Shown piece after piece: positions 1 through 64,000 of a stretch of DNA of 64,000 nt. The stretch is taken from positions 1 to 64,000 of the forward strand of contig JABILI010000003.1 in assembly GCA_018654575.1 (NCBI GenBank), given 5' to 3'. The translations under genes were made by a program, and so were the position numbers. Numbering within the stretch: the stretch's first letter is position 1; the number at the start of each line of letters is the position of its first letter. A model generated the notes under the pieces. The model worked only from the letters and a program-made list of their open reading frames with translations. It was not told where the DNA came from and did no database searches. Source of the stretch: Porticoccaceae bacterium. GTDB taxonomy: Bacteria; Pseudomonadota; Gammaproteobacteria; Pseudomonadales; Porticoccaceae.

Positions 1-1190
<1,190 letters not shown>

Positions 1191-1232
1191 GGCCTCTAAC
1201 TTAGCCTTTGCTGAATAGAATAGAATGTCAAT

Positions 1233-1553
1233 ATGCGTTGGTTACTGGTAGTACTGTTAGTTCTTTTGCTGGGTTTGCAGACTCGATTATGGTTTGGTGA
1301 GGGAAGTCTAGCTCATAAAGCCGAGTTGGATAAGCAGCTGGAGAGTCAGCAACAGGTCAATCAGCAACTGCGAGAGCGAAATGAGTTCATTGCCAAAGAA
1401 GTTGGAAGTCTGAAAGCAGACCTTGATTCAATTGAGGCGAAAGCACGAAAAGACCTTGGAATGATTAAGGATGGCGAAGCATTTTATTTGGTCACGGATC
1501 AAGATGCTGGATCCTCAACACAGATTACAACTGAAGAGGTTGATTCACCATGA
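1233..1553 (+). CDS. ftsB: Cell division protein FtsB
   Basis: Small bitopic protein of the FtsQLB divisome complex, which activates septal peptidoglycan synthesis. At 106 residues it matches the family size. Residues 2-18 form one hydrophobic membrane segment (RWLLVVLLVLLLGLQ). A periplasmic coiled coil follows (about 30-75, rich in Q/E/L heptads such as KQLESQQQVNQQLRERN). The conserved ARKDLGMIKDGEAFY segment near residue 80-95 is typical of FtsB. It sits between eno and ispD as in Pseudomonas and E. coli, and its stop overlaps the ispD start by 4 bases, so the two are probably translationally coupled. Confidence 0.95.
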   Translation: MRWLLVVLLVLLLGLQTRLWFGEGSLAHKAELDKQLESQQQVNQQLRERNEFIAKEVGSLKADLDSIEAKARKDLGMIKDGEAFYLVTDQDAGSSTQITTEEVDSP

Positions 1554-2269
1554 TGAAACCGTCGCCAAATTATTGGGCTATTGTTCCAGCGGCGGGCGTT
1601 GGCCGGCGATTTTCGGCAGACATTCCAAAACAGTTTCATCAGTTACATGGAGAGCTAGTGGCGCAGCACACCTTGGCTCGACTCATAAGTATTACGCCAA
1701 TAAAACGTATCATCTCACCCTGCGACCCCAGTTCTGGATATTGGTCCAGAGTAAGGGCAACCAATAATACTCGAGTACAGCTGATTGCAGGGGGTGAAAC
1801 ACGTGCCCGATCAGTATTAAATGGTTTGGTAGCTATTCAGCAAGATGCCAATTCTGATGATTGGGTTCTGGTTCATGATATGGCTAGGCCCTGCGTAACG
1901 TGTATGGATATTAATAAGCTTGTTGATGCTTTAGAAGAGCACCCTGTCGGTGGATTTCTTGCAGCGCCAATTAACGAAACATTAAAATTGGTGGCTAGCG
2001 ATAATAATGTGACAAAAACCGTTGATAGAACTCAGTATAGGATAGCGCAAACGCCGCAAATGTTTAGAGCTGGAATGTTACAAGATGCTATTCAACGTAT
2101 GCTCGATAATCATCTAGAGCCTACTGATGAGGCCTCGGCTATTGAATATATAGGTGAGCAAGCTATGGTTATTGAAGGTCGGCAAGACAATATAAAAATT
2201 ACTCGCCGTGAAGATCTAATGATAGCCGAAGCAATTTTACAAGATCAGGAGAGACAAGGATGCGTATAG
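1550..2269 (+). CDS. ispD: 2-C-methyl-D-erythritol 4-phosphate cytidylyltransferase
   Basis: Couples CTP to methylerythritol phosphate in the MEP isoprenoid pathway. The 239 residues carry the nucleotide-binding signature AAGVGRRFSADIPKQ (about 13-27), GGETRARSVLNG, the VHDMARPC segment, the TPQMF motif and TDEAS plus EGRQDNIKIT near the end. One local oddity: residues about 57-61 read IISPCDPSSGYW, where the family normally has a hydrophobic strand before a DPxxxYW-like segment. Adding one base and removing one within about nine bases (around 1710-1720) would restore IIVTLDPSSGYW, so a pair of compensating small indels is possible. The gene overlaps ftsB by 4 bases and ispF by 10. Confidence 0.94.
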   Translation: MMKPSPNYWAIVPAAGVGRRFSADIPKQFHQLHGELVAQHTLARLISITPIKRIISPCDPSSGYWSRVRATNNTRVQLIAGGETRARSVLNGLVAIQQDANSDDWVLVHDMARPCVTCMDINKLVDALEEHPVGGFLAAPINETLKLVASDNNVTKTVDRTQYRIAQTPQMFRAGMLQDAIQRMLDNHLEPTDEASAIEYIGEQAMVIEGRQDNIKITRREDLMIAEAILQDQERQGCV

Positions 2270-2739
2270 GGCAGGGTTATGATGTACACGCGTTTGGGGT
2301 CGGTAATCAATTAATTTTGGGTGGCGTCCACATTCCTTTTGACCGCGCATTTGTAGCTCATTCAGATGGTGATGTGCTTGTTCATGCCTTGATGGACGCT
2401 CTTCTTGGTGGTCTGGGGCTGGGTGATATTGGCCAGCACTTCCCAGATACAAATGAGCAATATCGCGGCTGTGACAGCCTTAAGCTGCTTGGTTTAGTTG
2501 CTGAAATGATGTCAACGCAAGGGTACTTATTGGGGAATGCTGATCTTACAATTGTGGCTCAGCGGCCTAAAATGGCACCTTATTTAGACGATATGAAAGT
2601 GAAAATTTCAACGGTTTTAGGTTGTGATAAAGGGCAAATAAACATCAAAGCGACTACGACTGAAAGACTCGGATTTACTGGCCGTGAAGAAGGTATAGCT
2701 TGTTATGCTGCCGCTCTTTTAACGCCGTCAGACGTTTGA
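2260..2739 (+). CDS. ispF: 2-C-methyl-D-erythritol 2,4-cyclodiphosphate synthase
   Basis: Next MEP-pathway step, cyclising CDP-methylerythritol 2-phosphate to the cyclodiphosphate; forms trimers with a zinc site. The 159 residues start MRIGQGYDVHAF, where Asp and His of DVH are zinc ligands. AHSDGDVLVHALMDALLG supplies the third ligand, and GDIGQHFPDT, KATTTERLGFTGREEGI complete the family motifs. It starts inside the ispD reading frame (10-base overlap) behind an AAGGA ribosome-binding sequence. This is the standard ispD-ispF arrangement and was called without ambiguity. Confidence 0.97.
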   Translation: MRIGQGYDVHAFGVGNQLILGGVHIPFDRAFVAHSDGDVLVHALMDALLGGLGLGDIGQHFPDTNEQYRGCDSLKLLGLVAEMMSTQGYLLGNADLTIVAQRPKMAPYLDDMKVKISTVLGCDKGQINIKATTTERLGFTGREEGIACYAAALLTPSDV

Positions 2740-2760
2740 TATTACGAGCGATAGTTACTT

Positions 2761-3726
2761 ATTAAAGCTAACAATTTTAATTTTCATAGACTTCCTTATC
2801 TGCACGGTAATCCTTTAGCACCGGCTTTATTTCGTAGCCGTCCAGAGGATTTTATAGTCGATGAAATTATGGACATCAAGCCCTCCGGCGAGGGCGAGCA
2901 CTTATGGCTACTCATCAGTAAGCGAGATCAAAATACTGCTTGGGTGGCAGGATTGCTGGCGCAATTAGCCGGCGTAAAGCGCGGTGATGTTGGTTTTTGT
3001 GGTCTCAAAGACCGGTTTGCTGTGACTAGTCAATGGTTTAGTTTATATCTCCCGGGATGTGATCTCGATCTAAGCTGTCTGAGGCATGACGATTTCCAGA
3101 TAGTCCGGAGTGCTAGACATAATAAAAAACTGCGAAGGGGAATGCATCAGGGCAATAAATTCCAGATAATCCTGCGTGATTTTTCGGTGGATGCTATTGC
3201 TTTGCAAGAGCGTTTGAATGCGATACGTAATCATGGGATGCCTAATTATTTTGGAGAACAACGATTTGGTCACCAAGGCAACAATCTTCGCGAGGCTCAA
3301 GCATTAATCAGTGCAGATAAGCTAAAAGGCAATAGGCACGGTACTGGCTTATATCTGTCGGCAGCTCGGTCCTGGCTATTTAACTTAGTTATTGAAAAGC
3401 GTATCAGCGAAAACCAACTTTACTTGGCTTCTGAGGGCGGTGACACCGGTCCTCTATGGGGGCGGGGGCGATCATCGATTGGTGGGGCAGTCGGAGAGAT
3501 CGAAAGTAGGGTTTTAGCGCCTTGGCAGAGTTGGTGTTATGCGCTTGAACACGCTGGTTTAAAGCAGCAACGTCGGAGTGTTTTGGTGATACCTGACAAC
3601 ATGGTCAGCGACTGGATTGCAAAGGATCAATTAAAGTTGAAATTTAGTCTGCCTAACGGTTGTTATGCAACGGTTTTGTTGAGGGAAATCGCTGAATTAT
3701 ACCGCCCAACTGAACTCGCCATATGA
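2761..3726 (+). CDS. truD: tRNA pseudouridine(13) synthase TruD, apparent ATT start
   Basis: Makes pseudouridine at position 13 of tRNA-Glu and other tRNAs. Catalytic Asp lies in the motif GLKDRFAVTSQW, followed by NYFGEQRFGHQGNNL and the insertion-domain region. The conserved N-terminus LPYLHGNPLAPALFRSRPEDFIVDE is encoded well upstream of the first ATG (2869), so the protein must start earlier. The frame is closed by TAG at 2752-2754, and no ATG, GTG or TTG exists between that stop and the conserved block. The only plausible initiator is ATT at 2761 (followed by AAA), giving 321 residues. No strong Shine-Dalgarno is visible. Family identity is certain; the start is an inference. Confidence 0.92.
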   Translation: MKANNFNFHRLPYLHGNPLAPALFRSRPEDFIVDEIMDIKPSGEGEHLWLLISKRDQNTAWVAGLLAQLAGVKRGDVGFCGLKDRFAVTSQWFSLYLPGCDLDLSCLRHDDFQIVRSARHNKKLRRGMHQGNKFQIILRDFSVDAIALQERLNAIRNHGMPNYFGEQRFGHQGNNLREAQALISADKLKGNRHGTGLYLSAARSWLFNLVIEKRISENQLYLASEGGDTGPLWGRGRSSIGGAVGEIESRVLAPWQSWCYALEHAGLKQQRRSVLVIPDNMVSDWIAKDQLKLKFSLPNGCYATVLLREIAELYRPTELAI

Positions 3727-3804
3727 TATATTGGCGCTAGATTAGTGATGGTGCTACAACGATCTAGTGGCCGTAGTTACAGTTTTTTAAAATAGGAGAG
3801 GTAG

Positions 3805-4482
3805 GTGAATTCGATTGACTTGGCGGGTATTGGAATGACCTCTCAGAGAACTCGAGAACGCTTAATTAATCGATTGATTGAGCAGGGCATTTTAGATCAG
3901 CGAGTTTTGGATGTTATACGTATTACGCCCCGGCATATATTCCTAGATGAGGCATTGGCGCACCGTGCCTATGAGGATACCGCTCTACCTATCGGGTTTT
4001 CACAAACATTATCTCAGCCCTACATTGTGGCAAGAATGACCGAGATTTTGGTCTCAGCAGGTCCGCTAAAAAAGGTTTTGGAAATAGGCACTGGATCAGG
4101 TTATCAAGCAACTATTTTGGCTCAATTAGTTGATGAAGTTTATACCGTTGAGCGAATTGAACCATTGTTGAAGAAAGCCAAGGAGCGGTTTAGAAAGCTC
4201 CGGCTTGGCAATATCACAGCTGACCTATCCGATGGTTGTTTTGGTTGGGAAAAGCACGCGCTTTATGATGGCATTATTACGACTGCGGCGCCTCAATCTA
4301 TTCCTCGAGGATTACTGGAACAACTTGCTCCGGATGGCGTGTTGGTTATACCGGTGGGCATTGGCGACACTCAAGATTTACGTTTGGTGAGACGACTTGG
4401 AGATTCGACCGAATTTGATCAAGAGGTTGTTGAAAAGGTAAAATTTGTGCCGTTATTAAGTGGCTTGGCCCACAGTCTATAA
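3805..4482 (+). CDS. pcm: Protein-L-isoaspartate O-methyltransferase
   Basis: SAM-dependent repair enzyme that methylates isoaspartyl residues in aged proteins. The 225 residues include the family N-terminus [19 protein letters not shown], the [16 protein letters not shown] motif and the SAM-binding [17 protein letters not shown] (motif I). The acidic loop YTVERIEPL and the late motif VIPVG follow. The GTG start at 3805 follows a good AGGAGAG site. In most relatives surE lies directly before pcm; here only 78 bases separate truD and pcm, so surE is absent. Stationary-phase survival context (pcm-nlpD-rpoS) is conserved. Confidence 0.96.
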
Positions 4483-4492
4483 AGGAAATGCT

Positions 4493-5419
4493 ATGAGTAA
4501 CTGGCGAGATCATATTGTGTTGTTCTTTAAAGGATTAGCCATGGGTGCGGCCGACGTTGTGCCTGGCGTATCTGGCGGAACTATCGCATTTATTAGCGGA
4601 ATTTACTCGGAACTAATTAACACTATTAAGTCCATCAATATGCAAGCCCTTAAAATTCTCAGGCACCAAGGTGTCTTGGCTGCATGGGAGCATATCAATG
4701 GTACGTTCATTATGGTTCTGCTTGGAGGCATACTGACTAGTCTATTTTCTCTTGCGCGAATTATGCATTACCTTTTGGATACATACCCGCTGCCTCTGTG
4801 GGCATTTTTCACCGGTTTAATCGTCGGTTCGGTGGCCTATCTCTTACGCCAGCATCCTCTATCTGGGAGTTTAGAGAAATTTTTCTTTGTACTTGGTGTC
4901 GTTATTGCTTATGGGATTTCAATGGCTCCTCCCATGGTTTTAGAGGGGAACTTGATCACCATGTTTTTCGCAGGATCTATAGCTCTTTGCGCGATGATTC
5001 TGCCTGGCATCTCAGGGTCATTTATCCTCGTGCTACTAGGACTTTACCCTGTTTTTATTGGCGCTATAGCAAATCTTCAGCTTGATATTCTAGTCGTCTT
5101 TGCCAGTGGCGGCATCATAGGCTTAATGATTTTTAGTCGATTACTGTCATGGCTTTTGGCTCATTTCCAAGACAGGGTCATTGCGGTCATGTGCGGATTT
5201 TTAGTGGGTAGTCTAAATGTAATTTGGCCATGGAAAGAAGTTGTTACTTCGGGCCAAGCTTTAGGGCAGACCGCCAGTAATCTGTTGCCGAATCAGTTTT
5301 TTGCAGTTGCAGGCCAAGACCCACAAATATTAATTTGCATCACAACATTTTTTCTAGGGCTGGCTCTGGTGCTGCTTTTGGAGTATGTAGCTAACATTAA
5401 ATCTAATCCTGTTAGTTAA
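4493..5419 (+). CDS. DUF368 membrane protein, PopT-type polyprenyl-phosphate transporter
   Basis: A polytopic inner-membrane protein of 308 residues with about eight hydrophobic segments. It contains the DUF368 signatures GLAMGAADVVPGVSGGTIAFISGIY near the N-terminus and a second, inverted-repeat-like copy ALCAMILPGISGSFILVLLG near residue 165. Members of this family (PopT) have been shown to recycle undecaprenyl phosphate across the membrane for peptidoglycan and other envelope polymers, so that role is inferred here. The ATG at 4493 has AAAGGAA just upstream; an in-frame ATG at 4460 lies inside pcm and is less likely. It sits between pcm and nlpD, a cell-wall context that fits the function. 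Confidence 0.88.
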   Translation: MSNWRDHIVLFFKGLAMGAADVVPGVSGGTIAFISGIYSELINTIKSINMQALKILRHQGVLAAWEHINGTFIMVLLGGILTSLFSLARIMHYLLDTYPLPLWAFFTGLIVGSVAYLLRQHPLSGSLEKFFFVLGVVIAYGISMAPPMVLEGNLITMFFAGSIALCAMILPGISGSFILVLLGLYPVFIGAIANLQLDILVVFASGGIIGLMIFSRLLSWLLAHFQDRVIAVMCGFLVGSLNVIWPWKEVVTSGQALGQTASNLLPNQFFAVAGQDPQILICITTFFLGLALVLLLEYVANIKSNPVS

Positions 5420-5429
5420 GGATATTGTT

Positions 5430-6293
5430 TTGACAAACGTTACCTTATTGTTTTCACTATTACTTATTATTGCTGGATGTGCTGCGTCGCCGGCATCGGT
5501 CGTTAATCGTGCTCAACCGCCAAGTATTCGAATAAAAACACATCAGGTAGAGGTTGGAGAAACACTTTATTCCATTGCTTGGCGTTACGACTTAAAGGTA
5601 GACAGGCTGGCTCAAGCCAACAGTCTTGATCGATCCTACCTTATCACACCGGGTCAAACTTTAACCTTAATCCTAGGCAATCCTAAGTCTAGGATGAATG
5701 GGCTTAACCAGCATAGGGTTTTGAAAGGCGATACTTTGTTTTCAATTGCCTCAGACTATGGGATTGAAGTGCAGTCTTTGGCTCGTGCAAATAACTTGGA
5801 TTCTCCATTCTTACTCTATCCCGGTCAAATTATTACTCTTGATACAAATAAGCTAAAAATAGCCAAAGGGAACACTTCCCAGGTATCTAATAGCCGTATT
5901 CCAGAGATTCCAAATAGAGCAAAAAAAACTGTTTATAGTAAAAATTTACAGTGGAAATGGCCGATTAAAGGACAGGTAATAGAGGGATTTAGTCCTGATA
6001 AATTGCAAAAGGGGATCAAAGTTAAAACGTCGGCGGGTTCGACGGTCCATGCTGCAGCTCCTGGAAATGTTGTATATGCAGGTTCAGGCTTACGTGGCTA
6101 TGGGAAGTTGATTATTATAAAGCATAGTGATATGTTGCTTAGTGCCTATGCTAATAATCATAAATTGCTGGTCGAAGTGGGACAGGCTGTTAAGCATAAG
6201 GATGGAATTTCAAAGCTTGGTGTTGATGGGATGATGTACTTTGAAATAAGGAAAGATGGGGATCCTGTTAATCCATTAAAATATATAAAATAG
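5430..6293 (+). CDS. nlpD: NlpD-type lipoprotein, LysM plus degenerate M23 domain (amidase activator)
   Basis: Outer-membrane lipoprotein expected to activate periplasmic amidases during daughter-cell separation. A signal peptide ends in the lipobox IAGC (Cys17). Two LysM peptidoglycan-binding repeats follow (about 36-80, VEVGETLYSIAWRYD..PGQTL, and 89-133, VLKGDTLFSIASDYG..PGQII). The C-terminal LytM/M23 domain (about 170-287) has lost the metal ligands: KGIKV stands where HxGxD is expected and YFEIR where HFxIR is expected. This is the usual degeneracy of EnvC/NlpD activators. The start is TTG. It precedes rpoS as in other gammaproteobacteria, where the rpoS promoter commonly lies within nlpD. 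Confidence 0.93.
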   Translation: MTNVTLLFSLLLIIAGCAASPASVVNRAQPPSIRIKTHQVEVGETLYSIAWRYDLKVDRLAQANSLDRSYLITPGQTLTLILGNPKSRMNGLNQHRVLKGDTLFSIASDYGIEVQSLARANNLDSPFLLYPGQIITLDTNKLKIAKGNTSQVSNSRIPEIPNRAKKTVYSKNLQWKWPIKGQVIEGFSPDKLQKGIKVKTSAGSTVHAAAPGNVVYAGSGLRGYGKLIIIKHSDMLLSAYANNHKLLVEVGQAVKHKDGISKLGVDGMMYFEIRKDGDPVNPLKYIK

Positions 6294-6387
6294 TACCTAC
6301 ATATTGGTATAAGAAATTAATAACAGGGTTGGTGGATAGTTTAGTAGCTGTAAATAGAAAAATAAATTGCAACGGAGTTGCAAAAAA

Positions 6388-7317
6388 ATGGTTGAAGATG
6401 TACTTCGGGGTGAATCTAAAACACAGGCTGGTAAAGACCCGAAGGTTAATTCAAATGGAAGTCGAGCTCTTCGAACTATCGATGCTACGACTATTTATCT
6501 TAAAGAAATTGGCTATTCCCCTTTATTAACTGCTGCTGAAGAAGTGGCGTATACCCGTAAATTAAAGAAGGGCTGTACAGTATCACGTCATAAAATGATC
6601 GAGAGCAACCTGCGCCTAGTGGTCAAAATATCACGCCGTTATCTTAACCGTGGTCTCGAATTACTTGATCTTATTGAGGAGGGCAATTTGGGGTTAATGA
6701 GGGCTGTCGAGAAGTTTGATCCCGAATTAGGTTATCGCTTCTCAACCTATGCAACCTGGTGGATTCGGCAAACTATTGAGCGAGCCATCATGAACCAAAC
6801 ACGCACAGTCAGATTACCTGTCCACGTTGTTAAAGAATTGAATGTTTATCTACGTGCGTCGCGCAAGTTAGCTCAGGAATTAGATCATAATCCGACGCCT
6901 AAGGAAATAGCCACAGAGGTTGATAAACCAATCAAAGATGTGATCAAGATATTAAGTCTTAGTGAGAGAACAACATCTTTTGATACACCCGTAACTGACC
7001 AAGAGAGATCGCTTGTTGATACTGTCGCTGACCACGGTGAATTGGGTCCTCAGGGTAGTGTGGAGACCGATGATCTATCCTCGGTCTTAGTTGGATGGAT
7101 AGAGCAATTACCGTTGAAACAAAAAGAGGTATTGATACGGCGATTTGGATTGTTGAGTCACCAAGAAGCAACCTTGGAACAGATCGGATTGGAGATAGGT
7201 TTGACGAGAGAGCGGGTTAGGCAGATTCAAGTTGATGGCTTAAGAAGATTACGAGACATTTTTCGACAGCACGATCTAGAGGGTAATGACTTATTCGAAG
7301 ATTTAATGAATCATTAA
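6388..7317 (+). CDS. rpoS: RNA polymerase sigma factor RpoS (sigma-38)
   Basis: General stress/stationary-phase sigma factor. The 309 residues contain region 1.2 ([16 protein letters not shown]), region 2 with the core-binding [19 protein letters not shown] and the -10 recognition/melting segment [20 protein letters not shown], region 3, and region 4 with a helix-turn-helix ([20 protein letters not shown]). The ATG at 6388 is preceded by GGAG at 11 bases; an in-frame TTG at 6367 is less likely. The N-terminus is a little shorter than the 330-residue E. coli protein. A strong intrinsic terminator follows. Confidence 0.96.
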
Positions 7318-7334
7318 TATGAATCAAGAATACT

Positions 7335-7362
7335 AAAAACCCCAGAAAATTCTGGGGTTTTT
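7335..7362. terminator. Bidirectional intrinsic terminator between rpoS and hppA
   Basis: A perfect 12-bp stem (AAAAACCCCAGA paired with TCTGGGGTTTTT) with a 4-base loop. It has a T run on the + strand and an A run before it, so it can end both rpoS (+) and hppA (-), which converge here. Confidence 0.93.
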
Positions 7363-7418
7363 AGCTTTAGACTACACGATAACGTTATTCTCTCTGGGTC
7401 AATTCGATTTATAGCTAC

Positions 7419-9449
7419 TTAAAAGAATATTCCGTTAAGAGGTAGTAGTCCTGATATAACAAGACTCACCATAGCCATAACATTAATTAAAATATTCATC
7501 GCAGGTCCAGAGGTGTCCTTGAATGGATCTCCAACGGTATCTCCAACAACAACAGCTGAGTGAGTGTCTGAGCCCTTACCACCTAGGTTGCCTTTTTCGA
7601 CATACTTTTTAGCATTGTCCCAAGCACCACCGGCGTTAGCCATAAATAGAGCCAATGCTACACAGCCCAAAAGACCTCCAGCTAGCATGCCACCTAAGGC
7701 TATTGCACCTAAGCCAAATCCAATAACTGCTGGCATAGCAACCGCTATAATACCCGGTAGCATCATCTTCTTTAGGGCCGCTTCGGTTGCAATTTCGACA
7801 CATTTTTCAGAATCCGGATCAGCAGTTCCTTCCATTAATCCTGGGATTTCTTTGAATTGCCTTCTAATTTCATTGATCATTTCAAAAGCTGCATCACCTA
7901 CCGCCTTCATAGTGATAGAGGATATTAAAAATGGAATGCAGATACCGATGAACATCCCTGCAAGGACCATAGGATCCGTCAAAGACAGCGAGAAAGCCTC
8001 TCCATACTTCATTGAAATTTGCGCTGAATATGCAGAAATAATCGCGAGGGCTGCTAGAGCTGCGGCACCAATTGCGAAGCCTTTACCAATTGCAGCAGTC
8101 GTATTGCCTAACTCATCAAGAGAATCTGTAATATCTCGGACTTCTTTACCCATGCCGGCCATTTCTGCAATGCCACCAGCATTGTCAGCAACTGGGCCAT
8201 AAGCATCAATCGCCATTGTTATACCAACAGTGGATAGCATTCCTACTGCCGCTATACCAACACCATATACGCCAGGGATGCCAGCCGAGTCTGCTATTGA
8301 AGTAGAGATAAGAATAATGGTGGCAAGAATTAGAATGGGGATAACGACCGATTGCATGCCAACAGAGAGTCCTGAGATCATGACAGTTGCAGGACCGGTT
8401 TCACCTGATTCGGCAATCTTTTGAACAGGGCTTCCGCCGGTGTAATATTCAGTTATCAAGCCTATGAGTACGCCACCTACAGCGCCAGAAATAACACACA
8501 ACAAAACACCCATAGGCACATCACCCATAGATTGAATGAGGGAATAGGCCATCACAATAAAGATTAAGGGTGCTAAGAGGGTTCCAGATCTAAGCGCACT
8601 AGCGGGTGCTTTCGCTGATTGAAGCTTAACAATGAAGATCCCAACAATAGAGGCTACCAAACCAATGGACGCGAGCCCTAATGGGAGCATCATTAAGCTT
8701 TCTGAGTTCGATGCAGTTATCGTATATGCGATGGCTATTGAAGCGATCATTGAGCCACAATATGACTCAAAAATATCCGATCCCATGCCAGCGACATCAC
8801 CGACGTTATCACCTACATTGTCAGCGATAACCCCTGGATTTCTTGGGTCATCTTCAGGAATTCCTGCTTCGATTTTTCCAACTAGGTCAGCACCAACATC
8901 AGCACTTTTAGTAAAGATACCACCACCCACTCTAGAAAATAAGGCTACAACGGAAGCGCCCATTCCAAAGCCTTCTAGGGCATGGACATGAGAAGCACCG
9001 TTAGCGGCATAGAAATAATACAAACCACCTAACCCTATTAATCCTAGTGAGGCAACACATAGGCCCATAACAGAACCGCCATAGAAAGATACAGACAGAG
9101 CAGCAGCGGCACCATCCTGTTGGGCAGCAGTAGCGGTCCTAACATTTGCTTTTGTCGCGGCATACATTCCAATAAAGCCTGCTAGCGAAGAGCATGACGC
9201 GCCAACCACAACAGCGATAGCTGTTTCTGTGCCTAGGAATATTTGAGAAAGTACAACCAGAACAGTAATAAAAACCAGCAGATACTTGTATTCAGTTTTC
9301 ATAAAAGCAAGTGCGCCGCTATGAATTTGATCACCGATTTTCTTTACCTTATCTTCGCCATCGGGATATTTCATCACCAATGTGTAAACAAAAAATGCGG
9401 CCAACATGCCAACAAGACCCAATAGGAGTGGAAGTAGTGGAATATTCAT
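7419..9449 (-). CDS. hppA: Membrane-bound ion-pumping pyrophosphatase, K+-dependent type
   Basis: Hydrolyses pyrophosphate and pumps H+ (or Na+) across the inner membrane. The protein has 676 residues with about 16 membrane segments. Signatures are [22 protein letters not shown] (substrate loop), the acidic [20 protein letters not shown], and the C-terminal [14 protein letters not shown] and [14 protein letters not shown] motifs. In the K+-site motif it has GNTTAA rather than GNTTKA; the Ala is characteristic of K+-stimulated enzymes (established for the family). Which ion is pumped cannot be settled by eye. ATG at 9449 starts [11 protein letters not shown]; an upstream ATG at 9488 would add an unlikely charged leader. 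Convergent with rpoS. Confidence 0.95.
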
Positions 9450-9975
9450 TAAAAAAACCCTTTTATTTTTGAACGCGCATTCTAACAAAAAAAACTTAAA
9501 AATAACCTATTTTTCATCCCTATATTGAACATTAAAGGGTTTAAAAGTAGCTTAATAAACGCTAGGTCTTAAAATTTAAACATAGAGATGGAGCTCTCAG
9601 GTTGTGGATGCTAGTGCAAGTAATTTTCCGGCGACCATTGTCAGTATTAAGATGGGCCTTAATAGGCTGTTTCGTTGTCATAGAGCTGTTTTGTTGATTG
9701 GCCATCATAGCTGGAGATGTAAGCTGAATTATTACATTGGCCGTACAATGGTGGACACCATAGTTGCGCGCCGCAAAGGTGTAGCCTGTGACTGATACTG
9801 GGTAGTCGAGAGCTATCCTTGTGCATAAAGAGGGCGGCGCAGATAATGGTTTATTGAAAGGGTTAAGTGGGTAATTGAAACAACCTTGATTTTGAGATTT
9901 TGACCCCAATATTATTGTGATGTTTTGAGACATCTTAAGCGTTATATATCTTGATTGATTAGCAGAGGAATTACC
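9450..9975. other. 526-bp intergenic region with no confident gene
   Basis: Holds the upstream region of hppA (on the minus strand, 3' part) and of the RND membrane-fusion gene. Both strands have open stretches (123 codons on minus, 63 on plus), but neither has a good ribosome site or a recognisable protein. One plus-strand frame from 9602 encodes about 31 residues of hydrophobic, basic-flanked sequence before a TGA, followed by short open pieces. That could be a decayed membrane-protein gene or chance. No terminator, tRNA or repeat was found. Confidence 0.5.
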
Positions 9976-11040
9976 TTGAATAACAATGTTCGGCTAGCAG
10001 CATTTTTCGTTGTATCTCTTATGGTGTGGTTTGGGAGTGGATTCTTAAGCTTCCCTAAACCGGGTGAAGTCCAGCAGTCGGCGCCTGCACCGCTGACTGT
10101 TGTCCAGGTGAGTCAGTATTCTGAACAGCTTTTCCGCCCTAAATTAGCGCTGAGAGCTCACACTGAGTCAAATAGAACAGTTAATGTTTTAGCGCAGATG
10201 GCCGGCCAGATTTCTAAGATATTGGTAGCGGAGGGCACTTCGGTTAGCAAGGGTGATGCGATATGTCAGATAAACGCAGAGGACCGATATTTGCGTTTAG
10301 ATCAAGCCAAGGCAAATCTCGAACAATCCGATATCTCATACCGAGGGGCCTTAAAGCTCAAAACAGGCGGTTATCAATCTGACTTGGCAATTTCCCAGGC
10401 GAATGCAAACCTTGCTGCGGCGAGAGCTAATCTTAAACGCGCCCAGCTTAATGTGGACAACTTGCAGGTGACTGCCCCATTCGCAGGAATTGTCGAAAAC
10501 AGGCCAGTAGAAGTGGGCGACTATGTTGTTCAAGGCAGCCTATGTGCCTCTGTAGTTGAGTTACACCCCATAAAAATAAAGGCTCTGGTCAGTGAAAAAG
10601 ACATTAATAGAATCGATATGGGTAGTTTAGCGACTGTCACCTTAGGTGATGGGCAAACAGTTTCGGCCACGGTTACCTATTTAGCTCATGAGGCGAATAC
10701 AACGACTCGCAGCTATCGTTTGGAGGCGACTGCTAGCAATGTTGATCGATCAATAAGGGCTGGCCTTTCCACGCGCTTAGATATACTTCTTAACGGAGCC
10801 AATGCGCATTTAATCCCTGCTAGTAGTGTTTTACTGAATGACCTTGGCCAGACCGTGGTGCGAGTATTGTTAGAAGGGAACTTAGTTGGTTCGGTAAAAG
10901 TGTCCAGTTTAGGAGAAGCAAGGGACGGGATTTGGGTCTCAGGATTACCTCCGGAGGTCTCAGTGATTACGGTAGGCCAAAATTATATTATTGACGGTGA
11001 AAGTGTTGATCCTATTTTTATTGCTGCCGAAGCTAACTGA
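9976..11040 (+). CDS. RND efflux periplasmic adaptor (membrane-fusion protein)
   Basis: Periplasmic adaptor expected to link the RND permease downstream to an outer-membrane channel. The 354 residues start with a hydrophobic anchor (about 6-25). Then come the lipoyl half-motif AQMAGQISKILVAEGTSVSKGDAICQI, an alpha-hairpin (about 95-150, KANLEQSD..AANLKRAQ), and the returning lipoyl strand LQVTAPFAGIVENRPVEVGDYV. Beta-barrel sequence follows (KALVSEKDINRID...VTYLAHEANTTTRSYRLEA). The TTG at 9976 lies 6-7 bases after AGAGGA and is preferred to an upstream TTG at 9955. No outer-membrane factor is encoded nearby, so the pair probably uses a shared TolC. The substrate is unknown. Confidence 0.9.
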   Translation: MNNNVRLAAFFVVSLMVWFGSGFLSFPKPGEVQQSAPAPLTVVQVSQYSEQLFRPKLALRAHTESNRTVNVLAQMAGQISKILVAEGTSVSKGDAICQINAEDRYLRLDQAKANLEQSDISYRGALKLKTGGYQSDLAISQANANLAAARANLKRAQLNVDNLQVTAPFAGIVENRPVEVGDYVVQGSLCASVVELHPIKIKALVSEKDINRIDMGSLATVTLGDGQTVSATVTYLAHEANTTTRSYRLEATASNVDRSIRAGLSTRLDILLNGANAHLIPASSVLLNDLGQTVVRVLLEGNLVGSVKVSSLGEARDGIWVSGLPPEVSVITVGQNYIIDGESVDPIFIAAEAN

Positions 11041-11060
11041 TAGAACGGAATATCAATTTA

Positions 11061-14000
11061 ATGAATTTTTTTAGATTTATAGTGAATCACACTAGAGCAA
11101 CGCTCTCTATCATGTTATTAATCCTTGTCGCAGGAGCCATGTCACGGGTGTCTATGCCTGTGGAAATGGCCCCTAATGTGACACTGCCTGTGGTTATGGT
11201 AATGGTTCGGCATGATGGAATCTCCCCTGAAGACGGTGCCAGATTACTTGTGAGGCCTATAGAAAAGGAGTTAAAGACGCTTGATGGAATAGAGGAAATT
11301 AAAGCTACCGCTCGAGAAAGTATGGTGATTGTTACTGCGGAATTTGAATCTAGTGAAAATATTAAAAATGCAGTAGCTGATGTGCGTGAGGCGGTAGATC
11401 GTGCGAAAGCTGAGTTTCCTTTAGATACCAAAGAACCGATCGTCAATGAGCTCAGTCCCAGCCCTGAGCCGACAATTATTATTACTTTTTCTGGAGAAAA
11501 TGTAACTGAGCGAGAGTTATATTCAGCCACAAAATATTATCAGCGACAGCTGGAAATGCTTCCTAACGTCTTAACTGCAGGTATATCAGGTCATCGTGAC
11601 GAGGTTGTCGATGTTGTTATTGACCCTTCTCGGCTGGAGCAATATGGCTTAAGAATTGACGAGATCATCCAGGCGGTAAGGGTCAATAACTTATTGATCC
11701 CGGCGGGAGAGATGGATGCTGCCCAGGGCAGGTTCGGTATTAAGGTGCCTGCGTTAATTGAAACGGCGGCCGATATTCGCACGTTACCTATCCGTAATAA
11801 CTCAGATGGTGCTATAACTTTAGGTGATGTAGCTGATGTTCGTCGCACATTTAAAGATCCTAACGGCTACAGCATACTAAACGGTAAAAAAACGATTGCC
11901 CTTGATGTACGCAAGCGTATTACCGCTAATGAAATTAGGACGGTGGAAGCAGTTAGAGAAACTGTGGCACAATCGAGGGATCTTTTTTCAGCTGACATGG
12001 AGATAGGTTATACCTTTGACAGTTCTTTGATGACCAATGACATGATTAGTGAGTTGCAGGGTAACATCATTACAGCAATGTGTTTAGTGCTGATATTGGT
12101 GGTCGCCACGTTAGGTGTCAAGTCTGGGTTGTTAGTGGGATTCGGCATTCCATTTTGTCTCTTGGGTGCATTAATTGTCGTGAATTCGTTAGGCTACAGC
12201 TTCAATTTTATGGTGATGTTTGGTCTATTATTGTCACTGGGTATGTTGATTGATGGCGCTATTGTAGTTGTGGAATTTGCTAGTACCAAGGCCGCCGCTG
12301 GGCTTTCTACTCGAGATGCATATATTTCAGCGGTACAACGCATGGCAGTTCCTGTGATAGCCTCTACAGGGACTACTTTAGCCGCATTTTTGCCCCTATT
12401 ATTCTGGCCAGGTGTTTCTGGTGACTTTATGTCTTATCTACCCATAACGGTCTTTGCCGTTTTGGGATGGTCTTTAATGTATGCGCTAATTTTTGCGCCT
12501 ACTTTGGGTATTGCACTTGCTCGACGTCGCGGTAAAAGGAAGAAACTCCCCGAAGACCATCAATCAGAAGAGTCGGCAAAGACCTTATTTCAGCCGCTAA
12601 TAGACGTTTATTTGAAGACTCTAAATCCCATTATTAAGTCTCCGATTAAATTTATTTTGGCATCAATGCTAGTAATCGTTGGGATCTTTTTTGCGTATGG
12701 AAAGTTTAACGGGGGACAAGATTTCTTTGCTCAAATAGAGAGCCAATATGGAATGCTAGAGGTGCGGGCGCAGGGAAATTTATCTATTGATGAACAGAGA
12801 GAAATTACGCTCAAGGTGCATGAAATTGTCTCAGAGATTGAAGGTGTAAATAATCTTTATGGCTACAGCAGTAATGATAGTTCTGTCGTGTATGGTACTG
12901 ATGTGAGTAGAGATCAGATAAGTTCCTTTTTGGTGGAGCTCTTCCCTAGAGAGCAGCGAGAAAAAGGCAGTGATGTGGTGTTTGCGGCAATTAGAGAGCG
13001 TATGAGTGGGTTGCCAGGTATTTATGCCACAGGACAGGAGATGGAGACTGGACCGCCTACAGGTAAGGATATTCAGATTCAGGTTTCGTCATCGGATCGT
13101 CAGGCTTTGTATAAAACTGTTTCGAAAGTCAGACAGTGGATTGACGGCAATGTTGAGGGAATTAGAAATCTGCAAGACACTCTGCCATTAGCTGGTATCC
13201 AGTGGGAGGTTGAGGTCGACCGCGCTCGAGCCGCCATGCTGGGGGTCAATGTTGCCGACGTAGGTAATATGGTACAGATGGTTACCGGCGGCATCGTAAT
13301 TGGCGAGTTTCGGCCAGATGATGCAGACGGCGAAATTGAAATTAGACTACGTTATCCGAAACAGGATCGTCAGTTAACGACTATAGATAATTTAAACGTC
13401 AATACTCCCAATGGCCCAGTATCCATAAGTAGCTTCAGTCAACGAGTAGCTAAACCTAGAGTTGATGCCATTCAACGATACGACATGCTTGAAACGGTAC
13501 TGATTCTAGGGAATTCAAAAGATGGATATTTGGCTGACAATCAAACCAATGAGATTGGTGCCTGGATAGACCAGCAAGATTTCGGTTCATCAGTAAAAAT
13601 ACGTTTCCGTGGTGCCAATGAAGAGCAGGCCAACGCAGCAGCCTTTTTATCGACAGCGTTCTCATTGGCCATGTCTTTAATGATGATAATGCTAGTCATG
13701 CAGTTTAATAGTTTCTACCAGGCAGGGCTGATTCTTTTCTCTGTCGTGCTATCGACGGCTGGCGTTTTACTTGGTCTAATAGCTTCTCAAGCCACCTTTA
13801 GTACGGTTCTGACCGGTGTCGGTATAGTAGCCCTGGCAGGTATTGTGGTTAATAACAATATCGTATTGATTGATACCTATAACTACCTGAGACGAAATAA
13901 TAGTTTATTGACCTCGTCAGAAGCAGTTTTGGCAGCGGCAAAATCACGATTCAGACCCGTTATGCTTACAACGGTGACGACTATTGTTGGATTACTACCG

Positions 14001-14225
14001 CTTGCAAACGGCATTAGTATCGACATTGTCCATCGCTCCTATACTGTTGGCGGCATGGTGGCGTCTTGGTGGCAGCCACTGGCAAGTGCCATTGTAAATG
14101 GACTCGCTTTTTCGACTATTCTGACACTATTGTTAACGCCTGCAATGCTGTTAATACCAGATATTATATCTAAACGTCTCGGGTTTCGTATTGCTGATCA
14201 TCAGTTTGAAGATGAAGCGTCCTGA
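11061..14225 (+). CDS. RND-family efflux permease (AcrB/HAE-like) with altered proton-relay residues
   Basis: A 1054-residue inner-membrane RND transporter with the normal two-repeat layout: TM1 about 10-30, a large periplasmic loop, TM2-6 about 335-485, TM7 about 540, a second loop and TM8-12 about 870-1035. In TM4 the sequence is GMLIDGAIVVVE, so the first Asp of the AcrB DD pair is kept and the second is Gly. In TM10 the AcrB Lys (AxKNAIL) corresponds to GIVVNNNIVLID. Other RND subfamilies share these changes, so the pump may still be proton driven. It begins 20 bp after the adaptor gene. Substrate cannot be read from sequence. Confidence 0.93.
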   Translation: MNFFRFIVNHTRATLSIMLLILVAGAMSRVSMPVEMAPNVTLPVVMVMVRHDGISPEDGARLLVRPIEKELKTLDGIEEIKATARESMVIVTAEFESSENIKNAVADVREAVDRAKAEFPLDTKEPIVNELSPSPEPTIIITFSGENVTERELYSATKYYQRQLEMLPNVLTAGISGHRDEVVDVVIDPSRLEQYGLRIDEIIQAVRVNNLLIPAGEMDAAQGRFGIKVPALIETAADIRTLPIRNNSDGAITLGDVADVRRTFKDPNGYSILNGKKTIALDVRKRITANEIRTVEAVRETVAQSRDLFSADMEIGYTFDSSLMTNDMISELQGNIITAMCLVLILVVATLGVKSGLLVGFGIPFCLLGALIVVNSLGYSFNFMVMFGLLLSLGMLIDGAIVVVEFASTKAAAGLSTRDAYISAVQRMAVPVIASTGTTLAAFLPLLFWPGVSGDFMSYLPITVFAVLGWSLMYALIFAPTLGIALARRRGKRKKLPEDHQSEESAKTLFQPLIDVYLKTLNPIIKSPIKFILASMLVIVGIFFAYGKFNGGQDFFAQIESQYGMLEVRAQGNLSIDEQREITLKVHEIVSEIEGVNNLYGYSSNDSSVVYGTDVSRDQISSFLVELFPREQREKGSDVVFAAIRERMSGLPGIYATGQEMETGPPTGKDIQIQVSSSDRQALYKTVSKVRQWIDGNVEGIRNLQDTLPLAGIQWEVEVDRARAAMLGVNVADVGNMVQMVTGGIVIGEFRPDDADGEIEIRLRYPKQDRQLTTIDNLNVNTPNGPVSISSFSQRVAKPRVDAIQRYDMLETVLILGNSKDGYLADNQTNEIGAWIDQQDFGSSVKIRFRGANEEQANAAAFLSTAFSLAMSLMMIMLVMQFNSFYQAGLILFSVVLSTAGVLLGLIASQATFSTVLTGVGIVALAGIVVNNNIVLIDTYNYLRRNNSLLTSSEAVLAAAKSRFRPVMLTTVTTIVGLLPLANGISIDIVHRSYTVGGMVASWWQPLASAIVNGLAFSTILTLLLTPAMLLIPDIISKRLGFRIADHQFEDEAS

Positions 14226-14282
14226 TCAATTATGTAGACGTCTTTTGACATTGTTTACGAGTAGGAAAAGATAACAAAGGCG

Positions 14283-15350
14283 ATGTACGTGAAAAAAATC
14301 ATTCACTGTGACTGTGATTGTTTTTACGCCGCTATCGAGATGCGCGATGATCCATCATTGCAGAACTTACCAGTAGCGGTAGGCGGAAAATCAGATAGAC
14401 GCGGGGTGGTTGCGACCTGCAATTATAAAGCGCGGCAGTTTGGTGTCAGGTCAGCGATGCCCACTGCACATGCCCTTCGACTTTGCCCTGATCTTGTCGT
14501 CATCCCAGCAACTATGGCTAAGTACCGCGCAGCCGCGCAGCAAATACGACAAATTTTCTATCGATTTACCGACAAGGTCGAGCCCTTGTCCCTAGATGAG
14601 GCTTATTTGGATGTCAGTGAATGCCATGATTTTCAAGGTAGCGCCACATTGATTGCTCAGGAAATACGTAAAATTATAGCTCAAGAGGTAGGCGTTACAG
14701 CTTCTGCTGGGGTGGCGCCGAATAAATTTTTGGCAAAAGTAGCCAGCGACTTAAATAAGCCAGATGGTCAATTTGTTATTACTCCCGATAGTATCGATGT
14801 CTTTGTGAAGACGCTGGCTGTTAAGCGTATATTCGGTGTTGGCAAAGTGACTAATGAAAAACTTGAGCGATTAGGGATTAAAACCTGTGGTGATTTACAA
14901 CAGAAATCTCTGATTGAATTGGTGGATAAATTCGGCACCTTCGGTAAACGTCTCCATGATTTAAGTTTTGGCATAGATAATCGTTTGGTTAACTCGAATA
15001 ATCGACGTAAATCACTTAGTGTTGAGCATACCTATACTGAAGACTTGCCTAGTCAGTCCGCTTGTATCCCTAAGATAGCGGATCTATTGCTAGAGTTGCG
15101 CAGTCGTTTACGTCGAGTCGACAATGACTACTTGGTGACCAAACAATTCATTAAGGTGAAGTTTAATGACTTTACCGGCACCACGGTCGAACGCCAGACG
15201 ACAAAAGGCTTGCCCGTAGAGAGTTTTGAGGGCTTATTTTATCAGGCGTGGGAGCGTGGTAATCGGCCGGTAAGATTGATTGGTTTGGGGGTGAGATTTA
15301 TCGACACTAGTCAGCAGGATTTAGCATTACAGCTTGATTTATTTGACTAA
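14283..15350 (+). CDS. dinB: DNA polymerase IV (Y-family translesion polymerase)
   Basis: Error-prone polymerase that extends past lesions and misaligned primers. The 355 residues hold the palm motif with the first catalytic Asp in IIHCDCDCFYAAIEM, the steric-gate Tyr/Phe region, CNYKARQFGVRSAMP, the SLDEAYLDVS motif with the Asp-Glu pair, helix-hairpin-helix sequence RIFGVGKVTNEKLERLGI, and the little-finger domain. The C-terminus QLDLFD matches the beta-clamp-binding consensus (QLxLF). Pol IV normally begins HxDMDCF; CDCDC here is a mild variant. No LexA-type box (CTGT-N8-ACAG) is seen upstream, so SOS control is not supported. Confidence 0.96.
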   Translation: MYVKKIIHCDCDCFYAAIEMRDDPSLQNLPVAVGGKSDRRGVVATCNYKARQFGVRSAMPTAHALRLCPDLVVIPATMAKYRAAAQQIRQIFYRFTDKVEPLSLDEAYLDVSECHDFQGSATLIAQEIRKIIAQEVGVTASAGVAPNKFLAKVASDLNKPDGQFVITPDSIDVFVKTLAVKRIFGVGKVTNEKLERLGIKTCGDLQQKSLIELVDKFGTFGKRLHDLSFGIDNRLVNSNNRRKSLSVEHTYTEDLPSQSACIPKIADLLLELRSRLRRVDNDYLVTKQFIKVKFNDFTGTTVERQTTKGLPVESFEGLFYQAWERGNRPVRLIGLGVRFIDTSQQDLALQLDLFD

Positions 15351-15420
15351 ATGAGCAGTTTATTCTTTTGCTTGTGTGAATGGGTAAGGTCTTTTGTTAG
15401 ACTAGAAAGTCGACTTTACC

Positions 15421-15756
15421 TTGAAAAAAATTGTGACTTCACGATCCAGTAAAAATGCTATTCGTAGAGAGCTGCGTCGAAAGACTGCGGAGTTCCTGTC
15501 TCTGGGTGGTGAAATTAAAAAACATAGTGCTGGTGAAACGGGTGAACCCGCCGACAAACCTCGGGCCCGAGCTGCTTTCGTGAGTGGTGAGCCGCCAAAG
15601 ACTAGAACTTATATCAATGATGTGGTTTTAGCCTTAGATAGACGAAAAACCAAAAAAGCCCCCTCCAAAGCGACCAAAGCGTCTAAACGTCCAATAAAAA
15701 AGATCATTTATGATGATTTTGGTGAGCCAATTCGTGAGATTTGGTCAACTGAGTGA
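15421..15756 (+). CDS. Small basic protein of unknown function
   Basis: An open frame of 111 residues, strongly basic (many Lys/Arg, for example RRELRRKTAEF and RRKTKKAPSKATKASKR) with no membrane segment. It contains the segment EFLSLGGEIKK, weakly reminiscent of the EFLxxGGxI stretch of the Pseudomonas regulator SutA and other small gammaproteobacterial proteins. That similarity is too short to assign function. The start is taken as TTG at 15421, although no clear Shine-Dalgarno is present; a GTG at 15433 is an alternative. The charged, proline-containing tail ends IIYDDFGEPIREIW. It stands alone between dinB and the convergent lipA. Confidence 0.6.
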   Translation: MKKIVTSRSSKNAIRRELRRKTAEFLSLGGEIKKHSAGETGEPADKPRARAAFVSGEPPKTRTYINDVVLALDRRKTKKAPSKATKASKRPIKKIIYDDFGEPIREIWSTE

Positions 15757-15816
15757 CTATACCTATAAGTGTTTTTTTATTACGGCATGTTATTTGGCTA
15801 AGTAAAAATATTTAAA

Positions 15817-16794
15817 TTAACTAATATCTTCGCCTCTAGCTTGCTTATCGGCATGGTAGCTAGAGCGCACTAGTGGACCACAGGCGGCCTGTTTGAAGCC
15901 AATACTTTCCGCGTAAGCTGTATATTCTGCGAATTCATCTGGATGAACAAAGCGATCTACTGGGAAATGGTTGACTGATGGTTGCAGATATTGGCCAACC
16001 GTAAGCATATCGACATCGTGTTCTCGGAGATCATCCAATGTTCTCAGTAGCTCATCTTTAGTTTCACCAAGCCCTACCATCAAGCCGGACTTAGTTTTTA
16101 CCAGTGGGTTTAGCGCCTTGTATTCTTTGAGTAGCTTAAGAGACCAAGCATAGTTTGCGCCCGGGCGAGCCTCTCTATATAGCCGCGACACAGTTTCCAT
16201 ATTGTGATTAAAAACGTCTGGCCGTGTCGTTGATAGTATCCCTAAGGCTGGAGCCATACGGCCACGAAAATCTGGTACTAACACCTCGACCTGCAAGCCA
16301 GGCGATAAAAGTTTGGCCTCACGTATACAGTCTGCAAAGTGTTGTGCGCCACCATCACGAAGATCATCTCGATCCACCGAGGTAATAACGACATATTTCA
16401 AACCCATTTCTTGAATAGCAGCGGCTAAGTTTCTAGGTTCATCGACATCAAGATCATTTGGTTTGCCGTGCCCTACATCACAAAAAGGACAGCGCCGTGT
16501 GCATATTTCACCCATGATCATAAATGTCGCTGTCCCGCCACTAAAGCATTCGTGAAGATTGGGGCAGGCTGCTTCTTCACATACTGTGGACATCTTATAA
16601 CGTCTTAGAATATTTTTAATTTCCTGAACTTTAGGTGACGCTGTAAGACGGATACGCATCCATTCTGGCTTGCGCTGAATTGTATTTGTCGGGATCACTT
16701 TTACTGGAATACGCTCAACCTTGTCGGCACTGCGAAGCTTTTCGCCCTTCTGTAATCGTCGCGTGCGTTGTGGAGGTGCAGTGTTAAATGACAT
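15817..16794 (-). CDS. lipA: Lipoyl synthase
   Basis: Radical-SAM enzyme that inserts two sulfurs into protein-bound octanoyl groups. The 325 residues contain both iron-sulfur motifs: the auxiliary cluster [12 protein letters not shown] (CX4CX5C) and the radical [13 protein letters not shown] (CX3CX2C). The conserved [20 protein letters not shown] and C-terminal RSSYHADK follow; the Ser of the C-terminal RSSY ligates the auxiliary cluster in the family. It is the last gene of a long minus-strand cluster, 15 bp after lipB, and together they build lipoate on 2-oxoacid dehydrogenases and GcvH. Confidence 0.97.
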
Positions 16795-16809
16795 GGCTAG
16801 GCTTCTTCC

Positions 16810-17475
16810 TTAATCGCTAACGTGAGGTAATGGTTGTTCTTCCCTAAACTCATTATAACCGAGTCCAGCCGTTAAATACTCCGCTAATTTCTTACTGACC
16901 ACCTTGATATTTGGAGAAGGATTAACTAAATCAGCGACTTGAGTCATGACAACGCCCAGGCCGCAGGGATTAATGCGTTGCCAAGGACTCATATCCATAT
17001 TAATGTTGAAATTAAGGCCGTGATAGCTACAGCCTTTACGGATACGCAATCCTAAGGAGGCAATTTTCTCTCCATTATCGACATAAACGCCTGGGGCTTC
17101 ACGTCGAGGTGAAGCTGAGATGTTCCAGCAGTTTAGCGTATCGATAAGAGCTTTCTCAATGAGAGAAACTAACTGTCGAACACCGATATTTAACCGCCGT
17201 AAGTCAATAAGTAAGTAAGCTGTGATTTGTCCCGGACCATGATAGGTTACATGACCACCGCGATCGCTTTTTACGACAGGTATGTCACCAGGCACTAAAA
17301 TATACTCTTCTTTGCCCGCCTGACCCTGAGTGAAGACCGGATAATGTTCAACAAACCAAATTTCATCAGCGGTTGCATCGTTGCGTTCTTTATTAAATTT
17401 TTTCATTGCATTAAAGGTGTTATTGTATTGCTGAAGACCTAAATGGCGAATAATTAGAGGCGGCTCAGGCAACAT
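16810..17475 (-). CDS. lipB: Octanoyl-[acyl-carrier-protein]:protein octanoyltransferase
   Basis: Moves octanoate from ACP to lipoyl domains, providing the substrate of LipA. The 221 residues hold the family motifs DEIWFVEHYPVFTQG, the RGGHVTYHGPGQITAYLLIDLRR core, the catalytic Lys in NGEKIASLGLRI and the catalytic Cys in RINPCGL. The ATG at 17475 begins 3 bp after the ybeD stop. The ybeD-lipB-lipA order is the conserved one. Confidence 0.96.
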   Translation of the reverse strand: MLPEPPLIIRHLGLQQYNNTFNAMKKFNKERNDATADEIWFVEHYPVFTQGQAGKEEYILVPGDIPVVKSDRGGHVTYHGPGQITAYLLIDLRRLNIGVRQLVSLIEKALIDTLNCWNISASPRREAPGVYVDNGEKIASLGLRIRKGCSYHGLNFNINMDMSPWQRINPCGLGVVMTQVADLVNPSPNIKVVSKKLAEYLTAGLGYNEFREEQPLPHVSD

Positions 17476-17477
17476 TT

Positions 17478-17747
17478 TTATAACACCATTTTGACTCGCG
17501 GGCTTGTTTTCAGTGCCGCAAATATACTATCTAATTGAGGTTTTCCAGTAGCTTCTATAACAACGGTCATAGCTTGCCAGCTACCTTTGCTACTGTCACG
17601 GATCGATACCTTCTGACGGTCAAAACCAGGCGCATATCTATCCATTACGGCAAGGACATGTTCGTTAAAGCCAGTGTTTGCTTCTCCCAATACTTTAATT
17701 GGATAGTCGCAAGGGAATTCGATCTTTGGTGGTTGTTGCTTAGTCAT
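17478..17747 (-). CDS. ybeD: YbeD family protein (DUF493)
   Basis: A small cytosolic ACT-like protein of 89 residues that almost always sits between dacA and lipB in gammaproteobacteria. Recognisable are the KIEFPCDYPIKVLGE N-terminus and the FPxxxxxK/SxxxxY-type core ending in ALKTSPRVKMVL. The biochemical role is not established; a regulatory role linked to lipoylation has been suggested from its location. Found 10 bp after dacA. Confidence 0.93.
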   Translation of the reverse strand: MTKQQPPKIEFPCDYPIKVLGEANTGFNEHVLAVMDRYAPGFDRQKVSIRDSSKGSWQAMTVVIEATGKPQLDSIFAALKTSPRVKMVL

Positions 17748-17757
17748 GGAGTTAGTC

Positions 17758-18933
17758 TCATGACAGTAAACGAGTGAATAAAAGAATTATCCAGTCAAAT
17801 AATTGAGAAAATATACCTGACTTCGGAATGCTTTTTTCAGCGACTAGAGGGATATCCACTAGGGCTTCACCATCTAAGCTAACTTGAAGTTGCCCGAGGT
17901 TTTGTCCCGCGGATATTGGCGCTTGGATTAGGTCGCTAATTAGAATATTAGCTTTAAGGTTTTTTTCAGAACCACGAGGAACAGTTAAAGTCACATCTTC
18001 TGCAATAGTCAAATTCAAAAACTCTTCTGCTCCGTACCACACCTTGGCACCTGTTTTTAATATTTCGCCAGCTGAGTAGACTACTTTTGTATCATAATAG
18101 CGGAACCCATATGATAGCAATTTTTGGGATTCTCGGGCTCTAGACTCATCGCTGCTAGCTCCCATAACCACTGCTATTAGCCTCATTCCACGGCGTTTAG
18201 CGGAAGAAACTAAGCAATAGCCAGCCTTGCTGGTATGGCCAGTTTTTAAGCCGTCAACGCTATTATCGCGCCACAAAAGGCGATTGCGATTTGGTTGATT
18301 AATATTATTATGTTCATAGTATTTTTTAGCATAAATCTCATAGTATTCGGGATGATCGCGAATAATGGCGCTTGCAATAATTGCTAGATCGCGAGCTGAA
18401 GTAACCATTCCGTCTGCGGGTAGTCCTGTAGCGTTTAAATACTCGGTATTACGCATTCCTAATATCTCTGCTTGCTGATTCATCATGTCAGCAAACGCAT
18501 ATTCACTGCCGGCAATATGTTCTGCTAGCGCAATGGCAGCATCATTGCCCGACTGTATGATCACCCCATGCATAAGATCAAGTACAGATACTTTGGTGCG
18601 CGGATTAAGGAACATGGTTGAACCATCAGTTTTAGCGCCACCCAGAATCCAGGCATTATCACTAATAAGTACCTCACTATCCTCCTGAAGGCGCTGGGCA
18701 GCGATCTCGTTAGATACAATATAGGTAGTCATCATCTTGGCGAGACTAGCTGGAGGCAATTGTTCGTCTGCATTTCTTTCTAGTAATACCTTACCAGTGG
18801 TGGCATCAATTAATATCCATGCCTTTGCGGAAATTTCTGGTTCAGCAGGCCTTAATATTTGACTGTAAGCTGGAGAAACGAGAGAGATCGCTATTACAAT
18901 TAGTAGAGCAGAGAAGAGCCATTTCTTAGCCAT
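17758..18933 (-). CDS. dacA: Serine-type D-Ala-D-Ala carboxypeptidase (PBP5/6 family)
   Basis: Trims the terminal D-alanine from peptidoglycan stem peptides. A cleavable signal peptide (about 1-24, LLIVIAISLVSPAYS) is followed by the penicillin-binding motifs SLAKM (SxxK, about residue 62), SGN in IQSGNDA and KTG in GLKTGHTSKAGYC. A C-terminal beta domain and an amphipathic membrane-anchoring helix follow (GIFSQLFDWIILLFTRLLS). At 391 residues it has normal length. In many relatives rlpA lies just upstream; here the 133 bp between mltB and dacA contain no rlpA. Confidence 0.96.
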   Translation of the reverse strand: MAKKWLFSALLIVIAISLVSPAYSQILRPAEPEISAKAWILIDATTGKVLLERNADEQLPPASLAKMMTTYIVSNEIAAQRLQEDSEVLISDNAWILGGAKTDGSTMFLNPRTKVSVLDLMHGVIIQSGNDAAIALAEHIAGSEYAFADMMNQQAEILGMRNTEYLNATGLPADGMVTSARDLAIIASAIIRDHPEYYEIYAKKYYEHNNINQPNRNRLLWRDNSVDGLKTGHTSKAGYCLVSSAKRRGMRLIAVVMGASSDESRARESQKLLSYGFRYYDTKVVYSAGEILKTGAKVWYGAEEFLNLTIAEDVTLTVPRGSEKNLKANILISDLIQAPISAGQNLGQLQVSLDGEALVDIPLVAEKSIPKSGIFSQLFDWIILLFTRLLS

Positions 18934-19066
18934 AGCAGGGACACCATGTTGTCAGTAAAAGTAAGCGCTAAGTTTAGCACCCCATAGTCATTCATGGGCA
19001 CTTGAAAGGGTTATTTGTGGCGGTTAAGACAAAAAAATCCCAACACGGCAGCAGAGCACAAAGAAA

Positions 19067-20089
19067 CTATGTACAGTCTTCTGCTGATTTACAATGGCTG
19101 GTTCGAATTTGCTGGCTTAATTGATAAACGGCCATGGCATATTTGGCTCTAGGATTGTAGCGGCCAATAACATAAAAATTATGCAGACCCAGCCAATATT
19201 CTTGACCATACTTGGCTTCAAAGCGCAGTGGGAATGCGGTGAGGTCTTTGGCAACCTGATCAGTTGGCGTATAGCCCTGAGCAATAAGTTCGGTAATCGT
19301 GGTTTTTGGACGCTTCATCTTGTTAAACGTAGTTGAATCGGGGATATCCTTAACATGCGTCCGTGTAGCCACTGGCAAGCCAGATTTCCAACCATGCTTT
19401 TTAAAGTAATTGGCGACACTTCCTATCGCATCGATAGGGTTGGCCCAGATATCTGCGAATTCATCTCCATCGTAATCGACCGCGTAGTCACGATAGCTGT
19501 TAGGCATAAACTGACCCCAGCCCATTGCGCCAGCGTAAGACCCTTTAAGCGTTAAAGGATCCTTTCCTTGCTCGCGGGCGAGTAGTAATAAATGTTCTAG
19601 CTGAGTGGTAAAGAATATCTTCCTAGACTTGCGTTTCTCAGTATAGGTGTAGTAGTCAAATGCTAAGGTGCTCAAAGCATCAATGACTCTATAGCTTCCT
19701 ACATTGCGCCCGTAATTAGTTTCAACTCCAATAATGCTCACGATAATAGCTGGATCAACTCCAAATTCTTCTTCCGTACGCTCAAGAGTTTCGTGATGTT
19801 TTTGCCAAAATTGAACACCCCTCGATATTCTTAAATCAGAGATAAAGTGCTTACGGTATTCATACCATGGCTTAACCTTCTCTGCCGGGCGACTCATAGC
19901 TTTTACGATACTTTTTTGATGCGTTGCACTTGCCAGCCACATCTCAATTTGGGACCGTTCGAAATCATGCTTATTGACCATGGTGCTTATAAAGTCTGAT
20001 GCTTCAGGGTGTTTCGAATAGTCAGATAAGACGGTTACAGATGCAGATAAAAGCAACCCAAAAATTACTATTTTAAGTGTCGACTTCAA
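19067..20089 (-). CDS. mltB: Membrane-associated lytic murein transglycosylase B
   Basis: Cleaves the glycan strand forming 1,6-anhydro ends. The predicted 340-residue protein has an N-terminal signal sequence (KSTLKIVIFGLLLSASVTV) without an obvious lipobox Cys, so it may be periplasmic or membrane anchored. The catalytic Glu lies in IVSIIGVETNYGRNVGSY. The GSYAGAMGWGQFMPNSYRDYAVDYDGD block and the SVANYFKKHGW motif are typical of SLT family 3. The TTG at 20089 overlaps the rodA stop (TTGA) and is preceded by GAGGA at a good distance; longer frames run inside rodA and are rejected. Confidence 0.93.
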   Translation of the reverse strand: MKSTLKIVIFGLLLSASVTVLSDYSKHPEASDFISTMVNKHDFERSQIEMWLASATHQKSIVKAMSRPAEKVKPWYEYRKHFISDLRISRGVQFWQKHHETLERTEEEFGVDPAIIVSIIGVETNYGRNVGSYRVIDALSTLAFDYYTYTEKRKSRKIFFTTQLEHLLLLAREQGKDPLTLKGSYAGAMGWGQFMPNSYRDYAVDYDGDEFADIWANPIDAIGSVANYFKKHGWKSGLPVATRTHVKDIPDSTTFNKMKRPKTTITELIAQGYTPTDQVAKDLTAFPLRFEAKYGQEYWLGLHNFYVIGRYNPRAKYAMAVYQLSQQIRTSHCKSAEDCT

Positions 20090-21234
20090 AGGGTTGTCCT
20101 CATACGGTTGGGCTCTGTGCTGATAGCCATGAGCAAACCAAATCCAATAAATAGGGTTAAAATAGCCGTGCCACCATAGCTGATCATTGGAAGTGGAGCG
20201 CCTACTACAGGCAATATACCCGATACCATACCCATATTCACGAAAACATAGATAAAAAATATTAAACTTAAACTGCCAGCCAGTAATCGACCAAATTGAG
20301 ACTGAGCCTTGAGCGCGATAAATGAGCACCTGGCAATGACTAATGTATATAGCGTGAGAAGAATAAGGATGCCGATCAAACCGAATTCTTCGGCTAGTAC
20401 CGCGATGATAAAGTCAGTATGGCTTTCAGGTAGAAAATTCAATTGTGATTGAGTGCCTTCGGTCCAACCTTTACCATTTAGGCCACCAGAGCCAATAGCC
20501 GTTTTAGATTGAACGATATTCCACCCGCTACCTAGTCTGTCTTTTTCTGGAGATAGTAATGTTAGTAGTCTTTGTTTTTGATAATCTAAAAGAACAAAGT
20601 TCCACATAATGGGAACAGCAGCAATACCGGTTAAGAAAGTGCCTATTAGATAATGTACGCCCAAGCCCGCCAAGAATAGTGTAAAAAACCCCGACACGAA
20701 GACCAATAACGCCGTTCCTAAGTCAGGTTGCCTCATGATTAGAGCGGCTGGAATCATTATCATGACCATAGCCCAGCTTATATGCTTTAACGTTGGTGGA
20801 ATAAAACGTTTACTTAAGTAGGCCGCTAACATCAACGACACTCCTACCTTCATAAATTCTGCAGGCTGCAGTCGCGTAAAGCCAATATCCAGCCATCGTT
20901 GTGCTCCTTTTGCGCCAACACCAAAGAACAATACGACAATGAGCAACAACAGCCCCAGACTATAAAATACAAACGCCCATTTCTCCCAATAGCGAACTTC
21001 GAATTGGGCCACCACAAACATAATGATAAAGCCAAGAACCATGAACGTTGCCTGGCGTTTTACGTAAGCAAGATCTTGACCTCCAGCACTATAGAGCACC
21101 ATTAATCCGAGGCCACACAACGCAACCAGTAATGTTAATAATGGAAAATCGATATGTGCCGATCCGCTCTTTTTTCGATCGCCGCCCGGGCTCTGAATTC
21201 TTCTGACAAAATCATTGTTCTGCATAAACGTCAT
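20086..21234 (-). CDS. rodA: Rod-shape SEDS glycosyltransferase RodA
   Basis: Peptidoglycan polymerase of the elongasome, a partner of PBP2. The 382 residues have about ten membrane segments. SEDS signatures include LQPAEFMKVG, RQPDLGTALLVF (with the Asp required in the large loop region), SGWNIVQSKTAIGSGG, LPESHTDFIIAVLAEEFG and the C-terminal GAPLPMISYGGTA. ATG at 21234 is taken; an in-frame ATG at 21225 is possible. It overlaps mrdA upstream and mltB downstream, so translation is coupled. Confidence 0.96.
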   Translation of the reverse strand: MTFMQNNDFVRRIQSPGGDRKKSGSAHIDFPLLTLLVALCGLGLMVLYSAGGQDLAYVKRQATFMVLGFIIMFVVAQFEVRYWEKWAFVFYSLGLLLLIVVLFFGVGAKGAQRWLDIGFTRLQPAEFMKVGVSLMLAAYLSKRFIPPTLKHISWAMVMIMIPAALIMRQPDLGTALLVFVSGFFTLFLAGLGVHYLIGTFLTGIAAVPIMWNFVLLDYQKQRLLTLLSPEKDRLGSGWNIVQSKTAIGSGGLNGKGWTEGTQSQLNFLPESHTDFIIAVLAEEFGLIGILILLTLYTLVIARCSFIALKAQSQFGRLLAGSLSLIFFIYVFVNMGMVSGILPVVGAPLPMISYGGTAILTLFIGFGLLMAISTEPNRMRTTL

Positions 21235-23134
21235 AACCTTGCAAAGAATTTAAGTAAGAAGCGTTAGTTGATGTTAGGTTTTGAGCGTCATTTTCGTTCA
21301 TCGCAGATTTGATGTAGGTATCTATCACAGCTCTGGCAATGGGAGCAGCTGCAGAACTGCCGTGCTCGCCATTTTCAATAATTAAGGCTAGGGCTATCTT
21401 GGGATCTTCAGCGGGAGCGAAAGCAACGAACAGCGCGTGATCCCACTGTCGCTTGCTAATCCTTGACCGATCATACTCGTCGCTGGCATTAATACTGATA
21501 ACTTGGGCGGTGCCGGTTTTACCCGCTATGTTGTAGTTCAAATCCTTACTGATACCTCTTGCCGTGCCTCGATTCGAGTGCACAACATCACGCATTGAAT
21601 CGTGGATATAATCCCAATATTTATCTCTAATCTTAAAGCTTTTAATAACTTTAATCGTAGGGGTTTCCACGCCATTAATAGACTTAACGATTTGCGGTTG
21701 AATCAGATCACCTCGAGAGGCGATGCTAGCGGTCATAACGGCAAGTTGCAATGGTGTGGTGAGCATAAAACCTTGGCCAATACTCACGTTAATAGTATCA
21801 CCGTCAAACCATGATGCTCCGCGAGTATTTTTCTTCCATATTCTGGAGGGCATTATGCCCGAGCGCTCTCCAGGTAAATCGATATCAGTTTTTTTACCTA
21901 AACCAAATGCTTGGCTGCTGGCTGCCAAAGTATCTATACCGATCTTTACGCCCATTTTGTAAAAGAACACGTCACAAGATTCGATGATTGCCTTCGCTAA
22001 ATCAACCCCTTTTCCATGTCCGCCCCGCTCTGAATTATGGTCTCGCCAAGGGCGCTCAATACCTTCCATAAGAAAATAGCCCGGATCTTCTATCTTAGTC
22101 TCCGTTGTAATACTTTGACTTTGAAGTCCAATTAATCCAAACAAAGGTTTAATAGTTGAACCTGGAGGATATTGACCCCTAATAGAGCGGTTAAACATGG
22201 GTTTATCTAATGAGTTAAGGAGAGTGTCATAAGCCTTTTGGCTAATTCCCGACACAAATGGATTGGCATCATAGCTTGGCGCGCTAACCATGGCGAGAAC
22301 ACCACCGGTTTCTATTTCTATTGCCACTAGGGAGCCACGTTCGCCCGAAAATGCCTCATAGGCCACCTGTTGTAAGCGGCTGTCAAGATGAAGTTGGAGG
22401 TCGTTACCAGAAACAGGGCTGACGTGATCAATAACCCGCATCACTCGGCCTCTGGCATTAGTTTCTACATGATCGCTACCCACTTCTCCGAGCAGAGATT
22501 CCTCGTAAAATTTCTCGACCCCAATTTTGCCGATGGAGTCGGTGCCGCTGTAATTGATAGGATCGATGACATTACTTTCACTTTCGTTAATCCGGCCAAC
22601 ATAGCCTACGACATGAGTAAAAAGATCGTTCTTGGGATAGAATCGAGTCAATTTTGCACTGATCTTCGTGCCGCCTAAGATGTGCTGATTGACAGCTAAA
22701 ATTGCCTGTTCTTTTTCAGTTAAATTAAACTTTAGTGGCGTCGGTTCAAAGGGCTTTCGTCGGTTTAATCGATTATAAAAACGTTTGGTATCGTTGTCGG
22801 TAAGGGTTATTAATGAGCCAATTTTGTTGATTAACTGGTCTAGGTCATCAGCGCGCTCTCGAATAATAGAGAGATTAGATGTGGGCCTGTTGTCGGCGAG
22901 AATCTCCCCGTTCCGATCATAGATAATACCTCGAGTGGGCGCTGCTGGCCGCACATGTACACGGTTATTATCCGAGTCCGTTGCAAAATTTTGAAACTGA
23001 TTGACCTGCAAATCAAAGTACCTAGAAATAATGATCAGTCCCATGAATAGCATGATAAACATAGAGGATATAAGCCGCCTAGCAAATATTTTTCTTTCGC
23101 GAACAGGGTCTGAAAAAGCTTCCTTATGTATCAT
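21212..23134 (-). CDS. mrdA: Penicillin-binding protein 2 (elongation transpeptidase)
   Basis: Cross-links lateral-wall peptidoglycan with RodA. The 640 residues consist of a short cytosolic tail, one membrane anchor (about 24-42), the pedestal domain beginning VRPAAPTRGIIYDRNGEILADN, and the transpeptidase domain. The latter has SxxK in PPGSTIKP, SCD in AIIESCDVFF (the SxN-equivalent, SSD in E. coli) and KTG in IAGKTGTAQV. It lies 18 bp after rlmH and overlaps rodA. Confidence 0.97.
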   Translation of the reverse strand: MIHKEAFSDPVRERKIFARRLISSMFIMLFMGLIIISRYFDLQVNQFQNFATDSDNNRVHVRPAAPTRGIIYDRNGEILADNRPTSNLSIIRERADDLDQLINKIGSLITLTDNDTKRFYNRLNRRKPFEPTPLKFNLTEKEQAILAVNQHILGGTKISAKLTRFYPKNDLFTHVVGYVGRINESESNVIDPINYSGTDSIGKIGVEKFYEESLLGEVGSDHVETNARGRVMRVIDHVSPVSGNDLQLHLDSRLQQVAYEAFSGERGSLVAIEIETGGVLAMVSAPSYDANPFVSGISQKAYDTLLNSLDKPMFNRSIRGQYPPGSTIKPLFGLIGLQSQSITTETKIEDPGYFLMEGIERPWRDHNSERGGHGKGVDLAKAIIESCDVFFYKMGVKIGIDTLAASSQAFGLGKKTDIDLPGERSGIMPSRIWKKNTRGASWFDGDTINVSIGQGFMLTTPLQLAVMTASIASRGDLIQPQIVKSINGVETPTIKVIKSFKIRDKYWDYIHDSMRDVVHSNRGTARGISKDLNYNIAGKTGTAQVISINASDEYDRSRISKRQWDHALFVAFAPAEDPKIALALIIENGEHGSSAAAPIARAVIDTYIKSAMNENDAQNLTSTNASYLNSLQGYDVYAEQ

Positions 23135-23152
23135 TATTGTCTATCCAAACAC

Positions 23153-23623
23153 CTAATTACGATGGTATGGGTGGTTAGCATTAATCGCCCATGCCCTATA
23201 AAGCTGCTCCATTAGTACAATGCGCACTAAAGGGTGGGGAAGCGTTAAATCCGATAGAGACCAGCGCATATTAGCCCTGGCTAGACAGTCAAGTGAGAGA
23301 CCATCCGGGCCACCAATCAGTAAGTTAACATCTCGACCATCCATTTGCCAACTTGCTAAATTGCTGGCTAATCTTTCGGTTGTCATAGTTTTGCCCAACA
23401 CGTCAAGTGCGATGACGAAATCCTTATCATTTAGAGCCTTTAAAATTGATTGGCCTTCAATTTCTATTGCTTTGGTTGATGACTGACGTTTACCTCGTGG
23501 ACCAAGCGCTATTTCAGTGGTTTGGATGCGCAGTTCAGGCGGCATGCGTTTACTATATTCAAGACATCCTGTTTCGACCCATGCAGGCATTCGCGTTCCG
23601 ACCGCAAGAACACGTAGTTTCAA
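23153..23623 (-). CDS. rlmH: 23S rRNA (pseudouridine1915-N3)-methyltransferase RlmH
   Basis: SPOUT-class methyltransferase acting on helix 69 of assembled 70S ribosomes. The 156 residues begin MKLRVLAVGTRMPAWVETGCLEYSKRMP and contain the cofactor knot LNDKDFVIALDVLGKTMTTE, LLIGGPDGLS and the C-terminal LPHPLVRIVLMEQLYRAWAINANHPYHRN. The start is TTG at 23623, one base after the rsfS stop, with AGGAT upstream. A longer reading from 23677 would overlap rsfS and extend past the family N-terminus. Confidence 0.95.
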   Translation of the reverse strand: MKLRVLAVGTRMPAWVETGCLEYSKRMPPELRIQTTEIALGPRGKRQSSTKAIEIEGQSILKALNDKDFVIALDVLGKTMTTERLASNLASWQMDGRDVNLLIGGPDGLSLDCLARANMRWSLSDLTLPHPLVRIVLMEQLYRAWAINANHPYHRN

Positions 23624-23624
23624 A

Positions 23625-24020
23625 TTAATCCTGACCAATAGGTGGCGAACCCAACATTGCAGCCTCTGCCTCGGCATCCGCGTTTAAAGGGCGATCATCT
23701 GGGCGCAAAGACCATAATTTTTCTAAATCATAGAATGCCCGAGTTGTGGGTAACATGACATGTAAAATAACATCTCCAAAATCGACCAATATCCATTCTG
23801 AAACGTCATCACCCTCCATTCCAATCACCGTGAATCCAGCCTTTTTGGCGTCGACAGCTACATTGTTGGCCAGAGATTTCACTTGGCGGCTAGAGTTGCC
23901 ACTCGCGATTACCATGGTGTCCATAATGCCGGTTAATTTTGTAACATCAATGCTTATAATATCTTGAGCTTTAACATCTTCAAGGGCAGAAATAATTATT
24001 TCGTGGAGATCTTTTTTCAT
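23625..24020 (-). CDS. rsfS: Ribosomal silencing factor RsfS
   Basis: Binds ribosomal protein uL14 and blocks subunit joining in starvation. The 131 residues contain the Iojap-family core: AQDIISIDVTKLTGIMDTMVIASGNSSRQVKSLA, GMEGDDVSEWILVDFGDVILHVMLPTTRAFYDLEKLW. It sits between nadD and rlmH, the usual order. The C-terminal acidic tail (DAEAEAAM) is common in gammaproteobacteria. Confidence 0.95.
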   Translation of the reverse strand: MKKDLHEIIISALEDVKAQDIISIDVTKLTGIMDTMVIASGNSSRQVKSLANNVAVDAKKAGFTVIGMEGDDVSEWILVDFGDVILHVMLPTTRAFYDLEKLWSLRPDDRPLNADAEAEAAMLGSPPIGQD

Positions 24021-24029
24021 AGTACAGGG

Positions 24030-24665
24030 TTACTCATATAAACGGTTTTTTTGGATATAGCTAATTACTGAGTCAGGCAGCATGAGGTCAACTTTATCCC
24101 CTTTACCTAGCTTTACTCTAATGTTCGTTGATGAAATATCTAACATAGATAGTTCGCAAAAATAGATGCACCCACTTGGCTTCCTTTGTGTTGCACTCAA
24201 ATCGTCACTACGGTGACAGGCAATCCATTCAGATAGAGGGCCCGCATCAGGGTGCTTGTAACCGGGTCGCGACGAAACAGCAATGTGGCAAAAATCTAAA
24301 ATCTGCTGCCACTGATGCCAGCTATCTAGTTCGCTCAGTGCATCCATGCCAATACACATAAACAAAGGAACATCGGCACCAATGTCCTTGCGCAGTAGTT
24401 TAACAGTATCAATGCTGTAACTTGGTGTCGATCTTCGTAATTCAATGTCATCAATAATCAGCGGCGCGTTAGTGTGACTCAAGGCCGTTGCCAACATTGC
24501 TCGTCGATGCTCAGTGTCCACATTTGGCTCGCCGCGATGAGGCGGATAAGCACATGGTACCAATCTTACTTCATTAACATCGAGCAATTGGGCCAGGTCG
24601 CTAGCAATCGTTAAATGACCATTATGAATAGGGTCGAAGGTCCCACCAAATATAGCTACTGCCAT
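24030..24665 (-). CDS. nadD: Nicotinate-nucleotide adenylyltransferase
   Basis: Adenylates nicotinate mononucleotide in NAD synthesis. The family N-terminus AVAIFGGTFDPIHNGHL holds the (H/T)xGH-type nucleotidyltransferase motif. PHRGEPN, SIDTVKLLR and the late ISSTNIRVKLGKG (SST-x-R) motif are also present. ATG at 24665 gives 211 residues, the common length, and lies just after the proA stop; ATG at 24692 would add nine residues overlapping proA and cannot be excluded. Part of the conserved proA-nadD-rsfS-rlmH-mrdA-rodA run. Confidence 0.95.
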   Translation of the reverse strand: MAVAIFGGTFDPIHNGHLTIASDLAQLLDVNEVRLVPCAYPPHRGEPNVDTEHRRAMLATALSHTNAPLIIDDIELRRSTPSYSIDTVKLLRKDIGADVPLFMCIGMDALSELDSWHQWQQILDFCHIAVSSRPGYKHPDAGPLSEWIACHRSDDLSATQRKPSGCIYFCELSMLDISSTNIRVKLGKGDKVDLMLPDSVISYIQKNRLYE

Positions 24666-24666
24666 G

Positions 24667-25932
24667 CTATTGTCGGATTTGTCCATCGCCAAACACCACC
24701 CATTTTTGACAGGTCAGCCCCTCTAAGCCCACAGGGCCGCGAGTATGAATTTTATCAGTGGAAATTCCGATTTCAGCTCCCAGACCATATTCGAAGCCGT
24801 CAGCAAACCGTGTTGAGGCATTAATCATCACCGAACTTGAATCGATTTCAGCTAAAAATCTGCGACTGTTTTGATCGTTTTCGGTGACGATAGCTTCGGT
24901 ATGCTTAGAGCTATAGTGATTGATATGCTTAATAGCGTGGTCGAGGCCGTCTACGATTTTAATCGCCAAAATAGGAGCGAGAAATTCTTCGCTCCAGTCT
25001 TCTTCCCGGGCCTCATTTATCGTGCTTACGATAGCTCGTGATTTTTTACAACCCCTCAATTCAACCTGTTTTGTCGTATACATAGCGGCTAGTTTAGGTA
25101 GTATTTTGTCAGCAACAGACTTAGCGATAACCAGTGATTCCATAGCATTACACACGCCGTAACGATGTGTTTTGGAATTAATAGCAATATCTACGGCCTT
25201 TTTTAAATCGGCATGATCATCTATGTAGACGTGGCAGTTACCATCTAGATGTTTAATCATAGGCACTCGAGCGTCAGTTATTAGTCTTTGTATAAGCCCT
25301 TTGCCGCCTCTAGGAATAATTACATCCACATAATCGGTCATGGTTATTAACTCTGCGACCGCATCGCGGTCAGGCGTGCTAATAATTTGAATTACCCCTT
25401 GAGGTAAGCCGGCATCATCTAGACCTTTTTTAATACAATCGGCAATGGCTTGATTAGAGTGAATAGCCTCACTGCCGCCACGTAATATGGTCGCGTTTCC
25501 AGCTTTTAAACATAGACTCGCAGCATCAATAGTGACATTAGGCCGTGATTCATAAATGATACCGATTACACCAATAGGCGTGCGCATTTTACCTAATTTA
25601 ATCCCGCTAGGACGAACACCGAGGTCAGTCATTTCACCGACAGGATCGGATAGCGACGCAACTTGATGTAACCCTTCGATCATGGCGTCAATGCGTTCAT
25701 TATTAAGTTCGAGCCGGTCTAATAGGGCTGCATCTAGCTCATTGGATAAGGCTTTATCCATGTCGAGAAGATTTGCTAATAATAGATTTTGGCGATCATC
25801 ACTAAGATGCTCCGCAATCGACGCTAGAGCCTTATTTTTAGTCTCTGTGGTGGCGTGGGCTATGACTCTTGACGACTCAAGCGCCGCCGCTCCAACGGTT
25901 GCCATATAGGCTTTGATGTTAATCTTTTTCAA
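24667..25932 (-). CDS. proA: Glutamate-5-semialdehyde dehydrogenase (gamma-glutamyl phosphate reductase)
   Basis: Second step of proline synthesis, reducing gamma-glutamyl phosphate with NADPH. The 421 residues include the N-terminal [11 protein letters not shown], the cofactor segment [44 protein letters not shown], and the active-site Cys in [19 protein letters not shown]-like [27 protein letters not shown] closes the protein. The start is TTG at 25932, which keeps the family N-terminal helix; ATG at 25905 would shorten it. proB is not in the window. Confidence 0.95.
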
Positions 25933-26089
25933 TGTTTTGCACGGCGCTTAATTAGGAAAACTGAGTGTCTTCATTTTCAGTATTATACGTCTAGCGTGAA
26001 TATAATGCCCAATTTTCCGTGGCCGACAGCGATAAACATATTATTAGCGTTAGAAAATAGCTTTTTGGCGGCTACCTGTAGGATACCGG

Positions 26090-27109
26090 CTAGATACTGA
26101 GATATTGATCAACAATCTGGGCAAGAGCTTCAATATGCTCTGAGTCGTCGTTGAGGCAAGGTATGTAATGAAACTTCTCCCCACCAGCGCTCGAGAAAAT
26201 TTCACGGGCTTCAATATTGATCTCTTTAATGGTTTCTAGGCAATCAGATGAGAAACCGGGGCATATAACAGCCACATGGTTAACCCCTGCACTTGGCAGA
26301 GTCTCCAGTGTTTTATCAGTATAGGGTTGCAGCCAAGGCTCGCGGCCAAAGCGTGACTGGAAAGTGGTCATAATCTTATCTTCAGTCAAATTCATTTTCT
26401 CGGCAACCAATTGAGTGGTCTGGTGGCATAGGCAATGATATGGATCGCCGTTTTTGAGATATCGTTCCGGGGTGCCATGATAAGAAAATATAAGTTTGTC
26501 CGGATGGCCATGGGCGTCGATATGCCGGCTGATACTCGAGCACAGAGCTTTAATAAATGCGTCTGATTGGTGATAGCCGCCAACAAAATGCAACTCGGGG
26601 ACCCACCGAGTTCGTTTGAAAACGTCAGCGATGGCGTCAAAGGTTGAGCCTGTGGTCGCCCCAGAATATTGAGGATAAAGTGGCAACACAGTAATATTCC
26701 TGACATTTTGAGCGCTAAGTTTATTAATCGCCGATTCGATTGAGGGGTTGCCGTAGCGCATTCCCAGAACTACTGGCACGTCCTTGCCTTGCTTTTCGTT
26801 CAGGAGCTTGCGAACACCATCGACTTGTGCCTGCGCATTAACCAGTAATGGAGACCCCTTCTCTGTCCATACACTACGATAGAGTTTGGCTGAACGCCGC
26901 GGGCGAAGCCGCAAAATCACCAAATTTAGGATTAGCCACCAAAGTAGTCGAGGAACTTCTACAACACGAGGGTCGCTTAAGAATTGTTTTAAATAACGGC
27001 GAAGGTCGGATGTTTGTGGCGCATCTGGCGTGCCTAAGTTGCAAAGTATAACGCCTTGCTTTGGTGCCGGACCTTTGTGATCGTAGTCTGTTTGACCTTT
27101 ATACTGCAT
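26090..27109 (-). CDS. hemH: Ferrochelatase
   Basis: Inserts ferrous iron into protoporphyrin IX, the last haem step. The 339 residues include GVILCNLGTPDAPQTSDLRRYLKQFLSDPRVVE, the conserved LPLYPQYSGATTGST, the catalytic His in LIFSYHGTPERY, and FQSRFGREPWLQPYTD. VAVICPGFSSDCLETI with the catalytic Glu in EINIEA follows. ATG at 27109 is chosen because the family starts near here; a longer frame from 27169 lacks support. Divergent from prfC. Confidence 0.96.
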   Translation of the reverse strand: MQYKGQTDYDHKGPAPKQGVILCNLGTPDAPQTSDLRRYLKQFLSDPRVVEVPRLLWWLILNLVILRLRPRRSAKLYRSVWTEKGSPLLVNAQAQVDGVRKLLNEKQGKDVPVVLGMRYGNPSIESAINKLSAQNVRNITVLPLYPQYSGATTGSTFDAIADVFKRTRWVPELHFVGGYHQSDAFIKALCSSISRHIDAHGHPDKLIFSYHGTPERYLKNGDPYHCLCHQTTQLVAEKMNLTEDKIMTTFQSRFGREPWLQPYTDKTLETLPSAGVNHVAVICPGFSSDCLETIKEINIEAREIFSSAGGEKFHYIPCLNDDSEHIEALAQIVDQYLSI

Positions 27110-27260
27110 TTGATTTTCGGCCTTTGATATCTTTACACTTAATAATGTGAAATTGGGTGGGTGAAGCACTATCTTACGTTAACAGCTTATATGTGAATCT
27201 TCCTATATTATACGCGACATCAAATAGATGAGATTGATTTTAATCCTAGACTATTATTAG

Positions 27261-27289
27261 CTGACCCAAGACTCTGACAAAGCTATAAT
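27261..27289 (+). promoter_or_regulatory. Candidate sigma-70 promoter for prfC
   Basis: CTGACC (4 of 6 to TTGACA) at 27261-27266, a 17-bp spacer, and a perfect TATAAT at 27284-27289, about 31 bases before the prfC ATG. The placement and spacing are good. Transcription would begin near 27296. Confidence 0.6.
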
Positions 27290-27320
27290 GCGGCACTTTT
27301 ATAGATGCGTAAAAAAGACC

Positions 27321-28892
27321 ATGAGTCATCACGTTTCCGATCGGCGCACATTCGCTATTATTTCGCACCCAGATGCTGGTAAAACTACCATCACCGAGAA
27401 ACTATTGTTGCTCGGTAATCTTATTCAGGTAGCGGGAACAGTGAAAGGGCGCAAAAGCGATCGCCATGCTACTTCCGATTGGATGGCAATGGAAAAAGAG
27501 CGCGGAATTTCTGTGACATCATCGGTCATGCAATTTCCCTATCAAGACTGTACCGTAAATTTACTCGATACTCCTGGGCACGAAGACTTCTCTGAAGATA
27601 CCTATCGCACCCTCACCGCAGTAGATTCGTCCCTTATGGTCATCGATGGCGCTAAAGGTGTAGAAGCCCGAACCATTAAGTTGATGGACGTCTGTCGTTT
27701 GCGTGACACGCCGATATTAACCTTCGTTAATAAGATGGATCGTGATATCCGGGATCCTATTGATTTACTCGATGAAATTGAAGCAATACTTAAAATTAAA
27801 GCCGCACCAATCAACTGGCCGATTGGTATGGGCCGTGAATTCCGTGGTGTGTATAATTTTTATACCGATACGATCCATGTTTACGAGCAGGGAAAAGGTC
27901 ATACTTTAACTGATGACATACAGGTGCAAGGATTAGAATCTCCTGAGGCGCGTGAAGCCTTGGGTGACTATGCTGACGTTGTTTTGGAAGAGCTAGAGCT
28001 AGTGAAAGGAGCAACTAACCTTTTTGATATGAATGAATTCCTATCGGGACAGCTTGCGCCGGTATTTTTTGGTACTGCCCTGGGTAATTTCGGCATTCGT
28101 GAAATGCTAGATTATTTTGTGCGTTGGGCGCCAGCACCTCAGTCGAGGCAGGCTGCGGAGCGTGAAGTTGTCTCAAGTGAAGCGAAATTCAGCGGGTTTG
28201 TGTTTAAGATCCAGGCTAATATGGACCCGAAACACCGGGATCGAATCGCTTTCTTACGAATCTGCTCAGGTAAATATACCAAAGGCATGAAATTGAAGCA
28301 CGTCCGTACGGGTAAAGACGTACGTATCGCAGATGCATTCAGTTTTAAAGCGGGTGAGAGAATCTCTGTCGAAGAAGCTGTGGCTGGCGATATTATCGGC
28401 CTTCACAACCATGGGTCAATACAAATTGGTGATACTTTTACTGAGGGCGAAACACTCAAGTTTAGTGGTATTCCACACTTTGCACCCGAGTTATTCAAGC
28501 GAATTCGTCTTAGAGACCCGTTAAAGTCCAAGCAGCTACAAAATGGCATTCGGCAACTGTCTGAGGAAGGTAGTACACAGGTTTTCTTTCCCTTTCGTAA
28601 CAATGATGTCGTCGTTGGAGCGGTTGGACAGCTACAGTTTGATGTGGTTGCCTACCGACTTCGCGAAGAATATGGTGTAGAAGCTATCTATGAGCCAGTC
28701 AATGTACATACAGCTCGCTGGACTGAATCTGATGATCACAAAATACTAGAGGCTTTTCGGGATAAAGCAGAAGATAACCTAGCCCTTGATGGTGGTGGTC
28801 ATTTGACGTATCTAGCGCCAACTCGAGTTAATTTATCTCTTGCAGAAGAGCGTCATCCAGAGATTGCGTTTCGTGCCACTCGCGAACACTAG
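27321..28892 (+). CDS. prfC: Peptide chain release factor 3
   Basis: GTPase that recycles RF1/RF2 from the ribosome after termination. The 523 residues contain the G motifs [15 protein letters not shown] (P-loop), the switch I region [24 protein letters not shown] (Walker B), and NKMDRD (NKxD). Domains II and III follow and match the RF3 pattern rather than EF-G ([42 protein letters not shown]). ATG at 27321 starts [18 protein letters not shown]. Confidence 0.97.
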
Positions 28893-28926
28893 CGTGTACA
28901 TTTGTCTTAGCTAACTGAGGTTAATT

Positions 28927-29532
28927 ATGGGTACCAAGAGGGCTACTGTTCACCAAGACCAAACACCACTGCATTTGCGGGCTAATCGTGGTGTATTATC
29001 CCGCTGGTTGGGACGCACCGTTTTAACCATTTTGGGTTGGAGGGTTGAGGGTCAGATACCAGACTTAAAGCGATTGTTAGTGATCGGAGCGCCTCATACC
29101 TCAAACTGGGATTTTGTCTTAGCTATGGCGACCATTTTGGGTCTCAATCTACGGATGCGTTGGTTGGCTAAGCATACTATCTTCAAGAGAGGTGTTGTTT
29201 GGTTTATGGAGTGGCTCGGTGGAATTCCAACTGATAGGACTCGACCTCAAGCAATAGTTGAAAACGTTGTGCGGTTGGCAAAAAAAGGTAAGGGCGTTGT
29301 CATTGGTGTAACGCCAGAGGGGACTCGTAAAAAAGCAGTTAAATGGAAGACAGGCTTTCTGCGACTTGCTAAGGCGTTAGATTGTCCTATTCTTATGGTG
29401 GCTATTAACTTTCCGACCAAAACCATTGTGATCGGTGATCTTTATCATCCCAGCGGAGACAATGATTGCGACTTAGTGGCTATTAAGCAATATTACGATC
29501 AGTTTCAAGGGATTCATAAGGATCAGTTTTGA
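28927..29532 (+). CDS. PlsC-like 1-acylglycerol-3-phosphate acyltransferase family protein, copy 1
   Basis: A 201-residue lysophospholipid-acyltransferase-fold protein. Motif I is the HX4D box in GAPHTSNWDF (about residues 57-65). The phosphate-binding region is WLGGIPTDRTRP and motif III is TPEGTRKK. One weak hydrophobic stretch near residue 25-40 may tether it to the membrane. The substrate is unknown; relatives acylate phospholipid or ornithine/other lipids. Starts 34 bp after prfC behind a GAGG sequence. It aligns gap-free with the protein at 29761 over its full length, so the two are tandem duplicates. Confidence 0.85.
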   Translation: MGTKRATVHQDQTPLHLRANRGVLSRWLGRTVLTILGWRVEGQIPDLKRLLVIGAPHTSNWDFVLAMATILGLNLRMRWLAKHTIFKRGVVWFMEWLGGIPTDRTRPQAIVENVVRLAKKGKGVVIGVTPEGTRKKAVKWKTGFLRLAKALDCPILMVAINFPTKTIVIGDLYHPSGDNDCDLVAIKQYYDQFQGIHKDQF

Positions 29533-29557
29533 TCGTTTAAGCAAAAGCATATAAAAT

Positions 29558-29577
29558 GTAAGTGAATGCTCACTTAC
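29558..29577. promoter_or_regulatory. Perfect 8+4+8 palindrome, operator-like
   Basis: GTAAGTGA and TCACTTAC flank a 4-base spacer, a perfect 20-bp inverted repeat 25 bases after the first acyltransferase. A related element lies after the second (30379-30398, 15 of 20 positions the same). The symmetry and size fit a TetR-type operator; there is no T run, so a terminator is less likely. Confidence 0.55.
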
Positions 29578-29760
29578 AAAACGCAATAAAAATATTCTGG
29601 TACGGTAAAATTCGAGATCTTTGGGCAGTGAGGATGGGTTGACTCATTAGAGTTTAATTTTTAGTCTTGATAAAATAGCCTATCTATTACGTTCATCCGC
29701 ACAAAGCTCGATAAGATACTCTAAGCTAATAAAAATAATAGAAATTGAAAGGCTAGCCGA

Positions 29761-30366
29761 ATGAAGCAACACCAATATTCAGTTCACCCAGATCAAGTAC
29801 CTGCGCATCTTCGTGGAAACCGTGGTCTCCTTAGTCGTTGGCTTGGTCGAACCGTTCTTAATCTTTTTGGGTGGCGTGTGGACGGCGTGATTCCAGATGT
29901 TAAACGGGTGTTGATCATAGCTGCGCCTCACACATCAAACTGGGATTTCGTCTTCGCTATGGCAGCCGTTTTGGGTTTAAACCTACGTATACGTTGGCTT
30001 GGAAAGCACACTATCTTTAAGCCTGGTATTGTCTGGTTTATGGAGTGGCTGGGAGGTATACCGATAAATCGCGCTGACCCAAAGGGTATTGTGGAGAGCG
30101 TTGTAGAGTTGTCGAGAATAGAAGGTGGGGTTGCGCTCGGATTGGCACCAGAAGGAACACGAAAAAAAGTAGTTAGATGGAAAACAGGTTTCTTACGTTT
30201 AGCCAATGACCTGGATTGTGAAATTCTACTGTTTGGCTTTGACTTTCCCGGCAAGCGATTGGTCATTGGCCATCTCTTTCAGCCGACGGGCGATAATGAG
30301 GCAGATTTGGCATTTATAAGGGCCTACTATAAGCAATATATCGGTAAGCATCCGAGTCAAGGGTAG
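29761..30366 (+). CDS. PlsC-like 1-acylglycerol-3-phosphate acyltransferase family protein, copy 2
   Basis: Second tandem copy, also 201 residues, with the same HX4D box (AAPHTSNWDF), WLGGIPINRADP and APEGTRKK motifs. Differences cluster at the first eight residues, the segment before motif III and the C-terminal tail. The duplication is therefore old enough for divergence, but well over half of positions match. It begins 183 bp after the first palindrome and has its own upstream region. Expected to acylate a lysolipid; the specific substrate cannot be told from sequence. Confidence 0.85.
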   Translation: MKQHQYSVHPDQVPAHLRGNRGLLSRWLGRTVLNLFGWRVDGVIPDVKRVLIIAAPHTSNWDFVFAMAAVLGLNLRIRWLGKHTIFKPGIVWFMEWLGGIPINRADPKGIVESVVELSRIEGGVALGLAPEGTRKKVVRWKTGFLRLANDLDCEILLFGFDFPGKRLVIGHLFQPTGDNEADLAFIRAYYKQYIGKHPSQG

Positions 30367-30378
30367 GTCGACACAATA

Positions 30379-30398
30379 ATAAGTAAGTATTCACTTAC
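30379..30398. promoter_or_regulatory. Second copy of the operator-like palindrome
   Basis: Matches the element at 29558 at 15 of 20 positions, with an identical right half TCACTTAC and left half ATAAGTAA. It lies 12 bases after copy 2 and about 210 bases before the AI-2E family gene. Likely binding site of the same dimeric regulator. Confidence 0.45.
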
Positions 30399-30611
30399 AT
30401 AATAGATGTTGACGTCGCTGAAACTGGCGCTCTTCCCCTTATTGTAAAAGACATAACTCGATTGCTCTTACAAACAATACAGTTCATTTTTAGTCTATTA
30501 AGATGAACAATAGAGGTTATGATGGTTCAAAGCCACTAGGTGGTAGTGTTATAGTCGCCAATTAATGCTATTTAACACTTGCAAAACGTTTTTATTAACC
30601 GGAGTAGCCCA

Positions 30612-31685
30612 ATGAATGAACAGACATCCCCATTTTCCCGATTTTTGGTTGTTGCCGCTGCCTTTGTCATTGTAGTGTCGGGACTGAAGATGGCTGGGTC
30701 TCTTTTGGTACCGTTTTTGCTGGCTGTGTTCATCGCGATGATCGTGTCGCCGGTTTTAGGTTGGTTAAAAGGTCTGCGGATCCCATCAGGTATTGCAATT
30801 TTCTTGGTGATTAGCTTGGTTTTAGCCGTCGGCATTATTTTAGCCGCAGTCATTGGCTCATCTGTTGATGATTTTCGTCAAGATAGCCCTGTCTACGCCG
30901 CTAAATTATCGATAATGAGCGAAAATATCCAGCAATGGTTGAGTGCTCGTGGTGTCACCATTGGTGCGGAACAGTGGAGTAGCAGTTTCGACCCTGGCGC
31001 CGTCATGGGGATAGTGGGTAGCACTTTAGCTTCCTTTGGCAATGTCATGACCAATACTCTTATGATTTTGCTCACCGTGATCTTTATTCTTGCCGAAAAT
31101 GTTAGTTTTGGCGAAAAACTTCGCAGTGCCCGAGGCAGTGCTGACTCCCAAGAATGGTTGAGAAAATTTTCTGATAGTGTTCACAGCTATTTAGCTATCA
31201 AAGCGGCTATTAGCTTTTTAACAGGCCTAATCATTTTTGTGTGGTTGAGTATCCTTGGTGTCGACTACGCGATTTTATGGGGCTTGATCGCCTTCTTACT
31301 GAATTTCATACCGACAGTTGGGTCTTTTATTGCAGCAGTACCCGCCGTGCTATTGGCTCTGGTCCAGCTTGGCCCGTTTGAGGCTGGTTTAACTTTGATG
31401 GGCTTTGTTGCCGTCAACCTTATTATGGGCAATGCGGTTGAGCCGCGCTGGATGGGTCGAGGTCTTAACCTATCACCCTTAGTCGTGTTTGTATCTTTGG
31501 TGCTCTGGGGTTGGGTGTTGGGTCCAGTGGGTATGTTATTGTCAATTCCGCTGACCATCATGTTGAAAATCGCCTTAGAAAATCAAGCCGAAACTCGTTG
31601 GATAGGCGTCATGCTCGGCGCAGGTAAGCGTATAAACGCAGATCCAAGTGCAGAGGTGCAATCAACATCAGAGCCTGATGCTTGA
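30612..31685 (+). CDS. AI-2E family transporter (TqsA/PerM-like permease)
   Basis: A 357-residue polytopic membrane protein of family PF01594. It has two N-terminal hydrophobic hairpins (FLVVAAAFVIVVSGLKMAGSLLVPFLLAVFIAMIVSPVLGWL), a cytoplasmic/periplasmic helical middle (about 80-150), and the family signature LLNFIPTVGSFIAAVPAVLLAL with a C-terminal LSPLVVFVSLVLWGWVLGPVGMLLSIPLTIMLK. Members export AI-2 or act as Na+/H+ antiporters; the name does not prove quorum-signal transport. ATG at 30612 follows GGAG. Confidence 0.88.
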   Translation: MNEQTSPFSRFLVVAAAFVIVVSGLKMAGSLLVPFLLAVFIAMIVSPVLGWLKGLRIPSGIAIFLVISLVLAVGIILAAVIGSSVDDFRQDSPVYAAKLSIMSENIQQWLSARGVTIGAEQWSSSFDPGAVMGIVGSTLASFGNVMTNTLMILLTVIFILAENVSFGEKLRSARGSADSQEWLRKFSDSVHSYLAIKAAISFLTGLIIFVWLSILGVDYAILWGLIAFLLNFIPTVGSFIAAVPAVLLALVQLGPFEAGLTLMGFVAVNLIMGNAVEPRWMGRGLNLSPLVVFVSLVLWGWVLGPVGMLLSIPLTIMLKIALENQAETRWIGVMLGAGKRINADPSAEVQSTSEPDA

Positions 31686-31720
31686 TTAAAAAATATAAGA
31701 AATACTAAGGGAGCGTGTTC

Positions 31721-33490
31721 ATGACGGGTGTGGGTCTAAGGTATAAGTTACTACTTTTGTTTCTTTTCTGTGTTGTTTTTGGGTTGGTCGGTTGCGACAG
31801 TCAGCAACAATTAACGACCGCACGCGCTGAAAATACAGGAGGTGTTATTTATCACGGCGGTGATATTGTCACCATGGCCGGCGAATCCCTCAGGCAAATA
31901 GAAGCTGTGGCTGAGCTAGATGGCAAAATTGTTTTTACCGGCACCCTTGCTGACGCTATGCAAAGCTTTGCTAAAGCCAGTAAATTCGACCTAAAAGGTA
32001 AAACCCTAATGCCTGGTTTTATCGAACCTCACGTGCATCCATCTATTGCAGCGCTTGTCCTGCCTAATGAGATTATAGCTCCCTTCGATTGGGTGTTTCC
32101 CAATGTCACCAAGAAAGGGGTCAGAGATCCAACGGGCTATAAGAAACGTCTGGAAGAGAGCATTAACCGCAACAGTGTTAGAGAAAATGCAGATAGCAAT
32201 AGCCTATTTATGATTTGGGGTTATCACCAGCTGTGGCACGGTGACCTTAGTCGCGAACTTCTAAATCGCTTAGCCCCCGACCAGCCAGTGGCAGTTATAC
32301 ATCGGTCGTTTCATGAGATTTTCTTTAATGATAGGGCCATAGAGCTCATAGGTCTTAACGCTGAAGAGTTTAAAGACAATCCTCAAGTTAATTGGGTAAA
32401 AGGCCACTTCTTTGAAAGTGGTTGGATGAATATCGCCCCGAAAGTCGTCCCCTTTTTAGCTGGCTCGCAAAAATATATGCTGGGGCTTGATCTAATGTCG
32501 CAACTCATTCAAAAGAATGGCATCACTACCATTGCTGAACCAGGCTCTGGAACGGACTTTAAAGCAGAATTGGGTCTTTTAAGCCATTATATGGCCCAAC
32601 AGCCACCATTTAATGTTTACCTTATTGCCAGCGGCACCAAACTCTATCGCAGCCTTGGCGACAACCAAAAAGCCATGGACTTGATAGATACGCTGCCGTC
32701 AAAATACAACACCAACAATCTTCAATTCCTTCCTAAGCAAGTTAAGTTATTTGCCGACGGCGCTATTTACTCTCAGTTAATGCAAATGAAAGACGGTTAT
32801 CTAGATGGTCATCATGGCGAGTGGATGACGCCACTTGAGGACTTAACTCAGCAAATAACTGATTACTGGCGCGGTGACTATAAGCTGCACATCCATGCTA
32901 ATGGCGACAAAGGTATACAGCAGGTTATCGACACAGTGGCCGTTTTGCAGGAAAGCGATCCACGTCAAGATCACCGCCTCACCTTGCATCACATGGGTTA
33001 TTTTGACGACCAGCAGGCAGCAAAAATTGCCAATCTAGGTATTGAAGCATCGGTCAACCCGTTTTATCTATGGGCGCTGGCCGATAAATACGCCGAATTT
33101 GGCTTGGGTGAAGAGCGTGCGCACAATCTAGTGCGTATCAAATCTCTAACAGATCGCAACGTGCCCGTCTCCTTTCATTCAGACTTCTCCATGGCGCCCA
33201 TAGAGCCGCTCACTTTAGTTTGGACGGCCGTTAATCGCATTGCCTCAGAAGGCTTAGTCTATTCGGCCGATCAGAAAATAGATGTGTATACCGCTCTAAA
33301 AGGAGTCACCATTAGCGCCGCAAGAACAATAAATTTAGAAAACGAAATTGGCTCTATTGAGGTCGGTAAACAAGCTGATTTTGTTATTTTGAACCAAAAT
33401 CCAATACGGGTAGAGCCTCAAACCATTAAAGACATCAAGGTTTATGCCACTGTTTTTTCGGGCAAGATAAGCATCCCTATTAGTCATTAA
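31721..33490 (+). CDS. Amidohydrolase family 3 lipoprotein (YtcJ-like)
   Basis: A 589-residue metal-dependent hydrolase. A signal peptide ends in the lipobox LVGC with Asp at +2, which in enterics is an inner-membrane retention signal, so periplasmic inner-membrane tethering is inferred. The TIM-barrel amidohydrolase pattern follows: GGDIVTM, the LMPGFIEPHVHPS metal-binding HxH, KLFADGAIYSQ, LHIHANGDKGIQQVID, HHMGYFD, and the late SFHSDFSMAPIEPL. The C-terminal beta-sandwich strand IGSIEVGKQADFVILNQNP also matches. The substrate is unknown. ATG at 31721 follows AAGGGAG; GTG at 31715 is too close to that site. Confidence 0.88.
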   Translation: MTGVGLRYKLLLLFLFCVVFGLVGCDSQQQLTTARAENTGGVIYHGGDIVTMAGESLRQIEAVAELDGKIVFTGTLADAMQSFAKASKFDLKGKTLMPGFIEPHVHPSIAALVLPNEIIAPFDWVFPNVTKKGVRDPTGYKKRLEESINRNSVRENADSNSLFMIWGYHQLWHGDLSRELLNRLAPDQPVAVIHRSFHEIFFNDRAIELIGLNAEEFKDNPQVNWVKGHFFESGWMNIAPKVVPFLAGSQKYMLGLDLMSQLIQKNGITTIAEPGSGTDFKAELGLLSHYMAQQPPFNVYLIASGTKLYRSLGDNQKAMDLIDTLPSKYNTNNLQFLPKQVKLFADGAIYSQLMQMKDGYLDGHHGEWMTPLEDLTQQITDYWRGDYKLHIHANGDKGIQQVIDTVAVLQESDPRQDHRLTLHHMGYFDDQQAAKIANLGIEASVNPFYLWALADKYAEFGLGEERAHNLVRIKSLTDRNVPVSFHSDFSMAPIEPLTLVWTAVNRIASEGLVYSADQKIDVYTALKGVTISAARTINLENEIGSIEVGKQADFVILNQNPIRVEPQTIKDIKVYATVFSGKISIPISH

Positions 33491-33564
33491 GTTGATTAAC
33501 GAATTCAATAAAAACACCTAAAAGTAAAAAGCCCCGGCACCAGCTGAGACTTTTCTAATATAGA

Positions 33565-34257
33565 TTAAAACGTCAAACTTAAACCCATCAGGAACTGCGC
33601 ATTGCCCTCGTGTCCACCGTCAGCGCGCGCGAAATGGGCTGTTTTACCGTAGGGCCTGTCCCAGACTATCCCGACATAAGGGGAGAATAATGGCGAGGCC
33701 TCGTAGGACAATCGCAGTCCAAGCTCCAACTCAGATAAGCCTGAACCGGTACCGGTTTGAATATCATTCTCGCTGTGGAAATTTGCTTTGAGCTTTGCCC
33801 CCAGCAGCAAGGAGGACATGATCTGGTAGCCGCGTTCCACTTCCAGTCGTAGTCCCAACCTGCCGTTGCTTCCCGCGAACAGGGATGTGTCTATTTCCAG
33901 TTCATACGGCGCTTTCCAGGAAACACCAAGTAAAAACCAGTCCCGGCTAGCACCGGGGTTGAGGTCGCCACGCCAGCCCAGGTTGATGCCTACTTTCGAT
34001 GAAAGAGCCTTTGAGTAGTAGGCCCGTAGCTCGTGCCCCTCCAGTCCATCGCTTGTGCGTTTTCCCTCGGAGACCAGATTAAGTTGGTGTGCATCAGTGG
34101 CCAGTGAGAAGTTGCTCGACCAAGCCGTCGACTGATCCTCCTCGAGATATTCCAATTCGTCTAAGGATACGGAGCCCTGTATCTCGTCATTGATCTCAAC
34201 AGCATAGCTTTGTGCGGCTGTCAGGAGTAATACTGTGGTGGTTAATGCGATTTTTAT
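33565..34257 (-). CDS. copB: CopB-type outer-membrane copper resistance protein, apparent ATA start
   Basis: The 230-residue product has a signal peptide (KIALTTTVLLLTAAQSYA) followed directly by the CopB domain. That domain includes LDELEYLEED, HQLNLVSEGKR, YSKALSSKVGINLGWRGDLN, YELEIDTSLFAGSNGRLGLRLEVE, GSGLSELELGLRLSYE and the terminal FSPYVGIVWDRPYGKTAHFAR. CopB is an outer-membrane beta-barrel of copper resistance systems. The Met-rich N-terminal extension of longer CopB proteins is missing. No ATG, GTG or TTG lies at the signal peptide; ATA at 34257 followed by AAA fits best. GTG at 34332 is the nearest standard start. No copA, copC or cusR neighbours exist, and base composition looks more GC-rich than nearby genes, so transfer is possible. 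Confidence 0.75.
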   Translation of the reverse strand: MKIALTTTVLLLTAAQSYAVEINDEIQGSVSLDELEYLEEDQSTAWSSNFSLATDAHQLNLVSEGKRTSDGLEGHELRAYYSKALSSKVGINLGWRGDLNPGASRDWFLLGVSWKAPYELEIDTSLFAGSNGRLGLRLEVERGYQIMSSLLLGAKLKANFHSENDIQTGTGSGLSELELGLRLSYEASPLFSPYVGIVWDRPYGKTAHFARADGGHEGNAQFLMGLSLTF

Positions 34258-34342
34258 GAGAGTGCCTGAGATATTAATGAATAAATTCGGCCTACAATAA
34301 CCTCTTGCCAGATAAACTACAATTAGAGCCACCAAAAAGCGT

Positions 34343-35173
34343 CTAGCTAACCTTTCGCAACCGCATGCATATTTTTGGTGCGGCAGAAAACAAACATGAA
34401 TAGTGTGATAAACCCTGCATCGCCTCAAGCTTAGTCTCACTGGGTATAGATTTGTGGAGTGTGGTCGCCATGGAGAATGGCGACCAATTATCGTCGGTGC
34501 CGTGCCATATCTGCACATTGCTTATGCACGCATCAAAATAACCTAGCCAAGTGACATAGTGTTTTATATCGCGCATGTAGCCCTCAGTGCCAGCTTGAAA
34601 GCAGTGTTTTATCACAGAGGTGATGTAGCTTATAAATTCAGGCTGTTTAATAAGTCCACGATCTTGTCCAGTAGCACTTGCAAAGAGCAGGCGCACAAGC
34701 AACGACGGTGCTAGCATCGCCATCACTTTTTGACAGAAGGTTAATAACTTGAAAAAAACAGGACTTTCCTTGGCCAATGTAAAGACCGATCCACCTGCCA
34801 TATGATCTATAAAGTCTCCCTTGTGCAGGGGAGCAACAGATGAAACTAAGTGGATATTACGAACCTGTTCACGCAAAATTACGCCAACCTCAAGGGCGAC
34901 ATGAGCGCCTATGGAAAAGCCAATGATATCTAATGGCTCGTCGCCAATAATACGCTTAATCTCGCTTGCTATCTGCTGGTAATAACAATCCTGATCCACT
35001 GCGTCTTTTATCGAAAATCTATCTAAGCTGATAATTCTAAGGTTGTGTTCTTGTGCGTGCTTGTCAAACACTGCGCACTCTTTAATAGCACCCGGAACGC
35101 CATGAAAATATACAACTAATGTGCCGGTCTTAGTGCCGTATTCGACAGTCTTCACTAAATACTCCGCATACAT
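34343..35173 (-). CDS. Alpha/beta hydrolase
   Basis: A 276-residue alpha/beta-hydrolase-fold protein without a signal peptide. The oxyanion region is VVYFHGVPG. The nucleophile elbow is GFSIGAH (Ser about 98), the acid is probably in WHGTDDNWSP and the catalytic His in GLSHYS. A helical cap lies between about 125 and 215. The substrate is not predictable. It lies between tRNA-Phe and copB on the minus strand and ends 85 bp before the copB start chosen here. Confidence 0.82.
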   Translation of the reverse strand: MYAEYLVKTVEYGTKTGTLVVYFHGVPGAIKECAVFDKHAQEHNLRIISLDRFSIKDAVDQDCYYQQIASEIKRIIGDEPLDIIGFSIGAHVALEVGVILREQVRNIHLVSSVAPLHKGDFIDHMAGGSVFTLAKESPVFFKLLTFCQKVMAMLAPSLLVRLLFASATGQDRGLIKQPEFISYITSVIKHCFQAGTEGYMRDIKHYVTWLGYFDACISNVQIWHGTDDNWSPFSMATTLHKSIPSETKLEAMQGLSHYSCLFSAAPKICMRLRKVS

Positions 35174-35248
35174 TTGCGATGTTTGGACGATTCAAAATCG
35201 TTAAGATTATTAAATAGTAAGTCCGAAGCAGAATGGTTACAAGAGAAA

Positions 35249-35280
35249 CAAAAAAGCCCCAGCAGTTGCTAAGGCTTTGT
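35249..35280 (-). terminator. Intrinsic terminator after tRNA-Phe
   Basis: On the minus strand AAAGCC-TT-AGC pairs with GCT-GG-GGCTTT around a 4-base loop (two G-U pairs), followed by a T run. It ends the tRNA transcript a few bases after its CCA. Confidence 0.8.
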
Positions 35281-35286
35281 TGATAA

Positions 35287-35362
35287 TGGTGCCCAGACCT
35301 GGAATCGAACCAGGGACACAAGGATTTTCAATCCTTTGCTCTACCAACTGAGCTATCTGGGC
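35287..35362 (-). tRNA. tRNA-Phe (GAA)
   Basis: A 76-nt cloverleaf read on the minus strand. The acceptor stem is GCCCAGA/TCTGGGC with discriminator A and encoded CCA. D arm is AGCTCAGTTGGTAGAGC, anticodon stem AAGGATT..AATCCTT with anticodon GAA, and T arm CCTGGTTCGATTCCAGG. All stems pair. It has its own promoter and terminator. Confidence 0.97.
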
Positions 35363-35397
35363 ATTACAACACTTTGACGCTTGCGCGAGAGGCGCGT

Positions 35398-35426
35398 ATT
35401 AAAGCGTTTGATCTGCTGTTCGTCAA
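35398..35426 (-). promoter_or_regulatory. Sigma-70 promoter of tRNA-Phe
   Basis: On the minus strand TTGACG (35426-35421), a 17-bp spacer and TTTAAT (35403-35398). A GC-rich discriminator (ACGCGCC) follows, typical of stringently controlled stable-RNA promoters. It lies directly before the tRNA gene. Confidence 0.7.
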
Positions 35427-35430
35427 GGAA

Positions 35431-35703
35431 TTATTCGGTCGGTGGGACGTATCCTTCGGCTTGATCCACTTCCTCGCCATTAAAGAACTTTTCTCGCTGT
35501 TCTGAGAGGTAGGTTCGCGCCGATACGTCCATCATATTAAGACGTAATTCATTGATCAGAGTCGTCTGATGAGTCATCCACTCAGCCCAAGCCTCTTTAG
35601 AAATGGTGTTGAATATCTCCTCACCCTTGGGGCCAGGGAAGGGCGGCATATCTAGCCCCGGGAGTTCTTTTTTTAGTTTTCTACATAAAATAGTGCGTGG
35701 CAT
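35431..35703 (-). CDS. yggX: Iron-trafficking / oxidative-damage protection protein YggX
   Basis: A 90-residue cytosolic protein thought to protect iron-sulfur clusters from oxidation. It carries the near-invariant family sequence [27 protein letters not shown] (with the single conserved Cys) and [22 protein letters not shown] and ends YVPPTE. It lies 29 bp after mutY, the conserved pair mutY-yggX; MutY is itself an Fe-S enzyme. Confidence 0.96.
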
Positions 35704-35732
35704 AACAACCTCATTTGATAATCATAATATGC

Positions 35733-36788
35733 CTACAGATTAAGGCCGTTGAATAGGGCTTTAATAGGCGCAGGCATGCCTAATGATATAGGCTTTTGTG
35801 GGTTATACCAGACCTGATTGTCTTTCTCACAGACCTTATTTTGAACAATGCCAGCGGTGGCCATAATCACTTGAATGGGCTGATAGTCAAGGTGGAAGTG
35901 GCTAAAGGTATGACGTTTTGCATCTAGCACGCTGTACCCTTGGGAGTTAATGCCAAGTTCCCCTAAAGTCCGGTCAATGTCATCTGTGTTATCACACTGA
36001 GGAAATACCCATAGGCCGCCCCAGATACCCATTGGTTCGTTTTGCTTCAGTAAGAACTCGCCTTTGTCATTATTAATCATAAGGAAGCATGTCTTTTTAA
36101 TCGGAATAGTTTTCTTAGGTTTTTTACCGGGATAGTCTTGAGGGTTACCTTGGTGATAGGCAACGCATGTTTTACTAAGCGGGCAAGCCGGGCAATCAGG
36201 AGATGACCGTGTGCAGAGAGTGGCCCCAAGGTCCATCATTGCCTGAGTATAATCCGCAATTCGCTGGCCTGGGGTGTTGCTTTCGGCAAGGGTCCAGAGC
36301 GTATTCATTACGCCGGTTTTACCGGGCCAACCACTAATGGCGGCAAAGCGCGCCAGTACGCGCTTTACATTGCCATCTAATATGGCAGCTTTTTGATGAA
36401 ATGCGATGGCGCTAATGGCTCCCGCCGTGGAGCGGCCAATGCCGGGCAGCTCACATAGTTGGTCAACCGTACTTGGAAAGTTGCCCTTTAAGTCAGCACT
36501 CACCTGCTGAGCAGTTTTGTGCAGGTTACGAGCGCGAGCATAATAGCCTAAACCCGTCCAATGATGCAGTATTTCGTTTAGCGGTGCGGCAGCTAGATCT
36601 TGAACGCTGGGGAAACTTTTCATGAACCGCAAATAATAAGGAATGACTGTACTTACTTGCGTTTGTTGCAACATGATCTCAGACACCCATACTCGGTAAG
36701 CAGAGATGTCCTGTTGCCAGGGTAGGTGTGTACGACCATGTTGGTCGAACCAATTAAGAACCACTGTCTGAAACTCATTAGGGCTCAC
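35733..36788 (-). CDS. mutY: A/G-specific adenine DNA glycosylase
   Basis: Removes adenine mispaired with 8-oxoguanine. The 351 residues contain WVSEIMLQQTQVSTVIPYY (catalytic Glu in SEIMLQQT), the helix-hairpin-helix LPGIGRSTAGAISAIAF, catalytic Asp in ILDGNVKRVLAR, and the Fe-S cluster CTRSSPDCPACPLSKTC (CX6CX2CX5C). A C-terminal NUDIX-like domain follows with FSHFHLDY. The GTG start at 36788 overlaps the asmA stop by 4 bases. Confidence 0.96.
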   Translation of the reverse strand: MSPNEFQTVVLNWFDQHGRTHLPWQQDISAYRVWVSEIMLQQTQVSTVIPYYLRFMKSFPSVQDLAAAPLNEILHHWTGLGYYARARNLHKTAQQVSADLKGNFPSTVDQLCELPGIGRSTAGAISAIAFHQKAAILDGNVKRVLARFAAISGWPGKTGVMNTLWTLAESNTPGQRIADYTQAMMDLGATLCTRSSPDCPACPLSKTCVAYHQGNPQDYPGKKPKKTIPIKKTCFLMINNDKGEFLLKQNEPMGIWGGLWVFPQCDNTDDIDRTLGELGINSQGYSVLDAKRHTFSHFHLDYQPIQVIMATAGIVQNKVCEKDNQVWYNPQKPISLGMPAPIKALFNGLNL

Positions 36789-38662
36789 GAGTCGCCTAAT
36801 TTTTTCTTAAAGAAGTCTTTTAAAGCGTTTTGGATTGAGTCGCCATTAATGGGCGCTCCATTGTTGGGTGTTGTGAGATACTTTTCACCGAGTTGCTGTA
36901 TTAGGGTGTTTTTCAATAATCGACCAATGGCTTTCTGATCTGGGGCGCAGTTAGATTGTATTGAGCGCTTGTTAGCGCCGAAGCTACCCTTACAAGAAAA
37001 CGGAATAACTTGATTTTGTAACCGCTTGTTAACCGAACACCCGTTATTACTGCTAGTAGCGCTTGTCAGTATAGCTTTGGCGTTTAGAATGTAGCTTTGT
37101 TCCACCATCTGAATCTGACTTTGGCCGGTAATTTTTAGGTTGCCAGTGCCGGTTGTCATATTAGTTAGCATAATTTTTCCGTTAGTAAACCCTAGGACAC
37201 CGTCAATATCATTTAGCTGTGTTCCTTCAGGCCATTGTTGAGGTGAATTGCTGCCGCTACCTAATAAGGCAGTGGCCTGGCAAATAGTTTCCTCGATGTT
37301 TACTCCGCTATAGAAGGGCGTTACCACCTTAAATTGACCATTACCTACCAGAGAATTTTGAATCTCATAAATATTTGTGCCAGAACCTTCCAACGACGTG
37401 TCCATATTAAAATAGCCAGTTAAGTCTTGAGTGTCTGACAGGGCTTGGAACGCCTGAGCTAGATCAATATCGTAAATCGCGGATTCCAGATTGAAGCGCG
37501 GGGTGGAGGTACTTAGGTCAAGCGTTGCAACAGCATTAACGTTACCACCAAATAGATCGGCATTAAAGGAGGTGAGCTCTAGCACCTTAAGATAACCGGA
37601 TGCATTGGCATAGACATTATTAACGACGAAGGAATCCAACTGAATACTATTGATGGCCAGTTCTATATTGCTTTCTCCGCGCCACAAGATAAATGGTATA
37701 GCCAGAGGGGCAAAAATGGCCACTGGTGCTTGGTTAATGTCCTCAGGGTCTTGAGGCGATTTTGGCATATAGTCCGCTAAACTAAGGCTATCACCCTTGA
37801 GAGACATCGCCATCTTGTTAGTGCTTTGATCGGCGGTGATATCGATAGCAAATGTTTGTCCATCCAGCACCAGTTCATGCACATAGCGGGAGTAACCCCA
37901 AGGGTTAACATTGAACTCACTATTAAAACTAACCTCACTGAGAGCCTTGTCGCTGGACATTGAAGGCACCATAAAAATGGGCAGGCGCTTTTGAATTCTA
38001 GAAATCTGTTGTCGCAGGTTTATTGAAGAACTGGCTAGACTGCCTCTAACTTCTTGAGTCGTAAGATCAGCTTCAACGTTGCCTTTTAGAGTAACCTGAT
38101 CGGCTATAAACGTGAAGTTACGAGCCGCGATACGGCTTAACTTTTGGTCCTCAATATTAACTTGAGCCGTGGTTCTAAGCGACAAGTTTAAGCCGTTTAG
38201 TGCTTGTGCCGATAGGTTGATCTGGAAGTCATTACCGTTAAGCGAAAGATCATTAATGTTCAATTCTATCTGGTCAAACTGAACTGGCACGAGAGTATTA
38301 GGGGAATATTGCAGGGTCCCCTTTGCAAGGCTGATTGAATCAATAGGCAGGTTTGTTTCGCTGATATTGCCACCTAACAATGCCAGCCACCCTAAAGTGA
38401 TGTCTAATTTGGGTATTTGGCCTACGATACTTTGGCCGTCTGAGAACTTAATGTTCTCAACAGTAATACCTAGTTTTGGGAAAACGTTAAGTACCAAATT
38501 GTCCTCAATGGACAAGGTAATACCATTTTTGTTGGCAGCATTCTCGATGTCAGATTTATAGTCGTTGGGGTCAACTAAGCTGTTTAACGCCAGCGTTAAC
38601 AAGGCAGCCACAGCAGCCACTGTCAGGCCAGTGGCCAATAACCATTTAGTCAGTTTAGACAA
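36785..38662 (-). CDS. AsmA family protein
   Basis: A 625-residue envelope protein with an N-terminal membrane anchor (about 6-26). A chorein-like repeated beta-groove region follows, whose relatives (AsmA, TamB, YhdP) are implicated in moving phospholipids to the outer membrane. Family marks are LNSLVDPNDYKSDIENAANKNGITLSIEDNLVLNVFPKLGI near the N-terminus and the AsmA C-terminal block DLTGYFNMDTSLEGSG...GNGQFKVVTPFYSGVNIEETICQA...NDIDGVLGFTNGKIMLTNM. The start is TTG at 38662, 9 bases after GGAG. Overlaps mutY. Confidence 0.88.
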   Translation of the reverse strand: MSKLTKWLLATGLTVAAVAALLTLALNSLVDPNDYKSDIENAANKNGITLSIEDNLVLNVFPKLGITVENIKFSDGQSIVGQIPKLDITLGWLALLGGNISETNLPIDSISLAKGTLQYSPNTLVPVQFDQIELNINDLSLNGNDFQINLSAQALNGLNLSLRTTAQVNIEDQKLSRIAARNFTFIADQVTLKGNVEADLTTQEVRGSLASSSINLRQQISRIQKRLPIFMVPSMSSDKALSEVSFNSEFNVNPWGYSRYVHELVLDGQTFAIDITADQSTNKMAMSLKGDSLSLADYMPKSPQDPEDINQAPVAIFAPLAIPFILWRGESNIELAINSIQLDSFVVNNVYANASGYLKVLELTSFNADLFGGNVNAVATLDLSTSTPRFNLESAIYDIDLAQAFQALSDTQDLTGYFNMDTSLEGSGTNIYEIQNSLVGNGQFKVVTPFYSGVNIEETICQATALLGSGSNSPQQWPEGTQLNDIDGVLGFTNGKIMLTNMTTGTGNLKITGQSQIQMVEQSYILNAKAILTSATSSNNGCSVNKRLQNQVIPFSCKGSFGANKRSIQSNCAPDQKAIGRLLKNTLIQQLGEKYLTTPNNGAPINGDSIQNALKDFFKKKLGDS

Positions 38663-38845
38663 GCTAGATCACTCCATACAGTGGCATTTTAAACCACAAT
38701 AAATACAGGCGGTATGGTACCTTAATGCGATGTTTGTGTCCTGAGTGCTAATTAGTCTAGTAGCCCTAAAAGCTACTAATGGGTCGAAAAAATAGGTTAC
38801 TTTCAGGTATACTGCGCGCCTTGAAACATCAAACTGGAGAATTAG

Positions 38846-39439
38846 ATGACTCAGCGTACTGCTACTGTGACACGCAATACACTGGAATCACAGATTACCA
38901 TTAGTGTTAATTTGGATGGCACAGGCAAGGCGAATCTTGAAACACCAGTGCCATTTTTAAATCACATGCTCGATCAAATTGCTCGGCATGGTTTGGTTGA
39001 TCTTGATATCCAAGCTACCGGTGATACTCACATTGATGATCATCACACGGTAGAAGATATTGGCATTACTTTGGGTATGGCGATTGCCGAGGCCATTGGC
39101 GATAAAAAGGGGTTAACACGTTATGGGCACGCTTATGTCCCTTTAGACGAAGCCTTATCGAGAGTTGTCTTGGATTTCTCAGGCCGTCCCGGTCTAATTA
39201 TGAAAGCAGATTTTGTGCGTAGCCAAGTCGGCGGTTTCGATGTTGATTTAACCCGTGAATTTTTCCAAGGGTTTGTCAATCATGCCCTAGTTACCCTACA
39301 CATCGACAACCTCGGGGGCGCCAATGCTCACCATCAGGTTGAAACTATATTCAAGGCCTTTGGTCGGGCTATCCGTATGGCTGCCTCTGTGGATGAGCGT
39401 ATGGCGGGGGTTTTGCCGTCTACCAAGGGGCACCTATAG
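38846..39439 (+). CDS. hisB: Imidazoleglycerol-phosphate dehydratase
   Basis: Sixth step of histidine synthesis. The 197-residue monofunctional form (no phosphatase domain) carries the metal-ligand motifs [44 protein letters not shown] and [21 protein letters not shown] sequence at 38808-38813 about 32 bp upstream may be the -10 of its promoter. It starts a short his operon with hisH, but hisA and hisF do not follow. Confidence 0.96.
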
Positions 39440-39485
39440 CTAACGGCTTACGGATGTTTACTGTAATCACGGTGTTGAGACACTT

Positions 39486-40136
39486 ATGAGCACTTCGTCT
39501 AACCATATCGCTGTCATTGACTACGGAATGGGCAATCTTCATTCCGTTGCCAAAGCCCTAGAGCACGTGTGCCCCAAAGCATTGGTGTCTGTGACATCAG
39601 ACGCTAAAGTAGTATCCAGAGCTGATAGGGTGGTGTTTCCAGGTGTCGGCGCAATTCGTGACTGTATGTCTGAGATACAACGGCTCAAGGTTGGTGATGT
39701 CGTCAGCGAGGCAGCTAAAGAGAAACCAGTGTTAGGAATCTGCGTAGGAATGCAGGCATTGCTGCAGCATAGTGAGGAAAACAAAGGCGTTGATTGTCTT
39801 GGGTTATTGCCAGGCAACGTTAAGTTCTTCGGTCAGAATCATCAAGATACTCAAGGCGATAGACTTAAGGTGCCGCACATGGGATGGAATAATGTGCAAC
39901 AAACCATCGATCATCCTCTTTGGCAGGACATAAAGCAGGGTAGTCAATTTTATTTCGTACACAGCTACTATGCAGCCTTAGCTGACAATCCTCACGTAGC
40001 GGGGACCTGCGCTTACGGTGTGGACTTTGCCGCGGCTTTAAGTCTCAATAATTTGTTTGCCGTGCAGTTTCATCCTGAAAAAAGCGCTGACGTGGGCTTA
40101 CAACTGTTACGAAATTTTGTTAACTGGACCGTCTAA
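39486..40136 (+). CDS. hisH: Imidazole glycerol phosphate synthase, glutamine amidotransferase subunit
   Basis: Supplies ammonia to HisF. The 216 residues hold the class I amidotransferase motifs: [18 protein letters not shown] (oxyanion strand), the nucleophile Cys in [12 protein letters not shown], and the His-Glu pair in [16 protein letters not shown] also fits. Its partner hisF is not encoded downstream, so it must lie elsewhere in the genome. Confidence 0.96.
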
Positions 40137-40213
40137 GACCTAAAGATCGGCAGTTGATATCTCATCCTCAGGGCTTTACGCTAGCCCCCCAAAAACAAGC
40201 TTGAACAATAACC

Positions 40214-40525
40214 ATGTCGACACAACCTTTAAACGAAAAAGATGCCTTAGAGCAGCGACTAAATACAGAGACGGCCAAGATCAATTGGCATGAGTTGCAA
40301 AAGCACTATGCTGCGGGCAATGTATTGGCAGTTGCTGAAACCGCAGACTTAATTAAGGTAGCTGTGGCTTTTCATCAAGACGATACCACTAAAGTACAGG
40401 CTTGGTTGGCTGACAAGACACTATTCGAAATTAATGACGAGCAAGCGCTAGACTGGTATGAGAGTAAAACTGAACACTGGGCGGTGGTAATTCCGCCCTT
40501 TGTTTTAGTGCAAAAATCAACATAA
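40214..40525 (+). CDS. DUF2288 family protein
   Basis: A 103-residue soluble protein of unknown function. It matches the DUF2288 pattern: LNTETAKINWHELQKHYAAGNVLAVA near the N-terminus, LIKVAVAFHQDDTTKVQAWL in the middle, and WYESKTEHWAVVIPPFVLVQ at the end. Highly conserved Trp residues and the final PPFVLVQ are all present. It follows hisH after 77 bp, where hisA would normally be. Confidence 0.85.
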   Translation: MSTQPLNEKDALEQRLNTETAKINWHELQKHYAAGNVLAVAETADLIKVAVAFHQDDTTKVQAWLADKTLFEINDEQALDWYESKTEHWAVVIPPFVLVQKST

Positions 40526-40545
40526 TAGGGAGCATAGGAAAAATT

Positions 40546-41319
40546 ATGAATCTACAAGATAAAGTGGCAGTAGTGACCGGAGGAGCCTCTGGCCTTGGAC
40601 GTGCAGCGACTCAGTTGCTCGTCGATGCCGGCGCGCAGGTCGTGATATTCGACATGAACGCGAGTGCCGGACAGCAGGCGGTTACCGAGTTGGGTGCTAA
40701 GTCTGCACGATACATGCAGCTTGACGTATCAAATGGGCCTGACGTTGAGAGTGCCTTTAAGGCAATTCTGGCAGATCTTGGTCGAGTTGATGTCTGTATT
40801 AATTGTGCGGGTATTGGTATTGCGGCCAAGACCGTCAATCGTGAAGGACAGCCCCACGACCTTGATTTGTATCGCAAAGTCATTTAGGTCAATTTAATCG
40901 GTACTTTTAATGTGTCCCGCTGCGCTGCCGCTGCTATGTCGAAAAATGAGCCAGACGAGAAAACCGAACGTGGCGTTATCGTGAACACGGCTTCTATTGC
41001 CGCATTCGATGGCCAGATGGGTCAGGTCGCATACTCTGCAACTAAAGGTGGCATCGTTGGTATGACTTTACCCATGGCTAGAGACTTGTCTAAATCGGGT
41101 ATTCGCGTCAATACCATCGCGCCTGGCGTCATGGCGACACCGCTTATGTTAGCGGCCCCAAAAAATGTTCAAGACGGCATTGTTGCCAATATTCCTTTTC
41201 CACAGCGCTTGGGTGCACCTTCTGAGTTTGGTCAGTTGGTCGTCCACATTATTGAAAACAGCTACCTGAACGGTGAGACTATCCGCCTAGATGGTGGTGT
41301 AAGAATGCAACCACGCTAG
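40546..41319 (+). pseudogene. Short-chain dehydrogenase (3-hydroxyacyl-CoA type), interrupted by one in-frame TAG
   Basis: A 257-codon SDR frame that is complete apart from TAG at 40885-40887. The first part has the cofactor motif VTGGASGLGRAA (TGxxxGxG), FDMN, LDVS and INCAGIG (NxAG). After the stop the same frame continues [15 protein letters not shown], the catalytic Ser in [12 protein letters not shown] and the YxxxK site in [23 protein letters not shown] and [11 protein letters not shown] follow. It resembles 3-hydroxy-2-methylbutyryl-CoA dehydrogenases (HSD10 type). The stop falls where relatives have a polar residue, one base from CAG or GAG. Could be a recent mutation, a sequencing error or a read-through site. 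Confidence 0.85.
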
Positions 41320-41322
41320 ACA

Positions 41323-42423
41323 TTATTGCTTTTCGTGCAGCCACTGAATAACGTCTTGGTGGTTGCCGCGAAAGGCAATACGTTGTTTGCGCTTATCTAA
41401 TTGATAAAGATACATGGGGTCATAATAGTCGGCAGTAATGGCTTCTAGCCAGCCGCGATGACTGGCAAACTGATCATTATGCTGATGTTTAATCGCGCCC
41501 TCCATGAGAGAGAGTATTTTTTTAGTGCGCTGACCACCAAGCCGTTTTTGTACGCGCAACAGACTATCAACTAAGTAATCAGCAAAGGCTTGCTCGCCAT
41601 TTTCTGAATGGTAGGCCATGGTTTGTTGATATCGTTCTACAACATATTCCTGCCAAAGTTTATCAATGCGTTCTTCAAAAGGTAGCTCAATGACCGCCAT
41701 AGGGCTCTCTGCCATAGCAATGGTTAGAGGCTGCAAAATGTGGCGACCACCAATATTACGGCTCTCGTCTTCCAAAATAATACGACGTCCAGGATATTTA
41801 TGTTGAACCTGCATTAGGTCCAGTATTATTTGGTTTTCAAAATCAATTTGGGCGGGCTGTTCATCTAAGGGCCGGCCAAAACTAGAACCCTTATGATTGG
41901 CCGCACCTTCCAAATCGACACTGGTGGCCAAGGTTTTTATAATGTCTGTTTTCCCCGTACCCGTCATACCAGACAGCAGAGCAAAGCTTTGTGTTTCACA
42001 AGAGTCGGCCAAATACTGCAACATAAATTGTCGCAGTGACTTGTAGCCACCCTCGACCCGTGGGCAGCTAATACCAACATCGTCTAACCACTGCTGGCTT
42101 AACTGAGAGCGCAACCCGCCGCGGGCACAATACAACACTGCCGTTGGGGCAGTCACAAAAAATGTCCGCCAAGCATCAACACGCGCCTCTTTGCTCGAGC
42201 CACAGACTAGCTCGTGGCCTAGCGCTATGGCCTCTTTCTGACCCTGCTCTTTGTAGCAAATACCCACCTGATGACGTTCATCATCGGTCATCAAAGGCAA
42301 ATTAGTGGCAAAGGGTAGGGCACCGGTTTGGCTTTCAATGGGCGCGCGGACGTCAATCATTGGCACGCCCTCTAACAGTAAATTCAGATAATCATTAGTT
42401 GATGGCAGTGCGTCCTTACTCAA
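41323..42423 (-). CDS. mnmH: tRNA 2-selenouridine synthase
   Basis: Converts 2-thiouridine to 2-selenouridine (through a geranylated intermediate) at tRNA wobble positions using selenophosphate. The 366 residues combine an N-terminal rhodanese domain ([33 protein letters not shown], catalytic Cys in [11 protein letters not shown]) with a P-loop domain ([13 protein letters not shown]). [11 protein letters not shown] and [10 protein letters not shown] also fit. The start is TTG at 42423, overlapping the selD TGA (TTGA). The partner selD supplies its substrate. Confidence 0.95.
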
Positions 42424-43466
42424 GCCATCACCTCAATAGTAGGTTGGTTAGGGTCATAATCCGCCAGTGTACCAATCGGCTGACAATAACAGCCTGTCTG
42501 TTGCAAAAGGCTAGCCACGTCGCCTGCCGCCGCTGGGTTGACTGAAATCAGTAGGCCGCCGCTAGTCTGTGGATCACACAGCAACGCTTGGTGCTCAACA
42601 CTAATCGGACTAATATGTTGCGCAATGCTCTGCCAATTGCGTTGGCTGCCGCCGGGCACACAACCCACCGCAATGTAGTCTGTGACAGCGGCGTCTAATA
42701 CCGGCACTGCAGATACATTAATTGAGGCACTAAGATCACTACCCTGGCAGACTTCTAAAAGGTGGCCAAGCAGACCAAAGCCGGTGACATCAGTCATGGC
42801 GCTAACACCCGGCACGGCACCCAAAATAGCGCCAACGGTATTCAGCCGCATCATATTCTCCACTGCCAAACGGCTGTGTTGAGGTTTTAGCTTACCCTGC
42901 TTTTCAGCAGTGGTTAGAACGCCCACACCAATGGGTTTGGTTAAAAATAGTTTATCGCCACTGTGTGCAGTGCTGTTTTGTTTAAGGTTACACAAATCAA
43001 CTTTGCCGGTGACGGCCAAACCAAAAATGGGTTCTTGGGTATCAATGGAGTGGCCACCCGCAAGATGAATGCCAGCATCTTTACAGGCATGGCGGCCGCC
43101 TTCCAAAACCTGTTGTGCCACCTCAGGACCCAATTTATCAACGGGCCAACCGAGTATTGCGATCGCCATCATGGGGGTGCCGCCCATGGCATAGATATCA
43201 CTAATCGCATTGGCTGCAGCAACACAGCCAAACTCAAAAGCATCATCCACAATCGGCATAAAAAAGTCAGTGGTGCTAATTATCCCAGAGCCATCACCCA
43301 GGTCATAAACCGCAGCATCGTCCTTAGTGCTGTTACCCACCAGCAAGTTATCATCCTGTGGTGCAACAAAGTCCGTCTTTAAGAACTCCTCAAGAACGCT
43401 TGGGGCAATTTTGCAACCGCAGCCAGCGCCATGGCTAAATTGGGTAAGTCTAATTTTAGAGGTCAT
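42420..43466 (-). CDS. selD: Selenide, water dikinase (selenophosphate synthetase)
   Basis: Makes selenophosphate from selenide and ATP. The 348 residues start with the active-site [13 protein letters not shown], where the first Cys is catalytic (Cys form, not Sec). [52 protein letters not shown] and [13 protein letters not shown] also match. Pairing with mnmH and the lack of selA/selB nearby suggest selenium is used at least for tRNA modification here. Confidence 0.97.
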
Positions 43467-43520
43467 TTCATGTCGCTATTGGTTGACGATTTCACAGGGT
43501 ACTTGGTTTGTTGGGTGAGG

Positions 43521-44525
43521 TCATGAGTTTTGCTTGCAATATTCTCGTGGTGGCAGCCCCGTCCAATGCTTAAAGGCTCGAGTAAAAGAGCGAGATTCAC
43601 TAAATCCAACGGCTTCAGAGACTTTTTCAACGGATAATTTTTCGTGAATTAATTTATGTATCGCGACTTCTCTGCGCAAATTATCTTTTATTTTTTGATA
43701 ACTCGTCGCGCTCTCTTTTAGTCGGCGATGCAGAGTTTGAGGGCTCATTCCGAGTTCCTGCGCCAATGTATGAATACTGGCAAAAACTAAGCGATCGGGG
43801 TGTCTCTGGGTAATAATGCGTTCTATTTGCGCCTCTAAAATAGTGTCGGAACCTGGGATGGTCATAACATCTGCCGGGGCATTTTCTACATAGTTAGCCA
43901 ATTCTTGATCTGATCTTACCAGCGGTTTATCCAGGTAGTGACGATCAAAAATGAGGCGATTGGAAAAGCTATTAAAATGCAGTTCAGAGGGAAACATGAT
44001 CTGCAACTCATCTCTATGGTGTGGTGGGCTAAAGGTGAAATGCGTTTCCCGTAATCTGATCGGCTCACCAATATACCAACTAGGGAACCTATGCCAGATG
44101 ACTAGCCAAAACTCTGTCATAAAATTATCGGGGTCTAGATGGGGCTTATCCATGTTGAAGCCCAGTATTGCGTTTTCGTCTGATTCAGTTAACTGCATGG
44201 GGATATCGCTGCTGATTAAATTATAAAAATCAACAGCTTTCCCCAATAGCTCACCCAGGGTTGCGCAACGGCTAACCAATTCTCCCATAGTAGCGAATAA
44301 CCCGACCTTACAGCCATGCTGAGTAAAACCCATAAACTCGTCATCTAGACGCTCTTGGACACCTTTGAATAGGCGAGCCACCTGCTCGGTATGCACACGT
44401 TGCCCCTCTCGTATTAGGACCTTTGGGTTGATCCCTGCGCGCTCCAAAATTGGGCGCTGTGCAAGGCGATGCTCACGGATCCCATGTAGGCAGGCAACAA
44501 CATGATGCTGGCAAATAGTGGCCAT
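43521..44525 (-). CDS. AraC-family transcriptional regulator (PF12625 type)
   Basis: A 334-residue regulator with the N-terminal arabinose-binding-like domain of the OruR/ArgR-type AraC proteins (about 10-195). A C-terminal double helix-turn-helix follows (about 235-330: IHTLAQELGMSPQTLHRRLKESATSYQKIKDNLRRE and VEKVSEAVGFSESRSFTRAFKHWTGLPPREY). It is divergent from the methylmalonyl-CoA mutase operon across a 223-bp region with a repeated TGTGAGTTT, so it is the likely regulator of that operon. The effector is unknown; a propionate-derived metabolite is only a guess. Confidence 0.88.
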   Translation of the reverse strand: MATICQHHVVACLHGIREHRLAQRPILERAGINPKVLIREGQRVHTEQVARLFKGVQERLDDEFMGFTQHGCKVGLFATMGELVSRCATLGELLGKAVDFYNLISSDIPMQLTESDENAILGFNMDKPHLDPDNFMTEFWLVIWHRFPSWYIGEPIRLRETHFTFSPPHHRDELQIMFPSELHFNSFSNRLIFDRHYLDKPLVRSDQELANYVENAPADVMTIPGSDTILEAQIERIITQRHPDRLVFASIHTLAQELGMSPQTLHRRLKESATSYQKIKDNLRREVAIHKLIHEKLSVEKVSEAVGFSESRSFTRAFKHWTGLPPREYCKQNS

Positions 44526-44568
44526 ATAAATAACCTAGTCGATTAGAACCGCCTAAAAACAAATAAAT

Positions 44569-44639
44569 TGTGAGTTTAATTCCATATTATTACAGAAAAT
44601 CGCTAAAATACCTAACTATTTGGCAATAAATGTGAGTTT
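44569..44639. promoter_or_regulatory. Direct repeat in the divergent araC-mutase control region
   Basis: The nonamer TGTGAGTTT occurs at 44569-44577 and again at 44631-44639, each preceded by AATAAA. The 62-bp offset is close to six helical turns. AraC-type regulators bind directly repeated half-sites, so these may be its operators. Confidence 0.4.
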
Positions 44640-44748
44640 TTGTGTTGTAAATAGACCTACTATTTATCTCTGGGCTACGGCATAGTGCAGTTTAGAAAAT
44701 TTACTGCAATCTAGCGGTAAGCGATAGATTTAAAGGGCGGACAGAGCA

Positions 44749-46884
44749 ATGACCGATAAAAAAGATCCTACAGTCAGAGAGTGGGAAAATTTAGTCGAAA
44801 AAGAGACCAAAGGTCGCTCGGCTGATGACATGATTTGGCAGACCCCAGAAGGCATAAAGGTTAAACCCCTTTATACAGCTGAAGATACCGCTGCCCTTGC
44901 CCATATGGATAATTTACCAGGTTTTGCGCCTTATAAGCGTGGCCCTAAGGCCACCATGTATGCCGGGCGGCCTTGGACTGTTCGTCAATATGCTGGGTTT
45001 TCCACGGCAGAAGAATCTAATGTTTTTTATCGAAAAAACCTAGCGGCTGGACAGCAGGGCTTGTCGGTGGCTTTTGATCTAGCTACTCATCGTGGATATG
45101 ACTCTGATCATCCTCGCGTGGAGGGCGACGTGGGTAAAGCTGGCGTTGCTATTGATTCTGTTGAAGATATGAAAATACTCTTCGATAGTATTCCGCTTGA
45201 TAAGGTATCTGTGTCCATGACAATGAATGGCGCAGTGCTGCCAGTGATGGCAAGCTTTATCGTTGCGGCTCAGGAGCAGGGGGTTGCCCCTGAACAGCTC
45301 GGCGGCACCTTGCAGAATGATATTCTGAAAGAGTTTATGGTACGCAATACCTACATCTACCCACCCGAACCCTCCATGCGAGTCGTATCCGACATCATCA
45401 GTTACAGCGCTGAATTTATGCCTAAGTTCAACTCTATTTCTATTTCTGGTTACCATATGCAAGAGGCCGGTGCGACTAATGTCCAAGAGTTGGCTTATAC
45501 GATTGCCGATGGCATTGAATATGTGCGTACCGCGATTGATAACGGTATGGATGTGGACAAATTTGCGCCACGGCTTTCCTTTTTCTTTGCTATTGGTATG
45601 AATTTCTTTATGGAAATTGCCAAGCTTAGGGCAGCTCGTATTTTGTGGGCAACCTTAATGGAGGAGAAGTTCTCACCGAAAGATCAGCGCTCATTAATGC
45701 TGCGTACCCACTGCCAAACATCTGGCGTCAGTTTAACCAGTAAAGACCCTTACAATAATATTATGCGCACCACGATTGAGGGCATGTCTGCAGTCTTGGG
45801 TGGTACTCAGTCGTTGCATACCAACTCTTTTGATGAAGCGCTTGGCTTACCCACTGAGTTTGCCGCACGTATCGCTCGAAATACGCAATTAGTGATTCAA
45901 GAAGAAACGGGCATCACCAATGTGGTCGATCCACTAGCGGGTTCTTATTATATTGAAAGCCTTACTGATGAATTAGTCCAAGCGGCTCTTGTTCTTATCA
46001 ATGAAGTCGAAGACCTGGGCGGTATGACCAAGGCGGTTGAGTCGGGGATGCCTAAATTGCGCATCGAAGAGGCTGCGGCATTGCGTCAAGTGGCCATTGA
46101 TCGTGGAAATGAAGTGATTGTTGGGGTTAATAAGTATCAATTGAGTGAAGAGCCTGAGATTGATGTAAGGGATATCGATAATTCGTCAGTGCGCGCTGCC
46201 CAGATTGAGCGACTTAATCGTTTGCGCGCCGATCGAGATTTGACGGCCTGCAATGCTAGACTCGCTGCGCTGACAGAGTCGGCAAAAACGGGTAAGGGTA
46301 ATTTATTGGCCCTAGCCATTGAAGCGGCTAGAGAAAGGGCGACCGTTGGCGAAATAAGTGATGCTCTAGAGGCAGTCTGGGGTCGACACCGAGCCCAAAC
46401 TAGATCTATTAGTGGTGTTTATAGTTCTGCCTATGAAGGTGATGAGGGATTTATGAAAATCAAACAAAAAGTAGAGGACTTTGCCGAACTCCAGGGTCGA
46501 CGACCCAGAATGTTGGTGGTAAAAATGGGTCAAGATGGTCATGACCGAGGTGCCAAAGTGATAGCAACGGCCTTTGCCGATCTAGGATTTGATGTGGATG
46601 TTGGACCCATGTTTCAGACCCCAGAGGAAGCAGCTAGGCAAGCTATTGAAAATGATGTTCATGTAGTGGGGGTCTCATCTCAGGCGGCTGGGCATAAAAC
46701 CTTGGTTCCGCAAATGATAGAGTCGCTGAAAAGTCAGGGTGCAGGAGAAATTATAGTGATTTGTGGTGGTGTGATACCGCCCAAGGACTATGACGAACTG
46801 ACCGCGATTGGTGTGGCCGCTATCTTCGGTCCGGGAACCAATATTCCTGATGCAGCTGAGAAAGTGTTAGACCTTATTCAATAA
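44749..46884 (+). CDS. Methylmalonyl-CoA mutase, single-chain (ScpA/Sbm-like)
   Basis: Adenosylcobalamin-dependent interconversion of methylmalonyl-CoA and succinyl-CoA. At 711 residues it carries both domains on one chain. The CoA/active-site barrel (about 30-560) has [21 protein letters not shown] (active-site Tyr about 71), [16 protein letters not shown], and [10 protein letters not shown]-like TPI HCQTSG. The C-terminal B12 domain has the base-off DGHDRG motif with cobalt-ligating His598, then GVSSQAAGH and [10 protein letters not shown]. It is the first gene of a propionyl-CoA operon with pccB, pccA and meaB. The epimerase gene is not present. Confidence 0.96.
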
Positions 46885-46907
46885 TTAACGTCTGCGAGGC
46901 AGAAAAA

Positions 46908-48440
46908 ATGCATGAGATTCTCGAAGAATTGGAAGAAAAACGACGCCTAGCTCGCTTGGGCGGGGGGCAGAAACGTATCGATGCTCAGCATGCTAAGGGT
47001 AAGCTGACCGCTCGGGAGCGACTAGATTTATTGCTTGATGATAATAGTTTTGAAGAATGGGATATGTTTGTTGAGCATCGGTGCACTGACTTTGATATGG
47101 ACAAGCAGCATGTTCCCGGTGATGGAGTAATCATTGGTTATGGCACTATCAATGGCCGATTAGTCTTCGTTTTTAGCCAAGATTTTACAGTCTTTGGCGG
47201 CGCACTCTCTGAGGCGCATGCTGAGAAAATATGTAAGTTAATGGATCATGCGATGAAAGTCGGCGCTCCCATTATTGGGCTTAATGATTCGGGAGGCGCT
47301 CGTATCCAAGAGGGCGTGGCTTCTTTAGGAGGCTATGCTGAGGTGTTTCAACGGAACGTCATGGCATCGGGGGTGATACCTCAAATATCAATGGTTATGG
47401 GGCCCTGCGCTGGTGGAGCGGTTTATTCTCCAGCGATCACTGACTTTATTTTTATGGTACAAGACAGTTCGTATATGTTTGTTACCGGCCCAGATGTCGT
47501 TAAAACAGTGACCCATGAAACGGTTACCGCTGAAGAGTTGGGTGGAGCGATTACTCATTCTAGCAAGTCAGGTGTGGCCGATCTTGCCTTTGAAAATGAT
47601 GTAGAGGCTCTTGCCAAACTACGCCATTTTTTCAATTACCTGCCAGCCAATAACAAAGAGAAGCCCCCGGTATGGCCTACAGTTGATCCGGCCGACAGAA
47701 TCGAAATGTCTCTGGATACTATTATCCCTAGTGATCCCAATAAACCCTACGACATGAAAGAAGTCATTTTAAAGGTCGCTGATGAAGGGGTTTTCTTTGA
47801 AACACAGGTTAGCTATGCGAAAAATATTATTACCGGGTTTATTCGTATCGAAGGATCAAGTGTCGGTGTAGTGGCTAACCAGCCCATGGTCTTGGCGGGT
47901 TGTTTAGACATAGATGCATCCAAAAAGGCGGCGCGGTTCATCCGTTTCTGTGATGCCTTCAATATTCCAGTACTCACGTTTGTTGATGTCCCAGGCTTCA
48001 TGCCGGGCACTAGTCAGGAATATGGTGGCATTATTAAACATGGTGCAAAATTACTATACGCTTATGCCGAATGCACTGTACCCAAAGTAACGGTTATTAC
48101 TCGCAAAGCCTATGGCGGCGCCTATGACGTAATGTCTTCTAAGCATTTACGCGGCGATGTTAATTTGGCATGGCCTACGGCAGAAATCGCCGTCATGGGC
48201 CCCAAGGGCGCGGTAGAAATTATCTTTCGTAAAGATATCGGTGATGAGGAAAAGATCGCTGCGCGTACCGAAGAATATCGTAAGAAATTTGCTAACCCAT
48301 TTATCGCAGGTAAACGCGGTTATATCGACGATGTCATTATGCCTCACAGCACCCGAAAGCGAGTGGCACGCTCTCTGGCAATGCTTAAAAATAAAAGTGT
48401 TGAAAATCCCAGGCGCAAACACGGCAATATTCCGCTATAA
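46908..48440 (+). CDS. pccB: Propionyl-CoA carboxylase, carboxyltransferase (beta) subunit
   Basis: Transfers carboxyl from biotin to propionyl-CoA (some relatives also use acetyl-CoA). The 510 residues show both crotonase-fold halves: [57 protein letters not shown] and [12 protein letters not shown] in the first; [31 protein letters not shown] and [20 protein letters not shown] in the second. The Asp in FxDVPGFxPGxxQE and glycine-rich oxyanion loops match PccB. Starts 23 bp after the mutase gene. Confidence 0.95.
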
Positions 48441-48464
48441 AACCTCATTGATGAGAACAGAGCT

Positions 48465-50447
48465 ATGTTGAAAAAAATTCTAGTGGCGAATAGGGGTGAA
48501 ATTGCCTGTCGCGTTTTTGCCACGGCTAAAAAAATGGGTATTGCGACGGTCGCGGTCTACTCTGATGCGGACCGTGATGCGCTGCATGTGCAAATGGCTG
48601 ATGAGGCCGTCTATATAGGGTCTTCCGTCTCTGCGGAAAGCTACCTTGTGATCGAAAAAATCATTCAGGCCTGCTTGGATACTGGCGCCGATGCAGTACA
48701 CCCAGGGTACGGTTTTCTATCTGAGAACAACAAATTCCGCGATGCATTAGATACTGCGGGGATCATCTTTATTGGCCCGGGGAAAAAGGCCATTGAATCT
48801 ATGGGCGACAAGATCACCTCTAAGCTTATTGCGCAAAAGGCGGGAGTTAATTGTATCCCCGGTTATACCGATGTTGTTCGCGATGCTGATCATGCGCTTG
48901 AGGTCTGTGCCGAAATTGGCTATCCCGTGATGCTTAAAGCCTCTGCCGGCGGTGGTGGCAAAGGCATGCGCGTAGCGATGAATGAAGATGAATGCCGCGA
49001 TGGGTTTGAGCGCGCTACCAACGAAGCGCGTTCTAGTTTTGGTGATACGCGTATCTTTATCGAAAAGTATATTCAGCAACCTCGTCATATTGAGATCCAA
49101 GTGATGGCAGATGGCCATGGCAACGTGATTTATTTAGGCGAACGAGAGTGTTCTATTCAGCGGCGACACCAAAAAGTGATAGAAGAGGCTCCTTCTCCAT
49201 TCCTAAACGAAACAACAAGGCAAAAGATGGGAGAGCAGAGCTGTGCCTTAGCGCGTGCGGTAGACTATCAGTCTGCTGGAACGGTCGAGTTTATAGCAGA
49301 TGCTGACATGAACTTCTATTTCTTGGAAATGAATACTAGGCTTCAGGTAGAGCATCCTGTGACCGAGTTAGTCACCGGTCAAGATTTGGTAGAGTTAATG
49401 ATTAGAGTGGCTGCGGGTGAGGAACTTCCACTGACTCAGCAGGATGTTAGTTTAACTGGCTGGGCGATGGAGTCGCGAGTCTATGCTGAAGACCCGTTCC
49501 GCAATTTCTTACCTTCCGTTGGCCGCCTAGTTCGTTATTCTGAGCCTGAAGGCGAGGGTGTTCGAGTTGATAGTGGCGTCTATGAAGGAGGCGAAGTGTC
49601 TATATTCTATGACCCAATGATTGCCAAGTTAATCACCTATGGTGAAGACCGCAGCCAGTCAATTGATCGTATGGTGGACGCCCTCGATAATTATTATATT
49701 CGTGGTGTGAATCACAATATAAGCTTTTTGAACGCCTTGATGGTGCACCCGCGTTTTATTGCTGGTGATTTGAGCACTAATTTTATTGCCGATGAATTCC
49801 CTGATGGTTTTAATGCCGACTTAGTTGTACAGGCTGACCCAGCAATTGCGTTGGTTGTTGTCGGTGCTGTTCATCAACTTCAAGAAGAGCGAGCGAGCTT
49901 GCTGTCTAACCAGCTAACCGGTCATGAGCATATAGCAAACCGAGATTGGGTTTTGGTGGTTGGAGATCAACACTCAACGGTGAGTGTTGATCTCACAGAA
50001 AGTGGATATTTGGTAAGTTTGGATAATTCAGACTATCAGGTCGAAACAAATTGGAGTTTGGGCGAACCACTTTTTAAGGCTACAGTTAATGATAAAGATA
50101 TTTCAGTCCAAGTAGAGAGTGGCGCAAAGGGCTATAAGTTGTTTTATCAAGGTGCAGAGATAAATGCTCAGGTACTTTCACCGAAAGCTACAATGCTATC
50201 GGCCCATATGATCTTCAAAGCGCCTGCTGATACGTCTAAGTTTTTGCTTTCGCCAATGCCGGGCTTACTTGTAAAAATGGCTGTTCAAGAGGGGCAAGAG
50301 ATTAAAGAGGGCGAGGAACTAGCCGTCGTTGAGGCCATGAAAATGGAAAATAGCCTTCGTGCTGTTCAAGATGGTATTGTGGCTAAAATATCAGCTATTG
50401 AGGGTGACAGTTTGATGGTTGATGAAATTATTTTAGAGTTTGAGTAG
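48465..50447 (+). CDS. pccA: Propionyl/acetyl-CoA carboxylase, biotin-carrying alpha subunit
   Basis: Carboxylates its own biotin using ATP and bicarbonate. Layout of the 660 residues: biotin carboxylase domain 1-445 (KILVANRGEIACRV, LKASAGGGGKGMRV, ERECSIQRRHQKVIEEAPSP, FLEMNTRLQVEHPVTE), a BT-type linker about 480-580, and C-terminal biotinyl domain. Biotin attaches at Lys626 in EAMKMEN. A perfect 14-bp inverted repeat lies in the linker coding region (49963-49994). Bicarbonate need gives a reason for the carbonic anhydrase gene downstream. Starts 24 bp after pccB. Confidence 0.95.
   Translation: MLKKILVANRGEIACRVFATAKKMGIATVAVYSDADRDALHVQMADEAVYIGSSVSAESYLVIEKIIQACLDTGADAVHPGYGFLSENNKFRDALDTAGIIFIGPGKKAIESMGDKITSKLIAQKAGVNCIPGYTDVVRDADHALEVCAEIGYPVMLKASAGGGGKGMRVAMNEDECRDGFERATNEARSSFGDTRIFIEKYIQQPRHIEIQVMADGHGNVIYLGERECSIQRRHQKVIEEAPSPFLNETTRQKMGEQSCALARAVDYQSAGTVEFIADADMNFYFLEMNTRLQVEHPVTELVTGQDLVELMIRVAAGEELPLTQQDVSLTGWAMESRVYAEDPFRNFLPSVGRLVRYSEPEGEGVRVDSGVYEGGEVSIFYDPMIAKLITYGEDRSQSIDRMVDALDNYYIRGVNHNISFLNALMVHPRFIAGDLSTNFIADEFPDGFNADLVVQADPAIALVVVGAVHQLQEERASLLSNQLTGHEHIANRDWVLVVGDQHSTVSVDLTESGYLVSLDNSDYQVETNWSLGEPLFKATVNDKDISVQVESGAKGYKLFYQGAEINAQVLSPKATMLSAHMIFKAPADTSKFLLSPMPGLLVKMAVQEGQEIKEGEELAVVEAMKMENSLRAVQDGIVAKISAIEGDSLMVDEIILEFE
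49963..49994. repeat. Perfect 14-bp inverted repeat inside pccA
   Basis: GAGATCAACACTCA and its exact reverse complement TGAGTGTTGATCTC flank ACGG. The mRNA would form a 14-bp hairpin with a 4-base loop. There is no following T run. It encodes part of the linker domain (around GDQHSTVSVDLT). Confidence 0.85.
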
Positions 50448-50454
50448 CACTTGA

Positions 50455-51432
50455 ATGACAGATAAATCCCAATCTTTAGCAGATCAGGTTCGAGCAGGTG
50501 ATCGCCGTGCCCTAGCCAAAGCGATCACCTTGGTAGAGTCGACAAGAGAAGATCACCGAGAAGAGGCATCGACCTTACTTGAAGCCCTAATGCCTTATTC
50601 CGGGGACTCTATCCGTCTCGGTATTTCTGGTGCGCCAGGCGCGGGCAAATCAACGTTTATTGAGGTGTTTGGCAATCATATTATAGAGCAGGGGCACAGC
50701 GTGGCGGTGTTGGCTGTAGACCCATCTTCTGCCGTCACAGGTGGATCTATTCTTGGCGACAAAACGAGAATGGAAACGCTCGCGTTTGCAGAGAAAGCGT
50801 TTGTTAGGCCTTCACCAGCTGGAAAAACCTTAGGTGGTGTGACACGGCGAACGAGAGAATCCATGCTAATCTGTGAAGCCGCTGGATTCGATGTTATCTT
50901 GGTTGAAACTGTTGGGGTCGGGCAGTCAGAGACTGCTGTGGCGGACATGGCCGATATGTTTTTGTTACTGTTATCGCCCTCTGGAGGAGATGAATTGCAG
51001 GGAATTAAGCGTGGCATTATGGAGTTGGCCGATTTAGTATTGGTTAACAAAGCGGACGGTGATCAGAGCGCAGCAGCGGCCCAAACACAGTCTGACTATA
51101 GATCTGCTATTCATTTTATGAAGTCACGCTTTGACCATTGGCAACCGCCCGTCATGACATGTTCTGCACTGAAAAACCAAGGCATTGAAGATGTCTGGGA
51201 TAAGGTAACTGAGTTTAGTTTGGCGCTTTCTGCAAAGGGGCAATTAGCGAAACTTCGTGCTCAACAATCCAAGGCCTGGATGTGGTCTGAGACGGCCGAA
51301 TCTCTCATTGCTGACTTAAAGGCGGACCCTAATGTTAAAAATTTAGTCCCTGATCTGGAGGCTGCGGTACTAGAAGGAACTTTGCCAGCAACCATAGCGG
51401 CTCAAAGACTGGTTGAGTCCTATAAAAAATAG
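50455..51432 (+). CDS. meaB: Methylmalonyl-CoA mutase-associated GTPase MeaB
   Basis: G3E-family P-loop GTPase that protects and reloads B12 in the mutase (often annotated ArgK). The 325 residues contain the P-loop LGISGAPGAGKSTFIE, VDPSSAVTGGSILGDKTRM, the switch/Walker B ILVETVGVGQSE, base-recognition VNKADGD, and the C-terminal dimerisation region. ATG at 50455 lies 7 bases after pccA. Shares the operon with its client mutase. Confidence 0.95.
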   Translation: MTDKSQSLADQVRAGDRRALAKAITLVESTREDHREEASTLLEALMPYSGDSIRLGISGAPGAGKSTFIEVFGNHIIEQGHSVAVLAVDPSSAVTGGSILGDKTRMETLAFAEKAFVRPSPAGKTLGGVTRRTRESMLICEAAGFDVILVETVGVGQSETAVADMADMFLLLLSPSGGDELQGIKRGIMELADLVLVNKADGDQSAAAAQTQSDYRSAIHFMKSRFDHWQPPVMTCSALKNQGIEDVWDKVTEFSLALSAKGQLAKLRAQQSKAWMWSETAESLIADLKADPNVKNLVPDLEAAVLEGTLPATIAAQRLVESYKK

Positions 51433-51477
51433 ATTAAGTTTATACTTTCTCGAACATATAATTAAAAGTTGACCCCT

Positions 51478-52065
51478 ATGTCTGAAAACACCAGAGAGAC
51501 TGAAAATTTCACTTCAATTGTCGAAGCTAATACCCATTACAGCAAGTCATTTAGTCAGTCTGAATTACAGCCACAACCAACCAGGCATATATCCATTTTA
51601 ACTTGCATGGACTCTCGAATGGATCCATATAAATTTGCAGGCTTACTCGATGGCGAAGCTCACATTATTCGCAATGCCGGCGGCAGGGCTACAGAGGATG
51701 CAATTCGCTCGCTGATTATTTCCCACAAGTTTCTTGGCACCCTCGACTGGTTTGTCATTCACCACACCAATTGCGGTATGACATTAGTGACCGATGACGT
51801 GATTGGTGAATTATTGGAGGGCGATTTAGAAACCGCGGTGCTTGAAGAGGGTGTTTGGGTTAACCCCAAGAGAGAGTCAACCGCCAACACAAAACCTGGG
51901 TCTGCGGTAGGTAAAGCTATCGACTGGCACACCTTTACTGATCTAAGAGAAAGTGTCCTAAAGGATATTAGCACCATCCGGAATCATAACCTTGTCCCTA
52001 ACCATATCAATATTTTTGGCTTTATTTTTGACGTCAAAACAGGCAAATTAACTCCCGTTAACTAA
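51478..52065 (+). CDS. Beta-class carbonic anhydrase
   Basis: Zinc enzyme interconverting CO2 and bicarbonate. The 195-residue protein has ILTCMDSRMDP (zinc Cys and the Asp-Arg pair), HIIRNAGGRATEDAIRSL, and the second ligand pair in FVIHHTNCGM (His and Cys, HxxC). It resembles the short beta-CA subtype (YbcF/Rv1284-like). It starts 45 bp after meaB in the same direction, so it is probably in the propionyl-CoA operon, where it could feed bicarbonate to PccA. ATG at 51478 is preferred to TTG at 51469. Confidence 0.9.
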   Translation: MSENTRETENFTSIVEANTHYSKSFSQSELQPQPTRHISILTCMDSRMDPYKFAGLLDGEAHIIRNAGGRATEDAIRSLIISHKFLGTLDWFVIHHTNCGMTLVTDDVIGELLEGDLETAVLEEGVWVNPKRESTANTKPGSAVGKAIDWHTFTDLRESVLKDISTIRNHNLVPNHINIFGFIFDVKTGKLTPVN

Positions 52066-52092
52066 ATCACAAATTGGCGCTAGGAGGTCAGT

Positions 52093-53292
52093 ATAAAAGG
52101 GTTTGGACCGGGGTTTTTGGTTACCGCGGCCTTTATTGGGCCTGGAAGTATTGCCACTGCCAGTGTTGCTGGGGCAAATTTTGGTTTTGTACTGCTTTGG
52201 GCCTTGCTGTTTTCTCTTATTGCTACCATCGTGCTGCAAGAAATGGCAGCTCGGCTAGGGTTAGTCTCTGGCTCCGGTCTATCTCAAGCACTGCGAAGTA
52301 CCTTTAGTAATCCTATAATAAGCCGCTGTGCTGTCGTCCTGGTAGTTTCGGCGATTGGCATTGGTAACGCCGCCTATGAGGCAGGTAATATTTCAGGAGC
52401 CGCGCTTGGGCTAGCAACCATCGCACCCTTATCGGCCGCTTGGTGTGCTCTTGTTATCGGTATTCTTAGTGCGCTGCTGCTAGGTACGGGGGGCTACAAG
52501 CTCTTAGAGCCGGTATTGATTATCTTGGTACTCACTATGAGTAGCGTCTTTGTGGTGACCATGGTGCTTGTAGATGTTGACTATGGAGCGCTGTTCAGGG
52601 GGTTAGTGACCCCGCAAATACCTGAGGGATCAGCACGGACGATTATTGCCCTTATTGGGACTACAGTTGTGCCCTACAATCTATTTCTCCACGCCAATGC
52701 GGTACAAGAAAAATGGCGCGGTGTGGATCTGGAAACTGCTATTGGGCAATCACGTAAAGACACTATGGTTTCGATCGGCCTAGGCGGATTGATTACCCTT
52801 GCAGTGATGAGCACCGCAGCGGTCGCATTTTTCCAGACCGGCAACCCATTCTCGGCTCAGTCTTTGGCAACTCAACTAGAGCCAGTGCTGGGTAGTGGCG
52901 CTAATTATTTTTTCGCCCTTGGTCTTGTGGCGGCGGGTTTAACGAGTGCTATTACAGCCCCCCTAGCTGCTGCCTATGCTGTCAGTGGGGCATTGGGCTG
53001 GCCCTCTGATTTTGCAGACCGTCGCTTCCGCGGCATCTGGTTAACGGTGCTTACCATTGGCACTCTGTTTGCTGCAGTGGGCACCAAGCCTATAGCTGCC
53101 ATACTCTTCGCTCAGGCCGCCAATGGCCTGTTATTGCCTATTATCGCTGTGTTCCTGCTTATTATTATGAACCGCGGCGACTTGCTAGGTGATCACCGCA
53201 ATAAGTGGACTGCTAATGTCATTGGTGGGACAGTGGTGGTTACTGTTACGGCTCTAGGTGTCTTTAATATTGCTAAGCTTTTTCTTTCATAG
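52093..53292 (+). CDS. NRAMP-superfamily transporter lacking the DPGN/MPH metal site; apparent ATA start
   Basis: A 399-residue protein with about eleven membrane helices and clear NRAMP family sequence (GPGFLVTAAFIGPGSIATASVAGANFGFVLLW, LQEMAARLGLVSG). The metal-binding motif of TM1, normally DPGN, is GPGS (residues 16-19). The TM6 motif, normally MPH(N), is VPYN. The Asp, Asn and Met that bind Mn/Fe in true NRAMPs are therefore missing, so the substrate is likely different. A strong AGGAGG at 52082-52087 sits 5 bases before ATA (52093), which restores the conserved GFGPGF start; the next TTG (52117) is 29 bases from that site. Lies in the propionyl-CoA/carbonic anhydrase operon. Confidence 0.85.
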   Translation: MKGFGPGFLVTAAFIGPGSIATASVAGANFGFVLLWALLFSLIATIVLQEMAARLGLVSGSGLSQALRSTFSNPIISRCAVVLVVSAIGIGNAAYEAGNISGAALGLATIAPLSAAWCALVIGILSALLLGTGGYKLLEPVLIILVLTMSSVFVVTMVLVDVDYGALFRGLVTPQIPEGSARTIIALIGTTVVPYNLFLHANAVQEKWRGVDLETAIGQSRKDTMVSIGLGGLITLAVMSTAAVAFFQTGNPFSAQSLATQLEPVLGSGANYFFALGLVAAGLTSAITAPLAAAYAVSGALGWPSDFADRRFRGIWLTVLTIGTLFAAVGTKPIAAILFAQAANGLLLPIIAVFLLIIMNRGDLLGDHRNKWTANVIGGTVVVTVTALGVFNIAKLFLS

Positions 53293-53371
53293 GATCATTA
53301 TCTGGCCAAGGTAAGCGCCCATAAAAGACACTATTTTTAGTAACCAATGGAATCTAACTAGCTTTTGATTT

Positions 53372-53392
53372 ACTTGCATGCAACAAGCAAGT
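53372..53392. promoter_or_regulatory. Nested palindrome upstream of icmF
   Basis: ACTTGC and GCAAGT arms enclose 9 bases, and inside them TTGCATGCAA (53374-53383) is itself a perfect 10-bp palindrome. It lies 68 bases before the icmF ATG. Its position suggests an operator, possibly for the TetR encoded after icmF. Confidence 0.4.
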
Positions 53393-53460
53393 TTATTAAG
53401 ATAACTGGCTGAGCAACATTGTTGCCAATTATGATATCCCTCATAACCTAGGAATGCACC

Positions 53461-56400
53461 ATGTCAGTTACTTCTAAGCGCGATACAACTATGCGGACTG
53501 TGAATAAATCAAATCCACAAAAATCCGTGCCTCTTCGATTCGTTACTGCTGCTAGTCTGTTTGATGGGCATGATGCTTCTATTAATATTATGCGTCGTAT
53601 TCTGCAGGGGGCGGGGGTGGAGGTGATTCACCTGGCTCATAATCGTTCGGTTGCCGAGGTCGTGGCAACGGCTTTGCAGGAAGATGTGCAGGGTATAGCT
53701 ATTAGTTCCTATCAGGGTGGTCATGTGGAGTACTTTAAGTATGCCGTGGACCTACTTAAAGAAGCGGGTGCTGAGCATATTCGTATCTTTGGTGGTGGTG
53801 GTGGGGTGATAGTTCCCGCTGAGATTACCGAGTTACAGGATTATGGTGTAGAGCGTATTTATTCACCCCACGATGGCCAAAATATAGGCTTAGTCGGCAT
53901 GATCGAGGATATGATTGAACGATGTTCTCTCAGTTCAGGATCACCGATAACAGTTCAATCCAAAGACCTTAATGTCGCCGATAAAGGTCAGCGTAATTTA
54001 GCGACTCTAATCACGGCTATTGAGCGTGAAGAGTTGAATGAGAAAGAGTTAAAGTCATTACGAGAGCAGGCGCAATTTTTGACCAACACTGTGCCGGTCC
54101 TTGGTATTACCGGTACTGGTGGAGCGGGTAAGTCTTCACTGACTGACGAGTTAATTCGTCGTTTTCGGCAGGACAGCGCAGATCAGCTAAAGATTGGAGT
54201 GCTGGCTATTGATCCCACTCGGCGTAAAACGGGTGGTGCGCTCTTAGGTGACCGTATTCGTATGAATGCGATTTATCATCCAAACATCTATATGCGTTCG
54301 ATAGGTACTCGCGGTGCGGTAGGAGAAGTGCCAGAGTCACTTACTGACATTATTAGCGCAATGCGTCTTAGTGGTTTTGATTTGGTAGTGGTTGAAACAC
54401 CCGGTATAGGCCAGGGTGATGCGGGTATTGTACCTTATGTCGATGTCCCTATTTATGTGATGACCCCAGAGTTTGGCGCTCAGAGCCAGTTAGAAAAAAT
54501 AGATATGCTGGATTATGCTGAGCTTGTGGTTATCAATAAATTTGACCGCAAGGGTAGTGAAGACGCCTATCGTGATGTGTGCAAGCAGATGCAGCGCAAC
54601 CGAGAGGCCTGGAGTGAGCTACCAGACTCTATGCCAGTGTTTGGTTCGATTGCATCGCACTTTAATGATGATGGGGTGACTGCAGCTTACCAAGAATTGC
54701 TAAAATTGTTACAGGCCAGAGGCCTCTGTCAATTTGACCAACACCTTGAGCCTGTCAGTTGTCGAATGTCGTCTGAAAAATCATCTGTAGTGCCGGCTGA
54801 CCGTCAGCGTTATTTAGCCGAGATTGCAGATACGGGGCGTAATTATCATCAGCATGTTGAGAAGCAGGCAACCTTGGCACGTCAAAAACAACAGTTGGCT
54901 GCGACCAAGAGTATGCTTAATGATTCAGGTGCTAAGGCACCTTTAGAGATTGATGAGCTTATTAAGGACCGAGAAAAAACGATGGATGGCCGAGCTGCTA
55001 CGCTATTAGAGAATTGGCCTGCAGTGGTGGAGGCTTATTCTGGTGATGAAAAAATCGACACCTTGTCAAATGGTAAGCAAGTGACTACCACATTAAATAG
55101 CATATCTCTTTCTGGAAACAAGATTTCTCGAGTTTCATTGCCGCGATTGAAGGACCATGGAGATCTATTAACGTGGTTAATGTTAGATAATCTTCCTGGT
55201 GAATTTCCTTATACGGCGGGCGTTTTCCCATTTAAGCGTGAGGGAGAAGACCCAGCGCGAATGTTCGCTGGTGAGGGGGATGCGTTTAAAACTAATCGTA
55301 GATTTAAAGCCCTTTCTGAACACAGTGAAGCGAAAAGACTGTCTACCGCTTTTGACTCGGTCACACTCTATGGGTGGGATCCGGGTGAGCGACCTGATAT
55401 CTATGGCAAAGTAGGCAACGCGGGGGTGTCTATCTGCACCTTGGATGACATGAAGGCACTCTATGATGGATTTGATCTCTGTGACCCTCGAACATCGGTG
55501 TCCATGACAATAAATGGACCGGCACCAACAGTGCTGGCTATGTTTCTTAATACCGCCATTGACCAGCAGGTGGATAAGTTTGCCACTGAGCATAAACGTC
55601 AGCCCAATGATAATGAATATGAGAAACTGCGCGCTAACGCTCTGAGCGCTGTACGAGGAACGGTACAGGCGGATATTCTTAAGGAAGACCAGGGACAGAA
55701 CACCTGTATTTTCTCTACCGAGTTCAGTCTGCGTATGATGGGTGATATGCAGCAGTATTTTATCGATAAGGACATTCGCAATTTCTATTCGGTCTCAATC
55801 TCTGGATACCATATTGCAGAAGCAGGGGCTAACCCTATTTCTCAGTTGGCCTTTACACTGTCTAACGGCTTTACCTTTGTTGAGGCTTATCTGGCCAGAG
55901 GCATGAATATTGATGATTTTGCGCCTAACCTGTCGTTCTTCTTTTCTAACGGCATGGATCCTGAGTACACGGTCATGGGGCGGGTGGCACGACGTATTTG
56001 GGCAACGGCTATGCGAGATCGATACGCGGCTAACCCACGAAGTCAAAAACTCAAATATCATATTCAAACCTCGGGTCGTTCTCTCCACGCCCAAGAAATG
56101 AATTTCAATGATATTCGCACGACCTTACAAGCCTTGATCGCCATTTATGATAATTGTAATAGCCTGCACACGAATGCCTACGATGAGGCAATTACCACCC
56201 CTACGGAGGAGTCGGTGCGCAGAGCGTTGGCTATCCAGCTGATTATTAACCAGGAGTGGGGCCTCGCCAAAAACGAAAACCCGAGTCAAGGGGCTTTTAT
56301 TATTGACGAACTCACCGCCTTAGTTGAAGAGGCCGTGTTGCAAGAGTTTGAGAAAATCTCTGATCGAGGCGGCGTCTTAGGTGCAATGGAAACAGGTTAC

Positions 56401-56751
56401 CAGAGAGGCAAAATTCAGGAGGAGTCGATGTTCTATGAGCACAAAAAGCACGATGGAACGCTGCCTATTGTGGGGGTTAATACCTTTATTAGTGAAGCTG
56501 AAGAACAAGAAGTGGAAATCAAGTTGGCACGATCCACCGATGATGAGAAACAAAGTCAGATCAAGCGTTTGAGAGTGTTCCAGAGCGAGCATGAGGCTTC
56601 ATCTGAACTGATGCTTAAGCAACTTCAGGATGCAGTCCGTCGCGGTGATAATGGTTTTGAGCTACTGATGGATGCAGTACGTTGTTGCTCTTTGGGCCAG
56701 ATTACTAATGCGTTATTTGATGTCGGCGGCCAATATCGCCGTAATATGTAA
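53461..56751 (+). CDS. icmF: Fused isobutyryl-CoA mutase IcmF
   Basis: Adenosylcobalamin enzyme of 1096 residues joining three units: N-terminal B12-binding domain (DGHDASIN, cobalt His about 37; GGGGGVI); a MeaB-like GTPase chaperone domain (GTGGAGKSS about 217-226, [29 protein letters not shown], NKFD); and the acyl-CoA mutase barrel (about 560-1080; [66 protein letters not shown]). These match IcmF rather than methylmalonyl-CoA mutase. IcmF isomerises isobutyryl- and n-butyryl-CoA; Phe in CIFSTEF favours that substrate class over pivalyl-CoA mutases (inference). ATG at 53461; 53491 is an alternative. Confidence 0.94.
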   Translation: [1096 protein letters not shown]

Positions 56752-56786
56752 ATACTCTTAACTAGATCCATGTATGGGAAAAGAGC

Positions 56787-57410
56787 ATGACTAAACCGCT
56801 GCGCCTAACCCAGGTTGAACGCAAAGAAATATCTGACACTAAGATGCTAGAAGTAGCGATCGACTTAATTATTGAACAGGGCACTGCACAGCTAACGCTA
56901 AAGGATGTGGGTGAGCGGGCTGGTTATTCAAGAGGCTTAGCTGGTTATCGATTTGGTAACAAGGCGGGCTTATTTGACTTTGTATTGCGCTCTGTGGGCG
57001 ATGAATGGTTAGCCGAACTAACTTCTGTGACCAACCATAAAAGTGGCTACCAAGCTATTGCAGCTGCCCTAGACGCTCACAGTAAATTTTGTGAAGACGC
57101 GCCCAAGCATGTTGAGGCCTTTTATCGTTTGTGGTTTGAATCTTTGGCCCCAAACTCTCCACTCAGACCGGTGATTATGGGCATTCATGGTCGTCGACAT
57201 AGAGATGTTATGGGCTGGATAGAGCAGGGCATTGAGGAGGGCTTAATAGCACCGTTGGTGTCACCGAAATTGATAGCAGATCAGTTTAGTGCGGCGGTCA
57301 TTGGCATTGTCTATCAGTGGATGAGTGACGCAGAAAATATCGAAGAGATTCGCTCTCTCCATAATGGCTTAAAGAAAATGATGAAGATAATGCTGGTGAA
57401 GGCAGATTAG
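56787..57410 (+). CDS. TetR-family transcriptional regulator
   Basis: A 207-residue repressor-type protein. The N-terminal helix-turn-helix (about 15-62) contains LTLKDVGERAGYSRGLAGYRFGNKAGLFDFVL. The ligand-binding helical domain follows, with no recognisable effector signature. It begins 35 bp after icmF in the same direction and probably controls icmF and/or the acyl-CoA genes. The nested palindrome 68 bp upstream of icmF is the best nearby candidate site. Confidence 0.9.
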   Translation: MTKPLRLTQVERKEISDTKMLEVAIDLIIEQGTAQLTLKDVGERAGYSRGLAGYRFGNKAGLFDFVLRSVGDEWLAELTSVTNHKSGYQAIAAALDAHSKFCEDAPKHVEAFYRLWFESLAPNSPLRPVIMGIHGRRHRDVMGWIEQGIEEGLIAPLVSPKLIADQFSAAVIGIVYQWMSDAENIEEIRSLHNGLKKMMKIMLVKAD

Positions 57411-57444
57411 TTACTTTCGGCATATAGTAAAAATATGAGGCAAT

Positions 57445-57472
57445 AAAAAAGCGACCCTAGGGTCGCTTTTTT
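57445..57472. terminator. Bidirectional intrinsic terminator between tetR and nrdJb
   Basis: AAAAAAGCGACCCT pairs perfectly with AGGGTCGCTTTTTT. The uninterrupted palindrome has T runs on both strands and serves the convergent tetR and nrdJb transcripts. Confidence 0.93.
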
Positions 57473-57494
57473 TGATGCTGCTCAAACTAACACT

Positions 57495-58175
57495 TTAACC
57501 ACACTTTGATTCGCCGCAGTTAAGGCAGGTCATACACCCGTCCATTAGGATGGTGGCTTTGACGCTACATTTTTTACATACCTCGGCTGTGGGTGGGAAG
57601 TCATTAGCTTCTTGTGGCGCAGCACTAGCCTGTTCAAAGTCAGCTCGCTTTTCATCCATAATTTTCTGCTGATGCTCGGGGATCTCCGGTTTTGTCATCA
57701 TTCCGATCTTTTGCAAGTGGTCTTCGATTGCCCAGCCTATTTCTGCCACCAGTGATGGCATGAAACGACCACCTGATTTAAAGTAACCTCCTTGGGGGTC
57801 AAAGATGGCTTTCAACTCTTCAACAAGGAAGGTGCAATCGCCTCCTTTACGGAACACAGCAGAGATAACCCTTGTTAAGGCCGCAATCCATTGGAACTGA
57901 TCCATGTTTTTGGAGTTTAAAAATATCTCAAAAGGTCGACGCAACTCATGGTCGGTACCCTCATTTAAAACAATATCATTGATAGTGAGATACATAGCGT
58001 GATCTGACATCGGCGTTTTTATTTTGTATGTACTACCCGCCAAGGCTTCGGGGCGTGAAACCTTTTCATGCATCTGAATAATATTACTATCTGCTTCTGC
58101 GGCAGTCTCTATGGCTACGTCTTGCGCTGTAACGACTTTGTAGCCGACGATCTTTTTCTCAATTTTCTTGTTCAT
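57495..58175 (-). CDS. nrdJb: Class II ribonucleotide reductase small component NrdJb
   Basis: Second half of the split B12-dependent ribonucleotide reductase, as in Pseudomonas. The 226 residues contain the TSCPD-like domain (SRPEALAGSTYKIKTPMSDHAMYLTINDI...PFEIFLNSKNMDQFQWIAALTRVISAVFRKGGD). The C-terminus is a Cys-rich tail, CKKCSVKATILMDGCMTCLNCGESKCG, expected to relay electrons to the active site. It follows nrdJa by 40 bp. Confidence 0.92.
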   Translation of the reverse strand: MNKKIEKKIVGYKVVTAQDVAIETAAEADSNIIQMHEKVSRPEALAGSTYKIKTPMSDHAMYLTINDIVLNEGTDHELRRPFEIFLNSKNMDQFQWIAALTRVISAVFRKGGDCTFLVEELKAIFDPQGGYFKSGGRFMPSLVAEIGWAIEDHLQKIGMMTKPEIPEHQQKIMDEKRADFEQASAAPQEANDFPPTAEVCKKCSVKATILMDGCMTCLNCGESKCG

Positions 58176-58215
58176 TATTGTCCTCGCAGTACTCTGCGGA
58201 TGTAGTTTTAGTTAA

Positions 58216-60366
58216 TTAGAATTTACCGTAGTAACCTTCTTTCAGCGCATCGAATAGATTGGCGGCGGTGTGGGTTTCACCGTCGTACTCAACTTCTTCG
58301 TTACCTTTAAATTCTACGGTAGAGCCATCTTCAAGAGTAAAGCTGTAAGTGGTGGTTGCTAAATCACTTTCCTTTACCAATACACCTTGGAATGCCTCTG
58401 GGTTAAAGCGGAAGGTGGTGCAGCCTTTCAGTCCTTTTTCTGCCGCATATAGATAGATGTCCTTAAACGCTTCGTACTCACAATCGGTTGGCACATTAAT
58501 AGTTTTGGAGATTGAAGAATCAATCCACTTTTGTGCCGCAGCTTGCACATCAACATGCGCCTTGGGTTCAATATTCTCTGAACTCAGGAAGTACTCAGGC
58601 AAGACTTCTTCGGCGTCTGCACTAAAGGGCATGGCCTTAGGGTTCACCAGAGTGCGATAGGACAGTAGTTCATAGGAAAACACATCGACGTTCTCTTTCG
58701 ACTTCTTGCCTTCACGGATAACATTACGAGAGTAGTGGTGGGCAAAACTGGGCTCAATACCGTTACTAACGTTGTTCGCTAAAGACAGAGAGATAGTACC
58801 TGTTGGCGCAATGGACGAGTGATGACTGAAGCGACAGCCATCTTTAATAATAGACTCAATAAGCTTGGGATCAGCTTTGGCTACCTGTTGCATATAGCGA
58901 CTGTATTTGCCTATTAGTACCTTACCCTTAATTTTGTCGCCAACCTTAACCCCATTCTCCGCTAGGTCCGGCTGTTTGAATAAGAGTGCAGCGGTGACAT
59001 CAAATTCGTCTTCCATAATTGGCGCTGGGCCTTTTTCACGCGCTAGTTCTAAACCAGCAGAAAGACCTGCCACGGCCATATCTTGAGCCACACGCTCGGT
59101 GAACTCTAATGAAGCAGGATCACCATATTTCATACGCAGCATTGTCATCGCTGAACCTAATCCTAAAAAGCCCATACCGTGACGTCGTTTGTATTCAATT
59201 TCTTTGCGCTGTTCCTCAAGGGGTAGGCCGTTAATTTCGACAACGTTATCAAGCATACGCGTGAACACGCCGACTACCTCTGCGTATTCGTCCCAGTCGA
59301 AAAATGCTTCTTCGGTAAATGCGTTACGTACAAATTTGGTCAAATTAACAGACCCTAGCAGACAGCTACCGTAAGGAGGAAGGGGCTGTTCTCCACAAGG
59401 GTTAGTCGCGCGAATATCTTCGCAAAACCAGTTGTTATTATTCTTGTTAACCTGATCGATAAGAATAAATCCTGGCTCAGCATAGTCATAGGTTGATGAC
59501 ATGATCGCATTCCATAGCTTTTGAGCGCGGATTGTTTCGTAAATACGGCAGGCCACCAAGCCTTGTTCATTAGTCACATAACCTTCTGTCGTTGGGAAAT
59601 GTTTCCAAACGACATTATCGCCTTTCATATCAATACCACCCTCGACTTCCTTGGCACTAATAGGAAATGTTAGATCCCAATCACCATCCGCACGCACCGC
59701 CGTAATAAACTCCTCAGTAATCAATAGAGAGAGATTAAACTGACGCAAGCGCCCGTCTTCACGTTTGGCACGAACAAAATCAAACACATCGGGATGGCTA
59801 ACATCAAAAGTTGCCATCTGAGCGCCCCTTCTGCCGCCTGCGGAGGACACGGTGAAACACATTTTGTCGTAGATATCCATGAACGATAGAGGCCCAGACG
59901 TGTAGGCGCCAGCGCCAGATACGTAGGCCCCTTTAGGGCGCAACGTAGAGAATTCGTAACCAATACCGCAACCCGCTTTTAGGGTTAAGCCAGCTTCTAG
60001 ATTACGTTCTAAAATGCCGAGCATTGAATCAGGCACAGTGCCTGAAACTGTGCAGTTAATGGTCGAGGTTGCTGGCTTGTATGCTCGAGCACCTGCGTTA
60101 GAGATAATACGACCTGCTGGAATGGCACCATGCTGGAGGGCCCAAACAAAACGTTCTTGCCATTTTTCACGTTGAGCTTCGTCCTCAACATCTGATAATG
60201 CTTTCGCAACTCTCGTATAGGTAGCATCTATATCAGCGTCAATAGGATTTGACTGCTTGTCTTTAAGACGATATTTTTTATCCCAGATATCTAAAGATGC
60301 ATCCTGCATGACGATTTCTTGAGAATTTTTGAGTGGTTTAATTGTTTTTAGTTTTGGTGCGCTCAT
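58216..60366 (-). CDS. nrdJa: Adenosylcobalamin-dependent class II ribonucleotide reductase NrdJa
   Basis: Catalytic component that reduces ribonucleotides to deoxyribonucleotides with or without oxygen. The 716 residues include SNAGARAYKPATSTINC (active-site Cys region), LKAGCGIGYEFSTLRPKGAYV, SSAGGRRGAQMATFDVSHPDV, and the ATNPCGEQPLPPYGSCLLGSVNLTKFV block with the thiyl-radical NPCGE. PTGTISLSLANNVSNGIEP and TINVPTDCEYEAF complete it. A promoter with two NrdR-like boxes lies upstream. It is the third AdoCbl enzyme in the window. Confidence 0.95.
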   Translation of the reverse strand: MSAPKLKTIKPLKNSQEIVMQDASLDIWDKKYRLKDKQSNPIDADIDATYTRVAKALSDVEDEAQREKWQERFVWALQHGAIPAGRIISNAGARAYKPATSTINCTVSGTVPDSMLGILERNLEAGLTLKAGCGIGYEFSTLRPKGAYVSGAGAYTSGPLSFMDIYDKMCFTVSSAGGRRGAQMATFDVSHPDVFDFVRAKREDGRLRQFNLSLLITEEFITAVRADGDWDLTFPISAKEVEGGIDMKGDNVVWKHFPTTEGYVTNEQGLVACRIYETIRAQKLWNAIMSSTYDYAEPGFILIDQVNKNNNNWFCEDIRATNPCGEQPLPPYGSCLLGSVNLTKFVRNAFTEEAFFDWDEYAEVVGVFTRMLDNVVEINGLPLEEQRKEIEYKRRHGMGFLGLGSAMTMLRMKYGDPASLEFTERVAQDMAVAGLSAGLELAREKGPAPIMEDEFDVTAALLFKQPDLAENGVKVGDKIKGKVLIGKYSRYMQQVAKADPKLIESIIKDGCRFSHHSSIAPTGTISLSLANNVSNGIEPSFAHHYSRNVIREGKKSKENVDVFSYELLSYRTLVNPKAMPFSADAEEVLPEYFLSSENIEPKAHVDVQAAAQKWIDSSISKTINVPTDCEYEAFKDIYLYAAEKGLKGCTTFRFNPEAFQGVLVKESDLATTTYSFTLEDGSTVEFKGNEEVEYDGETHTAANLFDALKEGYYGKF

Positions 60367-60490
60367 TGTGTGCCCTTTAGTGCTTGACTAGCTAAAGCTG
60401 CCTAACAATTATTATTAGGCCAATTTTCTAACCAGATCATCTGAATTTGTGTTTAAAATATTCCAGATTTATCCTTGAAACTGTTGAGTG

Positions 60491-60518
60491 AGTTTATCCT
60501 ACATGGTGTGTCTTGCAA
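60491..60518 (-). promoter_or_regulatory. Candidate nrdJa promoter
   Basis: On the minus strand TTGCAA (60518-60513), a 16-bp spacer and TAAACT (60496-60491, 4 of 6). It lies between and under the two NrdR-like boxes, as expected for NrdR repression. Confidence 0.5.
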
Positions 60519-60542
60519 GCACTAATCCACCACATCTTGTGT
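60496..60542. promoter_or_regulatory. Paired NrdR-like boxes
   Basis: Box 1, 60496-60511, matches the consensus ACACWATATATWGTGT at 11 of 16 positions; box 2, 60527-60542, at 12 of 16. Their starts are 31 bp apart (15-bp linker), the helical phasing typical of NrdR tandem sites. Confidence 0.6.
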
Positions 60543-60718
60543 TTATTTTCATTTTTAATCGTTTCTTGATTTTATAAGTGCCTGCAAAAGTTGTGGATAA
60601 ATCGCCCTAGTAGCGATACATACTGGGGTTGTTGAATTTTCTGACTATACTAGGCAAATGGGTCACAATTGGGAGTTCCCCATACAACGTCCGAGCCGGA
60701 GCGTAAAACGTACAATCG

Positions 60719-60747
60719 TTGTGCGTTGTCCATGACTTGGCTAAAAT
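60719..60747 (+). promoter_or_regulatory. Candidate trpB promoter
   Basis: TTGTGC (weak -35), a 17-bp spacer and TAAAAT (5 of 6 to TATAAT) at 60742-60747. This lies 70 bases before the trpB ATG. Confidence 0.35.
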
Positions 60748-60816
60748 GGACTGCTGATTAGTTTTCTTTCAAACAGTGGGGATAAAAATAGTCTCCGCGA
60801 TCTTTTGAGGTTTTTA

Positions 60817-62076
60817 ATGGATATTTTCGATTTCTCTGATGGCCGCGAAGGCTACTACGGAGAGTATGGCGGCGTTTTCCTTCCGGAAATCCTACATGCA
60901 ACTATCGAGGAGCTGCTGGCTTGTTTTCGTGAATGTAAAGCTGATCCAAAATTTTGGCAAGATTATGTTGCCCTGCTGCAGAATTATTCTGGCCGCCCCA
61001 CACCGATTACTCATCTAGAAAATTTGTCTCGAAAACTCGGTGGCGCACAGATTTATGTAAAACGAGATGACCTTAATCATACGGGTTCCCACAAGATTAA
61101 TAATGTTATGGGACAAGGTTTACTATGCCAAAGATTGGGTAAACGTCGAGTCATCGCTGAGACCGGAGCAGGCCAGCATGGTTTTGCCACTGCGACCATG
61201 GCAGCCAAATTTGGCTTTGATTGTAAAATCTACATGGGAGCCGTTGATGTTGCTCGACAGCGCCCAAACGTTTTTTGGATGGAAAATCTTGGGGCCGAAG
61301 TCATTGCGGTTGAAGACGGCCAGAAGACATTGAAAGATGCTGTCAATGAATGCATGCGGGATTGGGTAACCAATATGGCAGACACCCACTATATTTTAGG
61401 CACAGCTTGTGGGCCACATCCTTTCCCAGAAATGGTGAGTTGGTTTCAATCTATTATCGGAATGGAAGCACGGGAACAGATATTAAAACAGGCGGGAAGA
61501 TTACCTGACCGTGTCTATGCCTGCGTCGGCGGCGGATCTAATGCCATGGGTATTTTCCAGGGCTTTTTTGATGACGACAATGTTGAATTAATTGGCTGTG
61601 AAGCCGGCGGACATGGAGTTGGTTCTTACATGCATTCAGCAAGATTAGCCTATGACGACGCCTCTGTGGGCGTTGCGCAGGGTTACAAAACCTATTTCTT
61701 GCAGAATAATGAGGGCAATATGAATAAAACTCATTCGGTGGCCGCTGGTTTAGATTATATAGGTATCAACCCTATTTTTGCCCATCTCTGGGAACAAGGT
61801 AAGGTGCGCTTTGAAGCGGCCACCGATACTGAGGTAAAGGAGGCTTTAACGTTAACCATGCGTACTGAAGGGCTTATACCAGCCCTTGAAAGTACGCACG
61901 CGTTTGTCACTGCCATAAAAGAAGCGCCAAGTATGGGTAAGGATGAAATTATTCTGATTAATCAGTCTGGTCGTGGTGATAAGGATATCTTTACGATTGC
62001 AGATGCCCTTGATGATTCTAAATGGAAAACTTTTATCGCAGGCAAAGCCGATCAGTATCGGTCGGAGAACAAATAA
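60817..62076 (+). CDS. trpB: Tryptophan synthase beta subunit, divergent subtype
   Basis: PLP enzyme joining indole and serine. The 419 residues keep the essentials: PLP Lys in NHTGSHKINN, GAGQHGFATATMAAKFG, CVGGGSNAMG (phosphate loop), GLIPALESTHA and SGRGDKD. Several normally conserved stretches are unusual: GGHGVGSYMHSARL and FLQNNEGNMNKTHSVAAGLDYIGINPIFAHLWEQGKV, where typical TrpB has a DEDGQ..THS..PGVGPEHA pattern. ATG at 60817 follows GAGG. Coupled to trpA by the overlap TAATG. The other trp genes are not in the window. Confidence 0.94.
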   Translation: MDIFDFSDGREGYYGEYGGVFLPEILHATIEELLACFRECKADPKFWQDYVALLQNYSGRPTPITHLENLSRKLGGAQIYVKRDDLNHTGSHKINNVMGQGLLCQRLGKRRVIAETGAGQHGFATATMAAKFGFDCKIYMGAVDVARQRPNVFWMENLGAEVIAVEDGQKTLKDAVNECMRDWVTNMADTHYILGTACGPHPFPEMVSWFQSIIGMEAREQILKQAGRLPDRVYACVGGGSNAMGIFQGFFDDDNVELIGCEAGGHGVGSYMHSARLAYDDASVGVAQGYKTYFLQNNEGNMNKTHSVAAGLDYIGINPIFAHLWEQGKVRFEAATDTEVKEALTLTMRTEGLIPALESTHAFVTAIKEAPSMGKDEIILINQSGRGDKDIFTIADALDDSKWKTFIAGKADQYRSENK

Positions 62077-62843
62077 TGGGACTGCAAACCTACATTGCTG
62101 AACGCAAAAAAGATAAAGACTTACTCGTGATGGCTCACGTGGTATGCGGCTACCCTTCTTTTGAAGACAATATGCAAGAGCTAGAAATCATGGCTGAGGC
62201 TGGTGTGGATTTGGTGGAGCTTCAGTTTCCTTTCTCTGAACCTAGCGCAGATGGCCCTCTATTTGTGAGAGCCAATGAAGCATCATTGAAATCGGGAACA
62301 ACGATTGATCAATGTTTTGAATTTATGTATCAGGCTAGTCAACGCTTTCCGTTTAAGATTCTGATGATGGGTTATTACAACACTGCGTTCAAAATGGGCG
62401 AAGAGGTCTTTGTAAAACGTATTAAAGAGGCAGGTGGTGTGGGTTATATTTTGCCCGATCTGCCTGTGGAGGAGTTCGCTAACCTTCATCACTTATCCGA
62501 ACAAGAGGGAATTGAGCCCATCCTATTAATGACCCCGACCAGCACGGATAGGCGTCTTGCAAAACTAGGAGCGGCCAGCCGCGGAATGGTCTATGTGGTA
62601 GCCCGTAAGGGCGTCACGGGTTCGAAAACAACGATGGGTGATGAAGTCCTAAGCCTTATAGCGCGTTGTCGTCAGCATACTAAGTTACCTATTGGCGTGG
62701 GCTTTGGTGTTAGTTGCAAGGCAGATATGGACTTTTTACGCGGCACTGCAGACCTCGCCATAGTGGGAACCGCGGCCCTTAAAACCTGGGAATCCTCAGG
62801 TGCTGAGGGTCTAAAGGTCTTTTTTGCCGAGCTAATGGCCTGA
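62076..62843 (+). CDS. trpA: Tryptophan synthase alpha subunit, divergent subtype
   Basis: Splits indole-3-glycerol phosphate and channels indole to TrpB. The 255 residues have the catalytic Glu/Asp segment as VDLVELQFPFSEPSADGP (commonly ELGIPFSDPxADGP). GYYNTAF, ILPDLPVEE, LLMTPTSTDRR, VVARKGVTG (commonly SRxGVTG) and GVGFGVS follow. The catalytic residues appear intact. Its ATG overlaps the trpB stop by one base. The divergence matches that of trpB, suggesting the pair came together from an unusual trpBA lineage. Confidence 0.94.
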   Translation: MGLQTYIAERKKDKDLLVMAHVVCGYPSFEDNMQELEIMAEAGVDLVELQFPFSEPSADGPLFVRANEASLKSGTTIDQCFEFMYQASQRFPFKILMMGYYNTAFKMGEEVFVKRIKEAGGVGYILPDLPVEEFANLHHLSEQEGIEPILLMTPTSTDRRLAKLGAASRGMVYVVARKGVTGSKTTMGDEVLSLIARCRQHTKLPIGVGFGVSCKADMDFLRGTADLAIVGTAALKTWESSGAEGLKVFFAELMA

Positions 62844-62869
62844 AGTCATTATCTTGTCAGAGACTATAC

Positions 62870-63577
62870 TCATAGCGATAAACGCCAATCATTGATAATT
62901 TCATTTTTAATGTCCGACAATGCTGGAATACGGCCAGGTTGATAATCCTTTATGCATACCAGATGAGCGCCGACCTTAGAGCTAATTGGCCCGGCCCAAC
63001 AGGGTAAGGTAGCGGCATTACTTAAAGCGTCTAGCTTGTCAGCAAAACCAATACCAAATATCTCATCAACTTCAATAGAACTAGCGCTCAGGTAAATGTC
63101 TTCAGGTAGGTTGGTATCCGGTAAAAGTGGCACTCCCTCGGCTATTCCATCTTTGAGAGCCTTTTCAGCTACCACAGAGCTTTGCCCGCCGTACTTGGCC
63201 GTATAAAAAACACGGTAGAGGAACACGAATTGCGCCATTTCTTTGTAATCAGACTTATGGTTTTGATAGAAGGCATTGAGTTGCTCAGGCGTTGGATTTT
63301 GGCTGGTCGTAATAGCCTTGATAGCACCAGATAGTTTTGCATTTATAGATGAGTCATTAGCTTGAGGGTCGATATCAGGGCCAATATCAGTGGCATCTGC
63401 TGTTAGAGTTTTGAGGAACTTGTCAGCAACCTGCTGATTAATTGTGGCAACGTTAGGCTTGTACTGCACACTGTTTTCGTTATAAATCTCATCAACTTGC
63501 TGTGTGGGTATTAGTAGCCAGTAGAACCCAATACCAATGGCAGTAACAATGAGTAGTAATGATATTTTTTGAATCAT
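62870..63577 (-). CDS. PpiC-type parvulin-like peptidyl-prolyl isomerase
   Basis: A 235-residue membrane-anchored periplasmic protein. Hydrophobic segment about 5-24 (SLLLIVTAIGIGFYWLLI) is followed by an N-terminal helical part (TPEQLNAFYQNHKSDYKEMAQFVFLYRVFY). The C-terminal rotamase-like domain resembles PF13145, with FADKLDALSNAATLPCWAGPISSKVGAHLVCIKDYQPGRIPALSDIKNEIINDW. Such proteins often accompany HupE/UreJ genes, which are not seen here. ATG at 63577 is preferred to 63610. Isomerase activity is not certain. Confidence 0.7.
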   Translation of the reverse strand: MIQKISLLLIVTAIGIGFYWLLIPTQQVDEIYNENSVQYKPNVATINQQVADKFLKTLTADATDIGPDIDPQANDSSINAKLSGAIKAITTSQNPTPEQLNAFYQNHKSDYKEMAQFVFLYRVFYTAKYGGQSSVVAEKALKDGIAEGVPLLPDTNLPEDIYLSASSIEVDEIFGIGFADKLDALSNAATLPCWAGPISSKVGAHLVCIKDYQPGRIPALSDIKNEIINDWRLSL

Positions 63578-63616
63578 GGTTTTCGGTTCGCTTGGTACAT
63601 GAAATTGCAACAGACT

Positions 63617-64000
63617 TTATTGTTCAAAAATTTTAAGCCAGTCACCAGCCTTGGGTTCTCCGCTGGGGTAATGCCCATTAATGATACGTAGGGTATCTAT
63701 ATCAGCGACACTGATACCTAATGATTTAGCTAAGACATCATAGGTGGTCGCTTGTGTTGCTCTAACATATTTTACTACCTTTGGTTTTTGTCCGGCTATT
63801 TCTGCTCGAGAAATGGGTCGAAACGTGTTGATGGCGGTCAAGAAAACCGGATCAAACTCCTCGAAGTCATTTGAATCTAAAACCTCGCCTTTTAAAATAT
63901 AGGCATTTAATTTGTAATAAATAACCGCTATCCGTGTCGAAGTTTTGGGATTGTCAGTATTTAGTATCCCGGTAAATCCTTTTAAGCGCGCCGGTGATAT
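63617..64000 (-). CDS. C-terminal part of an M48-family metalloprotease with LysM-like tail
   Basis: The frame is open from the window edge to the stop at 63617 (127 residues visible). The visible part matches the end of BepA/YfgC-like M48 peptidases: RLKGFTGILNTDNPKTSTRIAVIYYKLNAYILKGEV, then TAINTFRPISRAEIAGQKPKVVKYVRATQATTYDVLAKSL. A LysM-like strand INGHYPSGEPKAGDWLKIFEQ closes it. The HExxH catalytic site would lie upstream, outside the window, so activity cannot be judged. Relatives act in outer-membrane protein quality control. Confidence 0.7.
   Translation of the reverse strand: MSPARLKGFTGILNTDNPKTSTRIAVIYYKLNAYILKGEVLDSNDFEEFDPVFLTAINTFRPISRAEIAGQKPKVVKYVRATQATTYDVLAKSLGISVADIDTLRIINGHYPSGEPKAGDWLKIFEQ

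Follow-up and report, generated by a model that had tools for sequence, protein, structure and literature searches.

Several relatives of the Nramp metal transporters that lack the canonical metal motif have already been described, namely the Slc11 'orphan' outgroup, the NRMT proteins and the G-motif groups (PMC10606218, PMC8806188, PMC12873925). The NRMT signature comprises DxxG in TM1 and TxxA/T in TM6, and EleNRMT, whose site is altered, transports Mg2+ (PMC8806188). YcsG has been reported as a Mn2+ importer, its overexpression raising cellular Mn2+ (PMC10448178), and MumT of Acinetobacter baumannii as a Mn importer whose deletion lowers Mn (PMC5050338). C. glutamicum needs the YcsG homologue PxpT to grow on 5-oxoproline, as demonstrated by deletion and complementation (PMC13274462). 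The 'orphan' outgroup is given no substrate in the accessible parts of PMC10606218 and PMC9606685. It is also known that the 5-oxoprolinases of the PxpABC and HyuAB/OplAH types have no sequence similarity to each other, that relatives of the HyuAB type include caprolactamase and hydantoinases, and that PxpA is presumed to depend on a metal (PMC8453981). In addition, exported proteins of Bacteroidota carry a pyroglutamate cap (PMC10653852).

Here, we describe an Nramp-related gene in a 64,000-nucleotide stretch of contig JABILI010000003.1, referred to below as the window. By the names of its near relatives, the source organism is a marine gammaproteobacterium of the SAR92 clade of the Porticoccaceae.

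Results

The transporter frame is open throughout (Table 1), and its product matches the Pfam Nramp profile PF01566 with 314.7 bits against a cut-off of 29.8, being the only PF01566 gene recovered by a profile search of the genome. No ATG, GTG or TTG codon occurs in the frame before the TTG at 52117, which itself falls within TM1, and 4/4 closest species have ATG at the position of the ATA codon. Considering the AGGAGGT motif just upstream, ATA was taken as the start. An ATA codon (52093-52095) behind a strong Shine-Dalgarno sequence would be a rare case of non-canonical initiation or else an assembly error. Comparisons with the four closest species gave dN of ~0.02-0.05 (0.023-0.052) and dS of ~0.3-1.3 (0.34-1.32), with dN/dS of roughly 0.03-0.08, and the low dN relative to dS indicates a working gene under strong purifying selection. 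A consensus scan for an internal promoter or terminator near the gene performed no better than on shuffled sequences.

Table 1. Features of the transporter locus, with positions counted from the first letter of the window.
Feature	Position	Strand	Basis
Methylmalonyl-CoA mutase (MCM), first gene of the host operon	44749..46884	+	
Propionyl-CoA carboxylase carboxyltransferase subunit, PccB	46908..48440	+	
Propionyl-CoA carboxylase biotin subunit, PccA	48465..50447	+	
MeaB GTPase	50455..51432	+	
Beta-carbonic anhydrase (CA) family protein, upstream neighbour	51478..52065	+	Pro_CA 44 bits, weak
Shine-Dalgarno-like AGGAGGT just 5' of the ATA start	52082..52088	+	direct reading
Nramp-related transporter CDS, 399 aa, predicted LeuT fold, ATA start	52093..53292	+	open frame, Pfam match, fold prediction
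TM1 unwound motif G16-P17-G18-S19 (DraNramp D56..N59)	52138..52149	+	alignment
TM3 Y95-E96-A97-G98-N99	52375..52389	+	alignment
TM6 unwound motif T190-T191-V-V-P-Y195-N196 (DraNramp A227..M230-P-H232)	52660..52680	+	alignment
IcmF, downstream neighbour	53461..56751	+	

The original prediction of an NRAMP signature with GPGS in TM1 and VPYN in TM6 was borne out by the profile score and by the fixation of these motifs within the clade. TM1 of the window protein reads AAFIGPGSIA and TM6 reads IGTTVVPYNLFLH, and alignment with DraNramp gave the replacements D56 to G16, N59 to S19, A227 to T190, M230 to V193 and H232 to Y195. The canonical TM1 Asp and TM6 Met were kept in 0/100 clade members examined; Gly, Ser/Thr and Val occupied the places of the canonical Asp, Asn and Met in 100/100, and residues G16, G18, N99, T190, T191, V193, Y195, N196, E139 and Q341 were invariant, which indicates that the non-canonical motif is a fixed feature of the clade and not a product of chance. 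Residue 19 was Ser in 17/17 Porticoccaceae and Thr in 83/83 other members, and thus GPGS as predicted held for the family but not as a motif of the whole clade, where GPGT prevails. Residue 279 was Phe in 76/83 non-Porticoccaceae and Val, Met, Ile or Leu in Porticoccaceae; except for positions 19 and 279 in this family, the site residues were identical in pxp-linked, Opl-linked and unlinked members.

No acidic residue was left in the TM1 and TM6 motifs of the 100 members, and their TM6 motifs contained neither Met nor His. The only invariant acidic residue, E139, is common to canonical Nramps. A search for shifted ligands recovered no sulphur ligand and a single acidic candidate, the TM3 residue E96, which lies a helical turn away from N99 and was Glu in 85/100 members but Gln in 15/100. 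The neighbouring Y95 was Tyr in 93/100 and Phe in 7/100, and N99 is also present in the YcsG-type group. The DraNramp TM3 proton-pathway Glu, E134, paired with N99 in the MAFFT alignment and in an ungapped match with EleNRMT, while the alignment in the accessible part of PMC10606218 seems to pair the canonical TM3 Glu with E96 instead. Although the NCBI 'Nramp family divalent metal transporter' model matches the window protein (106.5 bits, cut-off 50), the 'divalent metal transporter' label is without support from the protein's own sequence, and the clade probably carries no metals.

The AlphaFold2 model, computed with 55 clade members, reached a pLDDT of 88.8 and a pTM of 0.88. Its best structural matches by VIA-align were DraNramp, BfraNramp and EleNRMT (Z 52-55; 54.8 for 6c3i_B), followed after the Nramps by the amino-acid carriers AdiC, SLC7A10, AgcS and BasC, plus KimA (Z about 27-31). 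Profile score and fold match together place the protein in the PF01566 Nramp superfamily with the LeuT fold.

Phylogenetic analysis united the GPG(T/S)-VPYN clade with a support of 94, setting it apart from canonical Nramps and EleNRMT, and recovered a separate group of 12 rows (support 100), far from the clade and likewise linked to pxp genes, which we infer to be the YcsG group from its pxpA linkage and the published gene order. Oxoprolinase-linked members were spread over several deep branches of the clade, and most unlinked gammaproteobacterial members fell with the Porticoccaceae and a pxp-linked Streptomyces protein in one derived part, in a tree built by a quick method with several long branches and unsafe deeper joins.

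Gene neighbourhoods were compared in the 80 closest named loci (48-95% identity), a set chosen by closeness and not at random. In 37/80, pxpA-pxpB-pxpC, called by the Pfam domains LamB_YcsF, CT_C_D and CT_A_B, lay at most 6 kb from the transporter gene, mostly as the next three genes, and a further 9/80 (seven haloarchaea and two Bacteroidota) had an adjoining 5-oxoprolinase-type gene, HyuA/HyuB or a fused OplAH (Hydantoinase_A/B); the remaining 34 comprised 28 unlinked loci and six Porticoccaceae. More linked loci were found with pxp genes (G128, G047) and with an OplAH gene overlapping the transporter start (G140). Overall, the linkage extends over Bacteroidota, Bacillota, Pseudomonadota, haloarchaea and Streptomyces, whose pxp-linked transporter has 59% identity with that of the window. 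PxpA was encoded elsewhere in 21 of the 23 unlinked non-Porticoccaceae genomes checked, and one of the other two carries a Hydantoinase_B protein. In an even draw of 299 Pseudomonadota, PxpA occurred in 6/7 clade-positive genomes against about 86/292 others (~30%), with a Fisher p of 0.004 that is inflated by shared ancestry. A draw of the actinobacterial class was set aside as an unbiased test of linkage, since only 3/394 genomes were clade-positive and two of these three members were unlinked.

Other genes also accompany the oxoprolinase systems. A DUF2891 (lipoprotein-like) gene lies near, and mostly just upstream of, the transporter-pxpABC genes in 19 loci (L105:5522-6649 and 18 others), mainly in Flavobacteriaceae. 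Besides, pxpBCA occurs with a YcsG-type Nramp in L193 (G163) and in L190 (G127). The latter locus also has a gene assigned by Pfam to biotin carboxylase and one for a small protein, which suggests that some oxoprolinase systems involve carboxylation.

Within the Porticoccaceae, a transporter gene adjoining a 5-oxoprolinase gene was never seen, that of the window included. The window genome carries on contig C96 (L189:5920-12146) the order D-glutamate cyclase (YcsI)-pxpA-pxpB-pxpC-class IV aminotransferase-alanine racemase, an operon with no transporter gene that looks like a D-glutamate/5-oxoproline recycling unit. Its pxpC is fused to a D-glutamate-cyclase-like C-terminal domain, and a similar gene order occurs in G286 and G043. 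PxpA is near-universal in the genus, transporter-less members included, so its co-occurrence with the transporter there says little; one 99% complete genome (G016) has the transporter and no PxpA.

The neighbours of the window gene are those originally described, with propionyl-CoA carboxylase, MeaB and a weakly matching beta-CA upstream and IcmF downstream, the latter after a gap of 169 bp. In 16/16 genus loci with context, followed only as far as the contigs reach, the transporter is the last gene of the MCM-PccB-PccA-MeaB-(CA) operon, where it comes after MeaB or CA. Three genomes (G018, G025, G033) have the operon with CA and no transporter, G023 has neither, G016 has the transporter without CA, and G009 retains only a transporter remnant with stops. 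CA is part of the propionyl-CoA operon whether or not the transporter is present, and the two genes were lost independently. Of the species compared, only that of the window and its four nearest relatives have IcmF next to the transporter. The two nearest also carry a DbpA-type DEAD-box helicase gene, in opposite orientation, between CA and the transporter (L029:10816-12294).

The suggested tie to carboxylation, acyl-CoA or B12 metabolism did not extend to the clade, the position of the transporter gene beside this operon being conserved inside the Porticoccaceae only, and was rejected as a clade property: no CA, propionyl-CoA carboxylase, MeaB or MCM gene was found beside non-Porticoccaceae members, and the only CA-like match outside the family (L072) has 26% identity and lies at a distance of 3.8 kb. 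In place of a conserved CA/B12 neighbourhood, the clade has a different one, formed by 5-oxoprolinases.

A further member of the genus, G021, encodes a different Nramp-related protein (L047:8225-10632) with NIGTGS in TM1, directly after a UxuA mannonate dehydratase gene and near genes for a chondroitinase-B-type lyase, a cupin and a transporter-like protein; it is possibly another organic-acid (uronate) carrier of the superfamily.

Discussion

Taken together, these observations suggest that the GPG(T/S)-VPYN proteins are LeuT-fold carriers that likely import 5-oxoproline (pyroglutamate) or a similar small carboxylate, and that their gene moved to a new location in SAR92, a reading to which we give a probability of about 0.6. 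The clade is best read as a second Nramp-related group importing 5-oxoproline or a similar compound, distinct from YcsG/PxpT. The original expectation that the protein moves something other than Mn2+/Fe2+ is supported by the loss of the ligands throughout the clade and by the predominance of 5-oxoprolinases among its partners.

Transport would proceed by alternating access in the LeuT fold, presumably inwards, and the substrate would be 5-oxoproline itself or another small carboxylate much like it, cyclic or resembling an amino acid. The carboxylate may be held by the free backbone amides of the unwound TM1 GPG together with Thr/Ser19, as in amino-acid carriers of the same fold, and the lactam by Tyr195, Asn196, Thr190, Asn99 and Gln341, after which cytosolic PxpABC, in the window genome encoded on another contig, would open the ring to glutamate. 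In SAR92/Porticoccaceae, the gene would have left the oxoprolinase genes for the end of the propionyl-CoA/methylmalonyl-CoA operon.

Import of 5-oxoproline is favoured by the linkage to two unrelated 5-oxoprolinase types, which is easier to reconcile with a common substrate than with a common cofactor, by the rank of amino-acid carriers next after Nramps in the structure search, by the GPG, TM3 Asn and TM6 Tyr shared with the YcsG/PxpT group, itself tied to 5-oxoproline, and by the transporter-less pxpABC operon of a genome with no other Nramp. It is weakened by the Porticoccaceae, which are never oxoprolinase-linked and have a site altered by T19S (17/17 versus 0/83) and by loss of F279, by the PxpA-less G016 and the two unlinked actinobacterial members, and by the Mn2+ import reported from genetic and metal-content data for the related but distinct YcsG and MumT (PMC10448178, PMC5050338).

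The Porticoccaceae could alternatively mean that the SAR92 transporter was re-specialised on moving, towards propionate or another short carboxylate, or towards bicarbonate for propionyl-CoA carboxylase alongside CA, which we regard as possible but unlikely. The constant position at the end of the operon, the short intergenic distance, the clear Shine-Dalgarno sequence and the changes that the lineage shows at five clade-conserved positions, including T19S at the substrate site, are consistent with such a change, and the fixed Thr19 to Ser replacement leaves room for it. However, Thr to Ser is conservative and all other site residues match those of oxoprolinase-linked members, while the genomes with operon and CA but no transporter, the G009 remnant, the CA-less G016 and the helicase gene that splits CA from the transporter in two species indicate a loose association. 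Bicarbonate was not retained as the lead substrate, since only Porticoccaceae transporters lie near CA, and loosely. The more specific proposal that an ancestral 5-oxoproline carrier turned to propionate or bicarbonate on joining the operon, through Thr19 to Ser and Phe279 loss, appears rather doubtful.

It also seems improbable that the clade still imports Mn2+ or Mg2+ through backbone carbonyls and hydroxyls, the linked metal-dependent enzymes needing the ion. The effects of YcsG overexpression and MumT deletion on cellular manganese, Mg2+ transport by EleNRMT despite its changed site and the presumed metal dependence of PxpA (PMC10448178, PMC5050338, PMC8806188, PMC8453981) would agree with this proposal, but EleNRMT keeps the TM1 Asp where the clade has Gly in 100/100, the TM6 motif offers no Met, His or acidic residue, TM1 and TM6 have no invariant acidic residue, YcsG-type proteins fall outside the clade, and the two oxoprolinase types are better explained by a common substrate than by a cofactor. 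Finally, chance retention of a degenerate relic at the end of the operon, as the absence of the gene from several genus members, the G009 remnant and the ATA start might hint, is contradicted by purifying selection and the clade-invariant site and can hardly be entertained.

If 5-oxoproline is indeed the substrate, two separate Nramp-related clades would carry one organic substrate in bacteria and haloarchaea, suggesting that one branch of the superfamily acquired metal transport as a derived function, and marine Bacteroidota and SAR92 would have a likely route of pyroglutamate uptake. It would also provide a testable substrate for a group seemingly left uncharacterised by a 2026 phylogeny (PMC12873925); in the literature searched, which comprised open-licence papers, no 5-oxoproline assignment for the GPG(T/S)-VPYN clade was found.

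Among the known systems, canonical Nramp/MntH proteins (DraNramp, BfraNramp) have the same fold (Z 52-55) and 25-30% identity to the window protein, but their DPGN/MPH metal site is absent from the clade and the canonical SLC11 motifs are replaced by GPGS and T-V-P-Y. The NRMT Mg transporters (EleNRMT, 7qia) share the fold (Z 51.9), the TM3 GN motif and the lack of the canonical metal motif; however, they have an Asp in TM1 (DxxG) and a Glu in TM3 where the clade has Gly and Asn. The window protein reads GxxS and TxxV at the signature positions and, having no TM1 Asp, was rejected as an NRMT. The 'orphan' outgroup in PF01566 (PMC10606218, PMC9606685) resembles the clade, with Y and N four residues apart in h3 and V-Y in h6 corresponding to Y95/N99 and V193/Y195, and several invariant TM3 glycines, as judged against the text of PMC10606218; this outgroup is probably the same clade. 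MumT, by its published description, is likewise a divergent Nramp, and its operon also contains biotin-carboxylase and allophanate-hydrolase-like genes (PMC5050338).

YcsG/MntG of B. subtilis and PxpT of C. glutamicum, which represent the 'G-motif 3' group, belong to the same superfamily and fold, the YcsG structure 9a52 matching the window model with Z 44.5 at 20% identity in the fold search by which alone it was met, as a PDB-chain sequence search with a YcsG-type protein gave no match. YcsG-type proteins share with the clade the GPG of TM1, the Asn of TM3, the Tyr of TM6 and the pxpABC linkage, but they read GPGF in TM1 and VGGYITF in TM6 as against GPGT/S and VPYNLFLH, and are about 25% identical to it. 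The identity and the separate tree group rule out the window protein as a YcsG/PxpT orthologue. Since the claims of Mn2+ and 5-oxoproline transport for YcsG-type proteins conflict, the GPG(T/S)-VPYN clade offers an independent place to settle them.
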